Assembly: GCA_030592845.1 (NCBI GenBank)
Contig: JAUVII010000009.1
Coordinates: 1 to 39,574, forward strand
Direction: 5' to 3'
DNA length: 39,574 nucleotides
Origin: Candidatus Krumholzibacteriia bacterium
Lineage (GTDB): Bacteria > Krumholzibacteriota > Krumholzibacteriia > LZORAL124-64-63
The position numbers and the translations under genes are program-made. The number at the start of each line of letters is the position of its first letter. Position 1 is the stretch's first letter. Of the stretch, positions 1-39,574 are shown piece after piece. The notes beneath the pieces are model-generated. The model ran no database searches and was not told where the DNA came from. It saw nothing but the letters and a program-made list of their open reading frames with translations.

Positions 1-812
1 AACCCGATGTTCGCCAGCGACAGGTTGGATCCGTAGAACATCCATTCCTTGCGGCTGTGTTTGTCCATGTTGACCAACCCGATGGGCGTGCCGCTGAACT
101 CGTGGTTGAGGTTCAGGATGCCTACCTGCAACCCGTTGAATTCATGGGCCAGGTTGAGGAATCCCACCTGGATACCGTTCAGGCTTTCGGCGAAATTCAC
201 CAGCGCGAGCTGTCCGCCGCCCATCATGGAGTTGGCCGAATTGAGGAAAACCGCCACTTGGGCGCCAGCGAAGGGACCGGCGTTGACGTTGGCCACCGAA
301 CTGGCTTGCAGAAACGTGCCGCCGCCATCGTTGAGGTTCATGACGGCGCTGATCTGGGCACCGGCGAACCCGCGGTTGGTGTAGTTCAGGATCCCGGCCA
401 TCTGCAATCCGGCGAAGGCGTCTTCATCATAGTTGGCCAGCCCTGCAATCTGGAAACCTGCGCCGCCGCTCTTCAAATGGGAAAGTCCACCGGTCAGTGA
501 CAAGCCCTGAAAAAGCCCTCGGGTACTGGAGAACAGTCCGGTCAGCTGCAGGGCGGTGACATCACCGGAGGTCACTCCGGCGACGGCGTTCAGGTCGATA
601 CCATGAATGGCACCGGAACGGCCGTAAAAAACCGACAGGCGGAAATTGGTGGTGGTCTCCGGATTGGGGGTGGTGGCAATCGGATGCAGCAACTGCAATG
701 AGGCGAAGTGGTGCGGCGAGTTGTGGTCCGGTTGGGCGGCACAGGGGGCCGCCAACCCCGCCAGCAGGGTCAGAGAACCGAGTATGAATCGACTTAACAG
801 TTTGATGTTCAT
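1..812 (-). CDS. Secreted/surface protein with GLQVG-type repeats (LA_2272-like surface repeat family), 3' end outside window
   Basis: Open - strand frame from ATG at 812 to the window edge, missing from the ORF track because it has no stop in the window. Signal peptide MNIKLLSRFILGSLTLLAGLAAPCAA; repeats such as GLQMAGILN, GIQVGFLNLAHEFNGLQVGILNLNHEF, GTPIGLVNMD. Confidence 0.8.
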   Translation of the reverse strand, partial: MNIKLLSRFILGSLTLLAGLAAPCAAQPDHNSPHHFASLQLLHPIATTPNPETTTNFRLSVFYGRSGAIHGIDLNAVAGVTSGDVTALQLTGLFSSTRGLFQGLSLTGGLSHLKSGGAGFQIAGLANYDEDAFAGLQMAGILNYTNRGFAGAQISAVMNLNDGGGTFLQASSVANVNAGPFAGAQVAVFLNSANSMMGGGQLALVNFAESLNGIQVGFLNLAHEFNGLQVGILNLNHEFSGTPIGLVNMDKHSRKEWMFYGSNLSLANIG

Positions 813-904
813 TGCTTTCCGGTGGCGGAAGGTTTCAGTGCCGAGCGCAATCGTAGATTAAAATGTTGTTTGCGTCTACAGAAAGGTCCGGTTAGGATGG
901 CCCC

Positions 905-1558
905 ATGTTGAAATCCGCCAAAACCACCAATCGCCTGATGCTGCTCGCCCTTGCCAGCCTCATGGTTTGCCTGCAGGCGGGCACCGCTTCGGCCCTGAAG
1001 CCCCACGTTCGAGAGGGCTGGCTGGTGGGCGTTTCCTATGGCTACAGCGAGGGTAATATCGATTGGGCCGACAAGGACCAGGGAGCCTATAAAGGCGGAG
1101 TCGTTCCCGAGATTCGCTTCGGCCGGATGCTCAGTCCGAAGTTGGCGCTGGGACTGGAGTACCACGGTTGGATGTTGGAAAAAGGGATTGTCCCGGTGAA
1201 GCTGCGCAGCAGCCTGCAGAGTGTCACCCTTGCGGTCACCTGGTATCCCGGCAATTCCGGATCGGCCTTGGAAGGTTTTTTCATGCGGGCCGGCGCGGGT
1301 TACGGATGGGCCGGGTTTACCGTAGTCGAAATCGATGAAATTCCCCCGGACCACGTCCCCCTCGAACAGGAACACGGCACCCGCAAGGACGAATCCGGCA
1401 TCGGTTACAATTTCCAGCTGGGTTACGAATTCCGGCTGAGCCGCGCCTTCGCGACCGGGCTGGGCCTGGGCTTCGACTATCTTTCCATCAACGAGGAAAT
1501 CTACAAGTCGGCGTATTACTTTCCCATCACCCTGACCGCGACCTGGTACTGGGACTGA
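905..1558 (+). CDS. Outer-membrane beta-barrel-like protein
   Basis: Signal peptide (LMLLALASLMVCLQAGTASA), alternating hydrophobic/aromatic strands, aromatic C-terminus (ITLTATWYWD). Confidence 0.7.
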   Translation: MLKSAKTTNRLMLLALASLMVCLQAGTASALKPHVREGWLVGVSYGYSEGNIDWADKDQGAYKGGVVPEIRFGRMLSPKLALGLEYHGWMLEKGIVPVKLRSSLQSVTLAVTWYPGNSGSALEGFFMRAGAGYGWAGFTVVEIDEIPPDHVPLEQEHGTRKDESGIGYNFQLGYEFRLSRAFATGLGLGFDYLSINEEIYKSAYYFPITLTATWYWD

Positions 1559-1559
1559 T

Positions 1560-2591
1560 TCAACAAATCCGCGGCAGCTGTTCCCCCACAGGCATATCCA
1601 CGATGCGTTCGGCCCCGAAGGTGGTCTTCATGGCCACCAGCCCGGGATGATCAGCTACGACTTCGCCGATGATCGCCGCCTCCTGCCCGTATTCATGTCC
1701 GCGCATGGCCGCCAGAACGGCTTCTTTTTCCGCCGCGGGCACAATCGCGATCAGCTTGCCTTCATTGGCCACGTACAAGGGATCGATGCCCAGGATCTCG
1801 CAGGCTCCCGCCACATCGGGCCGAACGGAGAGGGCCCCCTCGTCCAGCTTGATGCCGACTTTGCTGGCCTTGGCGAATTCGTTCAGGGTGGTGGCCGCTC
1901 CGCCCCGGGTGGGATCGCGCAGTGTTCTGGTGCCCGGACCGGCGGCGAGGATCGTCTTGATCAACCCGTTCAGGGCGGCGGTGTCGCTGGACACGGTCGA
2001 TTGGAAACTCAAGCCCTCGCGGACGGTCATGACCGCCATGCCGTGATCGGCCAGGGTGCCGGACAGGATAACCGCATCGCCCGGCGCCATTGAAGCCGCC
2101 GAAAGGTTGAGGCCCTCGGGAATGACACCCAGGCCTGAAGTATTGATGAAGATTCCATCACAACTTCCTTTGCCCACCACCTTGGTGTCGCCGGTGACAA
2201 TCCGCACCCCCGCGCGCGCGGCGGCCGTTTCCATTGAGCAAAGAATCCGGTGGAAATCGGCCATCGGCAGGCCCTCCTCCAGGACAAAACCCACGCTGAG
2301 GGCTGAAACGTCGGCACCGCTCATGGCCACGTCGTTCACGGTGCCGTTGATGGCCAGGTCGCCGATGTCCCCACCGGGGAAAAATATCGGACTGACGACG
2401 AAGGTATCCGTCGAAAAGGCCACCCGCCCGGGGGGCAGGGTGAGCACGGCCTGGTCTTCCAGCATTTCCAGTTCGGGGCTGGCAAAGCGGGGCATGATCA
2501 GTTTGTCGATGAGGTCGGCCGACAGCAGGCCGCCGGCCCCGTGGGCCAGCTGGATGGAGTCGTGGTCCATCAGCGGCAGCGGGCAGCTCAT
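1560..2591 (-). CDS. hypE: Hydrogenase expression/formation protein HypE
   Basis: ORF 1560..2729, likely start MSCPLPLMDHDSIQLAHGAGG; motifs DPTRGG, VTGDTKVVGKG and C-terminal ...GEQLPRIC, the HypE carbamoyl-acceptor Cys. Confidence 0.95.
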   Translation of the reverse strand: MSCPLPLMDHDSIQLAHGAGGLLSADLIDKLIMPRFASPELEMLEDQAVLTLPPGRVAFSTDTFVVSPIFFPGGDIGDLAINGTVNDVAMSGADVSALSVGFVLEEGLPMADFHRILCSMETAAARAGVRIVTGDTKVVGKGSCDGIFINTSGLGVIPEGLNLSAASMAPGDAVILSGTLADHGMAVMTVREGLSFQSTVSSDTAALNGLIKTILAAGPGTRTLRDPTRGGAATTLNEFAKASKVGIKLDEGALSVRPDVAGACEILGIDPLYVANEGKLIAIVPAAEKEAVLAAMRGHEYGQEAAIIGEVVADHPGLVAMKTTFGAERIVDMPVGEQLPRIC

Positions 2592-2614
2592 CTTTTGAAA
2601 ATCCGGACGGTCCG

Positions 2615-3709
2615 TCACAACAGGCCCTTCCTTGAATACTTGTGATAGGCGGCGCAGGCGCCTTCGCTCGAAACCATGGTCGCTCCCAGCGGTGAGGTCG
2701 GCGTGCATTCCTTGCCGAAGGCCGGGCACTCGTGGGGTTTTTTCAATCCCTGCAGGATCTCGCCGCTAATGCAGATCTCCGGCTCCTCGGTCACGATTCC
2801 TTCGACCTTGAACTTCTTTTCCGCGTCGAAGGCCGCCATTTCGTCCCGGATCATCAATCCGCTACCTGGAATCATTCCGATGCCCCGCCACTTGCGGTCG
2901 CACACCGTGTAGATCTCGTCCACCACGGCGCGCGCGGCGGGATTGCCCTCGGCACTGACCACACGCAGGTACTGGTTTTCCACGCCGGGCTGCCCGTTTT
3001 CCAGAAGTTGGACGGTTTTGAGGATGCCCTCGAGAATATCCACCGGTTCGAATCCCGTCGGCACGATGGGCACCCGGTATTTCGCGGCGATGGGTTCGTA
3101 TTCGTCCCAGCCCATGATGGTGCACACGTGGCCCGCGGCGAGGAACCCCTGCACCCGGCAGGCGGGCGAAGACAGGATGGCCTCCATGGCCGGCGGCACC
3201 AGCACGTGGCTGACGATTTCGCTGAAGTTGGTCAGACCCTCGGCGGCCGCCTGCTTGATGGCCATGGCGTTGCCCGGCGCAGTGGTTTCGAAACCGACCG
3301 CGAGGAAAACCACTTCACGATCGGGGTTTTCGCGGGCCATCTTCACCGCTTCGAGGGGGGAGTAGACCATGCGGACGTCGCCGCCCCGCGACTTGACGCG
3401 GAACAGGTCGTCGCTGCTGCCGGGTACGCGCAGCATGTCGCCGAAGGAAGTGAAGATGACATCCGGCCGCGCCGCGATGGCCAGGGCCCGGTCGATTGTT
3501 TCCAGAGGCGTGACGCACACCGGGCAACCGGGGCCGTGGACCAGGGTTATTTCCGGCGGCAGCAGCTGGTCGATGCCGTAACGCATGATCGAATGGGTCT
3601 GCCCGCCGCAGATCTCCATGATCACCCAGGGCCCAGTGACCGCGCGTTTGATTTCCTCCAGCAGCCCCTTGGCCAGTTGGGGATCGCGGAATTCGTCCAG
3701 GTACTTCAC
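2615..3709 (-). CDS. hypD: Hydrogenase formation protein HypD
   Basis: [38 protein letters not shown], conserved C-terminal Cys cluster. Confidence 0.96.
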
Positions 3710-3966
3710 TTGGCGTCCTTTTCCTTGCGGTCTTCTTCCATGATGTCGGCCAGACGGCTCAATTCCCGCAGCGAAGCCTGGGCTTCGTCCTCATTGAGGA
3801 TCTGCAGGGCGAACCCGGCGTGCACGATGACGTAGCTGCCCACTTCGGCCTCGGGCGTGTAGGTCAGGCAGGCCTGGTTTTGCACGCCGGCGTAGTCGAT
3901 CAGGCCCATGACGAGCCCGTTCTCTTCGAATGTCTTGAGCACCCTGCCGGGGATGGCCAGGCACAT
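3706..3966 (-). CDS. hypC: Hydrogenase assembly chaperone HypC
   Basis: N-terminal [18 protein letters not shown]; overlaps hypD start by 4 nt. Confidence 0.95.
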
Positions 3967-4017
3967 GGCGGCTCCATTCCATGATATGAAAGATGGAATT
4001 CATCTTCCCGTTTCCTG

Positions 4018-4023
4018 TATAAT
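4018..4023 (+). promoter_or_regulatory. Candidate -10 element (TATAAT) for the downstream lipoprotein gene
   Basis: TATAAT about 37 nt upstream of the proposed TTG start at 4060 in the divergent hypC/lipoprotein intergenic region; no clear -35. Confidence 0.35.
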
Positions 4024-4059
4024 AACACCTTGAACCCCGAATATTCAGGAGGATTTGTC

Positions 4060-4893
4060 TTGGAAAAAATGTACCGGTTTTTGGCCCTGGCGGCCCTTTG
4101 TCTTTGTGTGGGCGCCTGCGACGACGACGATCCCGTCAAGCCCGCGGAATTTGCGGTGACCATCCAGGTGAAAGATACCGGTGGCGATCCTGTGGAAGGG
4201 TTGCGGGTCCATCTGGTCAACGACCATATTTTTTTCCAGGACGGGGGGATGGCGGCGAAGGCCGCAGTGGTTATTCCATTCCGTACGGAAATTCCGGTCC
4301 ATTCTGTCATGACGATCGAGGATATCGAGGGCCGGACCATTCGGAATCTGCATGAGGGTTCCATCCAGAAGGGCAGTTACAACATTGTCTGGGACGGGAT
4401 GAACAATGCCGGCGATCACCAGCCCTCGGGCCGTTACACGGTTCACCTTGTCTTCACGAACCCGGAAACGGGCAGTTGGGTATTCGAGGACAGGACGGAC
4501 ATGCTGCTTTCCATGCTCGACGCGTCACGAGTGCCCGCGGGGTTCACGAATAAAAACGGGAAGTTGGTGCTCAATGATAAGACCCTGTTCCCCCACCTGT
4601 ATGACCGGCCGGATTTGACCGCCACCGACGAAAACAGTCAGATCATGGGAATGATCAACTTGACTTCGATGATGCGGATTTCCCTGTCCGATACCTCTGG
4701 CGGGGGTGGTATGTGGTTCAAAATGGTGGTGGACGACTCGGAGCCCGTAAACCTGATCTGGAATCCGCGCGTAGCGGCGGCAGCCCCTGGGGATGAACTC
4801 CCGGCTCCGTTGTTTCCCGGCGTTGCCAAGACGGACACGACCCAGCCCGAATTGTTCGACCTGGGTCTGGTCTATCCCAACCCGTTCAACTGA
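4060..4893 (+). CDS. Lipoprotein with FlgD-Ig-like segment, ending at a truncated second PNPFN-type domain
   Basis: SD AGGAGG at 4047-4052 upstream of TTG 4060; lipobox LCVGAC; FlgD-like IEDIEGRTIRNLHEGSIQKGSYNIVWDGMNNAGDHQPSGRYTV; ends LGLVYPNPFN*. Confidence 0.7.
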   Translation: MEKMYRFLALAALCLCVGACDDDDPVKPAEFAVTIQVKDTGGDPVEGLRVHLVNDHIFFQDGGMAAKAAVVIPFRTEIPVHSVMTIEDIEGRTIRNLHEGSIQKGSYNIVWDGMNNAGDHQPSGRYTVHLVFTNPETGSWVFEDRTDMLLSMLDASRVPAGFTNKNGKLVLNDKTLFPHLYDRPDLTATDENSQIMGMINLTSMMRISLSDTSGGGGMWFKMVVDDSEPVNLIWNPRVAAAAPGDELPAPLFPGVAKTDTTQPELFDLGLVYPNPFN

Positions 4894-4905
4894 TCGGTCG
4901 CCGGA

Positions 4906-5199
4906 TCACTCGCCCGTCGCGTCATCCAGGATCTGCTGCAGGTCCTCCTGCTTGACCGCCATCATCAACTCGCCGTCGGGATACCTGACGGCCATGACGC
5001 CCTGCTCGCAGCCGCCCAGGCAGCCGCTCTGGAATACGCGGATCTGGCCCTCCAGGCCCTTCTCCTTGACCATGTTCTTCAGCTCATCGCGTATGTCGCG
5101 TCCGCCACGGTCGGCGCAGCAGGGTTTGGGGTGCCCGTCGGGCCGCTTGTGGGTGCAGACGAAGATGGCGTTGGGAAAGGGCGCGGGGAATTTAAGCAT
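4906..5199 (-). CDS. (2Fe-2S) thioredoxin-like ferredoxin
   Basis: FVCTHKRPDGHPKPCC ... FQSGCLGGCEQGVMAVRYPDG, typical of this ferredoxin family. Confidence 0.85.
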   Translation of the reverse strand: MLKFPAPFPNAIFVCTHKRPDGHPKPCCADRGGRDIRDELKNMVKEKGLEGQIRVFQSGCLGGCEQGVMAVRYPDGELMMAVKQEDLQQILDDATGE

Positions 5200-5279
5200 T
5201 GTTCACTCCGAAGTTTTTGGGCGTAAGATAATTTTCCCTACGAATAACTGATTTTGATCCCATCCGCACCTTTCCGGAC

Positions 5280-7643
5280 CTAATTGCCGTCGGCCAGCCG
5301 CGCGCGGGCCACAATCGCCTGGCCCAGGGCTATCGCTCCATCGTTTGCCGGAACCAGCAGTGGCCGGTGGATGGCAAATCCTTCCTCGCGCAGCAACCGG
5401 GCGGTTTCTTCGATCAGTATCTCGTTCTGGAAAACACCGCCGCCCAAAACGACATCCTTCAACCCGGATCGGCGGGATGCTTCCCGTGCCGCGGCGACAA
5501 ACAGGTCGATGAGCGTCCTGTGGAAACGGGCGCTGATCTCGGCGGGCACAGCTCCCACCGCCAGGGCTTCCACAACCCCTCGGATAATCGGGTCAACCGG
5601 AATAATGAACCCGTCAACCTCTTTTGAAATAACAGCTTGGCAAGGAGATACCCCTCGGGGGGCATCTCCGGACAAAGGCGCGCAGAACGGCGCTGCAACG
5701 GCCACCTCGTCACGGCTGACCATGGCCATCATCTCGATGGCTGCCTGGGCCTCGTAACGGGCTTCGAGCCATCCGCCGGTCAGGGCCGCCACCGCGTCGA
5801 ACAGCCGGCCGCAACTGCTGGTGACGGGGGAATTCAGGTCTTTGTCCAACATTTCGACGACGGCGGCCACGGGCAGATCCGCCATCCAGGGAAGTTTCGG
5901 CAGGTCGTCCCCGAAAGCGTGCCGCAAATAACTGACGGCGGTGCGCCATGGTGCGCGAATCGCGGCATCGCCCCCCGGCAAAGGGACGGGATCAAAATGT
6001 CCCAGCCGCTGAAATTCCTTCAGGTCCCCGGCCAGGATCTCCCCGCCCCAGATGGTGCCGTCGATGCCGTAACCGGTGCCGTCCATGATCAGGCCGATGA
6101 CCGGCCCGGTTAAACCATGCTCGGCCATGACCGCCGCCAGGTGGGCGTGGTGGTGCTGGACCGGTTCGAGGGTTGACCCGCGATCGGTCTGCTCCTTGGC
6201 CCAGCGGGTGCTGAAGTAGCCGGGATGCAGATCATGGGCGATCACCCCGGGCCGGCATTCCAGGACATCCTGCAGGGTCGCCACGGTTTCGGAAAAAAAT
6301 TCGAAGGCCTGCAGGTTTCCCATGTCGCCGATATGGGGACTGAGAAAGGCCCGGTCCTCTTTCAGCAGGCAGACCGTGTTTTTCAGTTCGGGGCCGACCG
6401 CGAGAATATCGGGGCCCGAAGCAGCCGCGCCCTTCAGGTGAATCGGCACCGGCGCGTAGCCCCGGCTGCGGCGGAACAGCAGCGGGCCGTCGTCCAGGAT
6501 CTGGATCACCGAATCGTCCGCCCGGCGAACAATGTCCCGGTCGTGCAGCAGCCAGGCGTCGGCGATGAACCTCAGCCGCGTGGTGGCTTCCGTGTTGCCC
6601 AGGCAGATGGGTTCGTCGCTGGCGTTGCCGCTGGTCATGACCAGGGCCTCCACGCCACGGGCCCGCAATTTATCGAACAAAAGGTGGTGGAGCGGGGTGT
6701 ACGGCAGCATGACTCCCAAACGACGATGTCCGGCCGCGACCGAAGGGGCCGCCAGCTGTCCGCCATCATTCCTGTTCACCAAAACGATGGGCGCGCGGGG
6801 GGACGTCAACATCTCCTCTTCCGCTTCACCGAAAACGCCCAGTCGGCGCGCGGCTTCAATATTCCCGGCCATGACCGCCAGGGGTTTGGCCTCGCGGTTT
6901 TTGTGCCGTCGCAGGCGGGCGACGGCTTTTTCGTCGTCGGAACGCACCGCGAGATGGAATCCACCCAGGCCCTTGAGGGCCAGGACCCGGCCGACCGCGA
7001 GCAATCCGGCCGCCGCCTCCAGGGGGTCGGTGCGGCCGGAGATTACGCCGTCGTAGTCCTCCAGCCACACGCGCGGTCCACACTCCGGACAGGCGTTGGG
7101 CTGCGCATGAAAACGTCGATCGCCAGGATCCTCGTACTCGGTTTGGCACAAGGGGCACATGGTGAACGGGGCCATCGAGGTGTGCGGTCTGTCGTACGGA
7201 ATGCGGCCGATGATGGTCCACCGGGGCCCGCAGTTGGTGCAGTTGGTGAAGGGGTAGCCACACCGCCTGTCCTCGGGATCTCGGATCTCGGCAAGGCAGT
7301 CGTCGCAGGTGGCCACGTCGAAGGGAATCAGGGTGCGGGTGCCGGGCGCGTCGACCGAGGCGCGGATTTCGAATTCCGCGGCGCCGGGATCGATTTCCAT
7401 CTCGTCAATGTCCACCGCCACGATGTCCGCCAGGGGAGGTGCTTCACCGGTCAAACGGACGGCGAAGCTGTCCAGTGCCTCGCCGGGTCCCTGGACTTCG
7501 ATGACCACGCCTTCGCTGGTGTTGGTGACGAACCCGGCCAGATTTTCGCCGCGCGCCAGGTTGTAGACGAAAGGTCGGAACCCAACGCCCTGGACAATGC
7601 CGTCCACCAGGAATCTTCGGCGCAGGGTGGTGAGAGACGTCAT
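5280..7643 (-). CDS. hypF: Carbamoyltransferase HypF
   Basis: Acylphosphatase-like VDGIVQGVGFRPFVYNLA, Cys zinc-finger pairs CDDCLAEI...CTNCGPR...CPLC...CPECGP, YrdC-like and Kae1-like regions. Likely ATG 7643 overlaps the hypB stop (ATGA). Confidence 0.96.
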   Translation of the reverse strand: MTSLTTLRRRFLVDGIVQGVGFRPFVYNLARGENLAGFVTNTSEGVVIEVQGPGEALDSFAVRLTGEAPPLADIVAVDIDEMEIDPGAAEFEIRASVDAPGTRTLIPFDVATCDDCLAEIRDPEDRRCGYPFTNCTNCGPRWTIIGRIPYDRPHTSMAPFTMCPLCQTEYEDPGDRRFHAQPNACPECGPRVWLEDYDGVISGRTDPLEAAAGLLAVGRVLALKGLGGFHLAVRSDDEKAVARLRRHKNREAKPLAVMAGNIEAARRLGVFGEAEEEMLTSPRAPIVLVNRNDGGQLAAPSVAAGHRRLGVMLPYTPLHHLLFDKLRARGVEALVMTSGNASDEPICLGNTEATTRLRFIADAWLLHDRDIVRRADDSVIQILDDGPLLFRRSRGYAPVPIHLKGAAASGPDILAVGPELKNTVCLLKEDRAFLSPHIGDMGNLQAFEFFSETVATLQDVLECRPGVIAHDLHPGYFSTRWAKEQTDRGSTLEPVQHHHAHLAAVMAEHGLTGPVIGLIMDGTGYGIDGTIWGGEILAGDLKEFQRLGHFDPVPLPGGDAAIRAPWRTAVSYLRHAFGDDLPKLPWMADLPVAAVVEMLDKDLNSPVTSSCGRLFDAVAALTGGWLEARYEAQAAIEMMAMVSRDEVAVAAPFCAPLSGDAPRGVSPCQAVISKEVDGFIIPVDPIIRGVVEALAVGAVPAEISARFHRTLIDLFVAAAREASRRSGLKDVVLGGGVFQNEILIEETARLLREEGFAIHRPLLVPANDGAIALGQAIVARARLADGN

Positions 7644-8479
7644 GATTCGGTCCGGCGACTCCCCAATCGGTTCTTCAACCAATCGTACCACTGCTCCAGA
7701 CCTTCGCCGGTGGTGGCGGACACGCGATGGAACTCGAGTCTGGGGTTCACTGCCCGGGCGGCCTGTTCACACTTGTCCACATCGAAGTTCACGTAGGGAA
7801 GCAGATCGATCTTGTTGATCAGGCATAAGTCTGCCGCGGCGAACATGGTGGGATATTTCAGGGGTTTGTCGTCACCTTCGGTGACGCTGATGATCACGAC
7901 CTTGGCGGCTTCGCCCAGATCGAACATGGCAGGGCAGACCAGGTTGCCCACGTTTTCGATCATCAGGCACGAGCCGTCGGCGGGCGCGAGTTCGTCGCAG
8001 GCCCGCCTGATCATCCGCGCGTCCAGGTGGCAGCCCTTACCGGTGTTGACCTGGATCACGGGCGCGCCCGTGGCCGCGATGCGGTCCGCGTCGTTCAGCG
8101 TTTGCTGGTCGCCTTCGATGACCGAAATGTTCATCCCGTCCTTCAGGGCGGTGATGGTGCGTTCCAGTACGGTGGTTTTTCCCGACCCCGGCGATGAAAC
8201 CAGGTTGAGCGCGAGAATGCCCTTGGCTTCGAACCAGCCGCGGTTGCGTTGGGCCAGCAGGTTGTTCTGCTGCAGGATGTCGGTTTCGACCTGAAGCGTG
8301 CGCGAGGCGCCGTGACCGTCGGAATGGTCATGATCATGATGGTTGTGGTGGTGATGATCGTGGGTGTGGCCGGGATCATGATGGTGATCATGATGATGGT
8401 CGTGATGATGCCCCGGCTCGCCGGGTTTACGGAAAGTCACCGCCTCGGGGGGTTGGTCGCAGCCGCAGGTGTCACACAT
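7640..8479 (-). CDS. hypB: Hydrogenase nickel incorporation GTPase HypB with His-rich N-terminus
   Basis: MCDTCGC, long HHHDHHHD tract, P-loop SSPGSGKTT, IEGDQQT, NKIDLLPY. Confidence 0.96.
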   Translation of the reverse strand: MCDTCGCDQPPEAVTFRKPGEPGHHHDHHHDHHHDPGHTHDHHHHNHHDHDHSDGHGASRTLQVETDILQQNNLLAQRNRGWFEAKGILALNLVSSPGSGKTTVLERTITALKDGMNISVIEGDQQTLNDADRIAATGAPVIQVNTGKGCHLDARMIRRACDELAPADGSCLMIENVGNLVCPAMFDLGEAAKVVIISVTEGDDKPLKYPTMFAAADLCLINKIDLLPYVNFDVDKCEQAARAVNPRLEFHRVSATTGEGLEQWYDWLKNRLGSRRTES

Positions 8480-8508
8480 GTCGCGCTCCAGGTTGGTTCA
8501 GGTTCAAA

Positions 8509-8850
8509 TCAATCAACGTTGATGGACCGGACCCTCAGTTCCCGGCCCTGCAGGATCTCCAAAAGCGCCTGCCCGCACTCCGGACAGACGGCCATGAAAT
8601 ATTCCATCGCCACTTCGCGATCGCAATCGGGGCAGTGTCCGCGGCCGGGGATCTCATGGATCACCAGGTCCGCGGTTTCGGCGAGGGTCCCGCGACGGGC
8701 CACCTCGAAGCAGAACTCCAGCGACGGAATTTCCACTCCCGCCAATTCACCCACTTCGATTTCGACGGAATTGATGATCCGGGCACCGGCTGCCCGCGCC
8801 TCATTCCCGGCGATGTCCAGGATTCCGGACACGATGGACATCTCATGCAT
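8509..8850 (-). CDS. hypA: Hydrogenase nickel metallochaperone HypA
   Basis: MHEMSIVSGIL start (Ni-binding MHE), zinc site CPDC...CPEC. Lies at the 3' end of the longer ORF 8509..9423. Confidence 0.94.
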   Translation of the reverse strand: MHEMSIVSGILDIAGNEARAAGARIINSVEIEVGELAGVEIPSLEFCFEVARRGTLAETADLVIHEIPGRGHCPDCDREVAMEYFMAVCPECGQALLEILQGRELRVRSINVD

Positions 8851-8852
8851 GG

Positions 8853-9572
8853 TTACAACCCGAGGAAGCGGATGGCAAGGCCGCTGCCGAGAATGGCCGT
8901 GCCGGCGATGACGTGGGTATAGCGCTCGATCCGCTGCAGGGGAATCAACCGGATGCCGCGCTGCGCCAGATAAACCATCAACAGCATGGTGGCGATGGTG
9001 ACCACGGCGAAGATGGTCGCCACCAGAAACAGTCCCGCGTAGCTGCTGGTGGCCGCCGGGTACATCAGGATGGGAATAAGGGGTTCGCAGGGACCCAGGA
9101 CAAAAATTACGAACAGGGCCCATGGTGTAAGGCTGCGGCCCGGGCCCGAACCCCCGTCGTGTACATGGGAATGTTCGTGGTGGTGACTGTGATGGTGGGT
9201 GTGGGCCGTGCCGTCGGAATGCTGATGCGCGTGTTCGTGGGGGCGGTCTCTCTGGGCTTTGCGCAGTCCCCAAACGGCGTAGATCAGGCCGAAACTGATC
9301 AAAAGCCAGGCCGCGATGTCGCCGCGCATCCCCTCGATGATGTTCAACTCTCCCACCGCCAGACCAAGACCAATGCCCACCAGTCCCAGCGCCACCGAAC
9401 CAAGCACATGGCCGACTCCACACAGGGCGGTAATGCTCAGGGTGCGTCTCAGGGACCAGTTGCGGGCTTTGCCGATGACGATGAAAGGCAGGTAATGATC
9501 GGGGCCGGTCAGGGTATGGACGAAACCGATGGTTGCTGCGGTGGCTGCCAGAACGCCGAGTTCCGAACCCAT
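8853..9572 (-). CDS. Ni/Co transporter or exporter of the NicO/TauE-like/HupE-UreJ type with His-rich loop
   Basis: Likely start MGSELGVLAATAATIGFVHTLTGPDHYLPF; HTLTGPDH motif, hydrophobic segments, loop HEHAHQHSDGTAHTHHHSHHHEHSHVHD; adjacent to hypA. Confidence 0.75.
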   Translation of the reverse strand: MGSELGVLAATAATIGFVHTLTGPDHYLPFIVIGKARNWSLRRTLSITALCGVGHVLGSVALGLVGIGLGLAVGELNIIEGMRGDIAAWLLISFGLIYAVWGLRKAQRDRPHEHAHQHSDGTAHTHHHSHHHEHSHVHDGGSGPGRSLTPWALFVIFVLGPCEPLIPILMYPAATSSYAGLFLVATIFAVVTIATMLLMVYLAQRGIRLIPLQRIERYTHVIAGTAILGSGLAIRFLGL

Positions 9573-9694
9573 GTCACCCTCCGGGTAAACAGTTGCGAAA
9601 TAGTCTGTCAAAAAGATATCAGGTTCCCGGTCCGGGACCAAGGAGAAAGCACCTGGAGGAGGTGATAAATGATAAAATGGCTGGTGGAAAATAT

Positions 9695-9762
9695 GGAAAA
9701 ACCGGGCCGAATTTATTGGTAACCCTCGCCCAAAAAGTTACCAACAGGTGGCCCGGTTTTCC
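9695..9762. other. Nested inverted repeat (two-tier stem-loop)
   Basis: Outer ggaaaaaccgggcc (9695-9708) / ggcccggttttcc (9750-9762); inner perfect ttggtaac (9716-9723) / gttaccaa (9737-9744). Confidence 0.8.
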
Positions 9763-9781
9763 CTAACTATCTGATATTCCA

Positions 9782-9865
9782 GTCGGTAGCGTCACAAAAC
9801 CTGATGATTTAAGACGGCATACAGGTCGAAATTTCTTACCTTTTTTTTGTAACAACGCTACCGAC
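9782..9865. other. 11-bp perfect inverted repeat with 62-nt spacer
   Basis: gtcggtagcgt (9782-9792) / acgctaccgac (9855-9865). Confidence 0.75.
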
Positions 9866-9932
9866 CCACCGGGGTCGGAATCTCCCTCGAACCCCCCGTA
9901 TAAGTATAAAGGTCCCGAGACCGTGATATGGT

Positions 9933-9948
9933 TACACCATTAGGTGTA
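9933..9948. promoter_or_regulatory. Candidate operator palindrome TACACC-N4-GGTGTA
   Basis: tacaccattaggtgta, perfect 6-bp half sites, in the intergenic region upstream of the Ni-transporter gene. Confidence 0.35.
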
Positions 9949-10021
9949 TTTTCTTCATTTTTTTGAAAAAAATTCTGAATGGCCCAGGCAGAGAGGGGGG
10001 AAGTCGATAAATATGTAAATT

Positions 10022-10516
10022 TTAGATTAATTCCTCAAACATACCCGCGTCCCGATTTTTCTTCACGTTGTCCCAGGTGAAAAAACGGCCGTTCATGGCG
10101 ATGTAGACACCGTGGGGCAGGCTTTGGGTGAAGGCCAGCGCGCTGCCGAGATTGAAAAGTCCGTCGCTGCTGCCGAAAGCCATGGGAATCATGGCTCCGG
10201 TCAGCACAATGGTCTTGTCGGTGATGTTCTCCCCCAACAGGCGGGCTGTCGTTTCCATGGAGTCGGTTCCATGGGTGATGACGATGCGGTCCCGGTCACA
10301 CTTGCGGCACTGGCCGAGAATGACGTCGCGGTCCTCGTCGTCCATATCCAGGCTGTCGATCATCATCAGGGTGCGGATTTCCACGTCCAGCCGGCAGCGG
10401 CCCAGCTTGAGCATATCGCGCAGGTGGGAATCCTTGAAATAAAGGTTTCCGTTGCGTTCATCGTATTCCTTGTCGAAAGTGCCGCCGGTTACGAAAAGGC
10501 GGATGGTTTCTGACAT
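10022..10516 (-). CDS. Single-domain asparaginase-like protein
   Basis: MSETIRLFVTGGTFDKEYDE, ITHGTDSMETTA, VLTGAMIPMAFGSSDG; about 164 aa, no C-terminal domain. Confidence 0.85.
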   Translation of the reverse strand: MSETIRLFVTGGTFDKEYDERNGNLYFKDSHLRDMLKLGRCRLDVEIRTLMMIDSLDMDDEDRDVILGQCRKCDRDRIVITHGTDSMETTARLLGENITDKTIVLTGAMIPMAFGSSDGLFNLGSALAFTQSLPHGVYIAMNGRFFTWDNVKKNRDAGMFEELI

Positions 10517-10559
10517 GACGGGTCCTTCCCTGCCTGTGGGCGTTCGGTTGAACAACCCC

Positions 10560-11204
10560 TCAAATGACGATGATGAGCCGCTCTCCCGCAAGGGCGGAAT
10601 GCCGGTAGACCTGAAGGCGGTAGTCGAAACCGTCGTTGCGGCGCCAGGCCTCGGTGATTTCGCCGCCCCAGGCCGAGCCCACCGACTCGGGATCGGGGTC
10701 CGCGCCTGCGGTCAGCAAGCGGAAGGCTTCAGGGAAGCACGCGGATTGCTTTTTGAGGATGTGGGTCATGAAGGAGACCATCCCCGCGTTGATGATATCC
10801 CCGTCCTGGTTGATCAGAAGGGTCACCACCCGGTCGGTGTCGGCGGGAATGTCGGCGCGAAGGCGGTCTCCCACGGCCAGGGACTGGTCGGGATTTCCCC
10901 TGAGCTGGCGCAGGATTTCCCCGTAGGGCTTGCCCACCGGATGGCCCAGATCACCGAAAACCTGTTCCATGTATTGAAGAATCTCGAAACCGGAAAGGTA
11001 GCTCCTGGCGGATGCGGTTCCGTCACCGGTGGTGACCACCAGACGGAAACTGCGGGCTATTTCAGGCAGAAAATCCTGGCAACCGGGCAGGGGCAACGGG
11101 CGTCCGGTCATGGGGTCGTAGGGAATCAGGGTGCCGGCCATGTCCCAGAACATGAAGGAAGTCCGGTTTTCCGAACTGTCCGGCCGGGAATGGTCAGGAG
11201 ACAT
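10560..11204 (-). CDS. HAD-like hydrolase (phosphonatase-like DxAGT motif)
   Basis: FWDMAGTL motif I, VVTTGDGTAS, GKPYGEI, LAVGDRLRADI. Confidence 0.75.
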   Translation of the reverse strand: MSPDHSRPDSSENRTSFMFWDMAGTLIPYDPMTGRPLPLPGCQDFLPEIARSFRLVVTTGDGTASARSYLSGFEILQYMEQVFGDLGHPVGKPYGEILRQLRGNPDQSLAVGDRLRADIPADTDRVVTLLINQDGDIINAGMVSFMTHILKKQSACFPEAFRLLTAGADPDPESVGSAWGGEITEAWRRNDGFDYRLQVYRHSALAGERLIIVI

Positions 11205-11357
11205 AGGTTGGCTTTCGGGTTGCGGTTAGGGGCAAAACCATCTTGCTTGTCAGAGGATTAACATAACACGCCAGAACAAATCTAAGGTACAATGACAAGG
11301 GGTCTCCAACCCCATGTTACCTGATTGGCTCCTAATTACCAACAGGGGGAGGGAAAA

Positions 11358-12380
11358 ATGATGCGATTATTTTCCTGGTCCGGAAAATTTCCGGGATGGA
11401 GGGGCATCGCGAGGGCGGGGCTCGCCTTGACCTTGGTTGTATGCCTTTCCCTGGCCGGAACGGCCGACACCGCCCGGGCTTCGAGCTTGCAGCAACTCCT
11501 CGAACAGGTCGGCCCCGAGTATGGTGAAGCCTATGCCTCGCCATTCATCCACGCCTTTGGTCCCAACCAGAACACCAACCTTTTCTCCACGGCCAACATT
11601 CCCTATACGGGTCTGACTTTCGGGATCGGGGTCAAGGTCATGGGGACCTATCTGAACGAGGAGGACCAAACCTTCCGCAAGGTGGTCCAAATCGATGACC
11701 TGGGGGAATACGATCCCGGCCTGGCGGGCCAGTCCGGGACGGTGGTCATGAGTGGACCCACGATTTTCGGGGACACCGAGACCGATGGTCGCGTCGACGT
11801 TTTCGCCAACGGCGTCCTGGTGGGGACCTTCGAGGGGATTCCCGGCTTCTGGGATACCCGCTGGGTGCCCCTGGCCACTCCCGAAGCCTACATCGGCGGG
11901 TTGGTCGGTCTGAAGTTCACCCTGAGGTATTTCCCCTCCGTCAGTATGGGGGACTTCGGCAAGACCCAATACATGGGTTACGGCCTGCAGTGGAGCGCCA
12001 GCGGGGTGCTGGAAAACCTGCCGGTCGATTTCATGGTCGGGTTCTTCAAGACGACCCTTGATGTGGAGAACACCCAGGGCCTGGGACAGGACAAACTGTT
12101 CGACTCCGAGGCCAACTCCTACTTCCTGGCCATCAGTAAAAGCTGGCCGGCCCTGACGCTCTACAGCGGGTTTGCCATCGAGGATTCGGAAATGACGGCG
12201 ACATACTACTACTTCGACGAAGATCTCCAGATTGGCGGGGATTCCACTTTTTCGGTAAAGGGTCGTCAGGAACAGCGGTTTACCGTGGGTGTTGATCTTG
12301 ACATCCTGCTGCACCTGAACGTGGAAGCGGGCTTTGGAGACATGACCACCTATTCGGCCGGGCTGATGTTCGGCTTCTGA
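11358..12380 (+). CDS. Outer-membrane beta-barrel protein (DUF6588-like)
   Basis: Signal peptide ending ...TADTARA, SSLQQLLEQVGPEYGEAYASPFIHAFGPNQNTNLFSTA, beta-rich, C-terminal aromatic (MFGF). Confidence 0.65.
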   Translation: MMRLFSWSGKFPGWRGIARAGLALTLVVCLSLAGTADTARASSLQQLLEQVGPEYGEAYASPFIHAFGPNQNTNLFSTANIPYTGLTFGIGVKVMGTYLNEEDQTFRKVVQIDDLGEYDPGLAGQSGTVVMSGPTIFGDTETDGRVDVFANGVLVGTFEGIPGFWDTRWVPLATPEAYIGGLVGLKFTLRYFPSVSMGDFGKTQYMGYGLQWSASGVLENLPVDFMVGFFKTTLDVENTQGLGQDKLFDSEANSYFLAISKSWPALTLYSGFAIEDSEMTATYYYFDEDLQIGGDSTFSVKGRQEQRFTVGVDLDILLHLNVEAGFGDMTTYSAGLMFGF

Positions 12381-12440
12381 TCGAAGACGGTGACAACAAC
12401 TGGACCGCAACACGGATTCACTGGTCCTCGTGAAAGGAAA

Positions 12441-13163
12441 ATGACCATGAAAACCAAGCACTTGAAAGCCAGTGGGTTAGGGCTTGCCGCCGTGATGCTG
12501 CTGTTGGCCGGAGGCCTTCTGCTGGGTGGCTGCGAGAGCGATGCCGTGGCCCCAAATGAAACCCTGCCCGAGGTGACCGATCAGGAGGCGGCCCAGCAGG
12601 CGGCCCTGGTCGCCGTGGGTATAGCCCATGTGGGCCCCCAACTTTTGAAATTCGACGGGCTGAAGGCCGGCCCCGCGGAGCTTGGGGTTTATCCCTACGA
12701 TTTCCCCGAGGGAGGGGACATCACCGGCTCCATCGTCCTGGAATATTTCACCGGTGGCGAGGGAGGGAACCACAGCTCATGGAACAATGCTGATTACGGC
12801 CTTCTCTACACCCCTGAGGGGGAAGAGGTGAGTGTGGCGGTGGAACTGTTCGAAGGTGTCGAGGTGGTTTACTCGGTGACCTTCAACCTCGGCGGTCCCA
12901 TCAACCGGTCTGCCGACACCGCGACCGTTTCCGGCCCGGGCACCCTGATCATGGGTGAAATTGTCCGGGATTTCACTTTGACGAACGTGTTCCTTGACGC
13001 CGTGAGCTCCTATCCCGGCGGCGGGTCGTTTGATTTCACCGCGGGATCCATCGTAGTCACGGTGACCTACGACGGCACCAGGTTCGCCACGGTCACGGTT
13101 TCCGGAGGCGCTACGTTCGAGATCGATCTGGACACGGGTCTGATTTCGTCGGTTGGCGATTAG
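12441..13163 (+). CDS. Secreted lipoprotein of unknown function
   Basis: MTMKTKHLKASGLGLAAVMLLLAGGLLLGGC lipobox; beta-rich body; directly follows the OMP gene. Confidence 0.65.
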   Translation: MTMKTKHLKASGLGLAAVMLLLAGGLLLGGCESDAVAPNETLPEVTDQEAAQQAALVAVGIAHVGPQLLKFDGLKAGPAELGVYPYDFPEGGDITGSIVLEYFTGGEGGNHSSWNNADYGLLYTPEGEEVSVAVELFEGVEVVYSVTFNLGGPINRSADTATVSGPGTLIMGEIVRDFTLTNVFLDAVSSYPGGGSFDFTAGSIVVTVTYDGTRFATVTVSGGATFEIDLDTGLISSVGD

Positions 13164-13179
13164 ATAACCTGCAACCCGC

Positions 13180-13214
13180 AAAAAAACTAGGCGGAGCCCT
13201 CCTGGGCTCCGCCT
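13180..13214 (-). terminator. Intrinsic terminator on the - strand
   Basis: aggcggagccc-tcct-gggctccgcct (13189-13214), 11-bp perfect stem, followed on the - strand by AG then seven T (13180-13186). Confidence 0.75.
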
Positions 13215-13415
13215 CTCTCCGCTATATCCGAACCGCTCCAGTCCCGGTTCCTTCCTGCATCCGGACCGAACCCGAGCTTTCGCCCTGAGTCGCTGGTCCG
13301 GTCTGGAGCCTGCTCCCGACACGACTTTGCGCTGCCTGTGTTTTCAGGGCAGACGGTCGGTCCCGGGCCAGGTCCCGGCTCGGTGGCTCCGCTTCCGCTC
13401 GAACCACCACGTATC
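13180..13415 (-). ncRNA. Candidate structured ncRNA upstream of the hydrogenase operon
   Basis: - strand promoter-like TTGTGG-N16-TATGAT around 13410-13440; nested complementary segments 13235-13241/13303-13309 and 13261-13267/13295-13301; 5' hairpin ggtggttc...gagccacc; ends at the terminator. Confidence 0.45.
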
Positions 13416-13662
13416 ATATAGGGAATTTTGTCTACCACAAGGCCCTATTTGGTCATTTGGGTGTAAAAATGGAGGCCCGGGTTCAAATTGAGAATGGTTA
13501 TAATGTTCATTATGATAAAAAGGAATCAAAATGCTTTCCAGGATACCCCACAAGATGGTAGGGTGTTTGCAATTGCCGATCTGATTGATATGAAATCTGG
13601 AATTTCCCTTTCCCCAAATGGGGATCTTCTGGAAAAGTGAACCTCGACCCGGAGGCCGGCCG

Positions 13663-14793
13663 ATGGATCCAATCCTCGATATCTCCGCCAAGTCCCCCAG
13701 CGCTCTCGAAACAAAAATCGGACGACGAAAATTCCTGAAGATCATTACTGCCGCCGCCGCCTCGATCGGTCTTTCCGGCTCGGCCGTCGTCCAGATGGTG
13801 GAAGCGATCGACCTGGGCCTGAAGCCCTCGGTCATCTGGCTCCATTTCCAGGAATGTACCGGCTGTACGGAATCGCTGTTGAGGACCGCCCATCCCGAAC
13901 TGGCCTCCCTGATCCTCGACCTGATCTCCCTGGACTACCACGAAACCCTGGCCGCCGCGGCCGGCCATCAGATCGAAAAATCGCTGCACGACACCATGGC
14001 TGCCCACAAGGGCCAATACGTGTTGGTGGTGGAGGGGTCCATTCCAGAGAAGGACGGCGGCATCTACTGCCAGATCGGTGGCCGGACCGCGCTGGACATC
14101 CTTAACGAGGTGGCTGCCGACGCGGCCGCCATCATCGCCATCGGCTCCTGCGCGTCGTTCGGGGGCCTTCCCGCCTCCGGCCCCAATCCCACCGGGGCCA
14201 CCGGGGCACCCATGATCCTCAAGGACAAGACCGTGGTCACGATTCCGGGCTGTCCGGCGAACCCCTACAACTTCCTGGGGGTGGTGCTGCAGTTCGTGAC
14301 ACTCGGCACACTGCCCGCCCTGGATGACAAGGGACGCCCGTTGTTCGCCTACGCGCGCACGATCCACGAAGATTGTCCGCGGCGCCCCCATTTTGATGCC
14401 GGCCGCTTCGTTCAGAAGTTCGGAGACGAGGACCACAGGCTGGGCCACTGTCTGTACAAGATGGGCTGCAAGGGTCCGGCGACCCATGCCAACTGTTCCA
14501 TCAAGCACTTCTGCGAGGTTCCCGGGGCCTGGCCCATTGGCATCGGGCACCCCTGCATCGGTTGCACCGAGAAGGAACTGGCGTTCCAGGTCCCCATCCA
14601 TACGACGGTCGATATCGAACGCGCGACTCCGCCGGATACATATCCGCCCATCCACGCCGATCACGGCGGGGTCAGCCCCGTGGCCACCGCCGTTGGTGGA
14701 GCCGTGGTGGGTGTTGCCTTGGGCGCGGCCTGGAAGCAGGCTAAAAAACTGGATGGGGAAGGCCCCGACTCCACCGACAAAAAGGAGGAGTAA
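13663..14793 (+). CDS. hybO: [NiFe] hydrogenase small subunit, Tat-exported, C-terminal TM anchor
   Basis: Tat motif GRRKFLK; ECTGCTES, GSCASFGG, GCPANPYN, GHCLYKMGCKGP, GHPCIGCTEKE; C-terminal hydrophobic segment. Confidence 0.95.
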   Translation: MDPILDISAKSPSALETKIGRRKFLKIITAAAASIGLSGSAVVQMVEAIDLGLKPSVIWLHFQECTGCTESLLRTAHPELASLILDLISLDYHETLAAAAGHQIEKSLHDTMAAHKGQYVLVVEGSIPEKDGGIYCQIGGRTALDILNEVAADAAAIIAIGSCASFGGLPASGPNPTGATGAPMILKDKTVVTIPGCPANPYNFLGVVLQFVTLGTLPALDDKGRPLFAYARTIHEDCPRRPHFDAGRFVQKFGDEDHRLGHCLYKMGCKGPATHANCSIKHFCEVPGAWPIGIGHPCIGCTEKELAFQVPIHTTVDIERATPPDTYPPIHADHGGVSPVATAVGGAVVGVALGAAWKQAKKLDGEGPDSTDKKEE

Positions 14794-14796
14794 CCG

Positions 14797-15669
14797 ATGG
14801 CTAGAACCAGACGCGCATTCCTCAAAGGTCTGGCCTACGCGGGAGGTACCGCTGCGGTCAGCGCGGTGCCCGCGATCGCCAGCGAACCGCGCAAGGCTCC
14901 GGACGACGCGGTGGGAATGTTGTACGACACCACGCGCTGCATCGGCTGCAAGGCCTGTGTGGTGGCCTGCCACGAAGCCAACGACCTGCCGCCGGACACC
15001 CGGGGTGACGCCCTTTACGACGCTCCCCAGTCTCTCAACGACCGCACCAAGAACATCATCAAGCTCTATCAGGAAGATGGTCGGCGGTCGTATATGAAAC
15101 AGCAGTGCATGCACTGCATCGATCCCGCCTGTGTGGGCGCCTGCATGATCGGGGCCCTGCAGAAACGGGAGTACGGCATCGTCACCTGGGAAAGCAATCG
15201 CTGCATCGGTTGCCGCTATTGCCAGGTGGCCTGCCCCTACAATGTTCCCAAGTTCGAGTGGGAAGAGGCCAATCCCCGCATTATCAAATGCGAGCTGTGC
15301 AACCACCGCTTGGCCGAGGGCAAGGAGCCTGCCTGCTGCGAGGTCTGCCCGCGCGACGCGGTGATCTACGGCAAGTACGATGAACTGCTCGCCGAGGCCA
15401 AAAAGCGGATGGCCGACCATCCCGGCCGTTACGTGGACAAGATCTACGGCGAACACGACGGCGGGGGCACCCAGGTGCTCTATCTGTCGCACGTTCCCTT
15501 TGAAAAACTGGGTCTGCCCGAACTGGGCGACGAAGCGGTGCCCAAGCTGAACCGGACGATCCAGCACGGGGTCTACAAGGGCATGATCGCCCCGGCGGCC
15601 CTGTACGTGGCGATGGGCGCGGTCATGCTGCGCAACCGGCGCAAAGGCGACAAGGGGGGTGAATCATGA
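14797..15669 (+). CDS. hybA: HybA-like 4Fe-4S ferredoxin subunit with Tat signal
   Basis: TRRAFLKG; CIGCKACVVACH, CMHCIDPACVGAC, CIGCRYCQVACPYN, CELCNHR; C-terminal TM segment. Confidence 0.92.
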   Translation: MARTRRAFLKGLAYAGGTAAVSAVPAIASEPRKAPDDAVGMLYDTTRCIGCKACVVACHEANDLPPDTRGDALYDAPQSLNDRTKNIIKLYQEDGRRSYMKQQCMHCIDPACVGACMIGALQKREYGIVTWESNRCIGCRYCQVACPYNVPKFEWEEANPRIIKCELCNHRLAEGKEPACCEVCPRDAVIYGKYDELLAEAKKRMADHPGRYVDKIYGEHDGGGTQVLYLSHVPFEKLGLPELGDEAVPKLNRTIQHGVYKGMIAPAALYVAMGAVMLRNRRKGDKGGES

Positions 15670-16856
15670 GCGAACACAAGGCAACCCCCGTCGGCGGATC
15701 CCTGATGACTCCGTCCATGCGGATCCTGCTGTTTGTCTTCATGGTGGGCGCGGCGCTGACCGTATGGCGATTCGCCGTCGGCCTGGGCCCTTCGACCGGC
15801 TTGAGCGACGGTTATCCCTGGGGCTTGTGGATCGCTTTCGACGTGGTCACCGGAACGGCCCTGGCCTGCGGTGGTTACGCCATGGCGCTGCTGGTCTACA
15901 TCTTCAACAAGGGCAAGTACCACCCGCTGGTGCGGCCCGCCCTTTTGACCAGCGCGCTGGGCTATTCGGTGGCCGCGATCGGCATCATCATCGATGTCGG
16001 CCGGCCCTGGTTCATCTGGCGGATTCCCATCTCGGTGGGCAAGTGGAACCTCGATTCGGCCCTTCTCGAAGTGGCGCTGTGCGTCATGGCCTACGTGATG
16101 GTGCTGTGGATCGAACTTTCCCCGGCCTTCCTGGAAAAATGGCAGGACAGCGGCAACACCGGCCTGGCTAATTTTTCACGCGGGCTGTCGAAGTTCATGG
16201 ACAAGGCGCTGATCTGGTTCATCGCTTTGGGCATGCTGCTGCCGACCATGCACCAGTCGTCGCTGGGTTCGGTGATCATGCTGGCCGGACCGCGGCTGCA
16301 CAAACTGTGGCACACGCCGTGGCTGCCGTTCCTGTACCTGATTTCCTGCATCGCCATGGGTTACGCCGTGGTGGTGATGGAATCGACCCTTTCCAGCCGC
16401 GCCTTCGGGCGACAAAGAGAGGACAAGATGCTGGCCTCCCTGTCGGGAGTGACTTCGGGCATTTTGTTCCTGTTCGTGGCTGTGCGTTTTGTGGATCTGT
16501 TTTTGCGCGGACGCGGTCCGTTGCTGATCGGCGAAGGGTATTACAGCGTGATGTTCTGGCTGGAGACGGTCCTGTTCCTGGCGCCGGCGATCATGCTGGC
16601 CGGGAGCCGTGGACGGGCCCGCATCGCAACCATGTTCCGGGCTTCCATGATGATCGTGGTGGCCGGTTCCCTGTACCGGTTCGATTCGTACCTGGTTGCC
16701 TTCAACCCCGGTCCGGGCTGGTCGTATTTCCCCTCGGTTCCCGAAACCGTAATCACCCTCGGACTGGTGGCGATGGAGATCATGGTCTTCATCATGCTGG
16801 TCAAGAGTTTCCCGATTCTCAGCGGTACTTCGCCCATGCCGGCGCATAGAAAGTAG
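15666..16856 (+). CDS. hybB: HybB-like integral membrane subunit (NrfD family)
   Basis: Multiple TM helices; GLSDGYPWGLWIAFDVVTGTALACGGYAMALLVYIFNKGKYHPLVRPA is typical HybB. Confidence 0.93.
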   Translation: MSEHKATPVGGSLMTPSMRILLFVFMVGAALTVWRFAVGLGPSTGLSDGYPWGLWIAFDVVTGTALACGGYAMALLVYIFNKGKYHPLVRPALLTSALGYSVAAIGIIIDVGRPWFIWRIPISVGKWNLDSALLEVALCVMAYVMVLWIELSPAFLEKWQDSGNTGLANFSRGLSKFMDKALIWFIALGMLLPTMHQSSLGSVIMLAGPRLHKLWHTPWLPFLYLISCIAMGYAVVVMESTLSSRAFGRQREDKMLASLSGVTSGILFLFVAVRFVDLFLRGRGPLLIGEGYYSVMFWLETVLFLAPAIMLAGSRGRARIATMFRASMMIVVAGSLYRFDSYLVAFNPGPGWSYFPSVPETVITLGLVAMEIMVFIMLVKSFPILSGTSPMPAHRK

Positions 16857-16863
16857 AGATAAC

Positions 16864-18561
16864 ATGAGCAAGAGAATCGTCGTAGATCCCATCACGCGCA
16901 TCGAGGGCCACCTTCGCATCGACGTCGAAATCGACGGCGGCAAGGTGACCAAGGCCTGGTCGTCGGGGCAGATGTGGCGGGGAATTGAAAATATCCTCAT
17001 CGGCCGCGACCCGCGCGAAGCCTGGCTGTTCACGCAAAGGTTCTGCGGGGTGTGTACGACCGTGCACGCCATTGCATCGGTCCGGGCCGTGGAGAACGCC
17101 GTCGGCGTGGAGATCCCCCTCAACGCCCAGCTGATCCGCAACCTGATCGTGTCGGCCCATGCCATGCACGATCACATCGTGCATTTCTTCCACCTGTCGG
17201 CGTTGGACTGGGTGGACGTGGTGTCGGCGCTCGACGCCGATCCCAAGGCCACCGCCAAACTGGCTCAGTCGCTCAGCCCCTGGCCGCGCAACAGCATCCA
17301 GGAACTGACGGCGGTCAAGGACAGGCTGGCCGGCTTCGTGGCGCGGGGGCAGCTCGGTCCCTTCGCCAACGGATACTGGGGTCACGAGGCCATGAAGCTT
17401 CCGCCGGAGGTGAACCTGCTGGGGGTCCACCATTACCTGCAGGCTTTGGACTATCAGCGCAAAGCCAACCAGGTCGTGGCGATTCTCGGTGGCAAGACGC
17501 CGAACATCCAGAACCTGGCCGTCGGCGGGGTGGCCAACGCCATCAACCTGGACAACCAGTCGACCATCAACATGAACACCCTGTTCAACATCAAGAACCT
17601 GCTGGACGAGATGACGGCTTTCGTCAAGGACGTCTACCTGACAGATGTCTGCGCCATCGGGGCGATGTACCCCGAATGGCTGGGCTACGGCGCGGGGGTC
17701 GTCAACTACCTGGCGGTGCCGGACCTGCCCACCGACGTTGCGGGCACACAGTTCGATCTGCCCGGCGGCACGATCATGGACGGCGACCTGAGCACCTACA
17801 AGGCGATCACCAACTTCGAGGACAAATACTTCGCCGACAACATTGTCGAGGGTATTTCCCACTCGTGGTACGAGGGAGACAAGGAACTCCATCCCTACGA
17901 GGGCGAGACGATCCCGCAGTACACCGAGTTCCAGGACGACGGCAAGTACTCCTGGATCAAGTCCCCCCGGTTCCAGGACCGGGTCATGCAGGTCGGACCG
18001 CTGGCTCAGGTGCTGGTCGGTGCGGTGAGCGGCCACGAGCCCACGGCGCGCTGGCTCAAGTTCGCCACCGACCTGGCGGGCAGTGTGGCGGGCATCCCGA
18101 TCAAGACCGAAATGCTGCACTCGACCCTGGGCCGCCATCTGGCCCGGGCCGTGCGCACGGCCGTGATCTGCGAGAAGGCCCAGGAGCACTGGAAGCTGCT
18201 GGTGGACAACATCGCTTCGGGCGATACGGACACCTTCAACGAGCCGGTGTTCAGCGGGCTGCAGATGGGTTACGGTTTCCACGAGGCCCCGCGCGGTACG
18301 CTGTCGCACTTCGTGGTCATCGAAAACGGCAAGATCAAGAACTACCAGGCCGTGGTGCCGTCGACCTGGAACGCCGGGCCGCGGGACGCCAAGAACCGGC
18401 CGGGGCCCTACGAGGCTTCGCTGGTGGGCAATCCGATCGCCGATCCGGAAAGGCCGCTGGAAGTTCTGCGCACGATCCATTCCTTCGATCCTTGCATTGC
18501 TTGTGCGGTGCATGCTCTTGATGTCGAGGGGAACGAACTTGGGTCCGTGCGAACGCTTTGA
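16864..18561 (+). CDS. hybC: [NiFe] hydrogenase large subunit
   Basis: L1 motif RFCGVCTTVHA, L2 motif DPCIACAVH, followed by a 15-aa C-terminal extension ALDVEGNELGSVRTL. Confidence 0.96.
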   Translation: MSKRIVVDPITRIEGHLRIDVEIDGGKVTKAWSSGQMWRGIENILIGRDPREAWLFTQRFCGVCTTVHAIASVRAVENAVGVEIPLNAQLIRNLIVSAHAMHDHIVHFFHLSALDWVDVVSALDADPKATAKLAQSLSPWPRNSIQELTAVKDRLAGFVARGQLGPFANGYWGHEAMKLPPEVNLLGVHHYLQALDYQRKANQVVAILGGKTPNIQNLAVGGVANAINLDNQSTINMNTLFNIKNLLDEMTAFVKDVYLTDVCAIGAMYPEWLGYGAGVVNYLAVPDLPTDVAGTQFDLPGGTIMDGDLSTYKAITNFEDKYFADNIVEGISHSWYEGDKELHPYEGETIPQYTEFQDDGKYSWIKSPRFQDRVMQVGPLAQVLVGAVSGHEPTARWLKFATDLAGSVAGIPIKTEMLHSTLGRHLARAVRTAVICEKAQEHWKLLVDNIASGDTDTFNEPVFSGLQMGYGFHEAPRGTLSHFVVIENGKIKNYQAVVPSTWNAGPRDAKNRPGPYEASLVGNPIADPERPLEVLRTIHSFDPCIACAVHALDVEGNELGSVRTL

Positions 18562-18569
18562 CCGCAGGA

Positions 18570-18671
18570 GGGTCGGAGTAGCACATGCACATGCGCACGC
18601 GGCGCGATGTCCTCAGCCTGCGGCCTGCGGATTACGCGCCGCGTGCGCATGTGCATGTGCTACTCTGACCC
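18570..18671. repeat. Long inverted repeat / foldback hairpin (37-nt arms, 28-nt loop)
   Basis: Arms 18570-18606 and 18635-18671 are reverse complements except one G/T position (18575/18666), which can wobble pair. Confidence 0.93.
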
Positions 18672-18704
18672 ACGCCACGCCCAAACCAATCGCAAGGAGC
18701 CGCA

Positions 18705-19262
18705 TTGAACCCTGACAACATCAAGACCGCGCCCATTGGGGTGTTTGGGCTGGGGAACGTTTTAATGGGGGACGACTCGCTTGGGCCTACGGTTGTTGCC
18801 CACTTGTTGGCGGGGTATGAATTTTCGGATGCAGTGGTGGTGGAGGATCTGGGGACACCCGGGTTGGATCTGCATCCCCATCTGGCGGGACGGCAGAAGC
18901 TGATCCTGGTGGATGTGGTCAAGTCCGAGGGGGATCCGGGCGAACTGAAGTTGTACGGCAAGGATGAGATCCTGCGGCACGCGCCGGGGGTGCGGGTCAG
19001 CCCGCACGATCCCGGGGTGAAGGAAGCCTTGCTGGCCCTGCAGTTCGCCGGCGACGATCCCGGTGAGATCCTGCTGGTCGGTGTCATACCCGGCAAGATC
19101 GGGCACGCTTTGGGCATGACCGATGCGTTGCGCGCCGCGGTGCCGGCGGCCGAAGCCGCGGTCCTCGAGGAATTGGCTCGATGGGGCCACGCGGCGGTGC
19201 CGCGGGAGCCCCGCGGCGAACCCGATCTCTGGTGGGAAAAACCGGGAGGCACCGATGGGTAA
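18705..19262 (+). CDS. hybD: Hydrogenase maturation endopeptidase (HybD/HyaD family)
   Basis: GVFGLGNVLMGDDSLGPTVV, VVVEDLGTPGLDL, LILVDVVKSEG, SPHDPGVKEALLAL; TTG start after SD AAGGAG. Confidence 0.9.
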   Translation: MNPDNIKTAPIGVFGLGNVLMGDDSLGPTVVAHLLAGYEFSDAVVVEDLGTPGLDLHPHLAGRQKLILVDVVKSEGDPGELKLYGKDEILRHAPGVRVSPHDPGVKEALLALQFAGDDPGEILLVGVIPGKIGHALGMTDALRAAVPAAEAAVLEELARWGHAAVPREPRGEPDLWWEKPGGTDG

Positions 19263-19638
19263 CACGAATTTCTGGCGCCGTCTGGAGGGCGTGGGGGTTT
19301 TCCTGGTCGCACTGCACAGTTTCGTGATCGGGATCATGCTGATTTTCGCCACCGCCTGGATCCTGGATTTCGCCGGCTGGGACGAAATCTCCAACCTCTT
19401 TTTCCCACGTCAATCAGGGGCGTTCCATGTCATCATGGCCGTGGGTTACTTCCTGGAATACCGGGCCAACGGCACTATCCGGTTGATGCTTCTGGCCAAG
19501 GGTACGGCAGTGGTGTTTCTGTTGATCATGAGTCCGTGGAAAGAAGCCTGGTCGGTGCCTTTTTCGGGAATTTTCGACGGCTTGATGCTGGTGGGGATGG
19601 CGTTTATCCACAAGATGGCGGGAAGACCCGTCGCTTGA
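19255..19638 (+). CDS. Small multi-pass membrane protein of unknown function
   Basis: ATG 19255 overlaps the hybD stop; about 4 hydrophobic segments (VGVFLVALHSFVIGIMLIFATAW; LLAKGTAVVFLLIM). Confidence 0.75.
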   Translation: MGNTNFWRRLEGVGVFLVALHSFVIGIMLIFATAWILDFAGWDEISNLFFPRQSGAFHVIMAVGYFLEYRANGTIRLMLLAKGTAVVFLLIMSPWKEAWSVPFSGIFDGLMLVGMAFIHKMAGRPVA

Positions 19639-19645
19639 TCACTGT

Positions 19646-21166
19646 TCACTTGTCACATGGGCTGCGTCCCGGCCTGCCTTCCTTTTCATGGATCCTGTCA
19701 CACGTTTCCTGCACCTGGTCGATGCCGAACCGGATGGTCATGGTGATGCACGCGAAGAGGTACGGGTGCATGTCCTTGGATTCTTCGTCACGCATCAGGG
19801 TCCTGATGCAAATCCTGTCAATCGTTTCCAGGGCTCCGACCAGCTCCTCGGCAGTGAAACCCTCCTCAAGCCTGCGTTCGGCCAGATCCCGGCAGTAGGA
19901 CATGAAATCAATCTTCATCCGCATGCGGATGGCGTTGAAAAGGTTGCGCAGGATCAGGCGGTGATTCCAACGGTGCTCGCGCTCGTCCACCTCTTTGTAG
20001 CGGGGAAAATTTTCCCGAAGTTCCTTGGTGCATTCCTCGATGATTTCCTGCTTATGCTTCTGCAGCAGGGAGTGGATTTTCAGGTTTGGCCGAATGCGCA
20101 CCTGCTTCATGGCGTCGCGGTTGCGGCGCGTCCACTCGATGCGGTCGTACTTGCGGTTTTCAATCAGAAAAGGCAGACGGTAGAGGATTTCCAGCCTCCG
20201 CTTGGGAGCCCAGTCCAGGCGCTCGCGGGTGCGGGAGGCGTCGACGGTGAGTTCCTTGTCCACGTATTGGGCCATCCATGGTCGTTCGAAAGGTTTTTCC
20301 GAACCGAACCGGCCGGCGAAACACAGGGCATGGATGCCGGGTTTTATCATGACTTTCGGGGTATGCATGGGGGACCTGGCATCCTCGAAATAGTACTGGG
20401 TCGATTCGATGTAGAGTTGCTCATGACTGATGGCGCCGTCGGGGCTGGCGATGAGGATCTCGCCGTCGGCCAATTCGGCGTGTTTGTAAAGCACTCGCGT
20501 CAGGAAGCTGATGGCATCATTGATGTGGAGGTAGGGAATGGAGGATTCGCCGCGGCCCCCGAGGATCCGCGCGTTCCAGGCCCTGGACAACCAGGTGCGC
20601 AGGAACATGTAGAGCGGCGGATATTCGCACCAGTCGGAAAACAGGGCCGCGAACCGCACGATGACCGAAGGGAATTCATCATTGTATTCAGCGAGCATGG
20701 CTTCGCCGATGGCCTTGGTCTTGGCGTAGACGTGGTCCCCGTCCGGTGGGCTCGTCTCGGTCAGGGCCTTTCCCGCCGGTGGAAAAGCGCAGGCGGCCAC
20801 CGAGCTTGAAAACAGGAACATCTTCGGCCGCAGGGTGCTGCAGTGTTCGAGAATGTTGCGGAGGCCGTCGACGTTGGTCCGGTAGTATTCGGGATGATCT
20901 TCTCCGGTGAAGTCGTAATGGGCGGCCAGGTGGAAGACGATGTCCACCGGACCCTCGGCCCGGATTTCATCGAATACCGATCTCATGGTTGCCGGATCCC
21001 CGATATCGACCTGGTGCCAGGTGATGTTGTCATGGAAGGGGGCGCCGCAGCGGATCTGCGAGCGCCGCGCCAGTCCGATGATCCGGAAGTCTTCCTTGAG
21101 GGAGTCGAGCAGATGCCGGCCGATGAAACCCGAGGCTCCGGTCACCAGGATGCGGGGAAGTGCCAT
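19646..21166 (-). CDS. NAD-dependent epimerase/dehydratase (extended SDR) with C-terminal helical domain
   Basis: VTGASGFIGRHLLDSL, YAKTK catalytic motif; about 180-aa C-terminal helical region LLQKHKQEIIEECTKELRENFPRYKEVDE...RRLEEGFTAEELVGALETIDRICIRTL. Confidence 0.85.
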   Translation of the reverse strand: MALPRILVTGASGFIGRHLLDSLKEDFRIIGLARRSQIRCGAPFHDNITWHQVDIGDPATMRSVFDEIRAEGPVDIVFHLAAHYDFTGEDHPEYYRTNVDGLRNILEHCSTLRPKMFLFSSSVAACAFPPAGKALTETSPPDGDHVYAKTKAIGEAMLAEYNDEFPSVIVRFAALFSDWCEYPPLYMFLRTWLSRAWNARILGGRGESSIPYLHINDAISFLTRVLYKHAELADGEILIASPDGAISHEQLYIESTQYYFEDARSPMHTPKVMIKPGIHALCFAGRFGSEKPFERPWMAQYVDKELTVDASRTRERLDWAPKRRLEILYRLPFLIENRKYDRIEWTRRNRDAMKQVRIRPNLKIHSLLQKHKQEIIEECTKELRENFPRYKEVDEREHRWNHRLILRNLFNAIRMRMKIDFMSYCRDLAERRLEEGFTAEELVGALETIDRICIRTLMRDEESKDMHPYLFACITMTIRFGIDQVQETCDRIHEKEGRPGRSPCDK

Positions 21167-21184
21167 GGTCTCTCCCGGACGGTC

Positions 21185-21619
21185 TCAACCGCCGATGACG
21201 GCCTGGGTCGAGGTCAGTGTGACGGGAAGCTCCCGCAGCGATTCGCGGGGCGGCCCGTAGATCGGTTGTCCCTGGGCGTTGAACCGGCCGTCGTGGCAGG
21301 GGCAGAAATAGATCTGTTCGTTTTCAATCCACCGCACGTTGCAGCCCTGGTGAGTGCACAGAAGCGAGCGGGCGGTGACACCACCGGCGGTTCTGGTGAC
21401 TTCCACGGTACGGCCGTCGTGTTCAAGACGAACGCGTCGGTCGAGAGGGAGCTCCGCCACGGTAACAGTCAGGGGCCCGGCGGTTTCTTCATCCTGTGCG
21501 ACATCGCAGCCCGACAGCAGATTCCACAGCGGGACCGTCAGACACGCGGCTAAAACACCACAACCGCGGGCCAGGAAGACACGGCGGCCGGCGACCTTGA
21601 ATTCCATCGGGTCAATCAT
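21185..21619 (-). CDS. Rieske [2Fe-2S] protein with twin-arginine-like N-terminus
   Basis: GRRVFLARGCGVLAACL leader, CTHQGC...CPCHDGRF Rieske motifs; start overlaps the hypC-2 stop. Confidence 0.88.
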   Translation of the reverse strand: MIDPMEFKVAGRRVFLARGCGVLAACLTVPLWNLLSGCDVAQDEETAGPLTVTVAELPLDRRVRLEHDGRTVEVTRTAGGVTARSLLCTHQGCNVRWIENEQIYFCPCHDGRFNAQGQPIYGPPRESLRELPVTLTSTQAVIGG

Positions 21620-21863
21620 GGGAAGGGGGGGCGGGTTCGGGGGCGTCGCCGAGTTCACGCAGGGCTTCGAGGGTTTTGGCGGCCTGCTCCTCGTCGAGCG
21701 TGGTCAGGGCGAAACCGGCGTGGACGAGCACATAGTCACCGGGCATGGCCTCGGGCACGTAGGCCAGGCAGACCTCGAGGGAAGAGCCGTCGAAATCGAC
21801 GGTTCCCATACGCACCATTCCATCCTCGACGGCGGTTATCCTGCCGGGAACACCCAGGCACAT
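21612..21863 (-). CDS. Second HypC/HybG-family chaperone
   Basis: MCLGVPGRI N-terminus, GDYVLVHAGFAL. Confidence 0.92.
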   Translation of the reverse strand: MCLGVPGRITAVEDGMVRMGTVDFDGSSLEVCLAYVPEAMPGDYVLVHAGFALTTLDEEQAAKTLEALRELGDAPEPAPPSHD

Positions 21864-22032
21864 GTATAAATCTCCCCTTGAGTCCGGTTACGCCTCAATT
21901 GTACTGCGCGCCGCCGGGTTTTTCCAGCAGTCACTTCGCCGATTGCGTTGCCATGTGGCCATCGGGACTATATGATCCCGGGGTAATCTGAGGGTGGGCA
22001 ACAATCCCCTGTACCGAAGGATATTCCGAAGA

Positions 22033-22719
22033 ATGCCAGCAACGACTCCCAAGGGGATCCGGATTCGCATATGTGCCTGCCTGCTGTTGGCGATGGTCCT
22101 GCTGCCGGCGGCGGACCGCGCCGAGGCCGGGGGCAACCCTCCCAGCCAGGTGGTCTTCGAGGTGGGGTACGTCAGACCCTTCGGTGATCTCGCCGACGAC
22201 TTTTTCACCACCGAGCTGGGCCTGGGCATCAAGGAAGGTCTCGAGCTGGGCTTCCGCTGGCGCTACCGCTTTTCCGAGTCGCTGTCCATTTCTCCCTCTT
22301 TCCATTTCATCGACTACAAGAATTTCAAAGGCGAGAACGAGGGAATCGGAGCCTACCGCATTAAGCCGACGACCCTTAAATACAGCCTGGAACTGATGTA
22401 TGTCTTGTTCGATGCCGACACAACGGTGAGACCTTTCGTGGCGGTGAGCGCGGGCATTCTGCGGAACCGGGTCGAGGGTTACTGGAAAACCTTCGAACAG
22501 GCCTTTGATTCCTCACTCAACACGGTGGGTTACGGGGGTCGGGCCGGGTTCCTGATCGGTGGGTTCGAGTTCAGCGCCGTCTACAACGTGAACCGTTTCG
22601 ACACCTGGCGTTTCTTCAACACGGGTTATGAGGAGAGTTACGTGTGGGACAACATGGTCTTCCGGGTGGGTTGGATCATTCCCTTCCAGAAGAACAGAAG
22701 AGAGGACCAGGAACGCTAG
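22033..22719 (+). CDS. Outer-membrane beta-barrel-like protein
   Basis: Signal peptide (ICACLLLAMVLLPAADRAEA), strand pattern resembling OmpW/porin-like barrels. Start could also be 21994. Confidence 0.65.
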   Translation: MPATTPKGIRIRICACLLLAMVLLPAADRAEAGGNPPSQVVFEVGYVRPFGDLADDFFTTELGLGIKEGLELGFRWRYRFSESLSISPSFHFIDYKNFKGENEGIGAYRIKPTTLKYSLELMYVLFDADTTVRPFVAVSAGILRNRVEGYWKTFEQAFDSSLNTVGYGGRAGFLIGGFEFSAVYNVNRFDTWRFFNTGYEESYVWDNMVFRVGWIIPFQKNRREDQER

Positions 22720-22737
22720 CCTGCTGGATACAAAAGA

Positions 22738-22769
22738 CCGCCGGTAATTCCTACCGGCGGCCTTTTTTT
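22738..22769 (+). terminator. Intrinsic terminator
   Basis: ccgccggta-attcc-taccggcgg-cc-ttttttt. Confidence 0.85.
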
Positions 22770-22821
22770 GCCGTTGCGGTTATCCGAGAGTCCGGATCAC
22801 ACCATCAACAGTCAGGTTCGA

Positions 22822-23190
22822 TCAGAAGAGGATGGGTTTGCCCGGCTGCCCCGGCGCTCCGGCATCGGCCAAGTACGGGTCACTGGCCACCGAGAAAACG
22901 CCCATCCGGGTGTCGGCGTCCACACCGGCGACACGGATCTGGTGGGACTGGCCCACGGTGGCGTTCAGGGTGTAGTTGTTTTCGGTCGCGGTTGCGACCT
23001 GAAGCCACTGACCGCCGTCCACCGAATGCTGGATGACGTAGAAATCGACTGGGGTTCCGGTGGTGGGGGCGGTCCAGGTATAGCTGACCGGTATCTCTGT
23101 CTGGGCAAGAGCAGATCCGGCAGGCAGGATCACCGCGAGCATCACGGCGAGCACTGTGATTTTCATTAGATTCATCGTTCGCATTTTCAT
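22822..23190 (-). CDS. Small secreted Fn3-like protein
   Basis: Signal peptide ...ILPAGSALAQ; Fn3-like YTWTAPTTGTPVDFYVIQHSVDGGQWLQVATATENNYTLNATVGQSHQIRVAGVD. Confidence 0.65.
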   Translation of the reverse strand: MKMRTMNLMKITVLAVMLAVILPAGSALAQTEIPVSYTWTAPTTGTPVDFYVIQHSVDGGQWLQVATATENNYTLNATVGQSHQIRVAGVDADTRMGVFSVASDPYLADAGAPGQPGKPILF

Positions 23191-23392
23191 CAGCTTTCAT
23201 TTTCATTCCCGGAGGACGATCCGGGGACGGTGCAAACTCGGGTTGTAGTTCTGGCCTAAAATTGCAAAGGCGGTGCCACCACAGACGTCGGCGGCGGTTC
23301 AAGTGTGAACCTGAAGGGATAAATGAAGTTCGCATTCCGGTTTTTCAGGGTGGCCATAAACTGACCACTGAATTTAAGTCGCGCGGGCATGG

Positions 23393-24766
23393 ATGATCTG
23401 CGAAAATGCCCTTAATATCTTGCAAGTTGCATCTGTGAAAATGAATGTCAGGACCAGGGAGCTTCTACAAGTATCTGTGAATAAAGAAGTAATACACAAT
23501 CCGGCACCATCGTATCCCCTCGCCAAAGCGTGGTTCGGGCTTTCTGTTGTTTACTCAGGATTCCTCGCTGTGGGCTGTGTTTTCCATTTCGTCCCTCCTG
23601 TCCTTCCCGCGGTGATCGAAGATCTGGGCATTTCCCACGGTCAGGCCGGATTGCTGATGTCCCTGTTCGCCCTGCCGGGAATCCTGTTCTCCATTCCCGG
23701 GGGCTGGCTGGCCGACCGGTTCGGGGAACGTGTGGTCGGAAGCCTGGGGCTGGCCATCATGGGGGCCGGAACCCTGGTGTTGGCGTCCGCGGATGATTTT
23801 CCCCTGATCCTGGCCGGTCGGACCATTTCGGGCATCGGGGCCATGAGCGCCGTGATCGCCATGCAGAGGATGGTGACCCGCCTGTTCCAGGGTCGCCCCC
23901 TGGGGGTGCCCATGGGGGTCAGCGGCAGTGCCATTCCCCTGGGCATCATCCTGGTGCTGAACCAGGGGGGGCGGATTGCCGCGGAACACGGCTGGCGGGA
24001 AGTGGCGTTCCGGACAGGGTTTGTCTCGGTGGTGATCGCGGCGGGATTCCTGGCCGCAAGTTGGTTCATCACCAGGGGCCGGTCCCTGGGCAGCGGTCAC
24101 GAAAAAGCCGGCGAGCCTTCCAACGGCGCGGGCATCGATCTGCGCCGGGGCCTGAGGGCGATCTGGATCGTGGGCGGGGTCTGGTTCTGCGCCAACGGCG
24201 CCATGACGGCCTTCATGACCTTTGCGCCGGACCACTATCTGGACCAGGGTTTCGGCGTCAGGGCCCAGGGTCTTCTGACCAGCGTTCCCATGTGGGGATC
24301 GGCCCTGCTGGGCCCGGTTACCGGTTGGCTGGCCGATCGCCACGGCGGCAAGGCGGCTTTTATCGCCTGGGGTCTGGTGCTGATGGGGGCCTCCCTGCTG
24401 CTGGTTCCGATGGGCGCCGTTTCCCCGGTGGTTATCGGCCTGGGCCTGGGGGTCGCCCTGGCCGCCATCGTGACTCCGACCATGTCCCTGCCCGGCTCGG
24501 TGTTGCCGCCCTCCCACGTGGGGCGGGGTTTCGGGATACTCAGCACCTGCGCCAACATCGGCATCTTCGCCATTCCGCCGGTGGCGGGAATGGTCCGCGA
24601 CCTGAGCGGCGGATACCGGTGGCCTTTCCTGTTGATGGCCGGGCTGGCCTTCCTGGGAGTGGGCGCGGCGGAAATGCTGCGCCGCGGCCGCTACACACCG
24701 GGTTTCAAATTCAAGCTTGTGGCCGGGCCCGGGGGGAATGAAATTGTGAAAAACCGAAACGTCTGA
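23393..24766 (+). CDS. MFS transporter
   Basis: About 12 TM pattern; GWLADRFGERVVG and GWLADRHGGKAAF loop motifs. N-terminal start uncertain. Confidence 0.85.
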   Translation: MICENALNILQVASVKMNVRTRELLQVSVNKEVIHNPAPSYPLAKAWFGLSVVYSGFLAVGCVFHFVPPVLPAVIEDLGISHGQAGLLMSLFALPGILFSIPGGWLADRFGERVVGSLGLAIMGAGTLVLASADDFPLILAGRTISGIGAMSAVIAMQRMVTRLFQGRPLGVPMGVSGSAIPLGIILVLNQGGRIAAEHGWREVAFRTGFVSVVIAAGFLAASWFITRGRSLGSGHEKAGEPSNGAGIDLRRGLRAIWIVGGVWFCANGAMTAFMTFAPDHYLDQGFGVRAQGLLTSVPMWGSALLGPVTGWLADRHGGKAAFIAWGLVLMGASLLLVPMGAVSPVVIGLGLGVALAAIVTPTMSLPGSVLPPSHVGRGFGILSTCANIGIFAIPPVAGMVRDLSGGYRWPFLLMAGLAFLGVGAAEMLRRGRYTPGFKFKLVAGPGGNEIVKNRNV

Positions 24767-24793
24767 GAGCTGTTCCGAGAAAAGGGAGTCGAG

Positions 24794-25333
24794 ATGAACC
24801 AGGAAGTGCTGGACCTGTGGCCGGAACTGATGTGGATCAAAGACGAAGGACTTCGCAAATCCACCGCCAGGACCTGGGAGCTGGCCCTGGAGCGCAGCCC
24901 CCTGACCGTCGCGGATCTCAATACCATTCCCTTCACCCTGCTGGTGCCCGATCTGAAGGTCACCTTCATGGCCCACAAGCGTTGTGTGGTTCATATCGCC
25001 CGCGACGCGGCCGTCAAGATGAACGAGTTTTTCACCAAAGATCTTCCGGTGGATCTGGACGTTACCATTGCCGGGGCGATTCTGGCTGATGTGGGTAAAC
25101 TCCTGGAGTACGACATCAGGGACGGGGAGTCCTGCAAGAGTGAAATGGGCAAGTACCTGCGCCATCCGTTCACGGGTGTCGCCCTGGCACTCGAGGCGGG
25201 GGTTCCGGAGTCGGTTTGTCACATCATCGCCGCCCACGCGGGGGAGGGTGACATGGTCACGCGCTCGACCGAGGCCTACGTGGTTCACCACGCGGATTTC
25301 ATGACCTTTTTGCCCTTCAAGAAGCGGCTGTAG
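24794..25333 (+). CDS. HD-domain protein (predicted phosphohydrolase)
   Basis: AHKRCVVHIARDA...AGAILADVGKLLEY...HPFTGVALALEAGVPESVCHIIAAHAGEGD. Confidence 0.65.
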   Translation: MNQEVLDLWPELMWIKDEGLRKSTARTWELALERSPLTVADLNTIPFTLLVPDLKVTFMAHKRCVVHIARDAAVKMNEFFTKDLPVDLDVTIAGAILADVGKLLEYDIRDGESCKSEMGKYLRHPFTGVALALEAGVPESVCHIIAAHAGEGDMVTRSTEAYVVHHADFMTFLPFKKRL

Positions 25334-25443
25334 CAGCCCAGGCAGGAAAATACTTGGCGTGAGGCCCATTCTGGTATATCTAGAGTCCAATCGGATGCCT
25401 TTTGATGGGCCCGGCCCGTGTCCCAATAGCCAGGAGGAAAACC

Positions 25444-25674
25444 ATGGCTGACAATACTGATAAAGTGGAAGACAACGTCGATGGCGCCTGGTTCGTGGAT
25501 ACCAATTGCATCGACTGTGACCTTTGCCGCCAGACGGCCCCGGACAACTTCGAGCGCAACGAGGACGAAGGCTACACTTACGTCAGCAAGCAGCCTGACG
25601 GCGATGATGAGGTTCAGGCCTGTCAGGACGCCATGGAAGAGTGCCCGGTCGAAGCCATCGGTGACGACGGTTAA
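25444..25674 (+). CDS. Ferredoxin (single-cluster [4Fe-4S]/[3Fe-4S] type)
   Basis: CIDCDLCRQTAPDNF...CQDAMEECPVEAI; SD aggagg upstream of ATG 25444. Confidence 0.88.
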   Translation: MADNTDKVEDNVDGAWFVDTNCIDCDLCRQTAPDNFERNEDEGYTYVSKQPDGDDEVQACQDAMEECPVEAIGDDG

Positions 25675-25717
25675 GCCTCCCGCGGACCACCTGACCCAGG
25701 TCCTCATATTCAGGAAT

Positions 25718-25749
25718 CGGCCCGCCCTTGTGGCGGGCCGGCCCTTTTT
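25718..25749 (+). terminator. Intrinsic terminator
   Basis: cggcccgcc-cttgt-ggcgggccg-gcc-cttttt. Confidence 0.8.
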
Positions 25750-25828
25750 GTGGAAACTTATGACCAAGTGAAGAGTTGAAGACCGGCATCACTACAACCC
25801 GGGCCGGTGCCCGGACAGGGAGGAACCC

Positions 25829-27253
25829 ATGCGCAAAAGCGTCAATGATAAAGGCATCCTGACCATGATGACCGCCGTCTTGCTGATAACGGCCGCGGTA
25901 TCCATGGCCACGGCCCAGGCCCCGGTGGACAACCAGCTGCGGTCCTATGCCGACGTGGCGGAAAAGACCATGCCGGCGGTGGTCAATATCTCCACCGACA
26001 AGATTGTCGACAGCAGTTCCCGGCGCCCCTTCATGAACGATCCCATGTTCCGGCGCTTTTTCAACATGCCGGATGACGACGTGCACAACAATCCGGAGCG
26101 GCTGGAGCACTCTCTCGGATCGGGCATCGTGATCTCGTCGGACGGCTACATCCTGACCAACAACCACGTGGTCGAAAACGCCAGCAAGATCCGCGTGACC
26201 TTCCTGGGCGACAAGGAATACGAGGCCGAGATCATCGGCACCGATCCGCCCACCGACGTGGCCCTGATCAAGATCGATGCTGAGAACCTGCCCATCGTCC
26301 ACATCGGCGACAGCGACAAGCTGCGGGTGGGTGACCAGGTCATGGCCATCGGCAACCCGTTCGGCGTGGGCCAGACGGTAACCCTGGGCATCGTCAGCGC
26401 CCTGGGACGGAACATCGGCCTGATGGACTACTCGGACCTGATCCAGACCGACGCCTCGATCAACCCCGGCAACAGCGGCGGCGCGCTGGTCAATATGCAG
26501 GGCCGCCTGGTGGGCATGAACGCGGCCATCCTGAGCCGCAGCGGCGGCAGCCAGGGTATCGGTTTCGCGATTCCCACGAGCATGGCCATGCGCATCGTCG
26601 ATTCGCTCAAGGAAACCGGCACCGTGCAGCGGGCCTACCTGGGCGTGCTGCCCCAGCCGGTGGACCAGTCCATGGCCGACTACTATGGAATGGACCGTCC
26701 CCGCGGCGTGCTGATCACCCAGGTCAACGAGGACACGCCGGCCGAGAAGGCGGGTCTGAAGGACGGCGACATCATCCTGAGCGTCGACGGCCGCGAGATC
26801 AAGAATCCCAGTATGCTGCGCAACGTGATCAGCCTGTCGGAAGTGGGCCAGGAGGTTGAACTGGCCATCGTGCGTGAAGGCGCGGAACAGAACGTTGCGG
26901 TCAAACTGGAAAAGTTCCCCGATCCCGAACAGGTGGCCGAGATCGACGATCCCGACGAAGATGAAACTCTCGACGGCGTTATCGTCCGGGAAATGACCAC
27001 CAGTATGCGGGCCATGATGGAGACGCTGCCCGAAGACATGGAGGGCCTGGTGGTAACCGGAGTGGAGCAGACCAGCAACGCCGCGCGTGAAGGTTTGGCC
27101 GAAGGGGACATCATCCTTGAGGTTGGCAAGGAACCGGTGACGACCCTGAAGGGGTACCAGCAGGCCCTTGGCAAGAATACCGACCGGCCGGTTTTCCTGA
27201 GGGTTTATAAACCCCTGCAGCGGCAGAGCATTTATATCGCGGTGCCACGGTAG
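25829..27253 (+). CDS. HtrA/DegP-like periplasmic serine protease with two PDZ domains
   Basis: LGSGIVISSDGYILTNNHVV, DVALIKID, NPGNSGGALVN; two PDZ regions (GVLITQVNEDTPAEKAGLKDGD; LVVTGVEQTSNAAREGLAEGD). Confidence 0.94.
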   Translation: MRKSVNDKGILTMMTAVLLITAAVSMATAQAPVDNQLRSYADVAEKTMPAVVNISTDKIVDSSSRRPFMNDPMFRRFFNMPDDDVHNNPERLEHSLGSGIVISSDGYILTNNHVVENASKIRVTFLGDKEYEAEIIGTDPPTDVALIKIDAENLPIVHIGDSDKLRVGDQVMAIGNPFGVGQTVTLGIVSALGRNIGLMDYSDLIQTDASINPGNSGGALVNMQGRLVGMNAAILSRSGGSQGIGFAIPTSMAMRIVDSLKETGTVQRAYLGVLPQPVDQSMADYYGMDRPRGVLITQVNEDTPAEKAGLKDGDIILSVDGREIKNPSMLRNVISLSEVGQEVELAIVREGAEQNVAVKLEKFPDPEQVAEIDDPDEDETLDGVIVREMTTSMRAMMETLPEDMEGLVVTGVEQTSNAAREGLAEGDIILEVGKEPVTTLKGYQQALGKNTDRPVFLRVYKPLQRQSIYIAVPR

Positions 27254-27309
27254 GCCGGCAGCCAAACTGGAGGGCTGTTTTATCCAGCAAAGATGATCAA
27301 ATGATGAAA

Positions 27310-27337
27310 AGAGGGCCCCCCGGGGGGCCCTCTTTTT
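27310..27337 (+). terminator. Intrinsic terminator
   Basis: agagggcccccc/ggggggccctct followed by ttttt. Confidence 0.85.
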
Positions 27338-27566
27338 GATGTCCGGGGTGTCCTTATTGCCAGACACAATTTCAAAGGCACGACCAAAAAACTTTACTTA
27401 ACCCAGTTAATCCCTAGGCGTTCAGTTATATATCGATATTGAACCTCGTCCCTTAATCATGGTACTATCAAAACTGGATGAAGAAATCCGGCAAGGAGGA
27501 TCCTGGCCGGAAATCCTTTATTCTGGCAACCGCCAGGCGCTCGCCACCCCTTCGTTTGGAGAAACC

Positions 27567-30500
27567 ATGTCCCGACCTCGCCAATGGATTCCTTATGTCC
27601 TGTTGTTAACCCTTTTGGTGTTCGCGACGGCCGCCGTGGCTGTCGACAGCACCGCGCCCCGCGCCTTCGCCCCGGTGCAGGGAGGCTTCACGACCCAGGT
27701 GGAAGAGAGCCTGCCTTACGCGGCGGACCGCATTCTGGTCCAGTTCCGCGATCTGAACATGGACAAATCCGCCCTGGCCGTCGGCCTGGACAAGGGTACG
27801 CAATTACCCGGCGCCAGGACCGGCCTGCCTTCGGTCGATAACCTGGCCATCGCCTACGGCGTGACCAGCGTCGAACGCCCCTACTACCGGGTCAAGAACC
27901 AGGACAAGGCCACCAGTTTCGGTCAGGACCGCTGGTTCATGTACCATTTTGCCACGGACGCGGACATGGCCGCGGTGGCCAAAGCCTTCCGGGCTGATCC
28001 CAACATCGAAGCGGTATCCCTGGATTGGCGCGCCTATCCGGCGGCAATTCCCAATGATCCCCTGTACTCCGACCAGTGGGGCCATAACAACACCGGCCAG
28101 ATGCTTTCCTACGACTGGTCCTCCCACACGCATGAGGCCGGCTCGCCCGTCGGCACCCCGGGTTTTGACGCCCACGCCGAAGAGGCCTGGGACAAAAGCC
28201 AGGGTTACGGCAGCAGCGCCGTGGTCATCGCCATCCTGGACAGTGGTGTGGATGCCGACCATCCCGACCTGAATCAGGTAGCCGGTTACGATTTCGGTGA
28301 CGGCGATTCCAATGCGGATGACAACAGCTCCAGCCCGGGTCATGGCACGGCTTGCGCCGGCGTGGCGGCCGGAGACGGCAACAACGGCATCGGTGTGTCC
28401 GGTATTGCGGGCAACTGCAGTATCATGCCCCTCAAGGTGGCCAACAGCGCCGGCTCCATGTATTTCTCCGCCATCCAGAACGCCCTCTACTTCGCGGCGG
28501 ACAATGGTGCCGACATTGCCAGTATGAGCTTCAGCGCGGACATCGGCAGCGATTCCGCCACGGACGCGGCCCTGCTGTACGCCTATAATGCGGGCGTGAC
28601 GCTGATGGCTGCTACGAGCAACGACAACCAGAGCCATATTCACTATCCCGCCAACAACGCCCATGTCATGGGTATCGGAGCAGCTTCTCCCTGCGGTGAC
28701 CGCAAGCGCAGTTCCAGCAACAGCGGTGAAGTAAACCCCGGCGTGGAAACGGATCCCAACGGCTACACCTGTGACGGTGAGCGCTGGTGGGGTTCCAATT
28801 ACGGCACGACCACCCAGGATGCCGCGGGCGCCGTGGACATCATCGCCCCGACCATCATGCCGACGACCGACATCGGCGGCAGCGCGGGTTACGACCCGAG
28901 CGACTACAGCATGTGGTTCAACGGCACCAGCTGCGCGACGCCCTACGCGGCCGGTTGCGCGGCCCTGATCATTTCGGCCAACCCGACCTACACGCCTGCC
29001 CAGGTGCGCGATGCTTTGACCAGCACCGCCACGGACGTGGTGAACGTGGAATCGGGCGCCGGCTGGGACCGTTACTCCGGTTACGGCATGGTGAACGTCG
29101 ACGCCGCCCTCGGCGGCGGCACGCCGGTGGCCCCGACGGCCGCTTTCAATGGTGCGCCGACCAGCGGCACCTATCCGCTGACGGTGAACTTCAGCGACCT
29201 GTCTACGGGCGCGCCGACCAGCTGGAGCTGGACCTTCGGCGACGGCGGCAGCTCGACGCAGCAGAACCCGTCCTACATCTATACGACGGCGGGTACTTAC
29301 ACCGTGAGCCTGACGGCGACCAACGCCCAGGGCAACGATACCGACACCAAGGTCGGATACATCACCGTCACCGCTCCGCCGGCGCCGGTCGCGGCTTTTG
29401 TGGGTGCGCCCACCAGCGGAACCTATCCCCTGGATGTCGTATTCACCGACCAGTCCTCAGGCTCCCCGACCAGCTGGAGCTGGACGTTCGGCGACGGCGG
29501 TAATTCAACCCTGCAGAACCCGTCGCACACCTATACGGCCGTTGGGACCTATACCGTCACTTTGACGGCGACCAGCGCCTACGGTTCCGATGGCGAGACC
29601 AAGGTCGACTACATCACCGTCACCGAGCCCGGCGTGACCACGTTTGTCACCGCCGAGAGTGAAGTGTCGGTCATCGGCACGTTCAGTGGAAGCTACCTCG
29701 ACACCAAGGTCAGCGACGGGGTGAACGAGACGATCAGCGAAGAGGCCTACACGGGGCATCCGCGCAAGACCTACAGCTACGCGGAGCACAAGTGGAACTT
29801 CAACATGCCTGTCGGCGGCGGCGACGCGACATTCCACCTGGAAGCCGCGCGCACGGACAATGCCGAGAACGACAACTTCGTCATCGCGTATTCCACCGAC
29901 GGCGTCAACTTCACCACCCTGGCCACCGTGTCCAGCTCAACCGAACAGACCTTCAGTGTGCCCCTGGGACCGTTGAGCGGTACGGTGACCGTGCGGGCCG
30001 TTGACACGGACCGCAACTGGGGCAATACCTCCATCGATAACCTGTTCGTCGACTACATGGCCTTCGAGATCGGCGACGTGCAGCCGGTCGCCCCGACGGC
30101 GGACTTCGCGGGAACTCCCGTCAGCGGCGAATACCCGTTGAACGTGAGCTTCACCGACCTGTCCGGCGGCGATCCGACCAGCTGGAGCTGGACTTTCGGC
30201 GACGGCGGAAACTCGACGACCCAGAACCCGTCGCACACCTACACCGCGGCCGGTACCTACACCGTCAGCCTGACGGCGACCAATGCCCAGGGTAGCGACA
30301 CCGCGACCAAGACCGGTTACATCACTGTGACCGAGCCGGGTTCCGGTCCCACGACCATGCATGTGTCGGCCATGTCCGTTTCCCGCGTGAAGTCGGGCCC
30401 GAACTATCTGGGCGTCTGTGACGTGACCGTGGTCGATAACGAAGGTTCGCCGGTGGGCGGCGTTTTGGTGTCCGTCAGCTACGACGGCCCAACCAACGGT

Positions 30501-30962
30501 TCGGTCAGCGGCACGACGGCGTCCGACGGCACGGTGACCCTGCAGGGCAGCGGGATGAAAAAACCGGTTGGCGAATGGTGCTTCGAGATGACGAACATCA
30601 CGGGTGGGACCCTGACTTACGATCCGGGTTCGAACGTGGTCAACCGTGTCTGCGAGAGCGGTGTCGTCAACGGGGCCGACGGAGGCCGGGTCGCGATCAG
30701 CGAGTTCAGCCTCGACCAGAACGCGCCGAACCCGTTCAATCCCATGACCGAGATCAAGTTCAACCTGCCCCGCAGCATGAACGCGACCCTCAGGGTCTAC
30801 AACGTGCGCGGCCAGGTGGTCACGACGCTGAAGAGCGGCATCATGTCCGCCGGCCGGCACTCGGTGACCTGGGATGCCCGCAATCACGCGAGCGGCGTCT
30901 ACTTCTACAGGCTGGAGACTCCGGACTTCAGCGAAACCAAAAAGATGATCATGCTCAAGTAA
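27567..30962 (+). CDS. Secreted subtilisin-family (S8) protease with three PKD domains and C-terminal FlgD-Ig-like/sorting domain
   Basis: AILDSGVDADHPDL (Asp), GHGTACAG (His), NGTSCATPYAAG (Ser); three PKD repeats (SWSWTFGDGG); C-terminal NAPNPFNPMTEIKFNLPRS...GVYFYRLETPDFSETKKMIMLK. Confidence 0.93.
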   Translation: MSRPRQWIPYVLLLTLLVFATAAVAVDSTAPRAFAPVQGGFTTQVEESLPYAADRILVQFRDLNMDKSALAVGLDKGTQLPGARTGLPSVDNLAIAYGVTSVERPYYRVKNQDKATSFGQDRWFMYHFATDADMAAVAKAFRADPNIEAVSLDWRAYPAAIPNDPLYSDQWGHNNTGQMLSYDWSSHTHEAGSPVGTPGFDAHAEEAWDKSQGYGSSAVVIAILDSGVDADHPDLNQVAGYDFGDGDSNADDNSSSPGHGTACAGVAAGDGNNGIGVSGIAGNCSIMPLKVANSAGSMYFSAIQNALYFAADNGADIASMSFSADIGSDSATDAALLYAYNAGVTLMAATSNDNQSHIHYPANNAHVMGIGAASPCGDRKRSSSNSGEVNPGVETDPNGYTCDGERWWGSNYGTTTQDAAGAVDIIAPTIMPTTDIGGSAGYDPSDYSMWFNGTSCATPYAAGCAALIISANPTYTPAQVRDALTSTATDVVNVESGAGWDRYSGYGMVNVDAALGGGTPVAPTAAFNGAPTSGTYPLTVNFSDLSTGAPTSWSWTFGDGGSSTQQNPSYIYTTAGTYTVSLTATNAQGNDTDTKVGYITVTAPPAPVAAFVGAPTSGTYPLDVVFTDQSSGSPTSWSWTFGDGGNSTLQNPSHTYTAVGTYTVTLTATSAYGSDGETKVDYITVTEPGVTTFVTAESEVSVIGTFSGSYLDTKVSDGVNETISEEAYTGHPRKTYSYAEHKWNFNMPVGGGDATFHLEAARTDNAENDNFVIAYSTDGVNFTTLATVSSSTEQTFSVPLGPLSGTVTVRAVDTDRNWGNTSIDNLFVDYMAFEIGDVQPVAPTADFAGTPVSGEYPLNVSFTDLSGGDPTSWSWTFGDGGNSTTQNPSHTYTAAGTYTVSLTATNAQGSDTATKTGYITVTEPGSGPTTMHVSAMSVSRVKSGPNYLGVCDVTVVDNEGSPVGGVLVSVSYDGPTNGSVSGTTASDGTVTLQGSGMKKPVGEWCFEMTNITGGTLTYDPGSNVVNRVCESGVVNGADGGRVAISEFSLDQNAPNPFNPMTEIKFNLPRSMNATLRVYNVRGQVVTTLKSGIMSAGRHSVTWDARNHASGVYFYRLETPDFSETKKMIMLK

Positions 30963-30982
30963 GGCCTGATCAGTTAATGAAG

Positions 30983-31024
30983 AACCGCCCGGGGTGTTTC
31001 CACTGCCCCGGGCGGTTTTGTTTT
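30983..31024 (+). terminator. Intrinsic terminator
   Basis: aaccgcccgggg / ccccgggcggtt followed by a T-rich run (ttttgtttt). Confidence 0.85.
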
Positions 31025-31037
31025 ATGTTCCGAAAAT

Positions 31038-31053
31038 CCGAGGTTGACCTCGG
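31038..31053. repeat. Palindromic repeat copy 1 (CCGAGGTTGACCTCGG)
   Basis: Reverse complement of the 35158-35173 element, with similar 5' flank (ccgaaaat vs ccggaaat). Confidence 0.6.
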
Positions 31054-31100
31054 GTTTCTGCCCGAAATGTCAAAAGCTAAAGTGTGGATAGCTGATCGGA

Positions 31101-32270
31101 TCACCGCGCCTTGCGCCACGCTTCCTCGGCCGGTCCCTCGATGCGGCTCCAGACCTCCTCCGGTGAACCGTCACCGTCGATGACCGTTACCTTTTCCTGC
31201 TTGCCGTAATAATCGACCACCGGCTGGCAGATCGTTTCATGCTGTTCCAGACGGTGAACGATGGTGGCGGTCTCCATGTCGTAGCTCATGCGCCGTTCGG
31301 TCTTGCCGCGGGCGTCCAGGCGCTTGAGCAGTTCCAGGGTGGGGCACTGGATATCCAGGGTGAACGATACCGAGGAATTGATCTTGCGCAGCAACCCGTC
31401 CAGGATGTAGGCCTGCACCAGGGTGCGCGGAAAGCCCTTGAAGATGAAGCCGCTGGCCTCCGGGTTCCGTTTGATATGCTTCTCGATGAGTTTGATGACG
31501 ATTTCATCGGGCACGAGGTCACCCTTGTCGAAGATGGCCTGCACCGTTTGTCCGACCTGAGACTTCTTCCGGATTTCCTCCTTCAGCATCTCACCGGTGG
31601 ACAGGTAGACCAGATTGTACTCGCGGGCCAGATTGCGCGCCTGGGTGCCGCGGCCGGCGCCGGGATATCCCAGCAGCACGACGTTGAACAGCACCTTGCG
31701 CAGTTCCTTTTCAATGACCTCCTCGAGCCTGGCATTGATATCTTCGATACTGCCCACTCCGGGAATGGGAAAGTAGAGGTCCTGGTCCTTGTAGAACTGG
31801 GCCACCGGAGCGGTTTTTTCTTCGTATTCCTTCAAGCGGTTCTTGATGACGGCTTCGGTGTCATCGGCCCGGCCCGAGGTCTTGGCGCGGTTCAAAAGGC
31901 GCTTGAACGATTCCTCGGGAGGCACTTCCAGGCTGAGCAGGCAGGTCAGGGAGGTGTGCATCTTCAGCAGCAGGCCCTCCAGGATGTAGGCCTGGACGAA
32001 GGTGCGGGGGAACCCGTCGAACAGGAAGCCGGCGGCGTCGGGATTGGTGATGATCTTCTTCTCGATGATCTGCACGATGATTTCGTCGGAAACCAGCCCG
32101 CCGGCCTCGATGATGGACCGGGCGGCCAGCCCCAGCTCGGAGCCGTCGGCGATCTCCTGACGCAGCATGTCCCCGGTGGCGATGTACACCAGGTTGTGCT
32201 TCTTCATCAACAGTTCGGACTGGGTGCCTTTACCGGCACCGGGCGCGCCGAAGAGGGCGATGTTGAGCAT
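31101..32270 (-). CDS. Tandem-duplicated adenylate kinase (two Adk domains, second with altered P-loop)
   Basis: Domain 1 GAPGAGKGTQ, FDGFPRT, SGRADD; domain 2 GYPGAGRGTQ, FKGFPRT. Start MLNIALFG after SD aggagg. Confidence 0.9.
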   Translation of the reverse strand: MLNIALFGAPGAGKGTQSELLMKKHNLVYIATGDMLRQEIADGSELGLAARSIIEAGGLVSDEIIVQIIEKKIITNPDAAGFLFDGFPRTFVQAYILEGLLLKMHTSLTCLLSLEVPPEESFKRLLNRAKTSGRADDTEAVIKNRLKEYEEKTAPVAQFYKDQDLYFPIPGVGSIEDINARLEEVIEKELRKVLFNVVLLGYPGAGRGTQARNLAREYNLVYLSTGEMLKEEIRKKSQVGQTVQAIFDKGDLVPDEIVIKLIEKHIKRNPEASGFIFKGFPRTLVQAYILDGLLRKINSSVSFTLDIQCPTLELLKRLDARGKTERRMSYDMETATIVHRLEQHETICQPVVDYYGKQEKVTVIDGDGSPEEVWSRIEGPAEEAWRKAR

Positions 32271-32459
32271 GGTCCCTACCTCCTTGGGGGGATTGTTCCA
32301 CAATTCACGCTCCGGGCAAAGAGGTCATTCGGTCATGAAAATTTCCCGCCGCCGCCGATAGTGTTGCAGGGATCAGGGATTTTGAGTTAGAATAATCGAA
32401 ACCGGGAAAATTGTGCCGCCCCCAATTTTCACAACCAATTTGCCCGGGGAGGAATATCA

Positions 32460-32993
32460 ATGAAGCGCAATCTATCCCTCGTTCTGGCCCTTGTCCTGGC
32501 CCTGGCCCTGCTGGCCGCCTGCGGCAAAAAGGATGAGCCCACCGTCGAGGAAACCACCCTGACCGCTGTCGGCCAATCGGCACCGAACTTCACGGTCCCC
32601 ACCATTGCCGGTGGCCCCTTCACCCTGTCCGACCACAAGGGCAAGGTCGTTCTGGTCAACTGGTTCGCCACCTGGTGTGCGCCCTGCGTGGAGGAGATGC
32701 CCTTTCTGCAGAAGGATGTCTGGGAAAAATTCCGGGGTCCCGACTTCACCATGGTGTCCGTCGCGCGCGAGGAAACCCTTCAGGTCGTCCATCCCTTCAT
32801 ACTCAAACACAATTTGACCTGGCCGATCGGCCTGGATCTCGACCGCGAGGCCTATGCCAAATACGCGGAGGCCTACATTCCGCGGACGCAGGTCATCGAC
32901 CGGGAAGGGACCATCATCTTCCAGTCCCAGGGTTTTGAAAAAGAGGAATTCGCGCAGATGATCGCCGTGATCAGGAAGGAAATCGGCGACTAG
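32460..32993 (+). CDS. TlpA/ResA-like thioredoxin-fold lipoprotein
   Basis: Lipobox LLAAC; NWFATWCAPCVEEMPFLQ; YIPRTQVIDREGTI. Confidence 0.92.
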   Translation: MKRNLSLVLALVLALALLAACGKKDEPTVEETTLTAVGQSAPNFTVPTIAGGPFTLSDHKGKVVLVNWFATWCAPCVEEMPFLQKDVWEKFRGPDFTMVSVAREETLQVVHPFILKHNLTWPIGLDLDREAYAKYAEAYIPRTQVIDREGTIIFQSQGFEKEEFAQMIAVIRKEIGD

Positions 32994-33120
32994 AAAGATA
33001 TCAACCGTCCTTGGAATCATCGCCGCCGCCAGGGCGGCGCATACCCACCTCTTGACCGATTTCCCCGCAAAGGCGACATTGGAACCCCATACGCGAATTT
33101 CCCGAAAGGTATCCTGATAG

Positions 33121-35097
33121 ATGAAGACCTACCTGCGCATGTTGAGAATGATCAAGCCGTACTCCATCCAGCTCGCGCTGGCCGTGGTGTTCATGGTCGT
33201 GTTCTCGTTCATGAGTATTTTCAGCATCACGATGATCTCGCCGTTTTTGGAGGCGCTGTTCCTCAAGGGGAACCAGGAAGCCGTTCAGGTCACGGCCGCG
33301 CCGGCCGAATCGCCGCTGGTCGTGCACGATGAAGCCGGAGTGCCCCACGACAGCCACTCCGCCCAAAGCGAGGCACTGGCCCAGCGCCAGAGCGGCCCTC
33401 CCGCCGAAACCGACGACGAACGCAGCGCCCGCTACGAAGACCTCAAAGACAGCTTTTCCGGCCTCGATTCGCTGAAGTTCAAGTTCAAGGACTGGGCTTC
33501 GAAAAACATGCTCCAGGGCAGTAAGCAGGAAGCCCTGCTGCGCATCTGCATCACGTTTTTCCTGCTGGCGCTGGCCAAGAACATTTCCGGTTACATCCAG
33601 GAAGTGCTGATGGTCTACGTGGGGCAGGCGGTGATCCGCGATCTGCGCAACGAGCTCTACCTGAAGATGACCTCGATGCCCATGTCGTTCTACCACAAGC
33701 ACAAGGCCGGCGAGCTGATCAGCCGCGCCACCAACGACGTGATGGTGGCCCAGCAGTGCGTGGGCCTGAGCTTCACCAAGCTGATCAAGGATCCCATCTT
33801 CATCGTCATGTACCTCGGGGTGGCACTGATCCTGAGCTGGAAATTGACGCTGATGGCGCTGGTGCTGATGCCGGTGAGCCTGACGGTGATCGTCCGCATC
33901 GGCAAGAAGCTGCGCCAGTTGAGCTACGTGCAGCAGGAGCAGATGGCCCACCTGACCAGCACCCTGCAGGAAACAGTCTATGGCATCCGGGTGATCAAGG
34001 CTTTCGCCATGGAGAAGTTCGAGAACAAAAAATTCGTCGTGCAGTCGCAGGCCCTGTTCAAGCAGGTGTTTCGCATCAACTACATCATGAAGGCCTCGTC
34101 GCCGCTGACCGAGCAGATGTCCATGATCGTCGCCCTGTTCCTGCTGTGGTTCGGCGGTAGCAAGGTGTTCACCGGCGGCATCATGGCGCCCGACCTGTTC
34201 ATCGTCTTTTTGTTCATGATTTTTTCGATGGTGCGGCCCCTCAAGAGCCTCGGCGCGGTCAACAACGAGATCCAGGCGGGCATGGCGGCGGCCGACCGCA
34301 TTTTCCAGGTGATCGACGCCGAGCCCGAGGTGGCCGACCGCGAGGCGGGCATCAAACTGACCACCGCGGTGGGCCGGGTCGAGTTCGAAAACGTGAACTT
34401 CGAGTATGTTTCCGGTGAACCGGTGCTGCGGGATATTTCCCTGAAGGTCGAACCGGGCGAAGTGGTGGCCCTGGTGGGCAGCAGCGGCTCGGGCAAGAGC
34501 ACGTTGGTCGACCTGATTCCCGGTTTCTACAATCCCGGCAGCGGCCGGGTGCTGATCGACGGTCACGATGTCCGCGGCCTGAACCTGAACGCCCTGCGGA
34601 GTAATATGGGCATCGTCACTCAGGAAGTGATCCTGTTCCACGACACGGTCCTGAACAACATCGCCTACGGGATGAAGGACATTCCCCTGGACGACGTGAA
34701 GGCCGCGGCCAAGGCCGCCAATGCCGACGAGTTCATCGACAAGCTGCCCGACGGCTACGAAACAATCATCGGCGACCGCGGTTTGAAATTATCGGGCGGC
34801 CAACGCCAGCGCCTCAGTATCGCGCGCGCGATCCTCAAGAACCCTCCCATCCTGCTGCTGGACGAGGCGACCAGCGCCCTGGACACCGAGGCGGAGCACC
34901 TGGTGCAGGAGGCCCTCGACCGGCTGGTGAAGGACCGGACGACCAGCGTCATCGCGCATCGTTTGTCCACGATCCAGAACGTTGATCGGATCTACCTGCT
35001 GGAAGCGGGACAGGTTGTTCAGGTAGGTACGCACGATGAGCTTCTGGCCAGGGGAGGCCGCTACAAAGAGCTCTATACGATGCAGTTTCAGAGATGA
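33121..35097 (+). CDS. MsbA-like ABC transporter (fused permease/ATPase)
   Basis: Walker A GSSGSGKST, signature LSGGQRQR, Walker B LLLDEATSALD; N-terminal TM domain. Confidence 0.93.
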   Translation: MKTYLRMLRMIKPYSIQLALAVVFMVVFSFMSIFSITMISPFLEALFLKGNQEAVQVTAAPAESPLVVHDEAGVPHDSHSAQSEALAQRQSGPPAETDDERSARYEDLKDSFSGLDSLKFKFKDWASKNMLQGSKQEALLRICITFFLLALAKNISGYIQEVLMVYVGQAVIRDLRNELYLKMTSMPMSFYHKHKAGELISRATNDVMVAQQCVGLSFTKLIKDPIFIVMYLGVALILSWKLTLMALVLMPVSLTVIVRIGKKLRQLSYVQQEQMAHLTSTLQETVYGIRVIKAFAMEKFENKKFVVQSQALFKQVFRINYIMKASSPLTEQMSMIVALFLLWFGGSKVFTGGIMAPDLFIVFLFMIFSMVRPLKSLGAVNNEIQAGMAAADRIFQVIDAEPEVADREAGIKLTTAVGRVEFENVNFEYVSGEPVLRDISLKVEPGEVVALVGSSGSGKSTLVDLIPGFYNPGSGRVLIDGHDVRGLNLNALRSNMGIVTQEVILFHDTVLNNIAYGMKDIPLDDVKAAAKAANADEFIDKLPDGYETIIGDRGLKLSGGQRQRLSIARAILKNPPILLLDEATSALDTEAEHLVQEALDRLVKDRTTSVIAHRLSTIQNVDRIYLLEAGQVVQVGTHDELLARGGRYKELYTMQFQR

Positions 35098-35157
35098 TTT
35101 GGTAAAGTGAAGGCGGTGTTCTGCTGACCAATTTCTTTTGTTTTTTCGTCCGGAAAT

Positions 35158-35173
35158 CCGAGGTCAACCTCGG
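35158..35173. repeat. Palindromic repeat copy 2 (CCGAGGTCAACCTCGG)
   Basis: Reverse complement of 31038-31053. Confidence 0.6.
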
Positions 35174-35239
35174 ATAACCTGACAAATCAGCAAATGATCT
35201 GGGGCATCTCTTTCCCCGTTTTGATTTCGAGGAGTGATC

Positions 35240-35575
35240 ATGGAACAGTTCCTCTATCAATTGATGCCGACACGCGCGGACATGCTCCTCGACGGCCTGA
35301 CGGACCGCGAAAACGAAGTTATCAAATCCCATTCCGTCTACCTGGAGGACCTGAAGGAAAAGGGCGTACTCAAACTGGCGGGCCGCACCACCAGCACGGA
35401 CGCGTCCGGTTTCGGCGTGGTGGTTTTCGAGGCGAAAAACGAAGAGGCCGGCCGCCAGATCATGGCGGACGACCCCGCGGTGAAGGAAGGAGTGCTGGCT
35501 GCTCAGCTGTTTCCCTTTCGCATCGCGCTGATGGGAAACCCTCCAGGCTGGACTCAGCCCTCCGGCTCATCATAA
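35240..35575 (+). CDS. YCII-related small protein
   Basis: FLYQLMPTRADMLLDGLTDRENEVIKSHSVYLEDLKEKGVLKLAGRT...FEAKNEEAGRQIMADDPAVKEGVLAAQLFPFRIAL. Confidence 0.75.
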   Translation: MEQFLYQLMPTRADMLLDGLTDRENEVIKSHSVYLEDLKEKGVLKLAGRTTSTDASGFGVVVFEAKNEEAGRQIMADDPAVKEGVLAAQLFPFRIALMGNPPGWTQPSGSS

Positions 35576-36228
35576 AAATCGATCATATCCACCGGCATGA
35601 CCACCGTCGAAGCGATGTTGCTCATGTGGGCCACCAGGCGCTTGAAAAACCGCACCGCCAGCACCAGGCAGACCGCGTCGTTGGTGCCCAGGTCGCTGGT
35701 GGTGATGGTCCTGATCATTTCCTCGTACGCCCGCCCCTGGGCCTTGGCCCTTTTGATCACCTTGCCGGCCAGTTCCTCGTCGCTTTCCAGGAAGGCCTGG
35801 CGGGTCAAGGTGAACAATTCCGCGATGGTGGCGGCCGGCGCGGCGAGATGATCCTGGTAGAGCTTGCGGTCGGGATCCGCGGGCATCATGTCGATGACTT
35901 CGTGCAGGTTCTTGACGTAGTCGCCGATGCGTTCGGCGTCCTTGACCACGTTCATGAAGATCAGGGCCGAGGGCACTTCGGCGCGGGAACCCTTCACCGA
36001 CAGATGCGAAACCACGCGCCGGCGGATCTTGCGCTCCAGCTTGTTGATGCGCTGGTCCCGGTTGTAGAGCATGTGCTGGGGATCGTCGTCCGGTCCGCCC
36101 TGGACCAGCACGCCGATGGTGTAGTCGAACATGTTGGCGCCCAGATCGATCATCTCCATGATCATGTCGACCAGGTTGTTGCTCCAATTGTCTTCCCTGA
36201 ACAAATCAAGAATGGATCGGAAACTCAT
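35554..36228 (-). CDS. PhoU-domain protein
   Basis: NKLERKIRRRVVSHLSV...IFMNVVKDAERIGDYVKNLHEV; upstream neighbour encodes a Na/Pi cotransporter. Confidence 0.8.
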   Translation of the reverse strand: MSFRSILDLFREDNWSNNLVDMIMEMIDLGANMFDYTIGVLVQGGPDDDPQHMLYNRDQRINKLERKIRRRVVSHLSVKGSRAEVPSALIFMNVVKDAERIGDYVKNLHEVIDMMPADPDRKLYQDHLAAPAATIAELFTLTRQAFLESDEELAGKVIKRAKAQGRAYEEMIRTITTSDLGTNDAVCLVLAVRFFKRLVAHMSNIASTVVMPVDMIDFYDEPEG

Positions 36229-36244
36229 GAAACCCTCCTGTGGG

Positions 36245-37414
36245 TCAGCCTGCGCGGAGCGCTTTGTCGATCAGTACAAAAACCAGCGGCATGATGAAAA
36301 AGACGCCGACCATGTACAGGAACGCATAATACTTCTTTTCAGCCGTCTTGTGGGCCAGCGCCTTGGCCAGCCGGATGGGGATATGGCGAATGGCCTTCAC
36401 CGGGTAGATGATCAGAATCCCTGAAATATTGAACAGCAGATGAACCAGGGCGACGGTCACGGCGCCGGGGGTGCCGGTCAACGAGGCCAGCAAAGCCGTG
36501 ATGGTGGTGCCGATATTGGCCCCCATGGTGGCCGAAAAAGCCATTTCGATGGGCACGATTCCCGAGCCGATCAACGGCACCATCAGACTCGTGGTGATGG
36601 AACTGCTCTGCACCCCGACGGTGATCAGCAGGCCCATGGCCATGGCCCCCAGGCCGCCGCCGGCCAGACGTTTGGTCAGGGACCCTTCGGCCTTGTCCAG
36701 CACCAGACCCTTGAGCAGCTTGGTCAAAAAAGTCAGGGCGAAAAAGATGCCGATCAGGGCCAGGACGACCATGACGGTGGTGGCGATTCCATTGGAAAGT
36801 CCCAGGTCGTCCGTCAGCAGGTCCTGGACCTTGTGGACCACGGGTTTGGTGACCGTCTTGACCGGGTTGGGGAATTTAGTTCCCTCGGCACCCACCAACT
36901 GGAAACTGAGCCAGGTGGCCGATTTCTCCAGGAAATGGGTGGTCTGTTCCAGGGGAAACAGGATGCCGATGGCCATCAGGTTGAAAAAATCATGCATGGT
37001 GGCGCCGGCAAAGGCCCGCTGGAATTCGACGCGCCGGTTGATGGAGGTCATGGCCACCAGCGTGTTGGTGACCGTGGTGCCCATGTTGGCGCCCATGATG
37101 ATGGGGATGGCCCCGGTCACCGTCAGCGCCCCGCCGGCCACCATGCCCACCACGATCGAGGTCGTGCTCGACGAACTCTGGATCAAAGAAGTGGCCAGTA
37201 GCCCGATCATCAGCCCGACCACGGGGTTGGTGGTCGTGGCGATCAGGTGTTGGCTGAATTCCTTGCCCACCAGCTTGAAAGCCGCGCCGAACAGGGCGAT
37301 GGAAAACAGGAATACATACAGCAAGGCCATTAGTATCAATACGTTGAGAATAAGGGAGGCTGCGCGTGCCGGCAGGGGTGTCTCAGGCGGGTGAGACTTC
37401 GCGAGGTCGGTCAT
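36245..37414 (-). CDS. Na+/phosphate cotransporter (NptA/PNaS family)
   Basis: Duplicated QSSS motifs: SLIQSSSSTTSIVVGMV and GVQSSSITTSLMVPL; GANMGTTVTNT / GANIGTTITAL. Confidence 0.92.
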   Translation of the reverse strand: MTDLAKSHPPETPLPARAASLILNVLILMALLYVFLFSIALFGAAFKLVGKEFSQHLIATTTNPVVGLMIGLLATSLIQSSSSTTSIVVGMVAGGALTVTGAIPIIMGANMGTTVTNTLVAMTSINRRVEFQRAFAGATMHDFFNLMAIGILFPLEQTTHFLEKSATWLSFQLVGAEGTKFPNPVKTVTKPVVHKVQDLLTDDLGLSNGIATTVMVVLALIGIFFALTFLTKLLKGLVLDKAEGSLTKRLAGGGLGAMAMGLLITVGVQSSSITTSLMVPLIGSGIVPIEMAFSATMGANIGTTITALLASLTGTPGAVTVALVHLLFNISGILIIYPVKAIRHIPIRLAKALAHKTAEKKYYAFLYMVGVFFIMPLVFVLIDKALRAG

Positions 37415-37824
37415 GGGACTCCTGGTATCGCCTCGAAAGGGGCCATCAATGAGGGAGTGCAATCACCTGCGAACATTCCGTAATCGACCGCAAACTTACC
37501 GGGGTCCGGGTGGCGAGTCAAGGATTCCGCGGGAGGTTTCCGGGAATATCGTCTATGCCGGATCTGAGGGGTGAATGGCCAAAAACCGTGCGATCTGCAA
37601 TGTATCCGGGCCCTGTCCCGGGCCGGGAAAAAATGCCTCCAAACCGCCGAGACTACCGATTGACACCATCTGGAGCCCAAAACAGAGCAATTTTCACGAT
37701 CCAGCCGATGGGTCCTCTTTTTGCATAATGGATTTTGCATCGCGGTTTTGTCTTCCTGGCTGAATTTGATTATGGTGAGGGCGTTCAATTCTTTCCCGCA
37801 CCGAATTCCAGGAGGATCGCCGTC

Positions 37825-38385
37825 ATGGCCATCTTGAAGGTCGCCCGCATGGGCCACCCCGTTTTGCGGCAGAAATGCGAAGCCATCGATCCGGAAAAAA
37901 TCACCGGACCCGAGGTTCAGCGCCTCATCCGGGACTTGTTCGAAACGATGGGTGAATACAACGGGGTGGGTTTGGCCGCCCCCCAGGTCCATATGCCGGT
38001 TCGGCTGTGTATCGCCGGCGGTGAAGTGGACGACGAAGGCCGCAACAATTACCGGATCCTGATCAATCCTGAGATCACGGTTCTGGACGAGGATGACCGA
38101 CTGGGCATGTACGAGGGCTGTCTCTCGCTGCCGGGTTTGCGGGGTTGGGTCGAAAGGCCGGCTTCGATAAAGGTCACCGCCTGGAATGAAAAAGGGGAGA
38201 AGATCGACTTCGCCCTGGAGGGATTCCCGGCCGTCGTGATCCAGCACGAATGCGATCACCTGGACGGGATCCTGTACGTGGACAGGATCGAGGATATGAC
38301 GAAGTTCGCCTACGAGCAGGAAGCGGAACGTTTCCTGGACACGGTGGGCGAAGACATGGAAGCAGAAGAGGAGCCCGCCGGCTGA
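37825..38385 (+). CDS. def: Peptide deformylase
   Basis: GVGLAAPQ, EGCLSLPG, QHECDHLDG. Confidence 0.96.
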   Translation: MAILKVARMGHPVLRQKCEAIDPEKITGPEVQRLIRDLFETMGEYNGVGLAAPQVHMPVRLCIAGGEVDDEGRNNYRILINPEITVLDEDDRLGMYEGCLSLPGLRGWVERPASIKVTAWNEKGEKIDFALEGFPAVVIQHECDHLDGILYVDRIEDMTKFAYEQEAERFLDTVGEDMEAEEEPAG

Positions 38386-38437
38386 TCCGCTGGTGATCCG
38401 AAGCAGGCTCTTCGCCACCGGCAAGGAGAGCCTGGGA

Positions 38438-38815
38438 ATGGACAACATCCTGCACAAGACCATCAACGCATTCAATCGTCGGGATTATATTGAAGCGGTT
38501 CGCCAGTCCTCCGAGGGCTTGGCCCTGGCCAAGGGACGGGACGAAGCCTTCTGGATGGGCCTTTTGGACGCCTGCGAAGGTTACGAGCATCTGGCGGGCA
38601 ACCGCATGCTGAAGGCCGAGACCAAACTGGTCGCCTCCATGCAGAAGCTCCGGAATTTCGGCTTCCGCTACAATGACTTCGAAGTCACCGCGGCCCTGGC
38701 CGGGATTCGTGGTGCGGTGGAGGAAATCCGCGCGGTCCGGATGGACCCGAAGAAGATATTCGACGTAAGCCTGCTGCCCCAGCTGCGTCTGGCGGCAAAA
38801 GCGGACATCCACTAG
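38438..38815 (+). CDS. DUF309-like small helical protein
   Basis: INAFNRRDYIEAVRQSSEGLALAKG...LLDACEGYEHLAGNRMLKAETKLVASM; SD aaggag upstream of ATG 38438. Confidence 0.5.
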   Translation: MDNILHKTINAFNRRDYIEAVRQSSEGLALAKGRDEAFWMGLLDACEGYEHLAGNRMLKAETKLVASMQKLRNFGFRYNDFEVTAALAGIRGAVEEIRAVRMDPKKIFDVSLLPQLRLAAKADIH

Positions 38816-38819
38816 CAGG

Positions 38820-39574
38820 CTAATCCTCCGGCGCCCCTGGATCATCGGGTCCAAGGGCGCAGCCGAGGATGGCCAGATAGATCAGCATGGACTCCGCGTC
38901 CCCGAAATACCACTCGGTCATTCCCGCGATATAGAAACTGACCCAGGCTCCCACCGCGCCCAGCACCCAGCCGGATTGGGCCGGGAAAAGAGGCCGGTCT
39001 TTTGGGCCCCGCCGCAGGGACCGCCATTTCCTGATCAGGTACCACAACCCCGCGAATACGAACGCCTGCCCGAAAATCAGTCCCGGGATTCCCCAGATAA
39101 CGGCCATCTGAACGAGGTTGTTGTGTAGATGGCCGAAGTAGTGGTCGTCGGCGCTGGTGTAGTAGTCGGGGGAGATTTCCTCGAGGCCGCGGTCGCCCAC
39201 GCCGGTGATGGGATGGGCCTTGACCATTTCCAGGCCGCCGCCCCACATCTCCAGGCGCCATCTGGTGTTGTCCCCCTCCATGACGTACTGGGGATTGACG
39301 CGGCTCCACATGCGTTCCGACAGCAGGTTTTCGCCGAAGAGGGCCAGGACCGCGGTGGCTAGCAACAGCAATCCCAGGAACATCCCGAACACTTTCGGCC
39401 TGGCCAACAGCAGCATGAGGGCCAGTCCGACCAGCAGACCCAGTTGGGCGCTGCGGGTCATGGTCATGATGATGCCCAGAACCACAGGTATTAACGCGAT
39501 GGCGATGATGACCTTAATCTTGCGGCCGATCCCCGGAACGATCAGGAACCCGACGGCGACCAGGATGGCCATCA
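38820..39574 (-). CDS. O-antigen ligase-like (Wzy/WaaL) membrane protein, 5' part outside window
   Basis: MTRSAQLGLLVGLALMLLLARPK, RLEMWGGGLEMVKAHPITGVGDRGLEEI, HLHNNLVQMAVIWGIPGLI. Confidence 0.8.
   Translation of the reverse strand, partial: MAILVAVGFLIVPGIGRKIKVIIAIALIPVVLGIIMTMTRSAQLGLLVGLALMLLLARPKVFGMFLGLLLLATAVLALFGENLLSERMWSRVNPQYVMEGDNTRWRLEMWGGGLEMVKAHPITGVGDRGLEEISPDYYTSADDHYFGHLHNNLVQMAVIWGIPGLIFGQAFVFAGLWYLIRKWRSLRRGPKDRPLFPAQSGWVLGAVGAWVSFYIAGMTEWYFGDAESMLIYLAILGCALGPDDPGAPED

What the first reader, a model, noticed from the sequence alone, without database searches (positions are those of the whole stretch)
18570..18671. Near-perfect 37-bp foldback hairpin between the hydrogenase large-subunit and maturation-protease genes
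Seen: GGGTCGGAGTAGCACATGCACATGCGCACGCGGCGCG (18570-18606) pairs with CGCGCCGCGTGCGCATGTGCATGTGCTACTCTGACCC (18635-18671); 36 Watson-Crick pairs plus one possible G-U, 28-nt loop with a direct repeat (cctgcggcctgcgg). It has no U-tract, so it is not a standard intrinsic terminator, and it is far longer than the terminators elsewhere in the window. Inference: either a small non-autonomous palindromic (REP/MITE-like) element, or an mRNA processing/stability hairpin setting hybC versus protease expression.
Basis: partly seen in the sequence, partly recalled or inferred. Interest (0 to 1): 0.75.

Follow-up and report, generated by a model that had tools for sequence, protein, structure and literature searches.

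The report
Self-matching DNA hairpins with shared cap
The hairpin is real and belongs to an apparently undescribed bacterial family in which every copy has the same small tip but its own long stem, whose two halves seem to be copied from each other in the DNA, and which sits just after genes where the transcription stop signal normally lies.

Summary
The hairpin is real: 37-bp arms (36 Watson-Crick, one G-T) and a 28-nt loop. The loop motif GTCCTCR-[variable inner stem]-CTGCGGA caps hairpins in 30 of 38 genomes of the host's family (Candidatus Krumholzibacteriota; up to 32 per genome), in none of 42 other genomes of the class, and 16 distinct times in one Oligoflexia assembly. I analysed 114 host-family copies. 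Stems are 15-90 bp and differ at every locus, yet the arms match each other at about 97%. In a motif-blind scan of 1.08 Mb, all five strongest hairpins carried the cap. Caps lie about 38 nt after stop codons of diverse genes; cap-less orthologues often carry ordinary terminators there. Mismatches show no preference for G-U over A-C, orthologous arms change together, arms run into coding sequence, and caps flip or disappear between sister species. I infer that one arm is repeatedly copied from the other in DNA, anchored at the cap, and that the hairpin acts as a gene-end element. At hybC it lacks a T-tract and sits inside the operon, so partial termination or mRNA protection is likelier there. 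It is not a REP/MITE, and no Rfam family matches. The cap-recognising factor is unknown.

The parts
16864..18561 (+). [NiFe]-hydrogenase large subunit gene (hybC-like) whose 3' end the hairpin follows
   Evidence: Pfam PF00374, E=2.8e-218; gene call
18570..18606 (+). left arm, 37 nt, locus-specific sequence; starts 8 nt after the hybC stop codon
18607..18634 (+). conserved cap ATGTCCTCAGCCTGCGGCCTGCGGATTA
   Evidence: recurs in relatives and in an Oligoflexia assembly
18609..18615 (+). 5' near-invariant cap strand GTCCTCR (here GTCCTCA)
   Evidence: each position 112-114 of 114 identical, R = G 81 / A 33
18616..18624 (+). variable inner mini-stem GCC-TGC-GGC; covaries among copies or is absent
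   Evidence: columns 31-39 and 32-38: 10 and 12 two-sided changes, no one-sided
18625..18631 (+). 3' near-invariant cap strand CTGCGGA
   Evidence: each position 110-114 of 114 identical
18635..18671 (+). right arm, 37 nt, reverse complement of the left arm
18705..19262 (+). hydrogenase maturation protease gene (HycI/HybD family), downstream in the same direction
   Evidence: Pfam PF01750, E=3.7e-19

Best explanation
The window hairpin is one member of a family of gene-end 'capped palindromes'. Shown: a near-invariant cap, 5'-GTCCTCR-[inner stem, free in sequence and length]-CTGCGGA(T)-3', sits at the tip of a long, almost perfect Watson-Crick stem whose sequence is different at each locus. 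It lies about 38 nt after stop codons of functionally diverse genes, mostly in sense orientation, in the slot where orthologues often have an ordinary terminator. Inferred: (1) the cap is the functional recognition or folding element; (2) the arms are made and kept perfect in DNA, because a hairpin nucleated at the cap lets a 3' end fold back and copy one arm from the other (intrastrand template switching, perhaps helped by a factor that recognises the cap); (3) in the transcript the hairpin marks the 3' end. Copies with a T-rich right arm probably act as bidirectional intrinsic terminators. Copies without one, such as hybC inside its operon, more likely cause partial termination or block 3' exonucleases, so that the structural subunit is made in excess of its protease.
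For: Family: strict cap pattern in 14 of 57 relatives against one match in the reversed-pattern control; covariance model in 30 of 38 family-f1 genomes and 0 of 42 others in the class. Cap linked to long stems: 5 of 5 hairpins with score >=25 in 1.08 Mb carry it, and a capless genome (G030) has none. DNA-level arms: within arms G-U 77, A-C 83, transversion mismatches 108, and 16 against 25 where no convergent gene lies near; the Oligoflexia copies give 11 against 12. Within-hairpin arm identity is 97% against 43% (ungapped) between orthologues; paired changes outnumber single ones, 8:4, 8:0, 17:2 and 13:1 in four close pairs, 3:3 in the window pair. Right arms contain antisense copies of the gene end and stop codon. 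Cap flips and cap-less palindromes at orthologous sites. Gene-end role: stop-to-cap distance 12-57 nt in 89 of 98; 52 sense against 7 antisense where only one gene end is near; T-runs of >=6/8 in the right arm in 25 copies, A-runs in 2; ahpC and ackA orthologues without the cap often show short terminator-like hairpins.
Against: No expression data exist, so termination and mRNA protection are untested. Some loci have an apparent ordinary terminator further downstream, so the capped hairpin need not be the main terminator there. Selection on RNA pairing could also produce paired changes; the G-U/A-C test pools related copies. Ordinary template switching does not explain why only capped hairpins become long. 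No cognate protein was found: Y1 transposase and reverse transcriptase do not track the hairpins. Gene calls come from a simple codon-usage caller written here.
Confidence: 0.6

Rival explanations
1. A purely RNA-level element: an intrinsic terminator or 3' stabilising hairpin with a protein-binding apical internal loop, whose stem stays complementary by selection and compensatory mutation.
For: Conserved internal loop with covarying inner stem, gene-end position and sense bias, T-rich right arms, replacement by ordinary terminators in orthologues.
Against: Stems of 30-90 bp are longer than termination needs; A-C mismatches are as common as G-U; arms extend into coding sequence as exact antisense; other terminators of these genomes have short arms.
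Confidence: 0.25
2. A mobile element whose transferable unit is only the cap (about 26-28 nt); on arrival at a gene end it builds its own arms by inverted duplication of the flanking target sequence. (Compatible with, and a stronger form of, the best explanation.)
For: The same cap with unrelated arms at many genes; patchy occurrence, one of 60 class members of a distant phylum but 16 distinct copies there; right arm equals antisense of the gene end; presence or absence at orthologous hybC, ackA and ahpC ends.
Against: No transposase, HUH enzyme or reverse transcriptase correlates; many sites are shared by several genera, which looks like old residents; no clean empty and filled pair in near-identical strains was found.
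Confidence: 0.27
3. A REP/REPIN or MITE family moved by a RAYT (Y1) transposase or another IS.
For: Small palindromes, multi-copy, extragenic, at 3' ends, sometimes in converging pairs.
Against: Arms are not repeated, no family-specific stem or GTAG-like tag, Y1_Tnp absent from G000, G020 and G008, which are rich in copies.
Confidence: 0.04
4. Assembly or amplification artefact (fold-back chimera).
For: Perfect palindromes can be chimeras, and contigs often end at them.
Against: Same cap in many independent assemblies, orthologous hairpins with paired substitutions, strict position relative to stop codons.
Confidence: 0.01

Closest known systems
Intrinsic (Rho-independent) transcription terminators
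   Same: Gene-end hairpin in sense orientation; part of the copies have a T-rich 3' arm; alternates with ordinary terminators at orthologous genes.
   Different: A near-invariant cap, arms of 15-90 bp instead of the short arms seen in capless orthologues, arms running into the CDS, many copies (including the window's) without a T-tract.
REP / REPIN / BIME elements with RAYT transposases (PMC3116915, PMC2817692, PMC3733652)
   Same: Short palindromes, extragenic, often at 3' ends, implicated in termination and mRNA stability.
   Different: REPs repeat their palindrome sequence and carry GTAG/CGTC-type tags; here the stem is unique per locus and only the tip is shared; no associated Y1_Tnp.
Quasi-palindrome correction by intrastrand template switching (E. 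coli reporters, PMC7202029) and perfect palindromes of nematomorph mitochondria (PMC6649704)
   Same: Arms become or stay perfect by copying in DNA; template switching is the proposed route.
   Different: Those have no conserved cap; here long palindromes were found essentially only with the cap.
Cis-acting structured RNA motifs of the Rfam type
   Same: Conserved internal loop, covarying helices.
   Different: No Rfam family matches at gathering score; the outer stem varies completely among loci and shows no G-U excess.
Integron attC sites (from memory)
   Same: Gene-proximal 3' foldable sites with conserved parts and variable rest.
   Different: attC conserves the outer ends and varies the tip; here it is the reverse. 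A lead from memory, not a test.

Membership tests
REP/REPIN (RAYT-mobilised palindromes) | palindrome sequence itself repeated among copies | tested here: not met
   arms unrelated between loci; only the cap is shared
REP/REPIN (RAYT-mobilised palindromes) | Y1_Tnp/RAYT gene in the genome | tested here: not met
   0 matches in G000, G020, G008, G011 and most other copy-bearing genomes tested
REP/REPIN (RAYT-mobilised palindromes) | extragenic location, often 3' of genes | tested here: met
   cap about 38 nt after stop codons; arms partly enter the CDS
Intrinsic terminator | stable hairpin close after the end of the transcription unit, in sense | tested here: met
   for the window the next operon gene follows 33 nt downstream
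Intrinsic terminator | T-tract directly after the stem | tested here: inconclusive
   T-rich stretch (>=5 of 8) inside the right arm in 47 of 114 copies; absent in the window copy
Intrinsic terminator | causes transcription to end in vivo | not testable with these tools
   no RNA data
Known Rfam RNA family | match at or above a family's gathering score | tested here: not met
   0 matches for the window and 12 hairpin loci; only sub-threshold generic miRNA-precursor hits
MITE / non-autonomous IS derivative | terminal inverted repeats shared among copies | tested here: not met
   no shared arm sequence
MITE / non-autonomous IS derivative | target-site duplication | not tested
   no clean empty and filled pair in near-identical strains was available
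Template-switch-maintained palindrome | arms change together without wobble intermediates | tested here: met
   (statistical, not experimental)

The most novel reading that the evidence does not exclude
The cap alone is a minimal mobile or self-propagating DNA element, spread across phyla, which builds and continually rewrites its own palindromic arms by copying the host DNA next to it, and has been adopted as a gene-end signal.
Probability: 0.27. Interest if true: 0.92.

Novelty: new variant of a known kind. Interest (0 to 1): 0.8.

Why it matters
Bacterial palindromic repeats known so far share their stem; here only the tip is shared, and the stem is private to each locus but nearly perfect. 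That makes a natural test system for DNA arm-to-arm copying (template switching) in bacteria, points to an unknown factor recognising a 14-position cap, and describes a gene-end element in about four fifths of the examined genomes of one uncultured bacterial family and in one distant assembly. It may also explain contig breaks at these sites.

Tried and rejected
Plasmid search with the whole hairpin gave only weak partial hits. Searches with the bare cap gave 23-nt exact plasmid matches, but these lack palindromic arms and the GGA end (TGCGGGC), so they were rejected as chance. Viral contigs: the first pattern found nothing; later cap patterns got no answer from the server, so viral carriage is untested. 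Y1_Tnp and RVT_1 as cognate enzymes: no correlation with hairpin presence. Genes between paired hairpins are ordinary genes, not transposases. The covariation shuffle test on non-orthologous copies is not evidence of evolution by substitution in the outer stem, since the arms are not homologous between loci; the orthologue comparison is used for that instead. The low-scoring Rfam miRNA matches are generic long-hairpin noise. My first arm-pairing script used a register off by one and was redone. The motif-blind scan covered only parts of three genomes plus the window.

Full report
Observation. The hairpin is as described: arms 18570-18606 and 18635-18671, 36 Watson-Crick pairs and one G-T, loop 18607-18634, no T-tract. 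It folds at -110 kcal/mol, z = -11.4, and is the only strong hairpin in the window. It lies 8 nt after the stop codon of a [NiFe]-hydrogenase large subunit (PF00374) and 33 nt before a HycI-type maturation protease (PF01750), inside an operon with small subunit, ferredoxin-like and NrfD-like genes.

The conserved part is the loop. Searching the hairpin in the host genome and 56 relatives gave one full-length orthologue (G002) and dozens of matches to the loop only. Aligning those matches shows that each loop is flanked by its own, different, long palindromic arms. The strict pattern GTCCTCN{8,18}TGCGGATTA hits 14 of 57 genomes, up to 13 times each, while the reversed control pattern gives one match in all. 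A covariance model from 26 copies finds the element in 30 of 38 genomes of the host's family, up to 32 per genome, and in none of 42 genomes of seven other families of the class. Relatives' record titles place the host in Candidatus Krumholzibacteriota. The consensus over 114 copies is GTCCTCR ... CTGCGGA, each position 110-114 of 114 except R, which is G 81 / A 33 (detection allowed one mismatch, so this is slightly biased). The inner stem between the two strands is free: it covaries, and ranges from absent (GTCCTCGTTCCTGCGGA) to long.

Outside the phylum. One Oligoflexia assembly (VK_bin-3925) carries 16 distinct hairpins with the same cap, again with private arms and covarying or missing inner stems; none was found in 59 other members of its class. 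The distribution is therefore patchy across phyla, though it rests on one metagenome assembly.

Cap and long stem go together. A motif-blind search for hairpins in 1.08 Mb (window, parts of G020, G014, G030) found five with score >=25, and all carry the cap. G030, which lacks the cap, has none; shuffled DNA has none. Arm length over 114 copies: median 36.5, range 15-90; the first 20 pairs are perfect in 68 of 104 long-armed copies.

Position. A coding ORF of at least 80 codons ends within 150 nt before the cap in 98 of 114 copies; stop-to-cap distance is 12-57 nt in 89 of 98, median about 38. Where only one gene end is near, 52 copies are in sense and 7 in antisense. Upstream genes are diverse: by sequence they look like ahpC, ackA, rpoC, infB, gatD, RNase E/G, htrA, gltA, ispG, folE and hydrogenase (names are my reading, only the window genes were scanned against Pfam). 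At ahpC, twelve genomes have a capped hairpin in sense, one in antisense and one a half-lost copy; cap-less orthologues mostly show short terminator-like hairpins there. HybC has the cap only in G000, G002 and G009; G028 and G034 have a short GC hairpin with T-run, and G032 has none. T-runs (>=6 of 8) occur in the right arm of 25 copies and A-runs in 2. Because a palindrome reads the same on both strands, this fits bidirectional terminators but does not prove direction. The window copy has no T-run and the next gene follows at once, so full termination there is unlikely.

Arms are kept equal in DNA. First, imperfect pairs are not biased to G-U: 77 G-U, 83 A-C, 108 transversion mismatches; in copies with no convergent gene nearby 16 against 25; in the Oligoflexia 11 against 12. 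Selection on RNA pairing should favour G-U. Second, between orthologues the arms keep only 43% ungapped identity from the cap outward (unrelated pairs 30%), while the two arms of one hairpin agree at 97%. Third, in closer pairs positions change on both sides more often than on one: 8:4, 8:0, 17:2, 13:1; the window against G002 gives 3:3. Fourth, many arms run into the coding sequence, and the other arm is an antisense copy of the last codons and stop codon. Fifth, sister species show cap inversions (ispG; the locus of L119 against L511) and long or short palindromes without a cap at the same site (L507, L518, L515). Intrastrand template switching is an established way to perfect palindromes in E. 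coli (PMC7202029) and was proposed for nematomorph mitochondrial palindromes (PMC6649704). What is new here is that it appears tied to a conserved cap.

Enzyme. Neither Y1_Tnp/RAYT nor reverse transcriptase tracks the hairpins. The recognising factor, if any, is unknown. Rfam has no match.

Verdict. A new family of gene-end capped palindromes. Shown: existence, conservation of the cap, private and near-perfect arms, gene-end position, patchy occurrence. Inferred: arm copying in DNA at the cap, and terminator or 3'-protection function. Open: whether the cap is mobile, and what binds it.

Noticed in passing
G023:C183:2786-4318 and G014:C1:1789372-1790892 (loci L389, L388): A second hydrogenase large-subunit homologue (39-40% identity) is read through one in-frame TGA, possibly a selenocysteine-containing [NiFeSe] enzyme.
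   Followed up: no
downstream of hairpins in L119, L121, L302; many places in G001 and G002: A dispersed repeat containing a GC palindrome with a T-run (such as GAGATGCCCCCCGGGGGGCACTTTTCGC) recurs in the genus, possibly a second repeated terminator family.
   Followed up: no
G080:C8, G080:C198, G027:C102, G001:C160: Contigs often end at capped hairpins, so these palindromes seem to break assemblies and copy counts are lower bounds.
   Followed up: partly
L120, L293, L301, L313: A recurrent sub-type of the inner part, GTCGC...GC(A)TCC, appears in several genera and may be a second internal loop.
   Followed up: no
L141 about 2020-2051 (G008:C12:161619-161650): A cap without palindromic arms, about 30 nt after a signal-peptidase-like gene; it could be a remnant or a new arrival.
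   Followed up: no
L433 (G026, ahpC 3' end): A half element: left arm and start of the cap kept, right half replaced by other sequence.
   Followed up: partly
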